Positions 1-50,277 of a DNA stretch of 50,277 nt are shown in pieces; position 1 is the stretch's first letter, and each line of letters begins with the position of its first letter. The translations under genes were made by a program, and so were the position numbers. This stretch comes from Parabacteroides sp. Its GTDB lineage: Bacteria; Bacteroidota; Bacteroidia; Bacteroidales; Tannerellaceae. The stretch lies in assembly GCA_017481945.1 (NCBI GenBank), contig JAFUOJ010000007.1:1-50277 (forward strand), in the 5' to 3' direction. The notes below the pieces were generated by a model, which saw only the letters and a program-made list of their open reading frames with translations, did no database searches and was not told the origin of the DNA.

Positions 1-3000
1 ACGTTCCGGAAGTTGTAAAGACCTGTACCTGTTTCAACCGTTCGGTTGCACTTACGACCACCTTACCCGGAACAGCTGAGTAGATTGAAATTGCGTCTGC
101 CTGAACCGTCTCATTCGCTGTCGGACTCTCTGATGAACGTAAGAAGTAACGGCCATGGGTAGAACCGGTCACATAGAACGTATGACTATCTCCTACCAAT
201 GCTTGGCTCTTTCCGGTAACTGCATCATAGAGATACAACGTACCTATGAAGTTGCTAACTCCTTCGATCGTCAAGGTTACCTCCTCCTTATCCGAAGCGG
301 CATAAACACCCAACGGAACGTTCACCAAAGACTTCACTGCATTCACTCCTGCAGCACGATCACCCGCTACGGTATAAACCTGCGGAATGTCTGTCAGTTC
401 AGAGTCAATCATTACCACTGCGTCCTTATCACTTTCGTATGCATTGGTTGCGTCATCCCGAACGGTAACAAAAGCGATGCTCTGCAAATTATTTTTCTCT
501 GCCCTGAGAGCTAAAACCGGATGCGTAGCGGTTGTTGAACGAAGGGTCGTCTTGGTTTCTACAGTTTCCCCTTTCATCATATCCGGAGTAAACTTCACTT
601 GACCATTTGTCACACCCTCTTTTACTTCCACAAAGAATGCTTGCATAGGTTTAATATCTCCTAATGTAGTACCTTCTTTCCATTCAAATTTAACATCCGG
701 AGTACCTACAACAACCGTTCCATTATCTAATGTCCAATACTTCTGTGCCAATACATCTTCATTGGCTTTTAAGAAGTTTGCCATTGATAACGGGTACATA
801 TACGGATTACCCAACAAGAAGTGTTTACCGTCACCATCTGCAATTGGATACTCCTTACCGTCCGTTGTTTGCCACCAAGCCTCCTTGGTATCAGAATCAG
901 CCAATACTACTGTAATTGGAGTCGCACCAGCTAAACGTCCAACACTATCTGCACGAGAAGAGAGAATCGTTGCTTTTGTTGATCTCAATGCTTCATACAA
1001 ATAACTCTTATCCGCTTTCGGAAGACGAACTAATGCAGAGGCATTATTAAAGCTTTCTACACTTGCATAGAACCCTTTACCCAACGCATACGGAACATTC
1101 ACATCGTTGTACTCAATACTCCAGTTTGAGTTAACTACGCTATAAGAGGTCGAAGTGGTGCCTGCTGTATTCGTGTACATCGTGATTCCTTTATCCCAAG
1201 CCTTTTGGTAGAAGGCAGGATTCTGACGGTCGTTACCTGAATTAGGAGCATTTTCAGAATAGAATATCGGATCGAATGCATAGGTTTCCTGACGGGCTGT
1301 TCCTTTCGGTGCATACATATCACCGGCAAAGACATCCTGTAAAGGTGAAGCCATCCAATACTTCGCGTCTTTCGCCATTTCAAAGTCCACACGGGCGGTA
1401 TCATATATCAAATACTGCTGGTGTCTCAACTGAGCATTCGGTTTAAAGTAAATCTCACTTACCTTATTAATATAGTATGGAGAGATCTTATAGCCACCCT
1501 GTACTGTATCGACAGCCATTTCATACTGAATGTTTGCAGTCGCCTTATTGGTAGTTTGCAATACATTATCCGTATAGGATAAATTCTCCAACTCCAACGT
1601 CTGACTTCCCGGAATAGTAATCTTCGTAAAGTACAACGGAGCGAAAGCATTTGCTACGTTATCTGAACCGTTGGCATCCACATTACCTTTATTGCCTTTG
1701 TATAGTTCAGATTCCGTTGATTGCTTCCAGTTGGAATCGTTATACCAAACGTCTCCACTGCCTTTCTGCCATGTCAAGAACTCAGGGACAATCTTGATCT
1801 GTAAGACGGCATAACCTTCACACGCATCTTCTATCAAATTACCACTACTATCATATTCCCCAAATGGTACATACAAAGAATAAACCTTTCCCTCTTCAAA
1901 TAAACCCGATGTAGTATCAAATTTAACAGTCAATTTATTATCTCTGGAATTCTTCTTTGCAGAAAGAGATTCTAACGTTCCTACCACTTGATACACATTG
2001 TTACTCTGTCTCAAAAGCACGTTTTTATTAGAAGGAAGTATTCCTAAGCTACCATTATCATTACCAGCGACTCCAAAATTGATGTCATTCTGAATAGGAA
2101 TATCAGATAGCGTTTTTCCTTGTGCTATATGACGTAAACCTAAGCGTAAAGGTACATCATTAATCGGATATACTATTCCTGGGATACCTACTGATAATTC
2201 TGGTGTATTCCATTCACCCTCTAATTCCAAATCCTGTGCCTGCGTACAGAAAGAATAGATGTATTCATTCTTGCCCTGATAATCCGGAATATAAGGCATA
2301 GCAATCAAATGACCGATCCAAAATAAAGAAACCTTTTTACCAGAGATTAACATCGGTTCATCTCCTAACAAACCTATTAAGAGCTTCTTTTCTTCGTCAG
2401 ACAGCTTGCTCTTATTAATCTGTTCTACCGTTAACACACCGGTATAATTATTTAAAGAATTACGACATTTAACAATCAGATCATGCAACGTAGTTCCTGA
2501 AGTAGTATACTTATCATACGCTTCTCGACTTCCTAAGAACCAATCGAAAGTATAATCACTTCCCTGGTATTGAGAATTCTCAAATTTAACCATATTACCA
2601 TTACCGTCTTCTACCCATAACTGTGCTGTAAATGTACGTATGTTTCCATAGCAGTTAATCATAGAATGTGACTGGTCTGAATCAACCGTTATCGTAATAG
2701 ACGGTTTCACCACAAACGGAGACTTCAACGTACAAGGATCATTCACATTTACTGTTGCGTCACCATTTGCCAAATCTGTAGGTCTAAACAAAACAACTGA
2801 ATACTTTCCATCAGCGGTTTGCTTTTTCCCCTGCTCATCGTAATAAACCTCACCTACATATTTCAAGTCTGAATTAAACACATCTATTGCCTTTAAATAG
2901 ACTATTGACTTATCACTATTTGTCCATGAACAACGAATACGAGGTATTTGCAATGCCTTGTAAAAAGCTACGACTGTACGCTCATATTCAGCCGGATCAG

Positions 3001-5416
3001 CTAATATAGCATCGACATTAACTTCCCAATCTCCAGTATAAATACCATTTGACGTGGGTGTTCCACTCTTTACGAAAGGTTTTAAATCTATAAAATCTAT
3101 GGGCTTCGTTGTTTCTGTATAATAAGCCGGTATTAAATTTCCATTTTCATCCTTTTCATCTCTTTGGAACAGATCCGCATTATAATCATTCATAGCTCGT
3201 ACATTCAAGATAATCTCTGATTTAAGAGCCTCTTCTTGTGTACTTGGAGTAAGAATTTCTGTGGCCGTATTTAAATCAGTCTGGATAACGGCACGATACG
3301 ACTTGTGTAATCCTAATTTAACCAAGTCAGGATCATCTTCCAAAGACTTGTTAATTGTTACCCAATTACCTTCTCCATCCACAAAAGCAGAATAGACATT
3401 TCCGTAATTCGAACGATCTACCGACGCATACGGATTTTCCCCCATTAATCCATATCGATACTTTCTATAGAATGGATCAGACAAATCAACATCTTCTAAC
3501 ACATTTGCATTTAAGTTCCATCCCATATTTCGCAACAGTGTCGGATAATCTAAACTAACCAATAAAGTCGAAGCTGTACAAGCGTCTTGACGTTGTACTT
3601 GGATATTTGGCAGGGATTTATAGATACGAACATCATCGAAAGCAAAGTCGTTACCATCCGTATTTTCGGCATTATTTCTCACCTGTAAATAAAAATGATC
3701 AAATCTATTTGCATCTTCAGCCTTAACACTAACCCTATAACTCAACTGCTGCCATTCAATTAACTTATTTACCGCTTCTCCTGTTGAAAATTGATGCAAC
3801 ACCTTTTCTTCTTCCACTTCAGAAGTAGAACCACTCTTATATTTAACTCCATATAAAACCAAATTGAAATTAGGATTTGTACCATTGTTATACTGAGTTA
3901 AATCCGCTGCCCATAAAACAATGGTTAATTCAGTACCCCCACAAACTGTTCCCTTAATTGGCACATCTATGACACGACCTGTTTCTAAAGAGGCATCCGT
4001 ATAGAAAAAATAGCCACACGAATTACCGTTTGTTCTTGTATAGGTTCGATCATAAAATTCATCAGTCCTATCCTGCAAAGGATAATACCATAAATAACCT
4101 TTAACCACATCGTTAGTTTCATAAACTCCTCCACGACCTTTCCAAGTTTTTACAAACTCTTCTCCATTCGTTGAAACTTTAGAGACATTTGCAGATCGAA
4201 ATAATCCATAAAAATTATGAGTAATATTCAAATATTTACCACTTATTGAATATAACGCTGGGTTTATAAACCCATAAGATGTTTCTAAATAATTTAGTGG
4301 AGTAATACTCATATTATTTTCTGCAGTAAGTTGAGACTTTTTTATAACAGCACCTCCATCAAAATCATTATATCCCACCTGTTCAAACATTTCCGGATAA
4401 TTATCAGGGTTACGATATGGGTCTGTTGAACTCTTTACATTAGACTCCAACATAAATCCTGAATCATCTTGTATCGTAATATTAAATTGAGCAATCATCG
4501 GACTTTGTGCCGTTCCATCTTTTGCCCAAACCCTCACAGTGATATTCTTAGAAACTGTTGATAAATTAATCAGTTTCCCAGAAGAATGAGTCACTGTTGT
4601 TTTAGTTCCCCCATTTATACTATAAACAAATGTATCACCTTGTTTATTTGTTCCCCAATAATAGTTTTCAGGGGTCATATCCAACTGCAAATTGACATTA
4701 CTTGCACCTGTTGGGACTGTAATATCATAAGTTTTCAATGCATTATTACCTGTCACTGCATTTAAAGCAGTACGCATATCACTTGCTTTTTTAATCACAA
4801 ATCGATAGCGTTTAGTCATAGTTGGTTCTGTTAACACAGTTGCGTCATCATTATAATGATACCCTAAACCATCCATATCATGACTGACATCACAGATCAC
4901 AATATCTTCGTAATTTTTTCCCGTATAAATAACTGTAGAAGCACCCGGTGGTCTAGACGTACATGGTGAATTAGAGGCATTACCAGAAGAAAGTCCATGA
5001 TACCAAAATAAAGACTTATTATCAGTGTTTGCTTCCTTTGCATTTTTAAGAGCTCCATCATACGTTTGTCCTTTTGTTGCATTACCGCCATCATTAGCAT
5101 CACTTTCTCGTATCACAGATGTCGTAGTCATATTTACAGTAGGACGAACCTCTCCAGTTTTAGGATTCACTCTATACCACCGAACGAACCATTCATACCA
5201 GTATGAATGATTTATCCTAAGATCTTCCACAAACAATTCTCGTTTTTCATTATCGTCAATATAAACCGTCTGTTCAAAGGTTGGTACATCAGTTTGTGGT
5301 TTCGTACCATTATTCTTATAGTTTATCGTGTACGTTTTTTGTCCCCACCCCACTGTACTACTACAGCACAGCAGACAAACGATACCTACTATATATTTTG
5401 CTATGTTTCGTTTCAT
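1..5416 (-). CDS. Giant secreted fimbria-locus surface protein, C-terminus cut by window edge
   Basis: The reading frame is open from the ATG at 5416 to the left edge (1,805 codons, no stop in the window). The start is clear: an AAAAGGAGGT ribosome-binding site lies just upstream, and the previous gene ends 14 bp away. Residues 1-26 are a signal peptide (MKRNIAKY, then a hydrophobic stretch ending GWGQ). Around residue 590 there is a GNDFAFDDVRI segment, typical of jelly-roll carbohydrate-binding-like modules in large Bacteroidetes surface proteins. The last visible residues (IYSAVPGKVVVSA, then VQVFTTSG) look like the beginning of a type IX secretion (Por) sorting domain, so only a few dozen residues are probably missing. 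As the last gene of a type V fimbrial operon it may be a tip adhesin or other associated surface protein. That role is inferred from position. No von Willebrand A domain was recognised. Confidence 0.8.
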   Translation of the reverse strand, partial: MKRNIAKYIVGIVCLLCCSSTVGWGQKTYTINYKNNGTKPQTDVPTFEQTVYIDDNEKRELFVEDLRINHSYWYEWFVRWYRVNPKTGEVRPTVNMTTTSVIRESDANDGGNATKGQTYDGALKNAKEANTDNKSLFWYHGLSSGNASNSPCTSRPPGASTVIYTGKNYEDIVICDVSHDMDGLGYHYNDDATVLTEPTMTKRYRFVIKKASDMRTALNAVTGNNALKTYDITVPTGASNVNLQLDMTPENYYWGTNKQGDTFVYSINGGTKTTVTHSSGKLINLSTVSKNITVRVWAKDGTAQSPMIAQFNITIQDDSGFMLESNVKSSTDPYRNPDNYPEMFEQVGYNDFDGGAVIKKSQLTAENNMSITPLNYLETSYGFINPALYSISGKYLNITHNFYGLFRSANVSKVSTNGEEFVKTWKGRGGVYETNDVVKGYLWYYPLQDRTDEFYDRTYTRTNGNSCGYFFYTDASLETGRVIDVPIKGTVCGGTELTIVLWAADLTQYNNGTNPNFNLVLYGVKYKSGSTSEVEEEKVLHQFSTGEAVNKLIEWQQLSYRVSVKAEDANRFDHFYLQVRNNAENTDGNDFAFDDVRIYKSLPNIQVQRQDACTASTLLVSLDYPTLLRNMGWNLNANVLEDVDLSDPFYRKYRYGLMGENPYASVDRSNYGNVYSAFVDGEGNWVTINKSLEDDPDLVKLGLHKSYRAVIQTDLNTATEILTPSTQEEALKSEIILNVRAMNDYNADLFQRDEKDENGNLIPAYYTETTKPIDFIDLKPFVKSGTPTSNGIYTGDWEVNVDAILADPAEYERTVVAFYKALQIPRIRCSWTNSDKSIVYLKAIDVFNSDLKYVGEVYYDEQGKKQTADGKYSVVLFRPTDLANGDATVNVNDPCTLKSPFVVKPSITITVDSDQSHSMINCYGNIRTFTAQLWVEDGNGNMVKFENSQYQGSDYTFDWFLGSREAYDKYTTSGTTLHDLIVKCRNSLNNYTGVLTVEQINKSKLSDEEKKLLIGLLGDEPMLISGKKVSLFWIGHLIAMPYIPDYQGKNEYIYSFCTQAQDLELEGEWNTPELSVGIPGIVYPINDVPLRLGLRHIAQGKTLSDIPIQNDINFGVAGNDNGSLGILPSNKNVLLRQSNNVYQVVGTLESLSAKKNSRDNKLTVKFDTTSGLFEEGKVYSLYVPFGEYDSSGNLIEDACEGYAVLQIKIVPEFLTWQKGSGDVWYNDSNWKQSTESELYKGNKGNVDANGSDNVANAFAPLYFTKITIPGSQTLELENLSYTDNVLQTTNKATANIQYEMAVDTVQGGYKISPYYINKVSEIYFKPNAQLRHQQYLIYDTARVDFEMAKDAKYWMASPLQDVFAGDMYAPKGTARQETYAFDPIFYSENAPNSGNDRQNPAFYQKAWDKGITMYTNTAGTTSTSYSVVNSNWSIEYNDVNVPYALGKGFYASVESFNNASALVRLPKADKSYLYEALRSTKATILSSRADSVGRLAGATPITVVLADSDTKEAWWQTTDGKEYPIADGDGKHFLLGNPYMYPLSMANFLKANEDVLAQKYWTLDNGTVVVGTPDVKFEWKEGTTLGDIKPMQAFFVEVKEGVTNGQVKFTPDMMKGETVETKTTLRSTTATHPVLALRAEKNNLQSIAFVTVRDDATNAYESDKDAVVMIDSELTDIPQVYTVAGDRAAGVNAVKSLVNVPLGVYAASDKEEVTLTIEGVSNFIGTLYLYDAVTGKSQALVGDSHTFYVTGSTHGRYFLRSSESPTANETVQADAISIYSAVPGKVVVSATERLKQVQVFTTSGT

Positions 5417-5430
5417 ACGTTACCTCCTTT

Positions 5431-7044
5431 TCAATTTGTGGATTGTTGTTCTGATTTCTTATTTTGGATACGGATTGTATAAGGGATCTCGATCTCATTC
5501 TGTCCTTCGTTATAAAGAACTATCAAAGTCAATCGGATTTCCGCAGAAGCATAGTTTGCTAACTCTTGGGTACGAATCGTAAACGAACCGGAGTCGTCCC
5601 CTTTTTCAACAAATGAAATAGGATAGCTTGCAGAACTACAATCTATTACATTGTTATTATCATCAATAAGCAGTTTGTCATCATTATTGACAAGTGTAAT
5701 ACTACTATATTTTGCACTTCCAATCGCTGTATCTCCTACATATCGGATTTTCCAACCATCTCGTGCAGAAGTCAATTTATATTTAATCGTTAATTCACCC
5801 GGTGTCAGGTTTCCCTCACTTGGATAAGTCACCGGAGTTAGAACTTGTACATTAGCCTCTCCACCAAACAGTACCTCCGTTGGATAAACACCGATCGGAA
5901 TCCGTTGAGAACCAAATGTCAATTTTGTTGTTAGATCCGTCAGCAAAAGCGGTATCTCCAATAAATCGTTTCGACGAACGAAATAGAAGTCAGTCGCACT
6001 GGTCGTTGTTACTTCCCCATTTGCTCCGCTTCTACCTATTGTAATCGCCATACTGCTTCTTTCCGTCTCCGAATGAAGTCTTGATTCATCGACATAACAG
6101 GTTGGAAGTACTGTCCATTCAGTTGTATTTGGTACAATGGTGACCCCATTTTCTCCTAAATTCAAAGCATAACTCTTAGTGTAATCAAGTACCTCCGTAG
6201 GAAACGAAGGGCCCCGATGTTCATACTGATAATCATCAAATCCCTTAGCAAACTCTAAGTATTTATCACCTACTCCATTCTCTCCTACCGTTTCATACGG
6301 TTTCAGATAGAGTGGTCTGTTTTCTTGAAACTTTCCAATGGTTATCTGGTTTATGGTTACATTCTCTGTCAATGCATTCTGCACCTTCACCCGTACTTTA
6401 CCTATCATACGAATCAGAGGAATTGAGAATTCATTATCGGTTGCCTTCATGGTCCAGGTATACCCATAACTACTCATCGGAATCAGTTGTTTTTGATCCC
6501 CATTAAACTTGCTATCAATATTCCCTACCTGAACGGCTAAAGTCTTTAACTCATCCTCTGTACAAGGGGTTACCGTTGAACTTCCGATTATATAATCCAC
6601 AACGGCAGTTCCATCCTTCAACTTCTCTAAGTTATCTAAATTTGCAAACGCATAGAAGGTAAATGTCTCTCCGATTGGGAACGTCATTTGTATGTCTGTT
6701 TCCGAGTCCTCATCATTGGCATTATACCCTGGCATATTAAAGCTACCTATATAATCCTCTAACTGTCCGTTACTGTTGTAAGCCACTACTAACCAGTCAG
6801 AGATGTTTCGTTCATACTTATCTTCATTTTCCCAACCACTGGGTTTCACCGTATCCGACTCCTCATCCGCTTTGGTTACTGAATGCATTCCACCGGAGCT
6901 TTGCAAAGAGATGGTTACGGTACAGTATTTCACTTCTGCGGGTTGGTCGGAAAAATCATCGCTACACGCAAATAAAAGCAGTCCAAGCAGTAGTTTAATA
7001 GCTACTGCTGCTGCTCGATAGATTGAATTATGGAATTGCATCAT
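5431..7044 (-). CDS. Fimbrillin-like accessory lipoprotein (type V pilus minor subunit)
   Basis: This is a 537-aa exported lipoprotein. The signal peptide ends in a lipobox (LLFAC) with the lipidated cysteine at residue 27, followed by SDD. The segment around residues 80-130 (ISDWLVVAYNSNGQLEDYI, then TFTFYAFANL) has the first-strand pattern of the FimA/Mfa fimbrillin fold, in which a transthyretin-like N-domain precedes a second beta domain. It lies 37 bp downstream of the anchor gene and 14 bp upstream of the giant surface protein, so all are probably one transcript. By analogy with the accessory subunits of Porphyromonas fimbriae it would sit at or near the fibre tip. Which accessory subunit it matches cannot be decided from sequence alone. 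Confidence 0.78.
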   Translation of the reverse strand: MMQFHNSIYRAAAVAIKLLLGLLLFACSDDFSDQPAEVKYCTVTISLQSSGGMHSVTKADEESDTVKPSGWENEDKYERNISDWLVVAYNSNGQLEDYIGSFNMPGYNANDEDSETDIQMTFPIGETFTFYAFANLDNLEKLKDGTAVVDYIIGSSTVTPCTEDELKTLAVQVGNIDSKFNGDQKQLIPMSSYGYTWTMKATDNEFSIPLIRMIGKVRVKVQNALTENVTINQITIGKFQENRPLYLKPYETVGENGVGDKYLEFAKGFDDYQYEHRGPSFPTEVLDYTKSYALNLGENGVTIVPNTTEWTVLPTCYVDESRLHSETERSSMAITIGRSGANGEVTTTSATDFYFVRRNDLLEIPLLLTDLTTKLTFGSQRIPIGVYPTEVLFGGEANVQVLTPVTYPSEGNLTPGELTIKYKLTSARDGWKIRYVGDTAIGSAKYSSITLVNNDDKLLIDDNNNVIDCSSASYPISFVEKGDDSGSFTIRTQELANYASAEIRLTLIVLYNEGQNEIEIPYTIRIQNKKSEQQSTN

Positions 7045-7081
7045 AAAATCTTCGTTTGTTAAAGTTTAACCTAAAAGCTCA

Positions 7082-8170
7082 TTATAATTCGCCTTCGTTA
7101 ATGCGAATCACCCAGTCTTTCACCTGTACTTTATAACAAGCATACCCTACAATCTTCGGATTTTCCGGTTCCGGTTCATCGGGAGTCGGATCATCGGGTT
7201 CATCCGGAACTACAGGTTCATCCGGCTCATCCGGACAAGTCGGGCAGATAATCGGAGTCAAAAAGAATACAATAGAATATTCATCTTGACGGTCCAAATA
7301 CTCCTGCGCTGATATTTTATGTCCTTCCATCTTAGTCAACAAGAGATAGTTGTTCAGATTGACATTCAAGACATCCTTTTCCCATCCTTCATGGCGAATA
7401 ATCAGACGATAGTTTTCACCATTCATCAGACGCATGGTGTTCATTTCAGCAACAGCGACAAACTGTGAACTGACTGTGGCACCTACTGTAGTGTCGGCAG
7501 CGATGTTTACGTTCTCTGTATAATAGGGAAGATAGTCAATCTGTGGGTCTTCCAACAGACTGTTGTCATAGTCCATATAACCATTGTCAGCTACAATCTG
7601 GAACGTAAAGTTATTCACGTCCATATCCTCTCCTGTTACATTCTGTAATATCACGCGCAGCTTATTGGTATTCTTTGCCAAACTTACCACCTTTTCTTCC
7701 GGTTCCTCACGAGTTACCACCAATGTATCTAAGCTATGCCAAAGCGGTTCCAACTCATTGGGCTGCGTAGCATCTGCTTCGCGCAACGTACGCACCTTTA
7801 CATCCTCTACCGTAGAGACTCCAGCGGTCAGGTCCGGCCACTCGTAGCTACGTTCTTTCAGTCCTGCCCATGTCAAAAGCTGATAGGTAGCGGGTTCCAA
7901 GTCCAAGGAAATGGAAGAGCCGTCTATCATATCTGCCTGATTAACGGTCTGCTGATAGAGATAGGTTCCTGCTTGGTCAAAAAAGAAAAGCGTCACTTGG
8001 TTTACCTCATGCGGAAAGGCATCGGCAAACTTCATGTTGTAGTCATATTTAAAAGTCAGTCGATACTCGCAAAGAGGCAGCGAGTCATCATGTATCCAGT
8101 CGCAGGCAGCCAGTCCACAGAGGGCTATAGCAGCTATCAACTGTTTACCTATACGAGCTATGCAATTCAT
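7082..8170 (-). CDS. Mfa2/FimB-type fimbrial anchor lipoprotein
   Basis: This 362-aa protein has a lipoprotein signal (GLAAC, Cys23) and the Mfa2/FimB family pattern: CEYRLTFKYDYNMKFADAF, then VTLFFFDQAGTYLY, then LEPATYQLLTWAGL. Members of the family cap the base of type V fimbriae, anchor them in the outer membrane and limit fibre length. Residues from about 315 form a Pro/Asp/Glu-rich linker that starts at a CPTC motif. The protein then ends in VQVKDWVIRINEGEL, which closely resembles the end of the major fimbrillin encoded just upstream. It follows the fimbrillin gene after an 80-bp gap that carries a strong hairpin, suggesting lower expression than the shaft subunit. Confidence 0.85.
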   Translation of the reverse strand: MNCIARIGKQLIAAIALCGLAACDWIHDDSLPLCEYRLTFKYDYNMKFADAFPHEVNQVTLFFFDQAGTYLYQQTVNQADMIDGSSISLDLEPATYQLLTWAGLKERSYEWPDLTAGVSTVEDVKVRTLREADATQPNELEPLWHSLDTLVVTREEPEEKVVSLAKNTNKLRVILQNVTGEDMDVNNFTFQIVADNGYMDYDNSLLEDPQIDYLPYYTENVNIAADTTVGATVSSQFVAVAEMNTMRLMNGENYRLIIRHEGWEKDVLNVNLNNYLLLTKMEGHKISAQEYLDRQDEYSIVFFLTPIICPTCPDEPDEPVVPDEPDDPTPDEPEPENPKIVGYACYKVQVKDWVIRINEGEL

Positions 8171-8210
8171 AATTCAATGTGTTTGATAATAAAACTTCAG
8201 AAACGAATCA

Positions 8211-8243
8211 AAAGGCCGGGAGTATACACTCTCCCGAACCTTT
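8211..8243 (-). terminator. Intercistronic hairpin between major fimbrillin and anchor genes
   Basis: The perfect inverted repeat CGGGAG / CTCCCG (8217-8222 and 8231-8236, 8-nt loop) is extended by an outer AAAGG / CCTTT pair. It begins 8 nt after the fimbrillin stop codon. In the direction of transcription it is followed by a broken T-rich tract. It could act as a partial terminator or 3'-end stabiliser that keeps the abundant shaft subunit in excess over the anchor. Confidence 0.55.
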
Positions 8244-8250
8244 CCATAAA

Positions 8251-10326
8251 TTAAAGAATGATACTGCTGTTCTTACGCACTACCCAATCCTTCACATAAA
8301 TCTTGATCTTGATATATACATCATCATCTTCATCATCTGTATCCGGATCATCTTCACCCGGGGTAAATGGTAGTGGATCACCCAATGCGCTTACACCGTT
8401 TACCTGTACTTGATATACGTTATTACGAACAATTGCAAACTCCATAACACCCATTTGATTGTTGTTATTATTGTTCGCATGACGAATCCAGTACTTATAG
8501 TAACATTCACCGTTTTCATAATAAGAAACACCGTAGTTTTTGATCAAATTCTCTTTTGCATCAACAGTAGTTGGTACTGCAATCGGAGCAGATTCTTCTA
8601 CACTTGAAACGAAAGCACTCCACTTCAATGACTGTTGAACGTCAGCTGTCAATTCAGTTTGATCTTTTAATTTTCCTTCCAAATATGCCTTATAAGCTTG
8701 CGCCAACTTTCCACCTCTGATCTTAGCGACAATAGCATTCAATTCTGCCAACGATACAGTTGAAGAAGGAAAGTCGACCGTTGTTTCATCTGCAGTATTA
8801 AACAGATATTGAATCAACGCTTTTTCGACAGACTGATCCGCAGTCTTGAATGACAAGACACCGGCAGTTCTTAAATCCGCAGACAGATAACGAGAAGCCT
8901 TTGCATTATAAACGTCATCTACTACATAGAAACTGGTACTCTGTGTACTATTTTCAACAGCCTTTACACTACCCTCCGCTGGATCATATTCACTCAAATG
9001 TCCCGGTGTATAGGTTCCTTTGAAAACCAAACCCGTTGAGAATCCGTTTTTCTGTTGTGTATGATTAACTGTATTTTCCTGTGTATAGCAAATCGGAGTA
9101 AAATCTTCAGTCTCAGTTATTCTTTTAAACAAGTTTGTAACATCGTTCAAATCCGAAACAAAAGGATACTTATACAACTGTGTTTGTTTTTTAGCAACTG
9201 TAGTTGTAGCAGATCCTTCCCCACCTGTTGTATAAACAGCAGCAGAAGTAAATGACTGTGACCAATCAATTTCGGCAATACTTTTTGCCATTGTCCAAGG
9301 ATCCAATACATAATTATATTGAGGTGTAGTCCCTGAATCTGACCAGATTTCATCTTCCAAATACAACTGTTTTCCATCTGTTGGAATATCTGCGATCTGG
9401 CTTTGAACTCTGCTACTTACCCGTTTCAACATATATGTACCTGCTTGCATCTGGTTCACAACCGCATAATCTGTAAGCTTTACATAGTCCTGATTTGTAC
9501 CATTTTCCAACACAATAGAGTTTGCCACTTTAAATCCTTTTGTTTCATCGTCTGCAGAAGTGGTATTAATCGCTAAATCAATACGTGCAGCCAAACGTTC
9601 AACATAAACAGAGGCAACCGCCGGATTATCTTCTGTATTGCTTTCTACAAACTTGATTTCTGAAGCTGCCGGATCACCGTCAGCCTGATACATCTGATGA
9701 GTAGACATCACAAAATTAGAACAAGAAGAGACTGTAGTACCGTCTCCCTCCCAAGCTGTTGTTTGTAAATAGTCTCTCAACTGGTGTAATGTCGTAAACT
9801 CTGGCAAATTCGGTGCATTAGTAATTGCCAAAATCTGATAATACTTATTGTACTCTATCTCACTGGTAGAAAAAGAGACCAAAACGGCAGGACGGTGCTG
9901 GGTTCCGGCAGTAGCATTTCCAATTTCACTTCCTACCTCGCCTAAAATATTATTGGTAAATGTACCATAAATCTTTATATCCTCATCTGATTGAACCTTT
10001 GTTAAGTCTTCTACAGTTGATTCATCAGAAGATACAGTACCTGTCAATGTTGCAGTTTCAGAATTTGTTGGAATCAAATAAATCCATACGTTATTTACTG
10101 CATTTTCCGTATCCGAACCTACAAGTTGTCCGTCTCCGGCTTCTCCACCGGTTGGAGCTTTTGTTTCAGCACCTGATACAGATGAAATATTCACAGCCAT
10201 ATAGACACGATCTCCATTCTCCACTGGTGTATTGATATTGTTACCTCCATTTTCAATATCATCCGAACAGCCAGCGGTTAGTAACATTGCCACAGCCATC
10301 ATTGTATAAAGCCTGTTCTTTTTCAT
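8251..10326 (-). CDS. Major fimbrillin, Mfa1-type shaft subunit
   Basis: This 691-aa protein has a lipoprotein signal peptide (LLTAGC, lipidated Cys20, then SDD), as expected for type V pilins, which reach the outer membrane as lipoproteins before proteolytic maturation and polymerisation. The N-terminal domain shows VYMAVNISSV and VNNVWIYLIP strands. The C-terminal part has the Mfa1-family signature MEFAIVRNNVYQVQVNGVSALGDP, then an acidic linker (GEDDPDTDDEDDD) and the terminal strand YVKDWVVRKNSSIIL. In this family the C-terminal strands take part in donor-strand exchange between subunits. It is longer than classical Mfa1. The start is followed by MKKN and a normal signal peptide. A palindrome array lies 88 bp upstream. 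Confidence 0.88.
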   Translation of the reverse strand: MKKNRLYTMMAVAMLLTAGCSDDIENGGNNINTPVENGDRVYMAVNISSVSGAETKAPTGGEAGDGQLVGSDTENAVNNVWIYLIPTNSETATLTGTVSSDESTVEDLTKVQSDEDIKIYGTFTNNILGEVGSEIGNATAGTQHRPAVLVSFSTSEIEYNKYYQILAITNAPNLPEFTTLHQLRDYLQTTAWEGDGTTVSSCSNFVMSTHQMYQADGDPAASEIKFVESNTEDNPAVASVYVERLAARIDLAINTTSADDETKGFKVANSIVLENGTNQDYVKLTDYAVVNQMQAGTYMLKRVSSRVQSQIADIPTDGKQLYLEDEIWSDSGTTPQYNYVLDPWTMAKSIAEIDWSQSFTSAAVYTTGGEGSATTTVAKKQTQLYKYPFVSDLNDVTNLFKRITETEDFTPICYTQENTVNHTQQKNGFSTGLVFKGTYTPGHLSEYDPAEGSVKAVENSTQSTSFYVVDDVYNAKASRYLSADLRTAGVLSFKTADQSVEKALIQYLFNTADETTVDFPSSTVSLAELNAIVAKIRGGKLAQAYKAYLEGKLKDQTELTADVQQSLKWSAFVSSVEESAPIAVPTTVDAKENLIKNYGVSYYENGECYYKYWIRHANNNNNNQMGVMEFAIVRNNVYQVQVNGVSALGDPLPFTPGEDDPDTDDEDDDVYIKIKIYVKDWVVRKNSSIIL

Positions 10327-10413
10327 ATCACACTTCTTTTTTAAATTAGTTAATAATCAGTTATTTATCTCTTGTTTCCTGTGTTCATTTAATTTCTTGT
10401 TAAGGACTCGTCC

Positions 10414-10501
10414 GACATCTGCCCGAGATGTCTCAAGAGGTCTGCCCGAGATCTCTTCGGAGATCTGCTCGAGATATCTGGAGACATCTGCCCGAGGTGT
10501 C
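10414..10501. repeat. Array of four 23-bp palindromic repeats upstream of the fimbrillin gene
   Basis: Four units start exactly 23 bp apart (10414, 10437, 10460, 10483). Each has 7-bp arms around a GCCCG (once GCTCG) centre: GACATCT/AGATGTC, GAGGTCT/AGATCTC, GAGATCT/AGATATC and GACATCT/AGGTGTC. Arm sequences differ between units, but pairing is kept, with G-T changes that are wobbles on the plus strand. The outermost arms also pair with each other (TCCGACATCT with AGGTGTCGGA). The array begins 12 bp after the stop codon of the OmpA-like gene and ends 88 bp before the fimbrillin start. It could be an operator array, an RNA processing element or an attenuator. Confidence 0.85.
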
Positions 10502-10512
10502 GGAGCACCTTA

Positions 10513-11949
10513 TTATCTTACAGTTTCTAACTGCTTCAGATTGTCTTCTGCCTGAGCTGCTACACTTGTTTTTCTCAAGCTCTCTAACTTCGCTTTTGCT
10601 TCGTCAGTTTTGCCTTCCAACATCAGAATGTCAGCCTCTGCCAAATCACGTTCAGGAGATGCCGGTACTTTCGTCAAGTAGCGACGAGCAGCTTCGATAC
10701 GTTTTATAGAGATGGCATTCATGGCTGCATTAAGGTTAGATACCGGATCATCCGGATACATACGAACGGCGATTTCAAACACTTCGTTGAAACGTTCGCT
10801 TCCCGGTTCGTAAGTCTGGGCAACCTGGAACATCTCGTTCAGACTCAACTGTTTCGGATCGGTATAGATCAACTCTTTCGCTTCATCTACCGTGAAATTA
10901 CGGATGGTATACTTCACGACATAGTCTGAATGACGAAGAGCAGGATAAATATCTCGAAGAATAGTTGGGTAAGAAGACAAGTTTTTCAACTTACGTTCGC
11001 GAGCATCCCAATCTTTCGGTTCGTCAGCATGAATGATTTCCAGAATCTGATCCTTATCCGGCAGTGTCGAAGCTTCAACGCGTTTCGTTAAACCAATCCA
11101 GTTTTCCGGTTCAAAATCAACCGTAAAACGGGCATCTTTAAAGTCATATAAACTTTCAACATAATTGCGTAAAGCCTTTGCACGATTTTCTGCTAAATAG
11201 GCATTGTTTGAATAAGTACCTTCCGGAGAAGCCCAACCTTTGATATAGACTTCCGTAATCGTTGCATACTGGTCGTTTCGTACAGATTCAACTGTTTCAC
11301 GAATCTTACCAAGTTCAACCGGGTTATTACGATATTCCGGATAGATCACAATCTTGTTCACCGGGAAATCTAAGAAAGCACTCCCCTCTTTAGCACGAGC
11401 TTTTACCTCTTCTACCGGTGGAGTGACAAATGCCAACGCAGGCTTCAACGGTTCCGGCTTTGCCAAGTTCACCGCAAAAAGGTTGGATTTGTCATTCTGA
11501 AGGGTTTCCCAGCCACAACCACAAAGGTCTGTGACCAAAGAGACTTCCGATTGTGCCATCCACTGGCGGAAAGGAACAGCGGTATGATAATCAAAGTGTT
11601 GTTCCTTCTTATTATATCGACGAATCGCAAAAACGTTACTATCTTGAGAGTCCCTTTGAGAACGTTCATACTGGATGTGTCGTTCACGTCCATTAATAAT
11701 CAGAGCCGGAAGGGCGCAAATACTGTCTCCCTGTTCAATCAACGGAGTACAAACTACGCTACGATTGGCGGGGACTTGAATCTGGCTGATGTCAATGGTC
11801 ATATTGATGACCAATTCGTCTCCGGCACGTTCTACCAACTTTTCTTTGACAAGGATCTGTCCGTCCTGCAAAGTCTGGGCCTGCAACATCCCTCCACAAA
11901 GTAGAGCGAAAGCAAGTGCAAAAGGTTTCATGAGTGTATAATACTTCAT
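10513..11949 (-). CDS. DUF3868 / OmpA-like fimbria-associated protein
   Basis: With the ATG at 11949 the product is 478 aa. That start is preferred over an ATG 18 bp upstream because GGAGGAAACGAAG lies directly in front of it and the signal peptide (MKYYTLMKPFALAFALLCGG, then MLQAQ) then begins normally. The upstream ATG abuts the stop of the preceding gene (TAAATG). The N-terminal half matches the DUF3868 pattern found next to Bacteroidales fimbrial genes. The middle carries an OmpA-C-like peptidoglycan-binding segment (VYIKGWASPEGTYSNNAYLAENRAKAL, given here only to identify it). The C-terminal region (FEIAVRMYPDDPVSNLNAAMNA, then LEGKTDEAKAKLESL) resembles TPR helices. It may tether the fimbrial assembly apparatus to the cell wall; that role is inferred. 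Confidence 0.82.
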   Translation of the reverse strand: MKYYTLMKPFALAFALLCGGMLQAQTLQDGQILVKEKLVERAGDELVINMTIDISQIQVPANRSVVCTPLIEQGDSICALPALIINGRERHIQYERSQRDSQDSNVFAIRRYNKKEQHFDYHTAVPFRQWMAQSEVSLVTDLCGCGWETLQNDKSNLFAVNLAKPEPLKPALAFVTPPVEEVKARAKEGSAFLDFPVNKIVIYPEYRNNPVELGKIRETVESVRNDQYATITEVYIKGWASPEGTYSNNAYLAENRAKALRNYVESLYDFKDARFTVDFEPENWIGLTKRVEASTLPDKDQILEIIHADEPKDWDARERKLKNLSSYPTILRDIYPALRHSDYVVKYTIRNFTVDEAKELIYTDPKQLSLNEMFQVAQTYEPGSERFNEVFEIAVRMYPDDPVSNLNAAMNAISIKRIEAARRYLTKVPASPERDLAEADILMLEGKTDEAKAKLESLRKTSVAAQAEDNLKQLETVR

Positions 11950-11967
11950 CTTCGTTTCCTCCAGCAT

Positions 11968-12567
11968 TTAGAATTGATAAATCAGATTAATTGCAGCCTG
12001 TGTCGGGCCGAAATAGTGTTTCTTGACCGTTCCCTGCTTCCGTCCGCAGTTGGTACAAGGATACTTGTCAGATTCTAAATAGAGATACCCTACACCAACG
12101 GTCGCTTCCAAGTTCCAATGTTTAGAAAGTAACCAAGAATACCCGTAACTGACACCAACACCGGTTCCCCAACCTTCATGGCGTTCACCTTCCGTACCCA
12201 ACCACTTAATATCAGCTATATTATATAATAGGTAAGGAACGTGTACCCCCACAAAGTGACGGTTAAACGTTTCACAGAACCAGTAGCGCAATTCCGGATG
12301 AATGCGTAGGTGCTTCAATGACTTATCGTAGCTTCCGTCGTCATTCTTTCCATCGAAAGGATTCAGACCCGCTTCGATGTCCAAACTCCAGTGACGCGCC
12401 AAGCGAAACTCTGCCCCCAAATTCATCGATACCGTAGCCCAATAAGGAAGATTGGTCTTAATTCCAACTACAGAACCTTTGTATTCGGTCAGTTTCTCCT
12501 GCCCATAAAATGACAGGGGAATCACAAACAGGAACATCAAGAAAATCAGCTTTCTCATCATACTCAT
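11968..12567 (-). CDS. DUF3575 outer-membrane beta-barrel protein
   Basis: This 199-aa protein has a cleavable signal peptide (MRKLIFLMFLFVIPLSFYGQ). Alternating beta strands end in LIYQF, with the C-terminal aromatic residue typical of outer-membrane barrels. GIKTNLPYWATVSMNLGAE, WSLDIEAGLNPF and HPELRYWFCE are the hallmarks of the DUF3575 family. It sits between the HTH-repeat gene and the DUF3868/OmpA-like gene, 31 bp and 0 bp away, so the three are probably cotranscribed. DUF3575 genes commonly accompany DUF3868 in Bacteroidales fimbrial loci. Their biochemical role is not known; assembly or surface presentation of the fibre is a guess from context. Confidence 0.82.
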   Translation of the reverse strand: MSMMRKLIFLMFLFVIPLSFYGQEKLTEYKGSVVGIKTNLPYWATVSMNLGAEFRLARHWSLDIEAGLNPFDGKNDDGSYDKSLKHLRIHPELRYWFCETFNRHFVGVHVPYLLYNIADIKWLGTEGERHEGWGTGVGVSYGYSWLLSKHWNLEATVGVGYLYLESDKYPCTNCGRKQGTVKKHYFGPTQAAINLIYQF

Positions 12568-12598
12568 TTGTTTTAGTCTGTTAGTTTATGTTCATTTT

Positions 12599-13885
12599 CT
12601 ATTTTAAATTCTCATTTTGTGCCTTCAAAAGCGCTTCATGCTTTTGCTTTGCTTCCGGATAGTTTCGACGTACATATCCACCCAAACTATTATACACCAA
12701 ACCAAGGCGTTGAGCTATCATTTTCAGCGGTTCAGGAGTACTCGCATAAAGACGAACAGCTTCCGCATACTTATCTTCACTTTGGCAGGCTACAATTTTT
12801 CCATTAGCAGCTCTCTTTCGTCCTAATCCAGCGACTAATTCCGGTTCATGCGTACGGAGGTAACGACGAAAATTATCAGCGTCCACACCAAACTGAATAG
12901 CCACCTGATTTACCGGACGTGGATTTACCTTAAGACTTTCAATAGCAGCAGCATATTTTCCCGCAGTGGATTTAAGGAAGCGCTTTGTATGTGTCAAGTC
13001 TGTACCACAACCGTCTTCATACTGCGCCGGAGTTCCTCCTCTCCGTTGTAACATCAGATCTCGATTCCAGCGACGGAGATAATTCCTAAAACCTCCCTTG
13101 GAAACACCTGTCTGCTCTGCTATTGCGACAATGGTTAAACTTGTATTCCGATAAAGCTCTAAGGCCTCTTTATATTTTTCTTTTGTTTCTTCCATCGGTT
13201 CGCAGAGACGGCTACATCCACACATCTCCCCTCTCCTGCGATGCCCTATCATTGCTTCCCGTTCATGAATCTTTTTCTCCCACACATCTTTATGATAGAA
13301 ACGAAGATGTTGACTCAGTCCTCCTAAGGAGACATTGCATTCTTCTGCTATCTGTGGTAGATTCTTAGACGTTGTACGGATCAATTCAACTGCCTGGGCA
13401 TAAACTTCTTTACAATCCCGACGAACACCTCGGGAGACATTATCTTGGATTCCCAAACGTTTGCGTAATTTCTCACGCCATTCGAGAATTTCAGGATAAT
13501 GCAGTTTCAACTGATTACCTAAAGCTGTTCCATCCAAATGGAATAAACGGGCAACCTGAGAAACATTATATTGAATATAATTACTATCATTACAGGCTTG
13601 AATAGCCTCTTTATACTTCTGATGAGCGACAAAGGTCTGCCCTCTTTTATCTCTTAACTTTACTGTATTTGTTTCTATTCCATCGGTCAATAAGCCGTTT
13701 CGCTTCAAAATCAAGTCTCGATAATGGCGTTTCAAATAGGCACGAAAACCGGTTAGGCTAACATGACACTGTTCGGCGATTTGCTTACAGGGCATGTCCG
13801 TCGTCGCATAAAGAGTTACTGTGCCTTCATACTTAGAAGTTAGTGCTGTAGCCTTTTGTTGTTTTTCTGTGTTCTTATTCTCCAT
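12599..13885 (-). CDS. DNA-binding protein with six tandem helix-turn-helix-like repeats
   Basis: This 428-aa cytoplasmic protein is built from six diverged copies of one module (about residues 18-62, 90-133, 160-203, 237-281, 309-352 and 371-413; period 62-76). Each opens with KY-x2-A-x2-LY, continues with a helix-turn-helix core of the form IAEQxxVSxGGF, and ends with R-Y/H-x-R-x-L. Copies 1, 3 and 4 are closest to each other; copy 2 is the most degenerate. A Cys cluster (CGCSRLC) lies at 222-228 between copies 3 and 4. It is strongly basic. The start is 25 bp from the left inverted repeat of the putative switch, so it would be the first gene controlled by inversion and is a candidate regulator of the fimbrial genes downstream. 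No named family is claimed. Confidence 0.72.
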   Translation of the reverse strand: MENKNTEKQQKATALTSKYEGTVTLYATTDMPCKQIAEQCHVSLTGFRAYLKRHYRDLILKRNGLLTDGIETNTVKLRDKRGQTFVAHQKYKEAIQACNDSNYIQYNVSQVARLFHLDGTALGNQLKLHYPEILEWREKLRKRLGIQDNVSRGVRRDCKEVYAQAVELIRTTSKNLPQIAEECNVSLGGLSQHLRFYHKDVWEKKIHEREAMIGHRRRGEMCGCSRLCEPMEETKEKYKEALELYRNTSLTIVAIAEQTGVSKGGFRNYLRRWNRDLMLQRRGGTPAQYEDGCGTDLTHTKRFLKSTAGKYAAAIESLKVNPRPVNQVAIQFGVDADNFRRYLRTHEPELVAGLGRKRAANGKIVACQSEDKYAEAVRLYASTPEPLKMIAQRLGLVYNSLGGYVRRNYPEAKQKHEALLKAQNENLK

Positions 13886-13909
13886 TGCCTACATAACACT
13901 TGGAATAAA

Positions 13910-13928
13910 ACTTATTTATGAAATAAGG
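13910..13928 (+). repeat. Left inverted repeat of putative invertible switch (IR-L)
   Basis: ACTTATTTATGAAATAAGG is the exact reverse complement of the 19 bp at 14336-14354. The site itself is a 7-bp palindrome (CTTATTT/AAATAAG) around an asymmetric 3-bp centre, ATG here and CAT in the other copies. This is the form expected of a tyrosine-recombinase core site whose orientation is set by the spacer. Confidence 0.85.
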
Positions 13929-14103
13929 GGATAGCATTATAACATGCTTGTTATTACATAATTACCTGCAATACACAAAGCAGTATAAGAAAATACGTCC
14001 TTTTTCAAACACAAAGAAAGTATAAAAATATTTAGGAATCAACTTTTTTTGTTATAAAATTGAAGATGTTATCTTAAAAAGAGAACACCTCCCAGAAAAC
14101 TTA

Positions 14104-14133
14104 TTGTATAAAATTAAGAGTTTAGCATATTTG
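14104..14133 (+). promoter_or_regulatory. Candidate promoter inside the invertible segment, facing away from fimbrial genes
   Basis: TTG at 14104-14106 and CATATTTG at 14126-14133 are separated by 19 bp. This matches the Bacteroidetes -33/-7 pattern (TTG, 19-21 bp, TAnnTTTG) with one mismatch. It reads rightward, toward the 3' end of the recombinase gene. Inverting the segment would aim it at the HTH-repeat gene. No better match was seen on the opposite strand of the segment. Confidence 0.5.
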
Positions 14134-14335
14134 TTTTATAATCTCTCTTTTTTAGTACATACCTCGTTAACGCTTGTTCTCTCTTTAACATTCTATTATA
14201 AATCATAAGTGGTTTTTCTCCTCTTTTGTCTGAACAATAAAAAGTCTCCAAACGGCTTTTATAAGTGATTTAATAGATAGATTTAGGCAAATCACTCTAA
14301 TATTTCTCCACAGTATCCCCCTTAATAGCTTGTAT

Positions 14336-14354
14336 CCTTATTTCATAAATAAGT
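14336..14354 (-). repeat. Right inverted repeat of putative invertible switch (IR-R)
   Basis: CCTTATTTCATAAATAAGT is the exact inverted partner of 13910-13928, with the spacer CAT instead of ATG. Flanking bases diverge at once on the inner side and after one base on the outer side, so the repeat length is 19 bp. Confidence 0.85.
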
Positions 14355-14360
14355 GTTTCT

Positions 14361-14378
14361 CTTATTTCATAAATAAGG
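14361..14378 (-). repeat. Third copy of the recombination-site sequence, overlapping the recombinase 3' end
   Basis: CTTATTTCATAAATAAGG repeats the 17-bp core of IR-R in the same orientation, 24 bp further right. It overlaps the last four codons of the recombinase gene, including the stop (TGA is formed from the site's spacer and next base). It could be an alternative crossover site or an accessory recombinase-binding site. Confidence 0.8.
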
Positions 14379-15338
14379 TTTAGAACTCTTCCACTTTTTA
14401 GCTAATAAACAATCAATTACACCTGAAACCTTTTGGTTAGCCCGTACCAATTCAGAAATATCCAATTCACTTAAATAACAACGAGTCGTTTTTTCAGAGG
14501 TATGTCCCAATGCCTGACTGATAACCGCAACGGGAATATCGTGTTGCAAAGCGACAGAAGCCCAACTATGTCGTAAAACGTAGGAGGTAAATTTCTGAGA
14601 AAGGTGCAGCTTATTACCAATTTCTTTCAGACACCTATTATGAGAGGCTAAACAACCTTTATACTGTTTATAGTTGGGGGGCTCTGTAGGTAGAATGGGA
14701 AACAGATAGATACGTTTCCTATCAGTCGGTGCATATTTATGAATGAGTTGCCACATACCAGTCGTTATTTCCAATCGAATCAGTGTACCGGTTTTATGTC
14801 TATGATATACTAATTCGTTGTTATGGATATTTCGAGTTGTTAAATAGGCCATATCCACAAAGGGCATTCCGCAGGCTAAGAAGCTAAAAAGACAAAGATC
14901 TAGAGCTAATTCCTCTTTAAAACTACCCACCCTGAAAGTTGCCATCTTCTGAATGGCCGCTATTGGTATGGATCGTTTTGCTGTTACAGCCCTCCGTAAC
15001 TTCAGATTCTTAAAAGGGTATTGAGAACTACATAATAGCTCATCCTGACAAGCAGCATTGTAAATAGCTCGCAAATTACTTAAATAGGTATTAATACTAT
15101 TGGTCGCCAACTTACGGTTCTGCAAATAGGTCACAAAATCGGCCACCAATGTCCGACTTAAATCGCGAATACAGAAACGAGGGTTCCCGACAAATTTCAA
15201 GAAATGGCTGATGGTTACTTGATAAAGTTCTGCCGTACTGGCTTTTCCTAACTGTTGTTTGAGCTGGATTCGTTGTTGGGTGTACTCCCAAAGTGACAAG
15301 GAAGTATACTTTCTTTTGTACTTTTGTTTCATATACAT
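14367..15338 (-). CDS. Tyrosine recombinase, probable invertase of the fimbrial switch
   Basis: This 323-aa protein has the two-domain layout of Bacteroidetes tyrosine recombinases: an N-terminal SAM-like core-binding domain (about 30-115) and a catalytic domain. Visible catalytic elements are the beta-hairpin Lys (HRHKTG, near 180), Arg256 in YVLRHSWAS, the His of LGHTSEKT and the nucleophile Tyr288 in RCYLSEL. The usual first catalytic Arg (normally R-G-M-x-F-x-D) is replaced by Cys156 in LACGMPFVDMAYL. The gene ends inside a copy of the repeat that bounds the switch and reads toward it. That context supports a DNA invertase rather than a mobile-element integrase, and no transposon genes are nearby. 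MKQK at 15332 is an alternative start. Confidence 0.82.
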   Translation of the reverse strand: MYMKQKYKRKYTSLSLWEYTQQRIQLKQQLGKASTAELYQVTISHFLKFVGNPRFCIRDLSRTLVADFVTYLQNRKLATNSINTYLSNLRAIYNAACQDELLCSSQYPFKNLKLRRAVTAKRSIPIAAIQKMATFRVGSFKEELALDLCLFSFLACGMPFVDMAYLTTRNIHNNELVYHRHKTGTLIRLEITTGMWQLIHKYAPTDRKRIYLFPILPTEPPNYKQYKGCLASHNRCLKEIGNKLHLSQKFTSYVLRHSWASVALQHDIPVAVISQALGHTSEKTTRCYLSELDISELVRANQKVSGVIDCLLAKKWKSSKPYL

Positions 15339-15395
15339 GTTTTCTTTTTATCATTCTGAATAAAAAAATACAAGTATATAAAGAAATTAACCTAC

Positions 15396-15430
15396 AAAAA
15401 AAGGAGCTGCCCAAAAACTTGGATAGCCCC
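15396..15430 (-). terminator. Rho-independent terminator of the small lipoprotein gene
   Basis: On the minus strand GGGGCTATCCAA pairs with TTGGGCAGCTCC (one mismatch and G-U pairs) around a short loop, followed directly by seven T. It lies 25 bp after the lipoprotein stop codon and separates that gene from the recombinase gene. Confidence 0.8.
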
Positions 15431-15454
15431 GTCTTTCTACTAAGTTGCCGAATA

Positions 15455-15700
15455 TTATTCAGCAGGAGTTGCTACAGCTTCAGTTGCAGGTGTAGCAGCA
15501 ACGGTAGTGTCACTTGAAGCAACAGTTGTTGAATCATTGTTTACTTCTACAGCTTCTTCTACTGTAGGAACAACTTCTTCTACTGCTACTTCTGTTTCTG
15601 CACTTTCCACATTTTCAACAGATTTGTTACCACAAGAGGTAAATGATACTGCTGCCATCACAGCAGCGAATGCTACAAACTTTTTCATTTTGTTTTTCAA
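15455..15700 (-). CDS. Small acidic repeat-rich lipoprotein
   Basis: This 81-aa lipoprotein has a signal peptide ending in a lipobox (VSFTSC, then GNKS). After the cysteine almost every residue is Glu, Val, Thr, Ala, Ser or Pro, in loosely repeated EVAVEEVVPTVEEAVEV and TTVAATPATEAVA segments, so the mature part is probably disordered and strongly acidic. It has its own promoter and terminator. Similar small Thr/Glu/Ala-rich lipoproteins are common in Bacteroidetes, and none of known function is recognised here. MKKFVAF at 15688 is an equally plausible start. Confidence 0.7.
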   Translation of the reverse strand: MKNKMKKFVAFAAVMAAVSFTSCGNKSVENVESAETEVAVEEVVPTVEEAVEVNNDSTTVASSDTTVAATPATEAVATPAE

Positions 15701-15738
15701 TTTAAATGGTCTATAATATCTTTTGCCTTAAAACGCCG

Positions 15739-15746
15739 CAAATGTA
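15739..15746 (-). promoter_or_regulatory. -7 element of the small lipoprotein gene
   Basis: TACATTTG on the minus strand matches TAnnTTTG and lies 39 bp before the ATG. No good -33 TTG is seen at the usual spacing. Confidence 0.5.
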
Positions 15747-16008
15747 TATAATAATTAATTATGCTGTATAACATATTCAATATTTTTTCAAATCATTTTT
15801 CAATCACATCCCAACAAAGTGATTTACAGATTATTAAAAAATATCATTGTTTACCAACCCAAACAACAGCTATTCAAGCAATATACTTTCTTTTTATTTT
15901 ATCTAATATTTCTTCCTCCAAACATACAATGTAGACAAAAGCTAAAATTTCAATATTATTCTCACACACTTATCATATTGTATAAATACATCCACATTCT
16001 CTTTCTCT
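15747..16008. other. AT-rich intergenic stretch without a recognised gene
   Basis: About 260 bp of very AT-rich sequence lies between the lipoprotein promoter and the terminator of the acyl-CoA ligase gene. Short open frames here lack a convincing start region or protein-like composition. No RNA gene or repeat was recognised. Confidence 0.5.
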
Positions 16009-16052
16009 CAAAAAAATTCCCCAATAGCTTCGTTTGAAACTATTGGGGAATT
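16009..16052 (-). terminator. Terminator of the acyl-CoA ligase gene
   Basis: A perfect 13-bp stem (AATTCCCCAATAG / CTATTGGGGAATT, 16015-16027 and 16040-16052) has a 12-nt loop. It is followed on the minus strand by a T-rich run and begins 21 bp after the stop codon. Confidence 0.85.
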
Positions 16053-16072
16053 CCTCTCATATTCTATTATAA

Positions 16073-17737
16073 TTAATAATTACTATACAAATAGCGTTTG
16101 ATACTCTTCTTCGGAGTTTTTTCAAATTCTGTCGGATAGAGCTGTAATGAACTTACAGCTTCATAAGAAGCTAACAACTTATTCAGTTCAACACGGTTCT
16201 GCTCCATAATTACCGGAAGATCTTCATGGGAAATACCAGTATTGTCTACCGTATCATAGTCCGGATATACTAAACCGACCAATTTACCATTCTTCTCAAT
16301 GATAATACTTTCCATTACGAATGGCAGATTATTCAGTTTAGACTCTATCTCTTCCGGATAAATATTCTGACCGCTTGGTCCTAAAATCATTGTCTTACTG
16401 CGACCACGAATAAAGATATGATTATCCTTATCGATTGTTCCCAAGTCACCGGTACGTAACCAACCATCATCTGTAAAGACATTATTGGTAGCCTCTTCAT
16501 TCTTATAATAGCCTCTCATTACGTTTTCACCGCTAACCTGAATCTCACCTACCTTATTATAAGGATCTTCAGAATCAATTCGCACCTTCATAATACCTTT
16601 CAAGATCTGTCCACAAGAGCCCGGAACATATTCATAATGATGGTCATAACTAATTAGTGGACCACATTCAGTCATACCATACCCCACTGTAAACGGGAAC
16701 TTAATCTTATACAAGAAATCGATAACCTCATCATTCATAGCAGCACCTCCTACAATCACTTCGCGGAAACGTCCACCGAAGGCATCTACCAATTTCTTTC
16801 GGATTTGTGCATAGATACGAGAATCTAACAAAGGAATGTTCAAAGCTAACTTCATTGTCGTCTTACTCAACTGCGGAAGAATCATCTTCTTGTAAATCTT
16901 TTCAAGGATTAACGGTACAGTTAGAATCAGATTCGGTTTAACCTCTTCAAATGCCTTTAACAAGATCTTAGGAGAAGGAGTCTTTCCCAACAAATAGACA
17001 TGAACACCGAATGCCATCGGTACCAACAGGTTAAACGCACAACTATAAGCATGTGCCAACGGAAGGAAACATAATTCACGTTCACCACGGAATAACAAAT
17101 CTAATGTACGTGCGTACGTCACATTTCCCGCCAAGTTATTACCAGTCAACATGACCCCTTTGCTAAAGCCTGTCGTTCCAGATGTATAGTTTAGCTCAAC
17201 AATCTTATCATTATCCAACTCGGCATATTGAATATCTTCTTTACTGAAACCATTCGGATACTTCTCAGCCATCTTCTCATCCAACGAACGCATAATCTTC
17301 TGAATACATTCGCCGTCACGTTGATGCAAACAACGGAAGTCCTCTAAAGAGAAAACACCGCGAATGTCTTCAATCATATCTTCTTCCAAAGTCTCCCAAA
17401 TACGGTCACTGACAAAAAGGAAAACCGATTCAGAATGATTGATAATATGATGAACATCGTTCGGTCGGAAGTCTTGCAAAATAGGGACAACTATGGCTCC
17501 ATAAGTGATTGTCGCCATGTAGGCGATACACCAACGGGCACTGTCTTTTCCAATCAAAGCAATCTTATCACCGCGTCGAATCTGGCATTCATGGAACAGA
17601 ATATGAATACGAGCAATCTCTTTAGCGACATCAGCAAATGTAAAAGTATTGTTTTTACCGTAGTCCGTCAAAGAGGGCAACTCCCAGTTGCTCTTGAAGC
17701 TCTCTTCGTATATCTTAATAAAATTCTCTTGTATCAT
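16073..17737 (-). CDS. Long-chain acyl-CoA ligase (AMP-binding enzyme)
   Basis: This enzyme activates fatty acids to acyl-AMP and then acyl-CoA in the cytoplasm. The product from the ATG at 17737 is 554 aa and starts MIQENFIKIYEESF. A frame extending further upstream would cross the promoter described below, so its first 38 codons are not part of the gene. Motifs are the AMP-binding P-loop YTSGTTGFSKGV (about 190), the YGMTECGPLISY signature (near 350), WLRTGDLG with the conserved Asp, and the C-terminal KKSIKRYLY lysine region. The family is about 550-600 aa, so it is full length. It stands alone between its own promoter and terminator, divergent from a propeller lipoprotein. Confidence 0.88.
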   Translation of the reverse strand: MIQENFIKIYEESFKSNWELPSLTDYGKNNTFTFADVAKEIARIHILFHECQIRRGDKIALIGKDSARWCIAYMATITYGAIVVPILQDFRPNDVHHIINHSESVFLFVSDRIWETLEEDMIEDIRGVFSLEDFRCLHQRDGECIQKIMRSLDEKMAEKYPNGFSKEDIQYAELDNDKIVELNYTSGTTGFSKGVMLTGNNLAGNVTYARTLDLLFRGERELCFLPLAHAYSCAFNLLVPMAFGVHVYLLGKTPSPKILLKAFEEVKPNLILTVPLILEKIYKKMILPQLSKTTMKLALNIPLLDSRIYAQIRKKLVDAFGGRFREVIVGGAAMNDEVIDFLYKIKFPFTVGYGMTECGPLISYDHHYEYVPGSCGQILKGIMKVRIDSEDPYNKVGEIQVSGENVMRGYYKNEEATNNVFTDDGWLRTGDLGTIDKDNHIFIRGRSKTMILGPSGQNIYPEEIESKLNNLPFVMESIIIEKNGKLVGLVYPDYDTVDNTGISHEDLPVIMEQNRVELNKLLASYEAVSSLQLYPTEFEKTPKKSIKRYLYSNY

Positions 17738-17763
17738 ACCAACGCATTTTTTTAATTTGTGTG

Positions 17764-17794
17764 CAAAAGTACAGCTTATCAAGCAAATACACAA
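17764..17794 (-). promoter_or_regulatory. Promoter of the acyl-CoA ligase gene
   Basis: On the minus strand TTG (17792-17794), a 20-bp spacer and TACTTTTG (17764-17771) fit the Bacteroidetes -33/-7 consensus. The expected transcript start, near 17757, lies just upstream of the ATG at 17737 and decides that start. Confidence 0.75.
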
Positions 17795-17812
17795 TAAATA
17801 CTCAAAGTTTGC

Positions 17813-17843
17813 TTGTTTTTCTCTTTTATTCCACATACATTTG
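17813..17843 (+). promoter_or_regulatory. Promoter of the beta-propeller lipoprotein gene
   Basis: TTG (17813-17815), 20 bp, then TACATTTG (17836-17843), 34 bp before the ATG. It is back-to-back with the promoter of the ligase gene; their -33 elements are only 18 bp apart. Confidence 0.75.
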
Positions 17844-17877
17844 TTAGACATTTTAGTAATCTAATCATTAGCAAATT

Positions 17878-18957
17878 ATGAATAAATGGTTTCTATTCTT
17901 AAGTATTCTATTAACCTGTTGTTCCATTTCCAATAAGCAAAGCGATGATAAAGAAACCTGTCACCTCGTTTCTATCGAACCCATTTTAGAAGGAGAAGAA
18001 CAAGAAATACCCCTAAATGAATGGGCGAAGAAGATTCAATTCATACCTTTAGAAACCAATGACTCCGTATTGTTAAATGAATTCATTACCCACATCATCT
18101 ACGAACAAGATAAACTTGTTATACAAAACAAAGGAGAAATCTACCTATTTGACACCAAGGGTAAGTTCATCCGGACTATTGGTTCTAAAGGAGAAGGTCC
18201 AGAAGAGTATGTATTTTTAGGAAATCTATGTGCAGACGAAAAAGGTATCCATATAGACGACACTCAAAGGTCTATCAAAACTTACGGGTGGGATGGTAAA
18301 TGGAAAGAGACGACTCCTATTCCTACCAACCGAAATATCAATGAAGTTCTTTTCCTGTCTGACGGACGAAAAGTCGGATACATTCAAAATATATCAGGAA
18401 AAGCCCCTATGCGTATGTATATCTTCCGCGACACAACAGTATTAGGAACTATTCCCTACCCTAAGCAATTTGAACCGGGGAAAATGAGAATGGTGTTCTA
18501 TAATGAATGTTATTCCTTCTCCACTTCTTCAGCAGACTACATGAAAGAGATGTTCAATGACACCATTTTTCAAATAACCGAAGACCAGCAACTCTTTCCT
18601 CGGTGGATAATCAATGCTGGTAAGTACAGATTGGAAGAGGGCGCACGTTACCGATTGAAAGATCCTCGCAACACATTGTTCAAAGAAAAGAATGCAGCTC
18701 AAATTAATATTATAGGAGTCTATCAGAATCAACTTTATTTGAGAGCCAAGCTGCAAGACACCTCTCACTTCATCTGTTACAATGAAAAGACAGGTAAGGC
18801 AACCGGTCTCAAACTGTCTTACCCGAAACATGATTTCGCTTTCAATGAAGAGCATACGTTTATACCGAGATTTATTTCTAACGACAGACGGTATCTAATC
18901 GGTTTTGAAGTTCAAGAGAATGATGAGAATCCGGTAATCATCTTAGTTGAACGATAA
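17878..18957 (+). CDS. 6-bladed beta-propeller lipoprotein
   Basis: This 359-aa protein has a short lipoprotein signal peptide (ILLTCCSISNK). The body contains repeated blade strands such as IYLFDTKGKFIRTIGSKGEGPEEY, the signature of the large Bacteroidetes family of 6-bladed propeller lipoproteins (DUF4934-like). KIQFIPLETNDSVLL near residue 55 is also typical. The ligand or partner is unknown for the family. It is transcribed from its own promoter, divergently from the acyl-CoA ligase. The downstream mtaB gene has a separate -7 element beyond this stop codon. Two further members of the wider propeller family lie at the right end of the window. Confidence 0.82.
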   Translation: MNKWFLFLSILLTCCSISNKQSDDKETCHLVSIEPILEGEEQEIPLNEWAKKIQFIPLETNDSVLLNEFITHIIYEQDKLVIQNKGEIYLFDTKGKFIRTIGSKGEGPEEYVFLGNLCADEKGIHIDDTQRSIKTYGWDGKWKETTPIPTNRNINEVLFLSDGRKVGYIQNISGKAPMRMYIFRDTTVLGTIPYPKQFEPGKMRMVFYNECYSFSTSSADYMKEMFNDTIFQITEDQQLFPRWIINAGKYRLEEGARYRLKDPRNTLFKEKNAAQINIIGVYQNQLYLRAKLQDTSHFICYNEKTGKATGLKLSYPKHDFAFNEEHTFIPRFISNDRRYLIGFEVQENDENPVIILVER

Positions 18958-18991
18958 AGAGGTTATACCGTCTATATCCGAATATTTTCGC

Positions 18992-18999
18992 TACATTTG
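18992..18999 (+). promoter_or_regulatory. -7 element of mtaB
   Basis: TACATTTG lies 20 bp before the ATG at 19019. The -33 region is weak. Its position argues against translation starting at the earlier in-frame ATG at 18947, which overlaps the preceding gene. Confidence 0.5.
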
Positions 19000-19018
19000 C
19001 GCGATAAATGGAAAGACA

Positions 19019-20335
19019 ATGATTGATAAGACCGTTTTTGAAAACAAGATAGCTGCATATTACACATTGGGTTGCAAGCTCAACTTTGCCGAGACATCAA
19101 CCATCGGAAAAACACTTGCCGCACAAGGTGTACGCAAAGCTCGTCCGGGTGAGAAAGCCGATATTTGTATTGTCAATACCTGTTCCGTAACAGAGTTAGC
19201 AGACAAGAAATGTCGACAAGCAATCCGTCGAATCGGGAAGCAACATCCGGGTGCTTTTATTGTAGTCACAGGCTGTTATGCCCAATTGAAACCGGAAGAG
19301 GTTTCTCACATCGAAGGAGTAGACCTCGTATTAGGAGCCGAACAGAAATTAGACATTCTACTTTATTTAGATGATTTAAAGAAGAAAGAGGAAGGCGGAA
19401 CTGTTGTTGCCTCTCCCTCAAAAGACATACGTTCTTTCTCCCCCTCCTGTTCAGCAGATGACCGGACACGCCACTTTTTGAAGGTACAAGACGGGTGCGA
19501 CTACTTCTGTTCCTACTGTACGATACCTTTTGCTCGCGGTCGTAGTCGAAACGGGACTATCGCCAGCATGGTAAAACAGGCTGAAGAGGTAGCAGCCAAA
19601 GGAGGAAAGGAGATCGTCTTAACCGGAGTCAACATCGGGGACTTCGGGAAAAGTACCGGAGAAACCTTCATAGACTTAATCCGTGCGTTGGATGAAGTAG
19701 AAGGAATTGTCCGTTATCGTATCTCCTCCATTGAACCCAATTTAATCACAGACGAGGCCATAGATTTTGTAGCCAATAGTAAACGCTTTGCTCCCCATTT
19801 TCATATACCTCTGCAGAGCGGTAGTGACGCTGTATTAAAACTTATGCGTCGCCGCTACGACACAGCATTGTTCCGACACAAGATCGAAAAGATCAAAGCG
19901 GTCATGCCTCATGCTTTCATTGGAGTAGATGTGATTGTCGGTACGCGTGGGGAGACCGATGAATACTTTGAAGAGGCACGGAACTTCATCGACAGTTTAG
20001 ACGTAACGCAGCTACACGTATTCAGTTACTCTGAGCGTCCGGGTACGCAGGCACTCAAAATCAATTATATTGTAGATCCTAAGACGAAGCATGCCCGTAG
20101 TCAGCAGCTCTTAGACATTTCCGACCGTAAATTACATGCTTTTTACGAAGCGCATATCGGTCAAAAGGCCAATGTTTTATTCGAGCAGACACGCAAAGGG
20201 GGAATGATGCATGGATTTACAGAAAACTATATCAAGGTAGAGATTCCCTATGACCACACGTTGGTCAACGAAACCCGAGAGGTCATCTTGGGTGATTGGA
20301 ACGAAGATAAAACAGCACTAAAGGTGAATGCATGA
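19019..20335 (+). CDS. mtaB: tRNA N6-threonylcarbamoyladenosine(37) methylthiotransferase MtaB
   Basis: This radical-SAM enzyme adds a methylthio group at C2 of t6A37 in tRNAs reading ANN codons. From the ATG at 19019 the protein is 438 aa (MIDKTVFENKIAAYYTLGCK). The N-terminal methylthiotransferase domain supplies three cluster cysteines (LGCKLN, NTCSVT, TGCYAQ). The radical-SAM motif is CDYFCSYCTIPFARG, around residue 160, in the usual C-x3-C-x2-C form. A TRAM-like C-terminal region (about 375-435) includes the FTENYIKVEI segment. Lack of the longer RimO-type features, and LGCK rather than LGCPKN, separates it from RimO. It heads a run with the acyltransferase and glycosyltransferase genes 24 bp downstream. 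Confidence 0.9.
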   Translation: MIDKTVFENKIAAYYTLGCKLNFAETSTIGKTLAAQGVRKARPGEKADICIVNTCSVTELADKKCRQAIRRIGKQHPGAFIVVTGCYAQLKPEEVSHIEGVDLVLGAEQKLDILLYLDDLKKKEEGGTVVASPSKDIRSFSPSCSADDRTRHFLKVQDGCDYFCSYCTIPFARGRSRNGTIASMVKQAEEVAAKGGKEIVLTGVNIGDFGKSTGETFIDLIRALDEVEGIVRYRISSIEPNLITDEAIDFVANSKRFAPHFHIPLQSGSDAVLKLMRRRYDTALFRHKIEKIKAVMPHAFIGVDVIVGTRGETDEYFEEARNFIDSLDVTQLHVFSYSERPGTQALKINYIVDPKTKHARSQQLLDISDRKLHAFYEAHIGQKANVLFEQTRKGGMMHGFTENYIKVEIPYDHTLVNETREVILGDWNEDKTALKVNA

Positions 20336-20359
20336 TTCACCCTTTAAAACAACTCTCTT

Positions 20360-21250
20360 ATGTGGAACAAAATACAATATGCTCTCATTTACAGTTGGGT
20401 AAAGATACATGCCCTACTCCCCATGAGGGCTTTATACGTACTGTCGGATATTCTATATGTATTAGTCTACCGAATCATACGGTATCGAGTTAAAGTGGTT
20501 CGCAAGAACCTGACCAACTCTTTCCCTGAAAAGTCTGAGGCAGAACTACTGAAGTTGGAACGTGAGTTCTACCACCACTTCGCAGACTACATTGTAGAGA
20601 CCATCAAGTTAGCGCACATCTCTTTAGAGGAGCTACAGCGACGTGCCTACCTGAGAAACCCGGAATTGGTAGACCAGCTCATGGCAGAAGGACACACCTG
20701 CTTTATCTTGCTAATGGGACACTACGGCAACTGGGAATGGTTCTCCGGTTCAACCTCTCGCTTCAAGGACTCTCGTATCTATCAGATATACCGTCCTTTG
20801 AGCAACAAGGCATTCGATCAGCTATTTATCCACTTGCGTACTCAGTTCGGTTCTTATGGTATCAAGAAGCAAGACACCGTTCGAGAGGTCATCCAACTAA
20901 AGAAGGATAAGACTCCCTGTGTGGTTATCTTTATTGCAGACCAGACACCAAGTCGCAACAACCTACACTACTGGACCACCTTCCTAAACCAAGACTCTGC
21001 GATCCTAACCGGTCCGGAGCGTCTGGCAAAGAAGTTAAACCTTCCGGTGATCTTCTTAGATACAAAGCAGGTGAAACGGGGGTACTACACAGTAGATATG
21101 AAATTATTAACTGACCATCCGAAAGATACACCGGATAATTGGATTACGGAACAATACGCCCGTTTGATGGAAAAGTGTATCTTACGTAATCCTGCCGGAT
21201 GGCTTTGGACACACAAGCGTTGGAAATATAACAGAACAGACAATGAATAA
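20360..21250 (+). CDS. LpxL/HtrB-family lysophospholipid acyltransferase
   Basis: This 296-aa inner-membrane enzyme of the lipid A late-acyltransferase family probably transfers an acyl chain onto a lipid A precursor. An N-terminal hydrophobic stretch (about 7-40) anchors it. The catalytic H-x4-E motif is in MGHYGNWEWFSG (near 119). RIYQIYRPLSNKAFDQL, IADQTPSRNN and the terminal NPAGWLWTHKRWK are family hallmarks. It overlaps the next gene by 8 bp (its TAA lies inside the start region of the glycosyltransferase), which implies translational coupling. A role in lipopolysaccharide or lipid A synthesis is supported by family and neighbour. The exact acyl chain cannot be inferred. Confidence 0.87.
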   Translation: MWNKIQYALIYSWVKIHALLPMRALYVLSDILYVLVYRIIRYRVKVVRKNLTNSFPEKSEAELLKLEREFYHHFADYIVETIKLAHISLEELQRRAYLRNPELVDQLMAEGHTCFILLMGHYGNWEWFSGSTSRFKDSRIYQIYRPLSNKAFDQLFIHLRTQFGSYGIKKQDTVREVIQLKKDKTPCVVIFIADQTPSRNNLHYWTTFLNQDSAILTGPERLAKKLNLPVIFLDTKQVKRGYYTVDMKLLTDHPKDTPDNWITEQYARLMEKCILRNPAGWLWTHKRWKYNRTDNE

Positions 21251-22274
21251 TGAACAGATAAAACGGGTTGCCGTCACAATCCTGAACTGGAATGGTCGTG
21301 CGTTATTGGAGAAGTTCCTGCCTTCCGTCGTAGCTTATACTCCGGCTGATTTAGCTGTGATAATTGTAGTGGACAACGGCTCTACGGATGATTCCATCCA
21401 GTTACTCAAAGAGAAGTTTCCTACCGTTCAGATCGTATCATTCAAAAGAAATCATGGTTTTGCCGAAGGGTACAACTTAGCTATCCAGGATATCTTCTAT
21501 GAGTACACCGTCCTGCTCAATAGTGATGTAGAGGTTACTCCCGGTTGGTTGGATGCCCCAATCGCAGCGATGGACGCAGATCCACGTATCGCAGCGGTAC
21601 AACCGAAAATCCTCTCACTGCGGAACAAAGAGTACTTCGAATATGCCGGTGCTGCCGGTGGTTTCATAGACTTCTTCGGGTATCCTTACTGCCGGGGTCG
21701 CATATTCAATGTTATAGAGAAAGACGAAGGACAGTACGATACAGAAGCTGACCTATTTTGGGCAAGTGGCGCCTGCCTATTCGTCCGTACAGAAGAATAC
21801 AAGATGGCAAGAGGATTAGACGATAGGTTCTTTGCTCATCAGGAGGAGATCGACTTCTGCTGGCGACTACGTTCCAGAGGCTATCGGGTAGTTTGTACCC
21901 CTAAGTCGGTAGTATATCACCTTGGTGGAGGAACACTTAATACAGAGCATCCACACAAGACTTTCCTCAACTTCCGCAACAACCTTCTGATGTTATACAA
22001 AAACCTACCGGATGGGAAATTAGAGCCGATTCTATTTATCCGTTTCTTCTTGGACTACATAGCGGCTGCTAAATTCTTGTTTACCGGTCACTACAAGAAT
22101 GCCAAGGCGGTTTACGAGGCCCGCCGAGCCTTTCACAAAATGAAGTTTGACTTCTTTGGATCTCGTTTAGAGAACCGGATTCTCACTTGTGTTGAAAGGA
22201 TTCCGGAACGCAAAAGGGGAAGTATCCTTGTCTCTTTTTATCTACTATTTAAAAGGAAGTTCTCCTCCCTATAA
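21243..22274 (+). CDS. Family 2 glycosyltransferase
   Basis: This 343-aa protein has a GT-A fold N-terminal domain: VTILNWNGRALLEKFLP, the nucleotide-binding VVDNGSTDDS, NHGFAEGYNLAI and LLNSDVEVTPGW with the metal-binding Asp residues. WASGACLFVRTEEY and HQEEIDFCWRLRSRGYRV complete the rhamnosyltransferase-like GT2 signature. The C-terminal region contains a hydrophobic patch (LFIRFFLDYIAAAKFLF) that could associate with the membrane. It overlaps the acyltransferase gene by 8 bp, which suggests a shared role in cell-surface glycolipid synthesis. The sugar donor and acceptor cannot be told from sequence. Confidence 0.87.
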   Translation: MNNEQIKRVAVTILNWNGRALLEKFLPSVVAYTPADLAVIIVVDNGSTDDSIQLLKEKFPTVQIVSFKRNHGFAEGYNLAIQDIFYEYTVLLNSDVEVTPGWLDAPIAAMDADPRIAAVQPKILSLRNKEYFEYAGAAGGFIDFFGYPYCRGRIFNVIEKDEGQYDTEADLFWASGACLFVRTEEYKMARGLDDRFFAHQEEIDFCWRLRSRGYRVVCTPKSVVYHLGGGTLNTEHPHKTFLNFRNNLLMLYKNLPDGKLEPILFIRFFLDYIAAAKFLFTGHYKNAKAVYEARRAFHKMKFDFFGSRLENRILTCVERIPERKRGSILVSFYLLFKRKFSSL

Positions 22275-22278
22275 CAAA

Positions 22279-22315
22279 AATCCCCTAAAGCGGGTAAACG
22301 CGACTTTAGGGGATT
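22279..22315. terminator. Bidirectional terminator between convergent genes
   Basis: A perfect 12-bp stem (AATCCCCTAAAG / CTTTAGGGGATT, 22279-22290 and 22304-22315) has a 13-nt loop. It lies between the glycosyltransferase stop and the end of the convergent MarC gene. An A-run on its left gives a U-tract for the MarC transcript. Confidence 0.8.
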
Positions 22316-22337
22316 CCATTCTTATTAGGGCTATTTC

Positions 22338-22985
22338 CTACAAATTAGCACTTTGTAGTATATTAATCATAATTGGTTTAAATCCACTCACAAAGCATTC
22401 TACGGCGATAACCATCAAGATTAATCCCATCAAACGCATCATCACGTTATTACCGGTCTCACCCATATACTGGTTCAACTTCGTGGAAGCACGTAGAATG
22501 ATATAGGTTAGGACGTAGACAAAAGCAATCGTTCCAATCAATACGCACTTCATCGGGACCGTTACCGCGTCATCCATCATCATCAGACCATTCGCAATAG
22601 CTCCTGGGCCACAAAGCATAGGGATCGCAAGAGGCGTGATTGAAATATCATTCACGTAGGTCTTCACCTCATCTTCCTTCAGCTTCACACTGGTGTAGCG
22701 TGCCTTCAGCATATCATACCCGATCGTAAAGATGATAATACCTCCCGCTATACGGAAACCGTTAGTCGAAATACCAAAGAACTTAAACAACAATTGTCCT
22801 GAAACCGTAAAGACAATCAGTGTTAAAAAGGCCATGATTGTAGCACGACGTACAATCGCCCGACGTTGTTCCTCACTCACTCCATTTGTCATGGTCAAAA
22901 AAACCGGCATTGTCCCCAATGGATTCGCCAACGTAAAGAACGAAGTGAAACACAAAAGGAAAAACGGCAATAAAGAATCATCCAT
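22338..22985 (-). CDS. MarC-family integral membrane protein
   Basis: This 215-aa protein has six hydrophobic segments and the MarC/UPF0056 pattern: FTLANPLGTMPVFLTMT in the first helix region, FGISTNGFRIAGGIIIFTIGYDML, SITPLAIPMLCGPGAIANGLMM and LMGLILMVIAVECFVSGF. It is a cytoplasmic-membrane protein of unknown transport function; despite the name, MarC is not an established drug-efflux component. A -7 element follows the folB stop codon, so it may be expressed both from its own promoter and by read-through from folB, 55 bp upstream. Confidence 0.88.
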   Translation of the reverse strand: MDDSLLPFFLLCFTSFFTLANPLGTMPVFLTMTNGVSEEQRRAIVRRATIMAFLTLIVFTVSGQLLFKFFGISTNGFRIAGGIIIFTIGYDMLKARYTSVKLKEDEVKTYVNDISITPLAIPMLCGPGAIANGLMMMDDAVTVPMKCVLIGTIAFVYVLTYIILRASTKLNQYMGETGNNVMMRLMGLILMVIAVECFVSGFKPIMINILQSANL

Positions 22986-23013
22986 AATAATAGTATTTAA
23001 TTTGTTTTGACTA

Positions 23014-23021
23014 CAAAGGTA
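23014..23021 (-). promoter_or_regulatory. -7 element upstream of the MarC gene
   Basis: TACCTTTG on the minus strand lies 28 bp before the MarC start, in the short gap after folB. A -33 TTG is only present at a long spacing of 23 bp. Confidence 0.45.
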
Positions 23022-23040
23022 GACAAATTCCTAAACTATG

Positions 23041-23403
23041 CTAACAATATTTCTGATTAAGAATAACAGCAGCGCTATAAATATCCCCTCCGAAGGGTGG
23101 ATTTAACTTAGCCAACTTCAGTTCCACCTCTGTTAGCTCCGGAAAATGCTCCTTCAAAGCCTTCATAATACGCCCCGCTACATGCTCCAGCAACTTAGAG
23201 TGAATCTCCATCTGCTCCTTTACGACCGCATAGACGGCGGCATAGTTAATCGTATCCTCCAACTCATCACTGGCCACAGCCTTCTCCAAAGGAGCCGTAA
23301 GCCACAAATCCACTACGAAGTAGTTCCCAACCCGTTGTTCTTGAGGCATTACGCCGTGGTAAGCGTAGAACCTCATCGCCTTTAACTCTATTCTTGTTGT
23401 CAT
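23041..23403 (-). CDS. folB: Dihydroneopterin aldolase
   Basis: This 120-aa enzyme of folate synthesis cleaves 7,8-dihydroneopterin to 6-hydroxymethyl-dihydropterin and glycolaldehyde. The family pattern is visible: IELKAMRFYAYHGVMPQEQRVGNYFVVDL with the conserved YHG and catalytic Glu, then DTINYAAVYAVVKEQM, KLLEHVAGRIM and a KLNPPFGGDIYSAAV end. The length is normal. It is divergent from the bactofilin gene and followed by the MarC gene on the same strand. No other folate genes are in the window. Confidence 0.9.
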   Translation of the reverse strand: MTTRIELKAMRFYAYHGVMPQEQRVGNYFVVDLWLTAPLEKAVASDELEDTINYAAVYAVVKEQMEIHSKLLEHVAGRIMKALKEHFPELTEVELKLAKLNPPFGGDIYSAAVILNQKYC

Positions 23404-23460
23404 AATTCGTTATTTTATGGTAAATGTAGGTAAAGTAAGGCTTCTTGCCAAAAAATAGTC

Positions 23461-23468
23461 TATATTTG
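23461..23468 (+). promoter_or_regulatory. -7 element of the bactofilin gene
   Basis: TATATTTG lies 22 bp before the bactofilin ATG and is a full match to TAnnTTTG. The nearest upstream TTG (23445-23447) is closer than the usual 19-21 bp, so the -33 part is uncertain. Confidence 0.5.
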
Positions 23469-23490
23469 CGCTAAGTAAACACTACATTAT

Positions 23491-23859
23491 ATGATGGGGA
23501 CAAAACACAAGGATGAGAACACGAACGTCGGCCTACACAACACATTAGCTGCAGGCACGCATGTCAAAGGGGATATTACCACCGAAGCGGACTTCCGGCT
23601 GGATGGCCAAGTAGAAGGAAACATCCAATGCAACGGTAAGATTGTCATTGGTCCGAAGAGCACTGTCACTGGAAACATCACTGCGACCAATGCTGAGATC
23701 TTAGGAGAAGTCAAAGGCAACGTACAGATAAGCGGTAAGTTAACCCTAAAAGCGACCGCTATCATTCAAGGGGACGTAATCACCCAGACGTTAGAGATAG
23801 AGCCAAATGCCCGGTTTAACGGGATCTGCAAAATGACAAACGAACCGGCTGCCCATTAA
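23491..23859 (+). CDS. Bactofilin
   Basis: This 122-aa polymer-forming cytoskeletal protein has the characteristic right-handed beta-helix repeats: AAGTHVKGDITTEADFRLDGQVEGNIQCNGKIVIGP, then TVTGNITATNAEILGEVKGNV and AIIQGDVITQTLEIEPNARFNG. Bactofilins assemble without nucleotide and position cell-wall or shape machinery at the inner face of the membrane. The gene has its own -7 element and a terminator overlapping its stop codon, so it is monocistronic. MMGT gives a second possible ATG one codon in. Confidence 0.9.
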   Translation: MMGTKHKDENTNVGLHNTLAAGTHVKGDITTEADFRLDGQVEGNIQCNGKIVIGPKSTVTGNITATNAEILGEVKGNVQISGKLTLKATAIIQGDVITQTLEIEPNARFNGICKMTNEPAAH

Positions 23860-23871
23860 AGGCAGCCGGTT
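23843..23871 (+). terminator. Terminator of the bactofilin gene
   Basis: AACCGGCTGCC / GGCAGCCGGTT is a perfect 11-bp stem with a 7-nt loop, followed by TTGTTTT. The left arm lies inside the last codons of the gene. Confidence 0.88.
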
Positions 23872-23951
23872 TTGTTTTATACAAGCCTACCCACTGATAT
23901 CCATCAACACCCCCATCTCTCCCTATCTCCATGCCTAAGTTGAGTGTTATT

Positions 23952-24053
23952 ATTCCAAACGGAATAACTAATTATTCCGCTCGGAATATTAGATTATTCC
24001 ATGTGGAATTATAAATTATTCCGTGTGGAATATTGTGTTATTCCGTACGGAAT
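23952..24053 (+). repeat. Array of five 22-bp palindromic repeats upstream of the HU-like gene
   Basis: Five ATTCC-N4-GGAAT palindromes start exactly 22 bp apart (23952, 23974, 23996, 24018, 24040). The arms are invariant. The 4-bp centres vary (AAAC, GCTC, ATGT, GTGT, GTAC), as do the 8-bp gaps, which nevertheless tend to end in TT. A 22-bp spacing is close to two helical turns, so a bound protein would occupy one face of the DNA. The last unit lies between the -33 and -7 elements of the downstream promoter. This is the form of an operator array. Unlike a CRISPR, its spacers are far too short. Confidence 0.92.
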
Positions 24054-24063
24054 ATTATATTTG
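24033..24063 (+). promoter_or_regulatory. Promoter of the HU-like gene, overlapped by the palindrome array
   Basis: TTG (24033-24035), a 20-bp spacer and TATATTTG (24056-24063) fit the Bacteroidetes consensus. The fifth palindrome (24040-24053) lies in the spacer, so occupancy of the array should affect RNA polymerase directly. Confidence 0.78.
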
Positions 24064-24070
24064 CATCGGG

Positions 24071-24127
24071 GGACTTAGAGAGGTGAAGAGCCTAAGGTCA
24101 CAAGAAGTAAGTCCTTAAGACTAATAT
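24071..24127 (+). promoter_or_regulatory. Structured 5' leader of the HU-like gene
   Basis: In the transcribed leader GGACTTA (24071-24077) can pair with TAAGTCC (24108-24114). CTTAG (24074-24078), sharing the same bases, can instead pair with CTAAG (24092-24096). The two hairpins exclude each other. A regulatory role is an inference; no known riboswitch was recognised. Confidence 0.35.
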
Positions 24128-24144
24128 ATAAAGAACATAGAGGT

Positions 24145-24894
24145 ATGGCAGATAAACGTGTAGAATGGACAGTCAATCTGTACCGTTATAACTTGGGAGA
24201 GAATCGAGGGGAGTTGTATCCCTGCGTGGAATTGAAGAATACCATTAATTTGGAAGGGGTGATTAATACGATTGTAGCAGAGCGAAGTGAATTAAGAAAA
24301 GAGACGTTGCGTAGCGTGGCATATCAATTGATTCATAAGATGCAGGAGCTGTTGATTGATGGACATGCCGTATCGACTCCGTTGGGGACACTGACTCCTA
24401 CGGTAAAAGGAATGTGGAACGGTAATCGATTGAGTCCGTCTGCTCGGGCTGAGAATACAGCTTCATTGAATTATACGATGAGCCTGGAACTGAAGGAGGC
24501 ATTCAGTAACCCTCTGTTTAAGTTGGGACGTACACCGGTAAGCGGTCCGCGTATTTACTCTTTCAAGAATCTCAATACGGGTGAGAAAAACGAGGCTTTG
24601 ACACCCGGTTGCTACGTGATGGTTCAGGGGAGACATCTTTTAATGAATGGTGACCTGCCGGAACGCGGGTTATATCTACTGAATCGGGAGACGGGGGAAC
24701 AGGCGGCTTACTTCCCGCCAAACAGCTTCATGCTGAACTCACGTTCTCAAATCATGATCCAGCTGCCTAAAGATATACCTGCGGGAGAATATACGTTGCA
24801 GGTGCTGTCACAATGTACAACCAGCCCTCGCCCTCTCAAAGCAGTTGCTTCCGGAGAGTGGCAAGGGCCGGTCTTTGTAAAAGAAAATATTTAA
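24145..24894 (+). CDS. HU-like DNA-binding protein with C-terminal Ig-like (DUF4469-type) domain
   Basis: In this 249-aa protein, residues 1-125 resemble the HU/IHF fold of Bacteroidetes: YPCVELKNTINLEGVINTIV, then LRKETLRSVAYQLIHKMQELL, then VSTPLGTLTPTVKGMW with the arm region. Residues 130-249 form a beta-rich domain (GPRIYSFKNLNTGEKNEALTPG to AGEYTLQVLSQ) like the DUF4469 domains attached to such proteins. No signal peptide is present, so it should act on the nucleoid or on specific DNA. The five-unit palindrome array on its own promoter suggests autoregulation or control by a related protein. It ends 7 bp from the convergent malQ, with no terminator between them. Confidence 0.8.
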   Translation: MADKRVEWTVNLYRYNLGENRGELYPCVELKNTINLEGVINTIVAERSELRKETLRSVAYQLIHKMQELLIDGHAVSTPLGTLTPTVKGMWNGNRLSPSARAENTASLNYTMSLELKEAFSNPLFKLGRTPVSGPRIYSFKNLNTGEKNEALTPGCYVMVQGRHLLMNGDLPERGLYLLNRETGEQAAYFPPNSFMLNSRSQIMIQLPKDIPAGEYTLQVLSQCTTSPRPLKAVASGEWQGPVFVKENI

Positions 24895-24901
24895 GTATAG
24901 C

Positions 24902-27586
24902 TTATTTACGTCCTGACTCTTTAATCAAGGTTGTAATCTTCGTATTTAATGAGTCGGCTTTCAACAGTTGTTCCAAAGTGATGTGCATTCGGTAGCACCA
25001 ACAATGGTGTGCGTCTGCCGGGACATTGATTCGTTCCGCTTCGTAATCCTCTCGCTTGATGGAGTCATCCATTGCAAACCAATCTTGCAACGGGAGAATC
25101 GTCAGCATAGAGGGAGCAGCCAAATGGTTGGTAACAATCTGCGTAGCAAGCTCTGCCGTACAAAGTTCCGGAGCTTCTCCCTTATGTCCTAATACCTCAT
25201 TGTAATACCGTTGCGTCTTTGCCCGATCTTCCATCCACCAACTGCGGAGGGGTGACATATCGTGCGTAGAAGTGGTACATACGGAATAGTAGGGCAACTG
25301 GTTCATATCCGAGAACTCTCGGTTCGGAGCCTTTGGCATACGTTCGATCTCCAGACTGAATATCTGCAACCGGTTCATCACATCGGGTACGGACTCCGGA
25401 ATCATTCCTAAGTCTTCACCGCAGACCAACATGCTGGTGTTACCCACCAACGGAGTCAAGCGTTTGAAGGCACGGGCTTTCCAGAAGTCGTTATGGCGGT
25501 GGTAAAAGAAATGCCAATAGAGCTGGTCGAAAGCGTAGCGGTCGGTAGCTTCTAACTCGCGATAGATATAGGATTGATAAGCAGATATACGCGGATGGAA
25601 CTTCTCCGGTTCGCGTGGGTCACGCAGAAAGAGGACTTCGTTAGCGATGGCAAACAATCCCGCTTTAATCTGCTGAGAGATTTCATCATTCTTCCCGTAG
25701 AACAGTGTCTCAATCTTCCGCTGTGTATCACAGAAGGGTTTCAAGACAAAGTGATGAGAAGAGGATTGCGCCAAAAAGGTATCTACCACCTCTGCTGTAC
25801 GTTCACCAAACAAATCGGGTAGATATTCCCGGTTGATATGGGGTGTAGTAAAGCGAGCCTCATTAAACGATAACCCCGCCTGTTCTATCTCGGCTTTCGT
25901 CAGAGGGAGTGCCGGATTAAAGTGTCCGCATAACCCCTGCACGTAGTCCAAAGGTACCTCCCAGATACGGAAAAAGCCCAAGATGTGGTCTATACGGAAG
26001 CAGTCGAAATAGTCCTCTAACTTATGGAAACGTTTCCGCCACCAAGCGAAGTCGTCCTGCTCCATACGATCCCAATTATAGGTCGGGAACGACCAGTTTT
26101 GTCCGGTGACAGAGAAGTCATCGGGTGGAGCTCCGGCTTGCCCGTTCATGTTGAAGTACTTCGGTTCCATCCAAGCCTCTATGCTGGTACGGCTAACCCC
26201 AATGGGTAGATCCCCTTTCAAGACGATACCATTGGCACGGGCATAATCGGAAACGGATTTGAACTGGGTGTGAAGTACATATTGCAGGAAGTAATTAAAG
26301 GTAATCTCCGGATAGGCTTCACTGCCTTCCGTACAGAGTTCTCGAATACGGTTCTTATCATACGAAGCATACTCCTTCCAATCATTGAAGTTGGAGGTAT
26401 TGTATCGGTCACGCAGGTAGCAGTAAGCGGCATAAGGCATAAGCCAGGACTCACTCTGCTCAAAGAAGCGTTTATAGGCCGGAGTATTCAGGATATAGGT
26501 TCCAGCCTGCTTGAAGTACTCACGACAGTAGGCAACTTTGTACTTGATCATCTCTTCATATTCGACCACTTCCGACCGGTTCAACTCAGCCTGTTTCAAT
26601 GCAAAGAAAGCGGCCTTGTCCGGGTCTGCCAATGCTCCCATTTGGGACAAGCTGATGTACATCGGATGAAGTGCATAGATAGAGATCGCACTATAGGGAT
26701 AAGAATCAATCTTGGTATGCGTAGTAGTCGTGTCATTCATCGGGAGAACCTGAATGATACGCTGGTGAGTCTGCTTTGCCCAATCAACCAACATACGCAG
26801 GTCTCCTAAGTCCCCTACCCCAAAGCTCTGCTCCGAGCGGAGAGAGAACACAGGGATTACCGAACCGGCACAACGCCAAGCGGGTAAGTTATCCCGAAAG
26901 TACAAACCGGAGATAACGACAGTTTCCTTTTCCTGCAGAGGAGCAAGTTGTAAGACGCGGTTCTCTCCCTCTTCCCAGGATAGGGGTTGCTGCTGTTCAT
27001 CCACCAATAGAAACTTATATTCTAAAGGATAAGTCACCTCCTCTGCGTCCAGTTCAATTGCCCAAACAGGAGCCTCTACACAGTGCATAGGGAGTGCCTC
27101 CTCCGGGTTCCAATTGCCTAAGCAGGGCTGGTTACCGACCATGCGTACAGATTGTCCCTTCTCTGCTCGTGGGACAAAGACTTCAAAGACCAGTTTCTTT
27201 CCGCTGGTAACGGTTCTTTCCTGCGTATCAGCGGCATGTGCAAACAGGCCTTTCGTGAAGGCAGAGGAATAGAAAGCTAAGTCGTGAGGTCGAACCAACC
27301 AATAGTCATAAAAAGTATATTGTTCTACCGCTTCGGAGAGAGTGACCGAATGGTTCCGCTCCCACTCTTCAGGGATCTGAGTATCTCCTTCACGTAGGAA
27401 ATAGCGGTACTTTATCTGACCTGTCCGTGTCTGTATTTCTAAATCTAACTTCCAACTACCGTCTCCTTGGCAGATCATTTCTTGAGCCAAGGCCGGCTCC
27501 CAATTTCCTAATTCGGGAACCGACCCTACCACATATAATTTCTGCCCCCAGGTCGTATGAAAGTGAATATTGAATGTGAGTTTCAT
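24902..27586 (-). CDS. malQ: 4-alpha-glucanotransferase (amylomaltase) with two N-terminal CBM20 domains
   Basis: This 894-aa cytoplasmic enzyme transfers alpha-1,4-glucan segments during maltodextrin or glycogen metabolism. Two starch-binding CBM20 modules come first (about 1-100, LYVVGSVPELGNWEP; about 128-225, VRMVGNQPCLGNWNPEEA). The GH77 barrel follows from about 245 (SFGVGDLGDLRMLVDWA, then QVLPMNDT). Catalytic residues are visible: the nucleophile Asp in FRIDHILGFFRIWEVP (near 529), the acid/base Glu in CGEDLGMIPESVP (near 725) and the third Asp in STHDMSPLRSWW (near 777). CBM20-CBM20-GH77 is the usual long plant-DPE2-like layout in Bacteroidetes. It lies 21 bp after the ribonucleotide reductase gene on the same strand, so they are probably cotranscribed although functionally unrelated. 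Confidence 0.92.
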   Translation of the reverse strand: MKLTFNIHFHTTWGQKLYVVGSVPELGNWEPALAQEMICQGDGSWKLDLEIQTRTGQIKYRYFLREGDTQIPEEWERNHSVTLSEAVEQYTFYDYWLVRPHDLAFYSSAFTKGLFAHAADTQERTVTSGKKLVFEVFVPRAEKGQSVRMVGNQPCLGNWNPEEALPMHCVEAPVWAIELDAEEVTYPLEYKFLLVDEQQQPLSWEEGENRVLQLAPLQEKETVVISGLYFRDNLPAWRCAGSVIPVFSLRSEQSFGVGDLGDLRMLVDWAKQTHQRIIQVLPMNDTTTTHTKIDSYPYSAISIYALHPMYISLSQMGALADPDKAAFFALKQAELNRSEVVEYEEMIKYKVAYCREYFKQAGTYILNTPAYKRFFEQSESWLMPYAAYCYLRDRYNTSNFNDWKEYASYDKNRIRELCTEGSEAYPEITFNYFLQYVLHTQFKSVSDYARANGIVLKGDLPIGVSRTSIEAWMEPKYFNMNGQAGAPPDDFSVTGQNWSFPTYNWDRMEQDDFAWWRKRFHKLEDYFDCFRIDHILGFFRIWEVPLDYVQGLCGHFNPALPLTKAEIEQAGLSFNEARFTTPHINREYLPDLFGERTAEVVDTFLAQSSSHHFVLKPFCDTQRKIETLFYGKNDEISQQIKAGLFAIANEVLFLRDPREPEKFHPRISAYQSYIYRELEATDRYAFDQLYWHFFYHRHNDFWKARAFKRLTPLVGNTSMLVCGEDLGMIPESVPDVMNRLQIFSLEIERMPKAPNREFSDMNQLPYYSVCTTSTHDMSPLRSWWMEDRAKTQRYYNEVLGHKGEAPELCTAELATQIVTNHLAAPSMLTILPLQDWFAMDDSIKREDYEAERINVPADAHHCWCYRMHITLEQLLKADSLNTKITTLIKESGRK

Positions 27587-27607
27587 CTATTTATAAGAGA
27601 GTTTAAA

Positions 27608-30181
27608 TCATCCACAACGCGAAGCTCCACAGTTTGTACAGATCAAGCAACCCTCTTGGTAAACAAGTGTTTCATGTCCACAGTTCGGGCATTTCTGTCC
27701 TTTAGCTTCTGTTCCGTTGGGTAAATATTTCTTTAATGCACGTTCCACACCATTCTTCCAAGTATTGATGGATTCGTTATTCAACTCCATGCCTTGAACT
27801 AACTTAATAACCTGATCGATTGGCATGCCATAGCGTAATACACCAGATATCAGTTTCGCATAGTTCCAGAACTCTGGATTAAACTTACCGTCCAATCCCT
27901 CGATGGTCATTTTATAACCACGTTTGTTCTTAAACTGGAAGTCATAATGCTTCTTCCCGTCCTCGTCATAGCTCTTAATAATACTACCTTTAGAGACGTT
28001 CTTCGGTAACATGATACCTTCGTCATCGTCAGCCAGACCGGTAAAGATCTCATACGGGCGACCGTTCAACAAACCGACAAAGGCGATCCATTTCTCACGG
28101 TTGTTTTGGAATTTCACTACATCGGCTTCCAATTCACGTGGACGAGTAGCCACAATCACCGGCGGCTGCATACAATTACAATCCTCTTTCTTCTTCTTAG
28201 CATTATTATCTGTAGACAGTAATACACCGGAACGAGAGCCATCACGATAGACTGTACATCCTTTGCAACCACATTTCCAAGCTTCTACATACAAAGCGTC
28301 CACCAAATCTTCCGTTACATCTGACGGTAAGTTGATTGTTACACTGATGGAATGGTCTACCCATTTCTGCATACGACCTTGCATACGGACTTTCTGTAAC
28401 CAGTCTACGTCATTAGAGGTTGCTTTGTAGTAAGGAGACTTAGCCACTAATTCGTCGATTTCCTCTTGAGAGTATTTCTTTGTAGTAGAGTAACCGTTCG
28501 CCTCCATCCAAGTGACAAACTTGTGGTGGAACACAATGTACTCTTCAAAAGCGTCTCCGGTCTCATCCACAAAATCCACACGAGTATCAGCGTCATTCGG
28601 ATTTACCTTACGACGACGACGATATACGGGTAAGAATACAGGTTCAATACCGGAAGTTGTTTGGGTCATCAAGCTGGTAGTTCCAGTCGGGGCAATAGTC
28701 AAACAAGCAATGTTACGACGTCCATACTGTACCATCTCCGCATAGAGTTCCGGATCTGCTTCGCGTATACGATTAATAAATGGATTATTCTCTTCACGTT
28801 TCGCGTCATATATCTCAAAAGCACCACGTTCTTTAGCCATTTCGACAGAAGAACGATAGGCAGCTAAAGCCAACGTACGTTGTACTTTCTCTGCGAAGTC
28901 GGTAGCCTCTTCAGTTCCATAACGTAATCCCAATGCGGCAATCATATCCCCTTCGGCTGTAATACCAACACCTGTGCGGCGTCCCAACAGAGTCTTACGT
29001 TGAATCTTTTCCCACAGGTGACGTTCGCTTTGTTTAACCTCCATAGACTCAGGATCTGAATCTACCTTAGCTAAAATCTGCTCAATCTTTTCTGATTCCA
29101 AATCGATAATATCGTCCATAATACGCTGTGCTAACGCTACGTGCTGACGGAACAAATCAAAATCAAAATAGGCCTCTTTTGTAAACGGATTCACTACATA
29201 AGAATAGAGATTGATCGCCAACAAACGACAACTATCATACGGACACAAAGGGATCTCTCCACAAGGATTTGTGGAAACGGTACGGAACCCAAGGTCGGCA
29301 TAAGAATCAGGTACGGACTCCCTTAATATGGTATCCCAGAAAAGGACTCCCGGTTCAGCCGACTTCCAGGCATTATGAATAATCTTTTTCCAGAGAGCAG
29401 CAGCGTCAATGTCTTTAACGGTTGCCGGATCGGTAGCATGAATCGGATACTGCTGTTTATAAGATGTACCATTAACAACAGCCTGCATAAATTCATCATC
29501 AATCTTAACCGATACGTTTGCACCTGTAACCTTTCCCTCCGTCATCTTAGCGTCGATGAACGATTCCGAATCCGGATGTTTAATCGATACACTTAACATC
29601 AAAGCACCACGACGTCCATCCTGAGCGACCTCACGAGTCGAATTTGAATAACGCTCCATAAAAGGAACTAATCCGGTAGAGGTCAATGCAGAGTTCTTCA
29701 CAGGAGATCCTTTAGGACGAATGTGAGACAAATCATGCCCTACTCCCCCACGACGCTTCATCAACTGTACCTGTTCTTCGTCTATTCGAATAATTGCTCC
29801 ATACGAATCCGCATCACCGTCTAATCCTATTACAAAGCAATTGGAAAGTGAAGCGATCTGGTAATCATTTCCAATTCCTGTCATCGGACTCCCCTGAGGA
29901 ATGATATATCGGAAATGATCAAATAAACTAAAAAGCTCCTCCTCCGAAAGTGGGTTCGGATACTTCTTTTCTATGCGGGCAATTTCATTCGCCAAACGAT
30001 GATGCATATCAACCGGGGACTTTTCATAAATATTCCCAAAGGCATCTTTCAAGGCATACTTATTTACCCATACTTTTGCAGCCAATTCATCCCCTGCAAA
30101 GTAATTTAAAGAAGCTTTAAATGCTTCATCGAAAGTGTAAGTTTTATGATTCACGGTTGTTCCAAGTTTAATGAGGCGCAA
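27608..30181 (-). CDS. nrdJ: Adenosylcobalamin-dependent (class II) ribonucleotide reductase
   Basis: This 857-aa enzyme reduces ribonucleotides to deoxyribonucleotides using a B12-derived radical and works with or without oxygen. The substrate-site motif NPCGEIPL (near 308) carries one of the redox cysteines. SNCFVIGLDG and GRRGALMLSVSIKHPD belong to the barrel, and APTGTTSLMTQTTSGIEPVF is the phosphate-binding loop. A C-terminal zinc ribbon (CPNC, then CLICTNC, then ending CG) provides the swivelling cysteines typical of bacterial NrdJ. No metallocofactor subunit gene is nearby, as expected for class II. An 8-bp dyad lies 33-60 bp upstream of the start. No cobalamin riboswitch was recognised in the 226-bp leader region. 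Confidence 0.92.
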   Translation of the reverse strand: MRLIKLGTTVNHKTYTFDEAFKASLNYFAGDELAAKVWVNKYALKDAFGNIYEKSPVDMHHRLANEIARIEKKYPNPLSEEELFSLFDHFRYIIPQGSPMTGIGNDYQIASLSNCFVIGLDGDADSYGAIIRIDEEQVQLMKRRGGVGHDLSHIRPKGSPVKNSALTSTGLVPFMERYSNSTREVAQDGRRGALMLSVSIKHPDSESFIDAKMTEGKVTGANVSVKIDDEFMQAVVNGTSYKQQYPIHATDPATVKDIDAAALWKKIIHNAWKSAEPGVLFWDTILRESVPDSYADLGFRTVSTNPCGEIPLCPYDSCRLLAINLYSYVVNPFTKEAYFDFDLFRQHVALAQRIMDDIIDLESEKIEQILAKVDSDPESMEVKQSERHLWEKIQRKTLLGRRTGVGITAEGDMIAALGLRYGTEEATDFAEKVQRTLALAAYRSSVEMAKERGAFEIYDAKREENNPFINRIREADPELYAEMVQYGRRNIACLTIAPTGTTSLMTQTTSGIEPVFLPVYRRRRKVNPNDADTRVDFVDETGDAFEEYIVFHHKFVTWMEANGYSTTKKYSQEEIDELVAKSPYYKATSNDVDWLQKVRMQGRMQKWVDHSISVTINLPSDVTEDLVDALYVEAWKCGCKGCTVYRDGSRSGVLLSTDNNAKKKKEDCNCMQPPVIVATRPRELEADVVKFQNNREKWIAFVGLLNGRPYEIFTGLADDDEGIMLPKNVSKGSIIKSYDEDGKKHYDFQFKNKRGYKMTIEGLDGKFNPEFWNYAKLISGVLRYGMPIDQVIKLVQGMELNNESINTWKNGVERALKKYLPNGTEAKGQKCPNCGHETLVYQEGCLICTNCGASRCG

Positions 30182-30213
30182 TTTTAAGAATAGTTTGTGG
30201 ATTCGCCAAATTA

Positions 30214-30241
30214 TTCAACAATGAAAATATATGTTGTTGAA
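30214..30241 (-). promoter_or_regulatory. Operator-like dyad upstream of nrdJ
   Basis: TTCAACAA and TTGTTGAA form a perfect 8-bp inverted repeat separated by 12 bp, centred about 47 bp upstream of the nrdJ start. The sequence does not resemble the NrdR box. The protein that would bind it is unknown. Confidence 0.4.
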
Positions 30242-30354
30242 AAGTTTTCTACTTCAAAACGACATTAAACTATTTATCAACACATTAGCCTTATCTGTCA
30301 ACAGTCAAAGTTTTCAAAAAGGAAAAGTCTTATTCACCTCTGATTTACACAAAT

Positions 30355-30388
30355 AAAAAAGGATGCAACTAAAAAGCAACATCCTTTC
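30355..30388 (-). terminator. Terminator of dnaA
   Basis: AAAGGATG / CATCCTTT forms an 8-bp stem, followed on the minus strand by a T-run. It starts 20 bp after the dnaA stop codon. Confidence 0.8.
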
Positions 30389-30407
30389 CCATCTTATATA
30401 ATAATTA

Positions 30408-31787
30408 TTAAGCCTTCAATAATGCTTCTATATCTTCCATTGAAGAACGGAATGACTTGTTCGTTTCGATCTGGTTCTTCACCGTTTTGCAAGCATGCAA
30501 AACGGTCGCATGATCTCGTTTACCAACAATCTTACCAATATGTGAATATGAACTGTCTGTATATTGTTTCGCCAAATACATTGTTACTTGACGTGCTTGT
30601 ACAATTTCACGCTTACGAGAGTTTGTCTGAATAGCTGACGCTTCCAAATTATAATATTTGCATACAATATCTTGAATAGACTCAACAGACACCTGCTTTT
30701 TCTCTAAACGAATGACTCTACTCATCACCTGTCTTGCCAAAGATAAGTCAATTGCTCTATTGAAAGCTGTAGAATAAGCAAGCAAAGAGGCAACAATACC
30801 CTCTACGTCACGAACATTTTCAGTAACATTACTTGCTATGAAATTAAATACATCATCAGGAATAACAACTCCATCATGTGTAATCTTATTTTTCAAAATC
30901 TTCTTACGCAGATCTAAATCAGGACGTTCCAACTCTGCTGTCAATCCCCACTTTAATCGAGTAATCAAACGTTCTTCCATCCCTTGTAAATCTACTGGAG
31001 CTTTATCTGAAGTTAAAATCAATTGTTTCCCCAAAAGGTGCAAATGATTAAATATATGGAAGAATGTATTTTGTGTCTTATCCTTTCCTATCAACTCCTG
31101 AATATCATCCAAAATCAAGACATCTACCTGCTGATAGAAATACATAAAATCATTCGTTGTATTCTTACGGATAGCCTCAGTATACTGAACGGTAAAAATG
31201 TGAGCTGAGACATATAAAACCTTCTTATCCGGATGAGTCTCTTGAATACGATTACCAATAGCATGGCACAAATGAGTCTTACCAACTCCTGATGGTCCAT
31301 AAATAAACATCGGATTATAGGTTTTTCCTGGCTCTTTTGCTATAGCTTCACTGGCAGAACGGACCAAACGGTTACTTGTCCCTTCAAAATAGTTATCGAA
31401 GCTATATCTCGCATTCAAATGAGAATCCCAATCTTGACGTGCACTTGATGCAAACAAAGAGGAAGGAATTTCAGAGGTAGTAGTATTTTTTGCTACAGGA
31501 GCAGGTCCAGCAGGCACTGTAATCTTACCATCTTCTGCCACCCTTATTTTATAAGCCAATTGGGTTCTTTCACCATACACACGATACAAAGCTTTTTTTA
31601 GAAGATCAAGATATCGAAGCTCTAACATCTCTTGAAAAAATGGAGTTGGAACCTCTATCGTAACTATTCCATCTTTATAAGATACTGGAATTATAGGTTC
31701 AAACCAAGTTTCAAAGACCTTTAGATCTAAGTTATCCTTTATGATCTTAAGGCATTCCCCCCACAATATTTGATGATCAGTTTGCAT
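30408..31787 (-). CDS. dnaA: Chromosomal replication initiator DnaA
   Basis: This 459-aa AAA+ ATPase melts the origin and loads the helicase. Domain I is recognisable at the N-terminus (WGECLKIIKDNLDLKVFETWFEPI). The linker is short. Domain III shows Walker A GPSGVGKTHLCHAIGN, Walker B VDVLILDDIQELIG and sensor regions. Domain IV ends with the DnaA signature HIGKIVGKRDHATVLHACKTV, which binds the DnaA box. Full length. It has its own terminator. The 369-bp AT-rich region upstream separates it from an MCE-domain gene. The usual dnaN and recF neighbours are absent, as is common in Bacteroidetes. Confidence 0.96.
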   Translation of the reverse strand: MQTDHQILWGECLKIIKDNLDLKVFETWFEPIIPVSYKDGIVTIEVPTPFFQEMLELRYLDLLKKALYRVYGERTQLAYKIRVAEDGKITVPAGPAPVAKNTTTSEIPSSLFASSARQDWDSHLNARYSFDNYFEGTSNRLVRSASEAIAKEPGKTYNPMFIYGPSGVGKTHLCHAIGNRIQETHPDKKVLYVSAHIFTVQYTEAIRKNTTNDFMYFYQQVDVLILDDIQELIGKDKTQNTFFHIFNHLHLLGKQLILTSDKAPVDLQGMEERLITRLKWGLTAELERPDLDLRKKILKNKITHDGVVIPDDVFNFIASNVTENVRDVEGIVASLLAYSTAFNRAIDLSLARQVMSRVIRLEKKQVSVESIQDIVCKYYNLEASAIQTNSRKREIVQARQVTMYLAKQYTDSSYSHIGKIVGKRDHATVLHACKTVKNQIETNKSFRSSMEDIEALLKA

Positions 31788-32156
31788 GATTTTCTTCTAT
31801 CTCAACTATACTTACAACTTCAATATTCCTTTTTACGACTACAAAGTTTAGAAATTAAATCTGAAAAAAAAAGTGCTATTTTATTTGGTACTTTGAATTG
31901 TTTAATATTATACTTATTGTCAATCAGTTAAATATAACACTTTGATAATCTATACATTAAATTAAATGTACTTTAGAAAAGCCTTTATTAATGAGCTTTT
32001 TTATAAGAATTCTTTTTTACCAAATATGTATTAACAAGGTCTTCAAATAGGGCTATATCACTATATTTGAAGACCTTACCAAAATTAATTTTACTTTCTA
32101 TTATTTCTTCTTTAATTAGAACAAATCTAAATAACTCCTTTTATTAAATTCCTCTC
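31788..32156. other. AT-rich region upstream of dnaA
   Basis: This 369-bp stretch has no gene. It holds a 14-bp perfect inverted repeat at 32036-32077 and a smaller AAAAGC / GCTTTT hairpin at 31977-32000. On the dnaA side no clean -7 was found; AAACTTTG (about 31846-31853, minus strand) is one base off consensus. No cluster of TTATNCACA-type boxes was seen, so an origin here is not supported. Confidence 0.5.
32036..32077 (-). terminator. Long perfect hairpin downstream of the MCE-domain gene
   Basis: AAGGTCTTCAAATA and TATTTGAAGACCTT form a perfect 14-bp stem with a 14-nt loop, 80 bp after the stop codon. No T-run follows it on either side, so it may be a factor-assisted terminator, an mRNA 3' end or a protein-binding dyad. 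Confidence 0.45.
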
Positions 32157-33041
32157 CTAAAACACAGAGAAATGCACATATCGTTTTGGATTTTCTCTTA
32201 AATCCAGTAACAGCTTTGAAGCATTATCTGCCGTACTATTCAAATTATCATAAAAAGAACGATCATTCAACAACAACCCCATGCTATTATCCTTTGAATT
32301 TAATTTTTGAGTCATCTGCTTTACATTTGCTAAGGTTTCATTAACAGCATTTACTGTTGTAACCAAATCCAACTTCTTTAAGTCAGTACTAACATCTGCA
32401 AAATTACCAGTAATCATTTTTAAATCATTCACAATTCCTGGTACATCCTTACTCAAAACTTGATTCAATTGACGAGAAGAGGCTGCTAAACTATTAGTCG
32501 TCTTTTCTATATGCTCCAATGATTGAGCTAACGCCGGATGATTCACCAAGGTCTGCAATCCACCTAAAATAGAATCAATCTTGGGCAATAACAATTCAAC
32601 TTGTGGAAGAATCTTATCTTGAACAGACTGCATCATATCAGCTTCCATTCGTCCTTCAATAGTTGCCCCTGGTTTCAAATAATCATCTATATACTTATTC
32701 AAATGGATATGCAATTCACCACCACCTAAAAAACTATTTACAATAGTAATATAACTTCCTTTATTAATCTTCATATGATCCTCTAATGTAATATCAATAG
32801 AGATCTTATCTACAGCATTGTAATCATATACAATATCGCTTACTAACCCCACTTTAAAACCTTCAACATAAACCGGACTTGAGATTGTTACCCCTTTAAC
32901 ATTTGAACAAGCAACTATATAATGATTAGTTGGTTTGAACAAATTAATTCCTTTCAAATAATTAATTCCTATATACAATAAAGCTACACTAATAATAGAA
33001 ACCAAACCGATCTTTGCTTCTTTTGTGAATATACTTTTCAT
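32157..33041 (-). CDS. MlaD/MCE-domain lipid-transport protein
   Basis: This 294-aa protein has one N-terminal membrane helix (VSIISVALLYIGINYL), then an MCE domain at about 35-115 (VKGVTISSPVYVEGFKVGLVSDI, SYITIVNSFLGGGELHIHL). A long helical region follows (about 130-280) with HIEKTTNSLAASSRQLNQVL and TTVNAVNETLANVKQMTQKL. MlaD-type proteins form rings in the periplasm that carry phospholipids between the membranes, working with an MlaE/MlaF transporter. Those partner genes are not in this window. It follows the amidase gene by 27 bp on the same strand, so the two probably share a transcript. Confidence 0.87.
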   Translation of the reverse strand: MKSIFTKEAKIGLVSIISVALLYIGINYLKGINLFKPTNHYIVACSNVKGVTISSPVYVEGFKVGLVSDIVYDYNAVDKISIDITLEDHMKINKGSYITIVNSFLGGGELHIHLNKYIDDYLKPGATIEGRMEADMMQSVQDKILPQVELLLPKIDSILGGLQTLVNHPALAQSLEHIEKTTNSLAASSRQLNQVLSKDVPGIVNDLKMITGNFADVSTDLKKLDLVTTVNAVNETLANVKQMTQKLNSKDNSMGLLLNDRSFYDNLNSTADNASKLLLDLRENPKRYVHFSVF

Positions 33042-33068
33042 ACTTATCTATATAATAATTCAGTTAAT

Positions 33069-34280
33069 TCAATATTTTACTTTCTCACCATCTTTAAAAG
33101 CTACAATAAATGCATCTTTAAAATTCTTTGCCACCTGGCGACGTAATTTTCGAATAGAGTTAAAACTTGTCGTCTCACCATATGTGTACTTATAAATACC
33201 TTTCTCCACAAAATAATCAACATTTTTATACCCCTTAAACAATTTTGAATTAGGAGATAGTTTCTTATCTGAAGTCAGTATTTGTATTTTATACACAATT
33301 TGATTTTCATTATTTTGTTTAACTATAGTTTTTTGAGGGACAGACAAATCCTCCTGACGAGAACGATTCAGTTCTTTCAGTTTATTTTTCTGAAGAATAT
33401 ACTCCTCACTGCCCGGAGGTGCAGTTATTGCCTGCTCTATGTTTTCTTTTTCCTCTACTTCTAACAATGAAGCAGCAACTACTGTTTTTCCATTCAAAGA
33501 TCCCTGTTTTCGATCATACTCTCCTTTGTACTTTGTAAAGGCATTATAAATGGCTGACGCTAATTTATTTTGCCCCTCACCTGTTTTCATAAAACGCTCT
33601 TCTGCTGCATTCGAAATATACCCTAATTCTATAAGAACACTTGGCATACTCGTTTTGCGTAAAACCAAGAAACCGGCTTGCCGTACGCCACGGTTATTAC
33701 GCTTAGCAACAGTAAAACATTTTTGCACCTCTGAAGCCAAACTAATGCTCTGCTCCATGTGTTTGTTTTGCATAAATTCAAAAATTATATAAGATTCAGA
33801 AGAGGTAGGATCAAAACCTTCATACTTTTGCAAGTAATTATCTTCTAAAAGAATTGCAGAGTTCTCTCTCATTGCCACTTCCAAATTTTCATCGCTACGA
33901 GCCAACCCTAAAGTATAAGTTTCCGTACCAGAGACAGAACTACCTCGTTTTACTGCATTTGTATGAATAGAAATGAATAAATCTGCTTTATTCCGATTGG
34001 CAATATTTGCACGTTCATCTAAATCAACAAACACATCAGTCTTACGCGTATAAAGGACTTTTACATCTCTATGTTTCTCCGAAATCAAATTCCCTAATTT
34101 TAGCGCAACGGACAAATTAATTGTTTTCTCATTAATAGAAGCACCTTTTGCCCCAGGATCTTTCCCTCCATGACCAGCATCTACTACGACAATAAAATTT
34201 TTCTCCCTTGCCTGAGAGACCGGCAAAGTAGAAAAAAATACCACAAATAAACAGATATACTGAAATACTTTTCTTGTCAT
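33069..34280 (-). CDS. N-acetylmuramoyl-L-alanine amidase with C-terminal SPOR-like domain
   Basis: This is a periplasmic zinc amidase (Amidase_3) that cuts the stem peptide from peptidoglycan glycan strands, often at division. The start at 34280 gives 403 aa with a clear signal peptide (MTRKVFQYICLFVVFFSTLPVSQA). An ATG 12 bp earlier would sit almost at the expected transcript start. Zinc and catalytic motifs are DAGHGGKDPGA (His), NEKTINL (Glu), FISIHTNA (His) and VLIELGYISNAAEE (catalytic Glu). The C-terminal region from about 325 (IVYKIQILTSDKKL to FKDAFIVAFKDGEKV) looks like a SPOR domain, which binds denuded glycan. It is followed by the MCE-domain gene. Confidence 0.9.
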   Translation of the reverse strand: MTRKVFQYICLFVVFFSTLPVSQAREKNFIVVVDAGHGGKDPGAKGASINEKTINLSVALKLGNLISEKHRDVKVLYTRKTDVFVDLDERANIANRNKADLFISIHTNAVKRGSSVSGTETYTLGLARSDENLEVAMRENSAILLEDNYLQKYEGFDPTSSESYIIFEFMQNKHMEQSISLASEVQKCFTVAKRNNRGVRQAGFLVLRKTSMPSVLIELGYISNAAEERFMKTGEGQNKLASAIYNAFTKYKGEYDRKQGSLNGKTVVAASLLEVEEKENIEQAITAPPGSEEYILQKNKLKELNRSRQEDLSVPQKTIVKQNNENQIVYKIQILTSDKKLSPNSKLFKGYKNVDYFVEKGIYKYTYGETTSFNSIRKLRRQVAKNFKDAFIVAFKDGEKVKY

Positions 34281-34306
34281 GATTGGAAACATCTCACAAT
34301 TTGGGA

Positions 34307-34314
34307 CAAAAGTA
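34307..34314 (-). promoter_or_regulatory. -7 element of the amidase operon
   Basis: TACTTTTG on the minus strand, 26 bp before the chosen ATG, is a full match to TAnnTTTG. No clear -33 TTG was seen. Confidence 0.5.
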
Positions 34315-34352
34315 ATGTTTTTTAATGACTAAAACAGGAATGAACTTAAATA

Positions 34353-34388
34353 AAAAAAGGGTGAATTCATACAGAATCACCCTTTTTT
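34353..34388 (-). terminator. Terminator of the DUF6528-like lipoprotein gene
   Basis: AAAAAAGGGTGA-TTC pairs with GAA-TCACCCTTTTTT with a single bulged base. The stem itself supplies the T-run on the minus strand. It lies 20 bp after the stop codon. Confidence 0.85.
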
Positions 34389-34408
34389 CTATATTCTAAC
34401 TTATCTTT

Positions 34409-35305
34409 TCATTGTACAGCGGGACGAACCTTATACAAATTGACATCCTCAATCGTCAATACTTTCTGGGGATTCTCACTATAAATATGATGTGTCCACC
34501 AACTTATCTCTGCTCTTGTGTAGATCAAACGACCTGTTTCTTTATTATAGTTCACAGACTTTACATTTTTTGAAACCGCCAATGGCTCAAAAGGAATAAA
34601 ACTCTCTTTATCCACATCAAAGCGATAGACACCATCGTGTCCAGAAACCAATAATTCAAAATCAGAGATTCGAACCAAATCATGTCCTCCCTCAACAGGT
34701 ATCTTCCAACTATTTTCTAACACGAGTTTAGGAGAATCGGTTTTCCAATCTTTTAAAGAATAAGCTCTCAACTCATCAAATCCCAATGCAAACAAAAGCT
34801 TCTTCTCTTTCATCCAAACGGTTCCATGCCCCGAATACAAAGAATCGCGAAAAAGAACCTGATTCGGTTTGTCTATATCAAACAGCTCTATACTATTTCC
34901 TTCCTTATGTGTAGACAAAGCTACCACAACTCTATTCTCCGGCAATAGTTCTGCAGAATGAGCCATTGGAACATGGGCATAAAATAAGCATTTCTTTGTT
35001 TCTCGATCCAATAATAATGCAATTCCTGCTGATGAAGTAACCAATAATTTTGTATTATCATCAACCGGTTTACATTCATCCATATTTCGACATTTCCGAT
35101 GTAACTCTTCAGGTATCTGAGAAAAGACATCTGCTGCTTTCCATTCCCAAACAACACATACACTATCCTCAGTTGAACGCTCCGCGTCCAAAATCAGGAC
35201 CTTATCATCTCCACAAACAACTATTTCATCTTTTATAGACTGTTTACAGGACAATAAGAACAAAAAAGAAACTAAAATTAGAACACTTAAAATTCTTCTT
35301 CCCAT
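34409..35305 (-). CDS. Propeller-like lipoprotein (DUF6528-type)
   Basis: This 298-aa protein has a lipoprotein signal peptide (FLFLLSC, then KQS). Short repeated blade-like strands follow: EIVVCGDDKVLILDAE near the start, then AGIALLLDRETKKCLFYAHV, NSIELFDIDKPNQVLF, LFALGFDELRAYSL and LVSGHDGVYRFDVDKE. The pattern, with CVVWEWKAADV early in the mature part, fits the DUF6528 family of predicted beta-propellers. Function is unknown; the protein should face the periplasm or surface. It is monocistronic, with its own -7 element and terminator, between the ribosomal L9 operon and the amidase operon. Confidence 0.72.
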   Translation of the reverse strand: MGRRILSVLILVSFLFLLSCKQSIKDEIVVCGDDKVLILDAERSTEDSVCVVWEWKAADVFSQIPEELHRKCRNMDECKPVDDNTKLLVTSSAGIALLLDRETKKCLFYAHVPMAHSAELLPENRVVVALSTHKEGNSIELFDIDKPNQVLFRDSLYSGHGTVWMKEKKLLFALGFDELRAYSLKDWKTDSPKLVLENSWKIPVEGGHDLVRISDFELLVSGHDGVYRFDVDKESFIPFEPLAVSKNVKSVNYNKETGRLIYTRAEISWWTHHIYSENPQKVLTIEDVNLYKVRPAVQ

Positions 35306-35336
35306 CGATAAGTAGCTTTATATCATTTGTTTTCTA

Positions 35337-35344
35337 CAAATATA
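35337..35344 (-). promoter_or_regulatory. -7 element of the DUF6528-like gene
   Basis: TATATTTG on the minus strand, 31 bp before the ATG. The -33 region is weak and runs into the upstream terminator. Confidence 0.5.
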
Positions 35345-35365
35345 TAACTTTTTCTATAAACCACA

Positions 35366-35397
35366 TAAAAAAAGCCCAAACCTTTCGATTTGAGCCT
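35366..35397 (-). terminator. Terminator of the S6-S18-L9 operon
   Basis: On the minus strand GGCTCAAA pairs with TTTGGGCT (with a G-U pair) across an 8-nt loop and is followed by a run of seven T. It begins 24 bp after the rplI stop. Confidence 0.8.
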
Positions 35398-35420
35398 TTC
35401 CTAATGTTTAACTATTGAAA

Positions 35421-35864
35421 TTATTCAGAAACTACTTCAAACGGAATCTCAACAGAAACTTCCTTATGAAGTTTTACAATAGCTTTGTAATTACCAACTT
35501 CTTTAACAGAATCCTTGATATAAATAATCTTACGATCTACTTCAAAACCAGCTTTTGCCAAAGATTCAGCAACCTGAATATTTGTAACAGAACCAAAGAT
35601 AGTACCTGTTGAACTTGTTTTTGCACCGATTGTTAAAGAAACACCTTCCAACTGAGCAGCTAATGCCTGAGCGTCTTCTTTAATCTTAGCCAATTTATGA
35701 GCACGCTGTTTTAAGTTTTCAGCTAATACTTTCTTTGCAGATTCAGATGCGATAACTGCTTTGCCCTGGGGGATTAGAAAGTTACGTCCGTAACCGTCCT
35801 TCACTGTTACGATATCGTCTTTGTAACCTAAATTGATTACATCTTCTTTCAAAATAACTTGCAT
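35421..35864 (-). CDS. rplI: 50S ribosomal protein L9
   Basis: This 147-aa protein has the N-terminal L9 signature ([29 protein letters not shown]), which binds 23S rRNA. A long connecting helix follows (about 45-75), then a C-terminal domain with [16 protein letters not shown]. It is last in the rpsF-rpsR-rplI operon, 21 bp after rpsR. Length and order are as usual for Bacteroidetes. Confidence 0.97.
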
Positions 35865-35885
35865 ATTCTGTCTCCTCTCTTTTAA

Positions 35886-36155
35886 TTATTTCATTAAATC
35901 GGTTACATAAGGAAGCAACGCCAAATGACGAGCTCTTTTAACAGCCTGAGCTACACGACGCTGGAACTTCAAAGAAGTACCTGTAATACGACGTGGAAGA
36001 ATCTTACCCTGTTCGTTCAAGAATTTCTTCAAGAATTCAGGATCTTTGTAATCGATATATTTAATACCATTCTTTTTAAAACGGCAATATTTTTTCTTTT
36101 TAACGTCTACTGAAGGCGGAGTCAAATATCTAATTTCTGATTGAGTTGCTGCCAT
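35886..36155 (-). CDS. rpsR: 30S ribosomal protein S18
   Basis: This 89-aa protein binds the S6 partner on the small-subunit platform. Motifs: [19 protein letters not shown] and the S18 signature [33 protein letters not shown] (named here by its ends only). It lies 2 bp after rpsF, so translation is probably coupled. Confidence 0.97.
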
Positions 36156-36157
36156 GA

Positions 36158-36511
36158 TTAATTCTCCTTTACTGTTTCTTTAGATGATTTCAAACTTCTT
36201 CTCTTAGCTGCATATTCTGCTGCATACTTATCCTGGCGGAAAGTCAGGAAGCGAATTACTCGTTCGTCACGACGGAAGTTTACTTCCAATGTAGCGATTG
36301 TCTGAGGTTCAGCCTTGAATTCAATCAACTGATAGAAGCCTGTAGTTTTCTTTTCAATAGGATAAGCTAATTTGCGCAAACCCCAATTTTCTTCGTTCAC
36401 GATTTCAGCACCTTGTTCTTTCAAAAGGTTCGTGAATTTTTCTACCGCTTCCTTCATCTGAGCGTCAGACAAAACGGGAGTTAAAATGAAAACGGTTTCG
36501 TAATTATTCAT
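36158..36511 (-). CDS. rpsF: 30S ribosomal protein S6
   Basis: This 117-aa protein has the S6 fold pattern: [45 protein letters not shown] and a [16 protein letters not shown] end. It is the first gene of the S6-S18-L9 operon and has a strong promoter match upstream. The C-terminal extension is short and basic ([15 protein letters not shown]). Confidence 0.97.
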
Positions 36512-36554
36512 AAAACACTGTTTTGTATTGTTATTACTATTATTTTTTGCGGTG

Positions 36555-36584
36555 CAAAGGTAAGAACTATTTTTGAATTCACAA
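36555..36584 (-). promoter_or_regulatory. Promoter of the S6-S18-L9 operon
   Basis: TTG (36582-36584), a 19-bp spacer and TACCTTTG (36555-36562) on the minus strand match the full consensus. The -7 lies 44 bp before the rpsF start. Confidence 0.75.
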
Positions 36585-36718
36585 TAATATGTCTCTTTTT
36601 TTATTTAAACACACAACTATTCCTCTGAGAAGCTATTTCCAAACACAAAAGAAATGCCAAATATATTTAAAAACAAATGTTTTACTCCTATACATTTTAT
36701 TTATTGAATTTTAATCTA

Positions 36719-36726
36719 TACTTTTG
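36719..36726 (+). promoter_or_regulatory. -7 element of the LacI-regulator operon
   Basis: TACTTTTG lies 28 bp before the regulator ATG. The -33 region is AT-rich without a clear TTG, as often seen at regulated promoters. Confidence 0.55.
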
Positions 36727-36730
36727 GCAT

Positions 36731-36746
36731 ACTTAACCGATTAAGT
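36731..36746 (+). promoter_or_regulatory. LacI-type operator at the sugar-operon promoter
   Basis: ACTTAACCGATTAAGT is a 16-bp dyad with a central CG and one mismatch, the usual form of LacI/GalR-family operators. It lies 5-20 bp downstream of the -7 element, over the expected transcript start, and 8 bp before the regulator ATG, so binding would block initiation. Autorepression is inferred. Confidence 0.6.
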
Positions 36747-36753
36747 AAACTAT

Positions 36754-37773
36754 ATGAGAATCTCTCTAAAAGATATTGCTAACAAATTGGAGTTGTCTAA
36801 AACAACTGTTTCTTGGGTTCTCTCCGGCAAAGGAGATGAAAAAGGTATAAGTGCAACAACACAGGAAAAAATATTTGCTTATGCAAAAGAGGTTAATTAT
36901 CAACCTAATTTATTAGCTAGAAGTTTACACACAGGATTATCGGGAACAATAGGTTTAGTTATTCCTGATATAAGTGACTCTTTTTACTCTCAAATGGCTA
37001 AAGAAATTGAGATTGAGGCAGAGAAACAGGGATACTCTTTAATGATAACCAGTTCCGGTTCGGAAAAGGAACGAGAAGAACGAATGATAGATCTCTTCCG
37101 GGCTCGTCAAGTAGACGGTATTATCATTGCTCCTACCAAGCAATCTTCAGGAAAGATTATACAAATGTTAGATGAACATTATCCATTTGTAACTTTTGAC
37201 CGTTATTTTCCGGAATTAAATACGGATTATGTAGTAATCGATAATGAAGAAAGTAGTTACACATTAGTTAATCATCTTATCCAAAAAGGACATCGCAAGA
37301 TTGCATTGATTACAACAAATTCTTATTTAAAAACAATGACAATGCGTCGTGAAGGATACGAAAGAGCTTTTACCGAGAACCGATTATCTCTTGATCCGAA
37401 CTTATACGGAGAAGTTTGTTTCAAAGATTATCAAAACAATATTGTAAATGTATTAAAAGAGATTTTAGAAAAAGTTCCTGATGTAAGCGCTTTCTTTTTC
37501 ACTACACATATTTTAGCATTGGAAGCATTCCAATTTTTCTATCAAAACCATATTTCCATTAACGAAAAGAACTATGGTTTAGCTTGTATTCATGACATCC
37601 CTGAATTTAGAGTTTTAGCTCCTAAAATAAACACAGCCCGCATGCCCGTTGAAAAAATGGGGAAAGAGGCAGTTAAAATGTTAGTTCACAAAATTGAATG
37701 TAAACAGAAAAAAATAAAGTTAGATAATATACAAACAGAAAAACTCCCCTGTTTAATCACTTTCAGAGACTAA
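36754..37773 (+). CDS. LacI-family transcriptional regulator
   Basis: This 339-aa regulator has an N-terminal LacI helix-turn-helix (ISLKDIANKLELSKTTVSWVLSGKG, residues 2-27; the second helix reads KTTVSWVL) and a hinge region (NYQPNLLARSLHTG). The periplasmic-binding-protein-like effector domain spans about 62-335 (TIGLVIPDISDSFYSQMAKEIE, QVDGIIIAP, GHRKIALIT). It heads a same-strand run of five genes for sugar handling, with an operator-like dyad at its own promoter. It probably represses the operon until an oligosaccharide or sugar phosphate binds. The effector is likely a mannose derivative, judging from the GH2 enzyme. Confidence 0.9.
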   Translation: MRISLKDIANKLELSKTTVSWVLSGKGDEKGISATTQEKIFAYAKEVNYQPNLLARSLHTGLSGTIGLVIPDISDSFYSQMAKEIEIEAEKQGYSLMITSSGSEKEREERMIDLFRARQVDGIIIAPTKQSSGKIIQMLDEHYPFVTFDRYFPELNTDYVVIDNEESSYTLVNHLIQKGHRKIALITTNSYLKTMTMRREGYERAFTENRLSLDPNLYGEVCFKDYQNNIVNVLKEILEKVPDVSAFFFTTHILALEAFQFFYQNHISINEKNYGLACIHDIPEFRVLAPKINTARMPVEKMGKEAVKMLVHKIECKQKKIKLDNIQTEKLPCLITFRD

Positions 37774-37811
37774 ACAGTATAAAAAAGACAAACAATTAAA
37801 TAACACATAAA

Positions 37812-38777
37812 ATGAAAAAACATCTCATTGGTATTGACATCGGAGGTACGAAATGTGCCATTAGTTATGGTCTTTATAACGGAGAAAATATCGAACTAAT
37901 CTCCAAAGAAAAGATAAAGACCGGTAAACCGCAAGAAACGTTAAGCCAACTAAAGGAACTTATCGAAAAGGTTCTGAACAATCAACAGCTTGTTCCTTCA
38001 GACATTTCAGCTATGGGAATCAGTTGCGGAGGCCCATTGGATAGTCAAAAAGGAGTAATCCTCTCTCCTCCAAACCTACCGGGGTGGGATCAAATTGCTA
38101 TCGTCGAATACTTCGAAAGTTATTTTCACGTTCCCGTTTACTTGCAAAACGACGCAAATGCCTGTGCTGTAGCAGAGTGGCGTATTGGAGCAGGCCGAGG
38201 GACACAAAACATGGTGTTTTTAACTTTTGGTACAGGCTTAGGAGCCGGTTTAATTCTTAACGGCCAACTATACGCAGGAACGAATAGTAATGCAGGAGAG
38301 CTTGGACATATCCGTTTAGGAGATTATGGTCCGGTAGGATATGGGAAATCGGGATCGTTCGAAGGTTTTTGTAGTGGTGGAGGTATTGCTCAGTTAGCTC
38401 GCTTAATGGTTATGGAAAAATTACAACAAGGTGAGACCGTAAATTGGTGCAGCCGTGAACATATAAATGACATAACTGCTCAACAGGTAGCAGAAGCGGC
38501 TTTCCAAGGAGATGAATTAGCTAAAAAAATCTACAAGATCTCAGCGACCTATTTAGGAAAAGGATTAGCAATTGTCATTGACTTGTTAAATCCAGACATG
38601 ATTGTCATCGGAAGTATTTACACTCGTGCAAAGCAGCTTATGGAAGCTTCTTTAAGAGAAGTATTAGAGCAAGAAGCCCTTTCACAGGCTTATCAGGTTT
38701 GCCAAATCAAACCGGCAGTTTTAGAAGAGAACATTGGTGACTATGCAGCACTTTCTGTTGCTACTTTAAATTTATAA
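37812..38777 (+). CDS. ROK-family sugar kinase
   Basis: This 321-aa protein opens with the phosphate-binding motif LIGIDIGGTKCAISYG. SCGGPLDSQKGVILSPPNLPGW and LQNDANACAVAEWRIGAGRG (containing the catalytic Asp) follow, then FLTFGTGLGAGLILNGQLYAG and GELGHIRL with the conserved Glu and His. The canonical ROK zinc motif (CxCGxxGC) is not present; the corresponding region reads GFCSGGGIAQL, as in several Bacteroidetes ROK kinases. It lies 38 bp after the regulator and 1 bp before the isomerase gene. It probably phosphorylates a hexose released by the exported GH2 enzyme; the substrate is not proven. Confidence 0.87.
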   Translation: MKKHLIGIDIGGTKCAISYGLYNGENIELISKEKIKTGKPQETLSQLKELIEKVLNNQQLVPSDISAMGISCGGPLDSQKGVILSPPNLPGWDQIAIVEYFESYFHVPVYLQNDANACAVAEWRIGAGRGTQNMVFLTFGTGLGAGLILNGQLYAGTNSNAGELGHIRLGDYGPVGYGKSGSFEGFCSGGGIAQLARLMVMEKLQQGETVNWCSREHINDITAQQVAEAAFQGDELAKKIYKISATYLGKGLAIVIDLLNPDMIVIGSIYTRAKQLMEASLREVLEQEALSQAYQVCQIKPAVLEENIGDYAALSVATLNL

Positions 38778-38778
38778 T

Positions 38779-39369
38779 ATGAGACAATTAATTCAGAATA
38801 GCTTAAATGATTGCTCAGAAGTATTAACAAATTTCCTGAACAATCCGGAATCAGTTTTAAACATCGAAAAGGCGGCTACTCTAATTGCAGACGCTTTAGA
38901 GAAAGGGAATAAAGTAATCTCCTGTGGAAACGGAGGTTCCCTATGTGACGCAACACATTTCGCAGAGGAACTAACCGGACGTTACCGACACAACCGATTA
39001 CCATTCCCTGCGATCTCTATCAATGATCCGGCATACATCACTTGTGTTGCCAATGATTTTGGTTTTGAATACATCTTTTCTCGATACGTAGAGTCTGTAG
39101 GACAAACTGGCGATGTCTTGTTAGCCATCACTACCAGCGGAAAATCCGTAAACGTATTGAAAGCAATGGAAGAAGCAAAGAAAAAAGGAATGACAGTCAT
39201 CTGCCTAACAGGTAAAAATGAACCGGAAGCCATTGCTCTATCTGACGTTTACCTATGCGCCCAAGGGAAAAGATATTCAGACAGAGTACAAGAGATACAT
39301 ATCAAAATCATTCATATATTGATTGAAGCGATAGAATATCAGTTAGAAAAGAAAGGCAAATTATATTGA
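38779..39369 (+). CDS. SIS-domain phosphosugar isomerase, GmhA-like
   Basis: This 196-aa protein has the sedoheptulose-7-phosphate isomerase pattern: SCGNGGSLCDATHFAEELTGRY (phosphate loop and catalytic Glu), AITTSGKSVNVLKAM, and QEIHIKIIHILIEAIE carrying the catalytic His. GmhA normally makes D-glycero-D-manno-heptose precursors for lipopolysaccharide. Here the gene starts 1 bp after a ROK kinase gene in an operon with a beta-mannosidase and a sugar transporter. A catabolic phosphosugar isomerase role is therefore possible. No other heptose-pathway genes are visible. Confidence 0.82.
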   Translation: MRQLIQNSLNDCSEVLTNFLNNPESVLNIEKAATLIADALEKGNKVISCGNGGSLCDATHFAEELTGRYRHNRLPFPAISINDPAYITCVANDFGFEYIFSRYVESVGQTGDVLLAITTSGKSVNVLKAMEEAKKKGMTVICLTGKNEPEAIALSDVYLCAQGKRYSDRVQEIHIKIIHILIEAIEYQLEKKGKLY

Positions 39370-39397
39370 AAACAAACAATTTAAATTTAACTATATT

Positions 39398-41812
39398 ATG
39401 AGTTCACGATTAAATTCTTTTTACGCGTTCTTACTAATGCTATTAGTAGGAGTCTCCCTACACGCGTCACCAATCCGCACCGTTACTTTAAACGGACAGT
39501 GGAACCTACGTTATTGGCCTCAACCGGATATCGATGAAGCCATAACAAACCCTGCAGATATTGCCCAAATGCAACCGGAAGAGATTAAAGCGACTGTTCC
39601 GGGAAATGTAGAAATAGATCTTTTAGCTGCCGGTAAGATCGAAGATCCCATGATTGGCAGTAACGTAAATAAACTGAGAAACATCGAAAACTACCAATGG
39701 TGCTACAGCCGCGAGTTTGCAACACCAGAAACGGAAGTAGGACAAAAAGTTATGCTTTTCTTTGGTGGTATCGATTGTTTATCAGATGTCTGGTTGAACG
39801 GTATTCACTTAGGATCGACAGCCAACCAAATGATTGAATATACATTTGATGTTACTAAGTTATTAAAGAAAGATGGTTCACAAAACAAACTTCAAGTCAT
39901 TATCCGTTCTTCTGTATTAGAAGGGCAGAAATATATTATGGGCTCATTCAGTATGCGTGACGGTTTCGGCGAAACAGTAAATGTTCGTAAGGCAGCTTCC
40001 TCTTTTGGCTGGGATATTATGCCTCGCTTAGTAAGTGCCGGTCTTTGGAGAAACGTCGAATTACAAATTTATAACCCGATTCGTTTTACAGATGTCTTCT
40101 GGATCACAGATAGTGTTGATTTGAAAAAGAAGCGTTCACACGGTGCGGTTGATATTCAGATCAGAGCTCCGTTCAAAGCGTATGAGGACTTGAAAGCTGT
40201 TATCAAAGTAAGCCGTAATGGAAAAACTGCTTATAACTATGAAATCGCCATGACAAACATGAATCAACGTGTCTATTTCTATTTAGATAATGTTGATTTT
40301 TGGTGGCCAAACGGATATGGAGAAGCTGCTCTTTATGACGCAGAAGTTTCTTTACAAAACAGCAAAGGAGAAGTTTTTGCTGTTGACAAACGAAAGATCG
40401 GTATTCGTACCATCGTTTTAGACCGCTCAGAAGATAACACAGATAAAGACGGTCGCTTCTGTTTTATTGTAAATGGAGAAAAGATCTTCGTTCGCGGAAC
40501 TAACTGGGTTCCTCTAAGTGTGTTGCATAGCCAAGACGCCTCTTTTGTAAAGAGCACTGTCGATATGGTAAAGGATCTTAATTGTAATATGATTCGTTGC
40601 TGGGGAGGAAATGTTTATGAAGACCACGACTTCTTTAATTTATGTGACGAATACGGTATTATGGTATGGCAAGACTTTGCAATGGCTTGTTCCTTCTATC
40701 CACAGAACGATGAGTTTGCGAGAAAAGTAGAAGAGGAAGTAAGATCGGTTGTATTAAAGCTACGCAGCCATCCTTCATTAGCTTTGTGGTCTGGAAATAA
40801 CGAAAACGATATGAACTTCGTATGGCACTTAGCAGCATTCCGACAGAATCCGAATAGAGATCGAATCAGCCGTCATACAATTCCTCAAGTATTGTTCGAG
40901 TTTGATCCATCTCGCCCCTATTTACCAAGCTCTCCCTATTTCAGTCCGAAAGCATACGAATTAGGTAGCAACCAAGACGATCTTCCCGAACGTCACCTAT
41001 GGGGTCCTCGCGGTTATTACAAAGCTCCGTTCTATACAGCAGAAAAGGCACGTTTCGTCAGCGAAATCGGTTATCATGGTTGTCCGAACAGAGAATCTTT
41101 GGAAAAGATGTTCACCAAAGATTGTGTCTATCCTTGGACAGGTGATCTTGAATGGAATGACGAATGGATGACAAAAGCAGTTCGTGCTTTCCCAACTGAA
41201 TACTGGACAAATTGGCGTAAAGAACGCAATGATCTAATGATTAATCAAATTCGTCTTTTGTTCGGCACACTTTCAAAAGACTTAGACGACTTTGTAACAG
41301 CTTCTCAAATCGTTCAGGCAGAAGCGATGAAGTATTTCGTTGAACGTTGGCGAGGTGGTAAGTTCAACAAAGCAGGTATCATTTGGTGGAACGTTAAGGA
41401 TGGTTGGCCTATTATTTCGGACGCTGTTGTAGACTACTATGGTTCCAAGAAATTAGCTTACCATTTCATTAAGAATGTACAGCACAACGCTTGTGTATTC
41501 TTGAATGATGCAGTAGACGGTTTCTACCCATTGATTGCCGTAAATGATACAAGAAAACCTGTCAACGGTAAGGTAACAGTTACAGATGTGAAGTCAGGAA
41601 AAGTACATTATCAAGGAGACTTTTTCATTGACGTAAACGGTAAAACTGTTATCAGCCATATTCCGGAAATTAAAGGACAAGGTATGTTATTAATCAAATA
41701 CGAAGTAGATGGTAAATCTGAACAAAACCACTACTTATACGGACAACCGCCATTTGATTTCAGCGAATACAAGAAATTATTGAATAAAACCGGTATCTAT
41801 AAGACTTTATAA
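39398..41812 (+). CDS. Exported GH2 beta-mannosidase
   Basis: This 804-aa protein has a signal peptide (FYAFLLMLLVGVSLHA). The GH2 jelly-roll domain follows (LNGQWNLRYWPQ, then FFGGIDCLSDVWLNGIHLGST), then an Ig-like domain and a TIM barrel. The acid/base Glu is in WSGNNENDMNF (near residue 466) and the nucleophile Glu in FVSEIGYHGCPN (near 554). FVRGTNWVPLSVL and MIRCWGGNVYEDHDFF are typical of beta-mannosidases within GH2. The barrel ends with WWNVKDGWPIISDAVVDYYGS. It should release mannose from beta-mannosides in the periplasm, for use through the kinase and transporter of the operon. Exact specificity needs biochemistry. Confidence 0.87.
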   Translation: MSSRLNSFYAFLLMLLVGVSLHASPIRTVTLNGQWNLRYWPQPDIDEAITNPADIAQMQPEEIKATVPGNVEIDLLAAGKIEDPMIGSNVNKLRNIENYQWCYSREFATPETEVGQKVMLFFGGIDCLSDVWLNGIHLGSTANQMIEYTFDVTKLLKKDGSQNKLQVIIRSSVLEGQKYIMGSFSMRDGFGETVNVRKAASSFGWDIMPRLVSAGLWRNVELQIYNPIRFTDVFWITDSVDLKKKRSHGAVDIQIRAPFKAYEDLKAVIKVSRNGKTAYNYEIAMTNMNQRVYFYLDNVDFWWPNGYGEAALYDAEVSLQNSKGEVFAVDKRKIGIRTIVLDRSEDNTDKDGRFCFIVNGEKIFVRGTNWVPLSVLHSQDASFVKSTVDMVKDLNCNMIRCWGGNVYEDHDFFNLCDEYGIMVWQDFAMACSFYPQNDEFARKVEEEVRSVVLKLRSHPSLALWSGNNENDMNFVWHLAAFRQNPNRDRISRHTIPQVLFEFDPSRPYLPSSPYFSPKAYELGSNQDDLPERHLWGPRGYYKAPFYTAEKARFVSEIGYHGCPNRESLEKMFTKDCVYPWTGDLEWNDEWMTKAVRAFPTEYWTNWRKERNDLMINQIRLLFGTLSKDLDDFVTASQIVQAEAMKYFVERWRGGKFNKAGIIWWNVKDGWPIISDAVVDYYGSKKLAYHFIKNVQHNACVFLNDAVDGFYPLIAVNDTRKPVNGKVTVTDVKSGKVHYQGDFFIDVNGKTVISHIPEIKGQGMLLIKYEVDGKSEQNHYLYGQPPFDFSEYKKLLNKTGIYKTL

Positions 41813-41848
41813 TTAAATCCGGTAGATTAAATAAAGAGGCAATTCAAA

Positions 41849-43018
41849 ATGGCAAACACAAAAAATTTATATGTAAAGCTATTCCCCGTAATGCTGGTCT
41901 TCTTCACGATGGGATTCGTTGATTTAGTCGGTATTGCCACCAACTATATAAAGTTGGATCTGGGGCTAAGCGATTCGGAAGCAAACATCTTCCCTTCCCT
42001 GGTGTTCTTCTGGTTCCTTATCTTCTCCATACCGACTGGTATGTTGATGAATAAGATCGGTCGTAAAAAAACCGTACTATTAAGTTTGATTGTAACAATC
42101 GTTTCGTTACTCATCCCTTGTTTGGGAACAGGGTATGTTCCAATGTTACTTTCTTTCGCCCTATTAGGAATAGGGAATACATTCATGCAAACATCATTAA
42201 ACCCGCTTCTATCAAACATTATCGGAGGAAATAAGTTAGCAAGTAGCTTAACTTTCGGTCAGTTTGTTAAAGCGATCGCCTCTTTCCTCGCTCCCTACAT
42301 TGCCATGTGGGGAGCTACACAAACGATACCTTCGCTTGGATTAGGTTGGCGCATCCTCTACCCGATTTATATGACTATTGCAGTTATTGCAATTGTCCTA
42401 TTGGGAATGACTTCCATTGAAGAAGAGAAGTCGGAAGAAAAACCTTCCACTTTTGCTGAATGTTTTGCCCTATTGGGAAATCCGTTTATTCTACTCATGT
42501 TCATTGGAATCATTTGTCACGTAGGTATTGACGTAGGGTTCAATATTACAGCCCCCAAGATTTTAATGGAACGTTTAGGTATGGATATTAATCAAGCTGC
42601 TTTCGCAATCAGTTTGTATTTCATTGCGCGTACTGTAGGTTGCTTCTCCGGTTCTATGATTTTAGCTAAATGGTCCACCAAGAAGTTCTTCTTCGTCAGT
42701 GTATTCTTCATGTTGGTTGCTACTGCCGGATTCTTCCTATTCGATTCTAAGACTGGGCTATACGTTTGTATCGCTTTGGCCGGATTTGGGAACTCCAACA
42801 TCTACTCTATGTTGTTCTCCCAGGCACTTCTTTCCATTCCAACTAAGCAAAACGAAATCTCTGGCTTATTAGTGATGGGTTTGTTTGGAGGGACTATCTT
42901 TCCGATGCTTATGGGAGTCGCAGCCGATGCGCTTCGGTCGCAGAACGGATCCTTATTGGTTTTAGCAGCGGGTATGATCTATTTATTATTCCTCAGCTTC
43001 AAACTGAAACAAGAGTAA
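41849..43018 (+). CDS. MFS sugar transporter
   Basis: This 389-aa inner-membrane protein has about 12 hydrophobic helices. Helix 1 reads FFTMGFVDLVGIATNYIK, and the loop after helix 2 contains the MFS motif MLMNKIGRKKTVL. QTSLNPLLSNIIGGNKLASSLTFGQFVKAI resembles the FucP/NagP sugar-proton symporter branch. It is the last gene of the operon, 36 bp after the beta-mannosidase, and is followed by a long terminator. It probably imports the monosaccharide or disaccharide released by that enzyme. Confidence 0.87.
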   Translation: MANTKNLYVKLFPVMLVFFTMGFVDLVGIATNYIKLDLGLSDSEANIFPSLVFFWFLIFSIPTGMLMNKIGRKKTVLLSLIVTIVSLLIPCLGTGYVPMLLSFALLGIGNTFMQTSLNPLLSNIIGGNKLASSLTFGQFVKAIASFLAPYIAMWGATQTIPSLGLGWRILYPIYMTIAVIAIVLLGMTSIEEEKSEEKPSTFAECFALLGNPFILLMFIGIICHVGIDVGFNITAPKILMERLGMDINQAAFAISLYFIARTVGCFSGSMILAKWSTKKFFFVSVFFMLVATAGFFLFDSKTGLYVCIALAGFGNSNIYSMLFSQALLSIPTKQNEISGLLVMGLFGGTIFPMLMGVAADALRSQNGSLLVLAAGMIYLLFLSFKLKQE

Positions 43019-43029
43019 ATATTGAATAA

Positions 43030-43086
43030 AAAAAGAATCCCGAACGAACCGGATTTTTATCATCCAGTTCATTCAGGATTCTTTTT
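43030..43086. terminator. Bidirectional terminator of the sugar operon and the DUF1080 gene
   Basis: AAAAAGAATCC (43030-43040) pairs with GGATTCTTTTT (43076-43086). Inside it, GAAC-GGAT and ATCC-GTTC extend the stem with small bulges. The arms supply T-runs in both directions between convergent genes. Confidence 0.85.
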
Positions 43087-43105
43087 ATTGCTTCAGCTTA
43101 GACTC

Positions 43106-44383
43106 TTAAAGTGTTTTAACTTTGATATTTCTCCATAAGACTTTTATTCCGCCACCGTCATGAATTTGCAGTGCAATACGGCCCTGTCCGGCTCCAATCT
43201 TTTCATCATTGATATTCACCATTTCCTGACCGTTTAGCCAAGTCTGCACATTGTTGCCCTGCACTTTAATACGCATAGTATTCCAATCTCCTTCTTTCAG
43301 AATATTTTCCTTTTCATCCGGAATTTGAACTAACCAACCACGTCCATAGGATTCATAAATACCACCTGTATCATGGTTTTTAGGAGCAACTTCTACCTGC
43401 CAACCATTCACCTTTACATCTTTCTCTACGAAAGAGCGAATGAAAACACCGGAATTGCCGTCAGCTTCCTGCTTAAATTCAAGTGTCAAATCAAAATCAT
43501 CATAATAATCACGAGTAGCCAAGTAACCATATTTTTTATCTGGACCGCTTTTACAAACCAACAAGCCATCTTTCACGTACCATTTTTCAGTACCATAAGC
43601 CTCCCAGCCTGCCAAATCCACTCCATTGAATAAATCAATCTCTTTACCTGCTTTTCTCGGCAACTCTTTAATCTTTATGTTGCGGAAAGAAGCTGGATCC
43701 CCATGATCTTGCAAACAGATTACTCCTTTCTTAGCCAAACCATACTCCGGAGCATTTGCCCACTTACCACTGTTCTTACGTTTGTGCCAATCGTCTGTCC
43801 AAGCCTCAAACTCCAAAATTTTCTCTCCATTCAACCAATGTTCTACATGACCATTATCGAAGACGATTTTAGAGTTATTCCATTCCCCATACGGATTCAC
43901 TTTCATTTTGGATTGATCCGGTAAATGCATAGCATAGTCCACACCCAATTTCTGCCAATCTTCCAACTCACCTTGGAAATTAGGCACATCCAACAACTGA
44001 TACTCCGGCCCTGTTACATACGGAGTCTTAAATTGCGGACGTTCCACCACATGATAGATCATACCACTGTTGCCACCCTTTGTTAACTTCCAATCCCAAG
44101 AAAGTTCAAAGTTCTCATACTGTTTTTCCGTTACGATGTAACCACTTCCATCACTACCTGAGCCTTTTGCCTGCAAGCAACCATCTACCGCATGCCAAGG
44201 CTGTGTCAAAGAAGTTCCATTGTAATCCTTCCACCCATTCATTGTTTTCCCATCAAAAAGAAGTTGCCAACCCTCCGCTTCTTCTTCCGGTGTAAGCGTA
44301 TTATGTTTAACTCCCGTACAAGCGGAAAACAAAAACAACGAAGCAGCTCCCACTGCTAACCAATTTGAAATGTTCTTCTTCAT
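43106..44383 (-). CDS. Tandem DUF1080 (3-keto-disaccharide hydrolase-type) lipoprotein
   Basis: This 425-aa lipoprotein (FLFSAC, then TGVKHN) has two copies of the DUF1080 concanavalin-like fold, at about 33-240 (GWQLLFDGKTMNGWKDYNG, then YENFELSWDWKLTKGGNSGMIYHV) and about 246-425 (IDLFNGVDLAGWEAYGTEKW, then LEFKQEADGNSGVFIRSF). The paired NSGxxxR/HV motif is conserved in both. DUF1080 members include 3-keto-disaccharide hydrolases and sugar-binding domains; which applies here is not clear. Its convergent position next to the mannoside operon makes a glycan role plausible. A -7 element lies 57 bp upstream of the start. Confidence 0.83.
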   Translation of the reverse strand: MKKNISNWLAVGAASLFLFSACTGVKHNTLTPEEEAEGWQLLFDGKTMNGWKDYNGTSLTQPWHAVDGCLQAKGSGSDGSGYIVTEKQYENFELSWDWKLTKGGNSGMIYHVVERPQFKTPYVTGPEYQLLDVPNFQGELEDWQKLGVDYAMHLPDQSKMKVNPYGEWNNSKIVFDNGHVEHWLNGEKILEFEAWTDDWHKRKNSGKWANAPEYGLAKKGVICLQDHGDPASFRNIKIKELPRKAGKEIDLFNGVDLAGWEAYGTEKWYVKDGLLVCKSGPDKKYGYLATRDYYDDFDLTLEFKQEADGNSGVFIRSFVEKDVKVNGWQVEVAPKNHDTGGIYESYGRGWLVQIPDEKENILKEGDWNTMRIKVQGNNVQTWLNGQEMVNINDEKIGAGQGRIALQIHDGGGIKVLWRNIKVKTL

Positions 44384-44439
44384 ATTATCATAATGTTAGA
44401 TTTTCAACCAATATCTATGTTGACCCAGACTTTCAAAGA

Positions 44440-44447
44440 CAAAGATA
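44440..44447 (-). promoter_or_regulatory. -7 element of the DUF1080 gene
   Basis: TATCTTTG on the minus strand, 57 bp upstream of the start. No clear -33 element was seen. Confidence 0.45.
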
Positions 44448-44549
44448 AAGGTTTTAATTTATCTGTAATAATCTTTTTATATTTTGTATTTCAACGAAGA
44501 AAAGTTTAATTAATATACAAGTAAAGGATAATAGTTCTTTTCTAAAGAC

Positions 44550-44557
44550 TAACTTTG
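44550..44557 (+). promoter_or_regulatory. -7 element of the alpha/beta hydrolase gene
   Basis: TAACTTTG lies 50 bp before the ATG, with no good TTG at 19-21 bp upstream. Confidence 0.45.
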
Positions 44558-44606
44558 CAACAAATAAATAGTCAACTACGTTTATACTTTATATAATGAA
44601 TCAAAT

Positions 44607-45620
44607 ATGAAACAAAAACTATTCATCACACTTATATCTTCTCTTCTGACTTCATTTCTTTATGCACAATATGTTCCTGATGTATTAGGAGAGCCTTATT
44701 TACGGAGAAGTATTCAAATGCCCGACGACTATGAAGGGAAAGTGATTTGTACATTAATAAAGAAGCCACAACTTCCGAATGTAAAACAGGCAATTCTTTA
44801 TATACATGGGTACAATGATTACTTTTTCCAAAAGCAATTGGGAGATAGTATAAATGCACATGGATATAATTTTTATGCTATCGACCTTCGAAAATATGGC
44901 CGTTCTATTCTGCCTAAGCAAGATCCTTTCTTTTGCAAAAGTTTAAAAGAGTATTTTGCCGATATTGATACAGCTTTAGCTATTATACGAAAAGAGGGGA
45001 ATGACAAGATTTTATTGATGGCTCATTCTACGGGTGGGCTTATCGCTCCTTACTATCTACAATCAAAGAAGGAATCTCCAGTCGATGGGCTGATATTAAA
45101 TAGCCCGTTTTTAGACTGGAATTTCGGGTGGTTCATGGAGGATATTGTTTTACCGACAGTAGCTTTCATCGGAAAGTTCTTCCCTTATTTAACCGTACAG
45201 GGACAGGGAGACGCATCGTATGCTCATAGTCTACTTAAACAATTTAAAGGGGAATGGGAATATAATACAAATTGGAAAATGATCAACGGACATCCAAAGA
45301 AAGCAGGATGGATTCGCGCTATACAAGAAGCACAACAAAGCATTCAAAAGGGAGTCAATCTGAAATGCCCAGTTTTAGTATTATCTTCAGACAAATCTTT
45401 TCCTGAAACAAAAGAATGGAACAATGAATACTTGTCTTCCGATATTGTTTTAAACGTCAATGACATCCAAAACTATGGACAAAGATTAGGAGATTATGTA
45501 ACACGAGATACAATTCCCAACGGGATACATGACTTAATCCTTTCAAAAAAAGAGCCACGAGTACAAACGTATCAAACAGTGTTTAATTGGTTAGAAAAGT
45601 ATCTTTTCCCAATAAAATAG
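44607..45620 (+). CDS. Exported alpha/beta hydrolase (serine lipase/lysophospholipase-like)
   Basis: This 337-aa protein has a signal peptide (LFITLISSLLTSFLYAQ). The fold is a Hydrolase_4-type alpha/beta hydrolase: oxyanion segment LYIHGYNDYFF, FYAIDLRKYGRS, then the nucleophile elbow MAHSTGGLIAPYY (Ser near 139). A candidate Asp is in VLVLSSDKSF (near 261) and a His in IPNGIHDLIL (near 306), giving a full triad. The family includes monoacylglycerol lipases and lysophospholipases. Here the signal peptide places the enzyme in the periplasm or outside. It precedes the Wzi-like gene, which has its own -7 element. Confidence 0.8.
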   Translation: MKQKLFITLISSLLTSFLYAQYVPDVLGEPYLRRSIQMPDDYEGKVICTLIKKPQLPNVKQAILYIHGYNDYFFQKQLGDSINAHGYNFYAIDLRKYGRSILPKQDPFFCKSLKEYFADIDTALAIIRKEGNDKILLMAHSTGGLIAPYYLQSKKESPVDGLILNSPFLDWNFGWFMEDIVLPTVAFIGKFFPYLTVQGQGDASYAHSLLKQFKGEWEYNTNWKMINGHPKKAGWIRAIQEAQQSIQKGVNLKCPVLVLSSDKSFPETKEWNNEYLSSDIVLNVNDIQNYGQRLGDYVTRDTIPNGIHDLILSKKEPRVQTYQTVFNWLEKYLFPIK

Positions 45621-45641
45621 TAAATCATCTATTTAAATCAT

Positions 45642-45649
45642 TACTTTTG
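45642..45649 (+). promoter_or_regulatory. -7 element of the Wzi-like gene
   Basis: TACTTTTG lies only 8 bp before an ATG at 45658 and 20 bp before the ATG at 45670. The later ATG is therefore the more likely start. Confidence 0.5.
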
Positions 45650-45669
45650 TCTTTTAAATGAATAAGATT

Positions 45670-47151
45670 ATGAGAACTTTGCATATACTTGTAGCTTTTG
45701 TAGCCCTATTACCCACAACTTTTATTTCTGCCCAGACTGATGAAGTAAAAAATGCCACTTCATATAAAGCTGAAATATTCAGTTCAATCAGTGATGAATC
45801 GACAACTCCCTTTTGGATGGTTAGTAATCAATACGGATTAGTACCTTTAGATGGAGACAATGCTTATCTAAACGTCGGTGTTTTCCACCAACAACAATTA
45901 AAAAAGGGATTCCGTTGGAGTGCAGGATTAGACCTTGTGGCTGCCGTCCCTCGCTATCATAATGTCTATATCCAACAGATTTATGCAGAATTAGGATACA
46001 AAAGTTTACTTTTAAGCATAGGGAGTAGAAAAAACAGACATTCACTTTGGGATCAATCTTTAAGCTCCGGGGATATAGTTCTTTCAACAAATGCCCGTCC
46101 TATACCAGAAATTAATCTAAGTATGCCTGAGTTTACAGTAATTCCTTTAACTAAAGGTTTGTTACAAGTAAAAGGAGATTTCGCAGTAGGTCGTTCTTTT
46201 GATTCAGGTTATTTAGAACATGTAGCAAATCAGCAGCAGACGTATATTAAGGATATGCTTTGGCATCATAAATCATTTTATATTCGTATTCAAGATACAA
46301 AACATAACTTTCCTCTTTCTGGTATTATCGGTGTACAACATTGGGCGCAATGGGGAGGAACGTCAAGTAATCCTGCTATCGGAGAGCAACCTCATTCTTT
46401 CAAAGACTTTATCCGAGTAGTTTGTGGTAAAGAAGGAGGAGGAGACGCCACTATCTCTGACCAGATCAATGTGCTGGGGAATCATTACGGTTCTTACGAC
46501 TTTAAATTAACCTATACAATGCCAACTTGGGAATTGTCCGTTTACCATCAGCATTACTTCGATGACAAATCGGGTATGATCTTTAAGAATGGGACTGATG
46601 GATTATGGGGAGCCCAATTAAATCTACCGAAAGTTCCCTGGCTACAAAAAATCGTTACGGAATATTTAGTGACTCGCAACCAAAGCGGACCTTTCCACTT
46701 TATTAATTTTGATCACGATCAATACGAAGGATCAGGTGGAGGAGCCGACAATTACTATAACAATGGAGAATATAAAACAGGGGTCTCCTATTTTGGTCAA
46801 GGATTAGGTTCACCGCTTCTCACCTCCCCTGCCTACAATACGGATGGTTCTTTAGAGTTTAAAAACACCCGTATCCGTGCTTGGCATTTAGCATTTGAAG
46901 GTGATTTATCTAATAAAGTTGCTTATAGACTTAAATTTACAGTTAATAACAATTGGGGAACTCACCATACACCTTTCAAAGATAGTAAACAAGGGTGTTC
47001 AGGTTTCTTAGAAATCAAATATCATCATCCCCGTTTATCTGGTTGGGAACTATCAGGAGCCATTGCCAGCGATATGGGAAGATTATACGGAAATAATTCC
47101 GGCGTTAGCTTAAAAATAAGCAAGCGTGGGATCTTAAAAAATTGGAAATAA
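45670..47151 (+). CDS. Capsule assembly Wzi-family outer-membrane protein
   Basis: From the ATG at 45670 this 493-aa protein starts MRTLHILVAFVALLPTTFISAQ, a signal peptide. The body is rich in amphipathic beta strands of a barrel. Wzi-family features include STTPFWMVSNQYGLVPL, QQIYAELGYKSLLLSIGSRKNRHSLWD and LSSGDIVLSTNARPIPEI. FNFDHDQYEGSGGGADNYYNNGEY-like Gly/Tyr/Asn loops (about 350) are also typical of the Bacteroidetes branch. In enterobacteria Wzi anchors capsule to the surface. Here no capsule biosynthesis genes are adjacent, so the ligand may be another surface polysaccharide. Confidence 0.83.
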   Translation: MRTLHILVAFVALLPTTFISAQTDEVKNATSYKAEIFSSISDESTTPFWMVSNQYGLVPLDGDNAYLNVGVFHQQQLKKGFRWSAGLDLVAAVPRYHNVYIQQIYAELGYKSLLLSIGSRKNRHSLWDQSLSSGDIVLSTNARPIPEINLSMPEFTVIPLTKGLLQVKGDFAVGRSFDSGYLEHVANQQQTYIKDMLWHHKSFYIRIQDTKHNFPLSGIIGVQHWAQWGGTSSNPAIGEQPHSFKDFIRVVCGKEGGGDATISDQINVLGNHYGSYDFKLTYTMPTWELSVYHQHYFDDKSGMIFKNGTDGLWGAQLNLPKVPWLQKIVTEYLVTRNQSGPFHFINFDHDQYEGSGGGADNYYNNGEYKTGVSYFGQGLGSPLLTSPAYNTDGSLEFKNTRIRAWHLAFEGDLSNKVAYRLKFTVNNNWGTHHTPFKDSKQGCSGFLEIKYHHPRLSGWELSGAIASDMGRLYGNNSGVSLKISKRGILKNWK

Positions 47152-47155
47152 ACAC

Positions 47156-47893
47156 TTACTTATACTGTTCCCATAAAGCAGAAGCAATAATTTCCTGTGT
47201 ATAATCAGCAAATTGTTGTAGACCTTTATGGGATGTATCAACTCCATCAGTAGAAATCGGAGGATGAATTACCATTTCCATCTTATAACGATGAATATTC
47301 AAAGATCCGATAGGCAATACATTAAATGGTCCATTCAGTGTTATAGGCACAATAGGTAAATGTTGATCCAATGCCATTTGGTAAGCCCCTTTTTTAAATC
47401 GAATCATTTTTCCATCGTAAGTACGTGAACCCTCAGGAAAAACAGCAACAGAAGCTCCATTTTTCAAACAACGTTCCGCCTCTTTAACACTACGAGCAGC
47501 AGACTTAGCAGTTGAATTATCTACAAAAATAAAACCTGCAGCCCGACAAGCAGCACCTACCAATGGTATTTTTTCTATTCCCGCTTTCATCACCCATTTA
47601 ATAGGAACCCCTAAAAAGCCATATATTAAAAAAATATCAAATGCCCCTTGATGATTCGCAACAAAAACATAAGATTCTCCCCGATTAATATGTTCTCTCC
47701 CTTTTATCTCCACCGGACAAAGAGTCAACCAACAGGTCAATCGTGACCAAATCATACCCGGATAATAAGAAAAAACTCGTTCTCCACCCAATAAGCACCC
47801 TATGATCACCGAAAGTGCAGTTAATACCGTAAGGACTAAGAACACAGGTACGGCAAATAGCCATAAATAGAAGATGTAAAGAATGCGTAACAT
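47156..47893 (-). CDS. 1-acyl-sn-glycerol-3-phosphate acyltransferase (PlsC family)
   Basis: This 245-aa inner-membrane enzyme makes phosphatidic acid from lysophosphatidic acid. A hydrophobic N-terminus (about 1-37) anchors it. Acyltransferase motifs are VANHQGAFDIFLI (NHx4D, near 78), KAGIEKIPLVG, VAVFPEGSRTYDGKMIRFKKGAY (FPEG, near 152) and VPITLNG. It converges on the Wzi-like gene with only 4 bp between the stop codons. Confidence 0.9.
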   Translation of the reverse strand: MLRILYIFYLWLFAVPVFLVLTVLTALSVIIGCLLGGERVFSYYPGMIWSRLTCWLTLCPVEIKGREHINRGESYVFVANHQGAFDIFLIYGFLGVPIKWVMKAGIEKIPLVGAACRAAGFIFVDNSTAKSAARSVKEAERCLKNGASVAVFPEGSRTYDGKMIRFKKGAYQMALDQHLPIVPITLNGPFNVLPIGSLNIHRYKMEMVIHPPISTDGVDTSHKGLQQFADYTQEIIASALWEQYK

Positions 47894-47914
47894 AAAAGAA
47901 GTACTTTATTTCTA

Positions 47915-47922
47915 CAAATATA
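47915..47922 (-). promoter_or_regulatory. -7 element of the PlsC-family gene
   Basis: TATATTTG on the minus strand, 21 bp before the start. No TTG at standard spacing. Confidence 0.45.
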
Positions 47923-47966
47923 AAGGCTAAATTCAATTGTTTCATTATTTTTGTCTCAAAAAATTT

Positions 47967-47995
47967 TTGCAATCGGGTTATTATTACTTTATTTG
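47967..47995 (+). promoter_or_regulatory. Promoter of the 56-aa membrane protein gene
   Basis: TTG (47967-47969) and TTTATTTG (47988-47995, one mismatch to TAnnTTTG) are separated by 18 bp, 38 bp before the ATG. Confidence 0.45.
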
Positions 47996-48032
47996 CGGTA
48001 GAAAAGAAATAATATATAAAATATCTATCACC

Positions 48033-48203
48033 ATGAACGAATTATTAAAAAATTTGGGGGTAATCGTACTCCTTATCGGTGTTATCATTTTAGCAGTGCC
48101 AGCAATTAACGGAGGTCTATCAAATAGCATCCTTCTTACTGGATTAGGAATAATTATTTTAGGTTATATCGGTCATATCGTTATTAACAAAAAACTTGAA
48201 TAA
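48033..48203 (+). CDS. Small two-helix membrane protein
   Basis: This 56-aa protein starts MNELLKNLG. Earlier in-frame codons back to 47937 overlap the promoter and are not expected to be translated. Two hydrophobic segments, VIVLLIGVIILAVPAI and SILLTGLGIIILGYIGHIVI, are joined by NGGLSN, and the protein ends in NKKLE. It resembles the small two-helix proteins widely found in Bacteroidetes with no known function. It is monocistronic and followed by an unusually long terminator stem. Confidence 0.72.
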   Translation: MNELLKNLGVIVLLIGVIILAVPAINGGLSNSILLTGLGIIILGYIGHIVINKKLE

Positions 48204-48213
48204 TTATATCACT

Positions 48214-48270
48214 GGCTTAAAATAAAAAAGAAGATACCCTTTGGGGATATCTTCTTTTTTATTTTAAGCC
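48214..48270. terminator. Very long perfect terminator hairpin
   Basis: Arms 48214-48236 and 48248-48270 form an uninterrupted 23-bp stem, extended inward by CCC/GGG after one unpaired A. Poly-A and poly-T tracts are within the arms. It terminates the small membrane-protein transcript. Confidence 0.85.
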
Positions 48271-48604
48271 CATCAGAAAACTTTCTACTCTGGTAATAAA
48301 TATCAACCTCATTAAAAACCTTTCGTATACATTTTCTTTGTAAGGATAATTATATTTTGACAAAACCACAATTCTCAAAACGCCCACAACCGCATTTATA
48401 AGACGAAAAGGACAATTAAATACTTTTTTTTCAAACGTACTAATAAAAAAGACTCGTTTTAATTGGTAATTAACTATTTAAATACTATCTTGCCACTGTT
48501 TTTAAATTTATTTGTTTCGATAGAAGAGAATACTTTTTATCGAAGGGAATAATAATAAAATGAATTTATTTGATTTTTGGACAACCATATAAAATATAAT
48601 CTAT
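48271..48604. other. AT-rich intergenic stretch before the tandem propeller genes
   Basis: No gene or RNA was recognised in these 334 bp. They contain a short inverted repeat TTCGAT / ATCGAA near 48515-48545. A TTTTTGGACAACCATA segment just before the next start resembles the sequence preceding the second paralog's start (TATGGACCATA). A clear -7 element was not found. Confidence 0.45.
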
Positions 48605-49705
48605 ATGAAAAATCTATTTATGATACCAGTCGCACTTCTTTTATTTACGCAATGTCATTTCGCACCAAAAGAAGAGCCGGAGAAAACAGAGGTTGAAATA
48701 ATTGAAGAACCGGATACTTTACCTCCATTAAAGGTAGGAGAAGTTTCTTACAAAGGAGATGAACCGTTTGGAGAAATCATTGAGTTAAAAGGTCGGCATA
48801 TCACAGGAGATACGGCCATTTTTAAAGCAAGAGATTTCATTATTAGAGATAGCCTACTGATTATGCACCAAGGCTTTTACGAACCTATAAAACTATTTAG
48901 TTATCCAGAGTTGAAATATTTAGGAGAAGTTGGACAAGGAGGACAAGCTCCGGGTGAATATCTTCTTCCTGTATTAATCAATACTTTAGATAAGGAGGCT
49001 ATTTGTTATGTCACAGATGTAAATAATTATAGAAACTTTCTAAAATTGACAAAAGACCTACATTTAGAACCGGTTCTTTCTCCGTTAAGAGGAGGGTGTG
49101 GACATCTTGACAATATTTTTCATATTGGAAATAAAGAGTGTTTTTATACAGAGAAAACAAACTTGGGTGCTTCAATCAAACGAAGTGTTGTCGTTGGAGA
49201 TTCAGTAAGCTCCCGGGAGCTTTACAAACTAAATTTACGTGAAAAACAAAATTTCTGGGGTACTTATTTAGGTTCGTTAGGAATAAATATGGCAAAGAAT
49301 CGAATGGTTTATGCTTATAAATATTATCGAACCATTAAGTTCATGGATGTAGAGGGCCAACAGGTTCACACTATTAAATTTTTGAACGAGGAGGGATTTG
49401 ATGATAATACAATAAATATGACAGATGGATTGGATCGAAATGTTGTTCATTATGCTCTTATTTGTATAGGAGATAAATATGTTTACATTTCATATAGTGG
49501 TATGACTCCTCTTGATAAAGTTCGTGAAGGGAGCAAAGGTATTTATATTACATATATTGAAAAATATGATTGGAATGGGAATCCTATCTGTAAATATAAA
49601 TTAGATCAAAGAGGATACTGGGGAATAGATGAAAAACGTAATCAAATTTGTATGGCATCTCCTTTTTATGACGAACCTTTTTTTGTATTTGATTTACCGG
49701 AATAA
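48605..49705 (+). CDS. 6-bladed beta-propeller lipoprotein, BF3164-like (copy 1)
   Basis: This 366-aa lipoprotein (LLLFTQC, then HFAPKEEPEKT) has an N-terminal acidic linker, then a propeller: FIIRDSLLIMHQGFYEPIKLFSYPELKYLGEVGQGGQAPGEY-like blade 1 (about 75-115), VYAYKYYRTIKFMDVEGQQVHTIKF and KYVYISYSGM in later blades, and a closing FVFDLPE. The pattern matches the BF3164 (TolB-like 6-blade) lipoprotein family, whose ligands are unknown. It has a close paralog in tandem 194 bp downstream. Residues around 27-75 are nearly identical between the two, while the rest differs more. Confidence 0.82.
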   Translation: MKNLFMIPVALLLFTQCHFAPKEEPEKTEVEIIEEPDTLPPLKVGEVSYKGDEPFGEIIELKGRHITGDTAIFKARDFIIRDSLLIMHQGFYEPIKLFSYPELKYLGEVGQGGQAPGEYLLPVLINTLDKEAICYVTDVNNYRNFLKLTKDLHLEPVLSPLRGGCGHLDNIFHIGNKECFYTEKTNLGASIKRSVVVGDSVSSRELYKLNLREKQNFWGTYLGSLGINMAKNRMVYAYKYYRTIKFMDVEGQQVHTIKFLNEEGFDDNTINMTDGLDRNVVHYALICIGDKYVYISYSGMTPLDKVREGSKGIYITYIEKYDWNGNPICKYKLDQRGYWGIDEKRNQICMASPFYDEPFFVFDLPE

Positions 49706-49721
49706 AAAATAGACAAAAGAT

Positions 49722-49751
49722 ATTATTGCAAGAAAGTGGCTGTGCAATAAT
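49722..49751 (+). repeat. Inverted repeat between the tandem propeller genes
   Basis: ATTATTGCA / TGCAATAAT form a perfect 9-bp stem with a 12-nt loop, 16 bp after the first propeller stop. A second weaker pair, GTGGC / GCCAC (49735-49739 and about 49786-49790), overlaps it. There is no T-run, so it is not a canonical terminator. It could be an operator or mRNA 3' structure. Confidence 0.4.
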
Positions 49752-49800
49752 GAGTTTAGTCTCAAGAGAAGTGCCACATAACTATTAAAAATATATTAGT

Positions 49801-49899
49801 ATGAAGAAATTATCAAAGTTAGTTCTTATGAACTTAAAGGATAAAGAACTTTTGAGCCTAATGTCCTTATGGACCATAATAACTCAAAAAGTATACATT
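49801..49899 (+). pseudogene. Decayed radical-SAM-modified RiPP precursor leader, in frame with the next lipoprotein
   Basis: The 33 codons begin MKKLSKLVLMNLKDKELLS, which has the look of leader peptides of the Bacteroidetes radical-SAM-modified RiPP precursors (TIGR04149-like: MKKLxKL-x-L-x-NL-x-EL). The usual leader end with GG and the core peptide are missing. Instead the frame runs on (LMSLWTIITQKVYI) without a stop into the ATG of the second propeller lipoprotein. It is either a remnant left by a deletion or an unusual leader extension. No radical-SAM maturase is visible in the window. The family match is by eye. Confidence 0.5.
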
Positions 49900-50277
49900 A
49901 TGAAATATACATTTACATTCATATTATTTTTATTCGTATTCGTACAATGTCATACCGTTTCGAAAGACGAGCCAGAAAAAACAAAAGTTGAAATAATTGC
50001 AAAACCGGATACTCTACCTCCATTAGAGGTAGGAGAAATCTCCTACAAAGGGGATGAGCCATTTGGAGAAATCATTGAATTAAAAGGTCGGCATATCACA
50101 GGAGATACGGCTATTTTTAAAGCAAAAAGTTATATAGTTCGAGATAGTATACTTGTTATGCATCAAGGTTTCTATGAGCCATTAAAAGCATTTAAATTTC
50201 CGGAACTAAAATATATGCAAGATTTAGGGAATATTGGAAATGGTCCGGGAGAACTACTTCGGCCTATTTTAGTCAGA
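49900..50277 (+). CDS. 6-bladed beta-propeller lipoprotein, BF3164-like (copy 2), 3' end cut
   Basis: This frame is open to the right window edge (126 codons). MKYTFTFILFLFVFVQC is a lipoprotein signal, so 49900 is the likely start rather than the in-frame ATG at 49801. The next residues (EPEKTKVEII, then PDTLPPLEVGE, then YKGDEPFGEIIELKGRHITG) are almost the same as in the previous gene, as is HQGFYEP. Sequence diverges after about residue 90 (KAFKFPELKYMQDLGNIGNGPGELLRP). It is a recent tandem duplicate of the gene upstream. Confidence 0.8.
   Translation, partial: MKYTFTFILFLFVFVQCHTVSKDEPEKTKVEIIAKPDTLPPLEVGEISYKGDEPFGEIIELKGRHITGDTAIFKAKSYIVRDSILVMHQGFYEPLKAFKFPELKYMQDLGNIGNGPGELLRPILVR

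Follow-up and report, generated by a model that had tools for sequence, protein, structure and literature searches.

A probable invertible promoter switch upstream of a type V-like fimbrial operon in Parabacteroides

A short non-coding segment separates a tyrosine recombinase gene of Parabacteroides sp. from a type V-like (Mfa1/Mfa2) fimbrial operon; in the explanation we consider best and probably correct, this segment is a site-specific invertible promoter standing in its ON orientation. The segment was analyzed within a stretch of 50,277 nucleotides (hereafter the window), which is contig C11 of a 2.79-Mb genome that is 83% complete; its features are listed in Table 1. An invertible promoter switch with an adjacent recombinase had been predicted at this place, and that prediction was supported by four pairs of homologous segments in opposed orientation and by the occurrence of both orientations in the assembly of a relative, G013.

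Table 1. Features of the putative switch, the recombinase gene and the fimbrial operon in the window.
Feature	Position	Strand	Details
Left inverted repeat, operon side	13910-13928		19 bp, ACTTATTTATGAAATAAGG; core 13911-13927; direct reading
Right inverted repeat, recombinase side	14336-14354		19 bp, CCTTATTTCATAAATAAGT; core 14337-14353; direct reading
Third copy of the 17-bp core	14361-14377	+	Directly repeats the core of the right arm
Predicted invertible segment	13929-14335		407 bp; orientation opposite to paralogous locus L009
Candidate switch promoter	14012-14043	-	-33 GTTG (14043-14040), 20 bp, -7 TTTCTTTG (14019-14012); points at operon
Palindrome ATAACATGCTTGTTAT	13939-13954		Between promoter and left arm; candidate operator
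Tyrosine recombinase, 323 aa	14367-15338	-	Phage_int_SAM_5 and Phage_integrase
Promoter-like -7 upstream of recombinase gene	15395-15402	-	13.2 bits
Multi-HTH protein, 428 aa, first operon gene	12599-13885	-	Six helix-turn-helix units, Pfam
DUF3575 protein	11968-12567	-	Pfam
DUF3868 protein	10513-11967	-	Weak OmpA match; Pfam
Mfa1-family major fimbrial subunit (stalk)	8251-10326	-	NF038041, above its cut-off
Mfa2-family anchor subunit	7082-8170	-	PF08842
537-aa ORF, downstream, same direction	5431-7044	-	No Pfam match at E 0.01
1805-aa ORF, runs off contig	2-5416	-	No Pfam match at E 0.01

The two arms are complementary at 19/19 positions, and the segment they enclose upstream of the operon contains no ORF of at least 90 aa; direct reading and the ORF scan thus confirmed the predicted perfect inverted repeats around a non-coding segment. 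The expected tyrosine recombinase gene was found to end 12 bp past the right arm, with matches to PF13102 and PF00589, and its stop codon sits inside the third core copy. On the opposite side the first gene of the cluster does adjoin the repeat, at a spacing of 24 bp from the left arm and not the 25 bp originally given. The core is nearly palindromic, and when up to three mismatches were allowed it gave six matches in the window against a shuffle mean of 0.49; none of 100 shuffles of the window gave six. Since a near-palindrome counts on both strands, the six matches represent three sites. Extra copies of the core occur also at other loci: three in all at the window, L009 and L025, four at L095, and further extra copies at L091, L105, L115 and L116 and on the partial contigs L122 and L127. 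A scan of 13800-14450 revealed no terminator-like site, so that read-through from the recombinase gene into the operon is possible, and RNA folding of the minus strand of the segment showed nothing out of the ordinary (z -0.37). A separate 17-bp inverted repeat (16015-16052, with 94% complementarity and a 4-nt loop) follows the recombinase gene ahead of its neighbour and is possibly a terminator.

Matches to an Mfa1-family stalk and an Mfa2-family anchor bore out the type V-like fimbrial operon predicted downstream of the switch. The gene next to the repeat had been taken for the first fimbrial gene of the cluster; the operon is fimbrial, but its first gene encodes a multi-HTH protein according to Pfam. 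From direction and spacing we infer that the genes from the multi-HTH gene to the downstream ORFs form one operon, and in the gaps before DUF3575, mfa1, mfa2 and the 537-aa ORF the genome-trained promoter model described below found no site above 0.5 bits. The 1805-aa ORF is possibly a tip adhesin. In the multi-HTH protein Pfam detected several HTH families, and a low-confidence structure model (pLDDT 69.1, pTM 0.24) displayed six helical HTH-like units; a PDB profile search with the protein returned weak matches only, to glutamine synthetases (best E 0.47). Relatives are few, with matches in 5/38 genomes of the genus, the source genome included, and a scan of genome contigs yielded two loci. 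The gene precedes fimbrial genes in the window, L009, L024 and L025 and, in broken form, in L030. Other relatives, in L026-L029, stand amid what appear to be polysaccharide or other surface genes, as judged by eye from the first residues of the neighbours; these stretches contain no 17-bp repeat at two or fewer mismatches. The palindrome ATAACA-N4-TGTTAT was found in three segments, those of the window, L024 and L025, close to the end at which the promoter exits. These are three of the four loci that combine a switch with an unbroken multi-HTH gene, and no other segment scanned contains the palindrome. That it serves as an operator is a guess.

A second, paralogous system (L009) is located on contig C12 of the same genome, with its switch segment at G000:C12:95470-95880. 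Its gene order is that of the window (switch, multi-HTH, DUF3575, DUF3868, Mfa1) plus one inserted gene, and it has the same three core sites, the three 17-bp cores being identical at each locus. Exact copies of the core are confined to two loci of the source genome, each with its own recombinase. The window segment matches the L009 segment at 78% over 349 bp on the plus strand of both contigs, and the flanking genes lie on opposite strands; the two segments are therefore in opposite orientation. Opposite paralogues could reflect one old inversion. Between DUF3868 and mfa1, where the window has a 186-bp gap, a 163-aa gene that looks HU-like by eye was seen at L009:14479-14970.

For a comparison across the genus, 38 segments from 15 genomes were oriented with the recombinase to the left and the target to the right. 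Four homologous pairs were opposed, namely window/L009, L094/L095, L106/L115 (94%) and L111/L112, and all four are fimbrial (DUF3575) loci. The remaining matching pairs aligned best in the same orientation, three of them with a short secondary minus match. At L099 and L117 the polarity of the core was reversed at both arms, and yet each of these segments is oriented like its homologues in the alignment.

Both orientations of one segment were encountered in the assembly of G013. Contig C36 spans the operon and the complete segment and continues 60 bp into the recombinase flank, a stretch identical to contig C53 at 60/60 positions. Contig C53 leads from the recombinase across the repeat to the opposite end of the segment: 58/58 bp equal the operon-side end of C36, against 15/58 bp identical to its recombinase-side end. 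Both overlaps between the two contigs measure 77 bp. The simplest reading is that the reads of G013 held both orientations of the segment; that the contigs represent two near-identical loci and not two states is possible but less likely. For the window itself the occurrence of both orientations is seen by comparison, with the flipped paralogue L009 and with the assembly of this relative. Six contigs (G013:C36, G013:C53, G001:C79, G021:C31, G021:C116 and G016:C31) end about 350 bp or less from a core repeat, and a draft contig might well break off near a core if both orientations were present among its reads.

To locate the promoter, a two-box model was trained on 157 upstream regions of the source genome with the second locus (L147) excluded. 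An earlier model that included this locus in training had given the window site 10.6 bits; after retraining the score was 8.4 bits. The trained -7 consensus, TATcTTTGC, agrees with the motif TAnnTTTG in the available part of PMC7366714. The candidate promoter of the window lies 84 bp from the operon-side end, and its score was equalled by 60/300 shuffles and exceeded the best opposite-strand site by 1.5 bits. The aligned site of L009 scored 11.8 bits (4/300 shuffles), lies 87 bp from the recombinase-side end and points away from the L009 operon; the block around the candidate promoter is among the most conserved between the two segments. When the 38 segments were grouped into 17 sequence clusters and the first member of each was scored, the best site was placed 60-90 bp from the exit end in 14/17 clusters (shuffle mean 1.58, maximum 5, 100 shuffles), a range picked after the result of an earlier run and with 3/17 clusters outside it. 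Within all four opposed pairs the called promoter direction reverses along with the segment. The best site points at the target in 6/38 segments (window, L095, L104, L106, L111 and L114, the last with its site at an unusual place) and at the recombinase in 32. Strand margins were below 2 bits in several segments, the window included, and wrong-strand upstream regions reached 9.9 bits at the 75th percentile; some of these wrong-strand matches may be divergent promoters. A scan for sigma-70-type promoters gave one site against 3.0 in shuffles.

The fimbriae had originally been predicted to be OFF in this sequence. The best-scoring site, at the position usual for the family, faces its operon in the window and faces away from the operon of L009, which makes the opposite assignment, window ON and L009 OFF, the more likely one. 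Judged from sequence, we regard this assignment as probable and grade it below the inversion itself; because the window's own site is weak (8.4 bits), the call leans on the L009 site and on position. The OFF prediction had invoked an invertible promoter at 14104-14133 aimed at the recombinase. There is a match of the form ATTG-N19-CATATTTG on the plus strand (14103-14133), part of which is conserved in L009, but under the genome-trained model this promoter scored 4.0 bits and ranked fourth on its own strand, it is off the position occupied in 14/17 clusters, and in its L009 equivalent the -7 reads CATATTTA. It agrees with the consensus at 8/10 positions and is one of five such matches on the strand, where shuffles average 4.3; a promoter pointing away from the operon here is at chance level. 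We consider it unlikely that this site drives the switch and that the fimbriae are OFF.

Under the preferred reading, with the invertible promoter ON in the window, two near-palindromic sites of 17-19 bp would be recombined by the neighbouring tyrosine recombinase or by a close paralogue. This would flip the 407-bp segment, which would bear one promoter with its -7 box approximately 84 bp from one end. With the promoter end beside the multi-HTH gene, as in the window, RNA would pass through the left repeat into the HTH-DUF3575-DUF3868-Mfa1-Mfa2 operon, the ON state. With the promoter end beside the recombinase, as in L009, the operon would be left without this promoter and, judging from the layout, transcription would run antisense into the recombinase gene, the OFF state. 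The third core site may act as an alternative partner, which could alter how many repeats separate the promoter from the operon.

These elements can also be combined into a self-biasing switch with more than two states. Antisense RNA made in the OFF state into the system's own invertase gene would then slow the return to ON, the choice among three sites would set the number of hairpin-like repeats in the leader and with it the level of expression, the six-HTH protein, made first, would bind the palindrome at the promoter exit and feed back on the switch, and the two such systems of one genome would be in opposite states. As a joint proposition we hold this to be unlikely.

The repeat was then sought in other genomes. 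With at most one mismatch the 17-bp core gave 95 matches in 38 genomes of the genus, against 4 for a reversed-pattern control; it was present in 17/38 genomes, with no match in the other 21. An oppositely directed partner lay within 700 bp of 85/95 matches, and the other 10 fell on contigs with cores in one direction only. A related recombinase was located 700 bp or less from 80/95 core matches. Conversely, for 37/57 recombinase matches a core lay no more than 150 bp from the 3' end, and 20/57 had no core at one mismatch. Among the 85 family genomes outside the genus the core gave 11 single matches against 12 for the control, that is, control level; across the family as searched, the site is thus one of this genus. 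Throughout the table of 38 segments the recombinase gene shares the direction of the target and has its end at or close to the segment, with the exceptions of L106, where the recombinase is on another contig, and L107, where it is a 133-aa fragment. At L096, L097, L105 and L116 short opposite-strand ORFs lie between segment and target. The targets include DUF3575/DUF3868/Mfa operons as well as others. Left out of the segment table were contigs whose cores all point one way (G013:C53 and C55; G021:C31, C75, C116 and C443; G001:C79; G019:C230), the pair G002:C1:702-1259, and 19/57 recombinase matches with no core at one mismatch; the recombinase at G012:C1:983229, with a core pair at two mismatches, was kept as L126. 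Eight of the 19 omitted recombinase matches were seen as short loci (L042-L044, L047, L049, L055, L058 and L060), some of which carry more divergent core-like repeats. The letters of the repeat were absent from the papers searched, supplements and most subscription journals being outside that search.

The recombinase frames of the window and L009 are both open and 82% identical to each other. No promoter comparable to the one upstream of the window recombinase gene was found for the L009 recombinase, where the best site under the same model scored 6.0 bits. A box I stretch like ACGMPF was seen in 39/39 readable recombinases of the family (40 rows including one fragment, and not independent of one another). 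In all 39 the box I arginine is absent at both positions checked, the canonical one and a nearby one at which some other recombinases in these genomes use arginine, and a tyrosine occupies the place expected for the first catalytic histidine. The integrase of CTnDOT has likewise lost its first arginine, with compensation elsewhere (PMC8138268, available part). Taken with the 20/57 recombinase matches that have no core at one mismatch, the missing box I arginine means that neither the activity nor the partner site of each enzyme is certain.

The lack of this arginine would suit a relic, in which the segment inverted in the past and is now fixed, the recombinase being inactive or acting elsewhere, and the support for inversion does consist of comparisons between loci. 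We nevertheless consider a relic improbable, given that two loci of the genome each have three identical 17-bp cores, that the recombinase frames are open and closely similar, and that the G013 assembly has both orientations. Least probable is that the repeats are only protein-binding operators or mobile-element attachment sites: the core is nearly palindromic, as operators often are, but segments are opposed between homologues and within one assembly, and the locus genes examined include no other gene of mobile type. An active, site-specific promoter inversion remains the best explanation.

Surface glycoproteins of P. distasonis are reportedly under invertible promoters, according to an earlier report. 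The type 1 fimbriae of E. coli are chaperone-usher fimbriae and unrelated to those of the window. Their control through promoter inversion by a tyrosine recombinase (fimS/FimB) presents a functional likeness (PMC9993118; this and the following papers are cited from their available parts). Closer are the B. fragilis tyrosine recombinases that invert DNA and alter the expression of outer-surface proteins (Weinacht 2004, as cited in PMC12632263), one phase-variable locus of that species having later been tied to fimbriae (PMC12632263); they resemble the window in recombinase and in surface or fimbria-like targets, but belong to another species. The B. fragilis Tsr19/BF2766 IVp-I system also has a promoter flipped by an adjacent tyrosine recombinase and extra repeat copies, and there the number of repeats between promoter and genes correlated inversely with transcription; unlike the window, it controls polysaccharide genes, and a distant promoter is flipped by the same recombinase (PMC4747536). 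The capsule switches of P. distasonis share with the window invertible promoters, internally palindromic repeats and preceding integrase/invertase genes, and differ in repeat (GCTACTYRGNRAGTAGC versus CTTATTTCATAAATAAG here) and in target, capsule versus fimbriae (PMC12118408). Groups of invertons near fimbrillin genes in a defined gut community are like the window in logic and in target genes and were found from reads; in the main text of that paper Parabacteroides occurs 0 times (PMC11892184).

Promoter inversion by recombinases, a phase-variable fimbria-like locus, fimbrillin-adjacent invertons and the palindromic repeats of P. distasonis are thus already in print. The present analysis supplements these with a well-supported switch for fimbrial phase variation in Parabacteroides and with one 17-bp site that, with small variants, is common to many invertase loci of the genus. 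A shared site of this kind allows the switches to be located from sequence and their state to be guessed. An ON/OFF state read from a single promoter-like match can have the wrong sign, and we offer a positional rule for such readings: the promoter usually lies 60-90 bp from the exit end of the segment.
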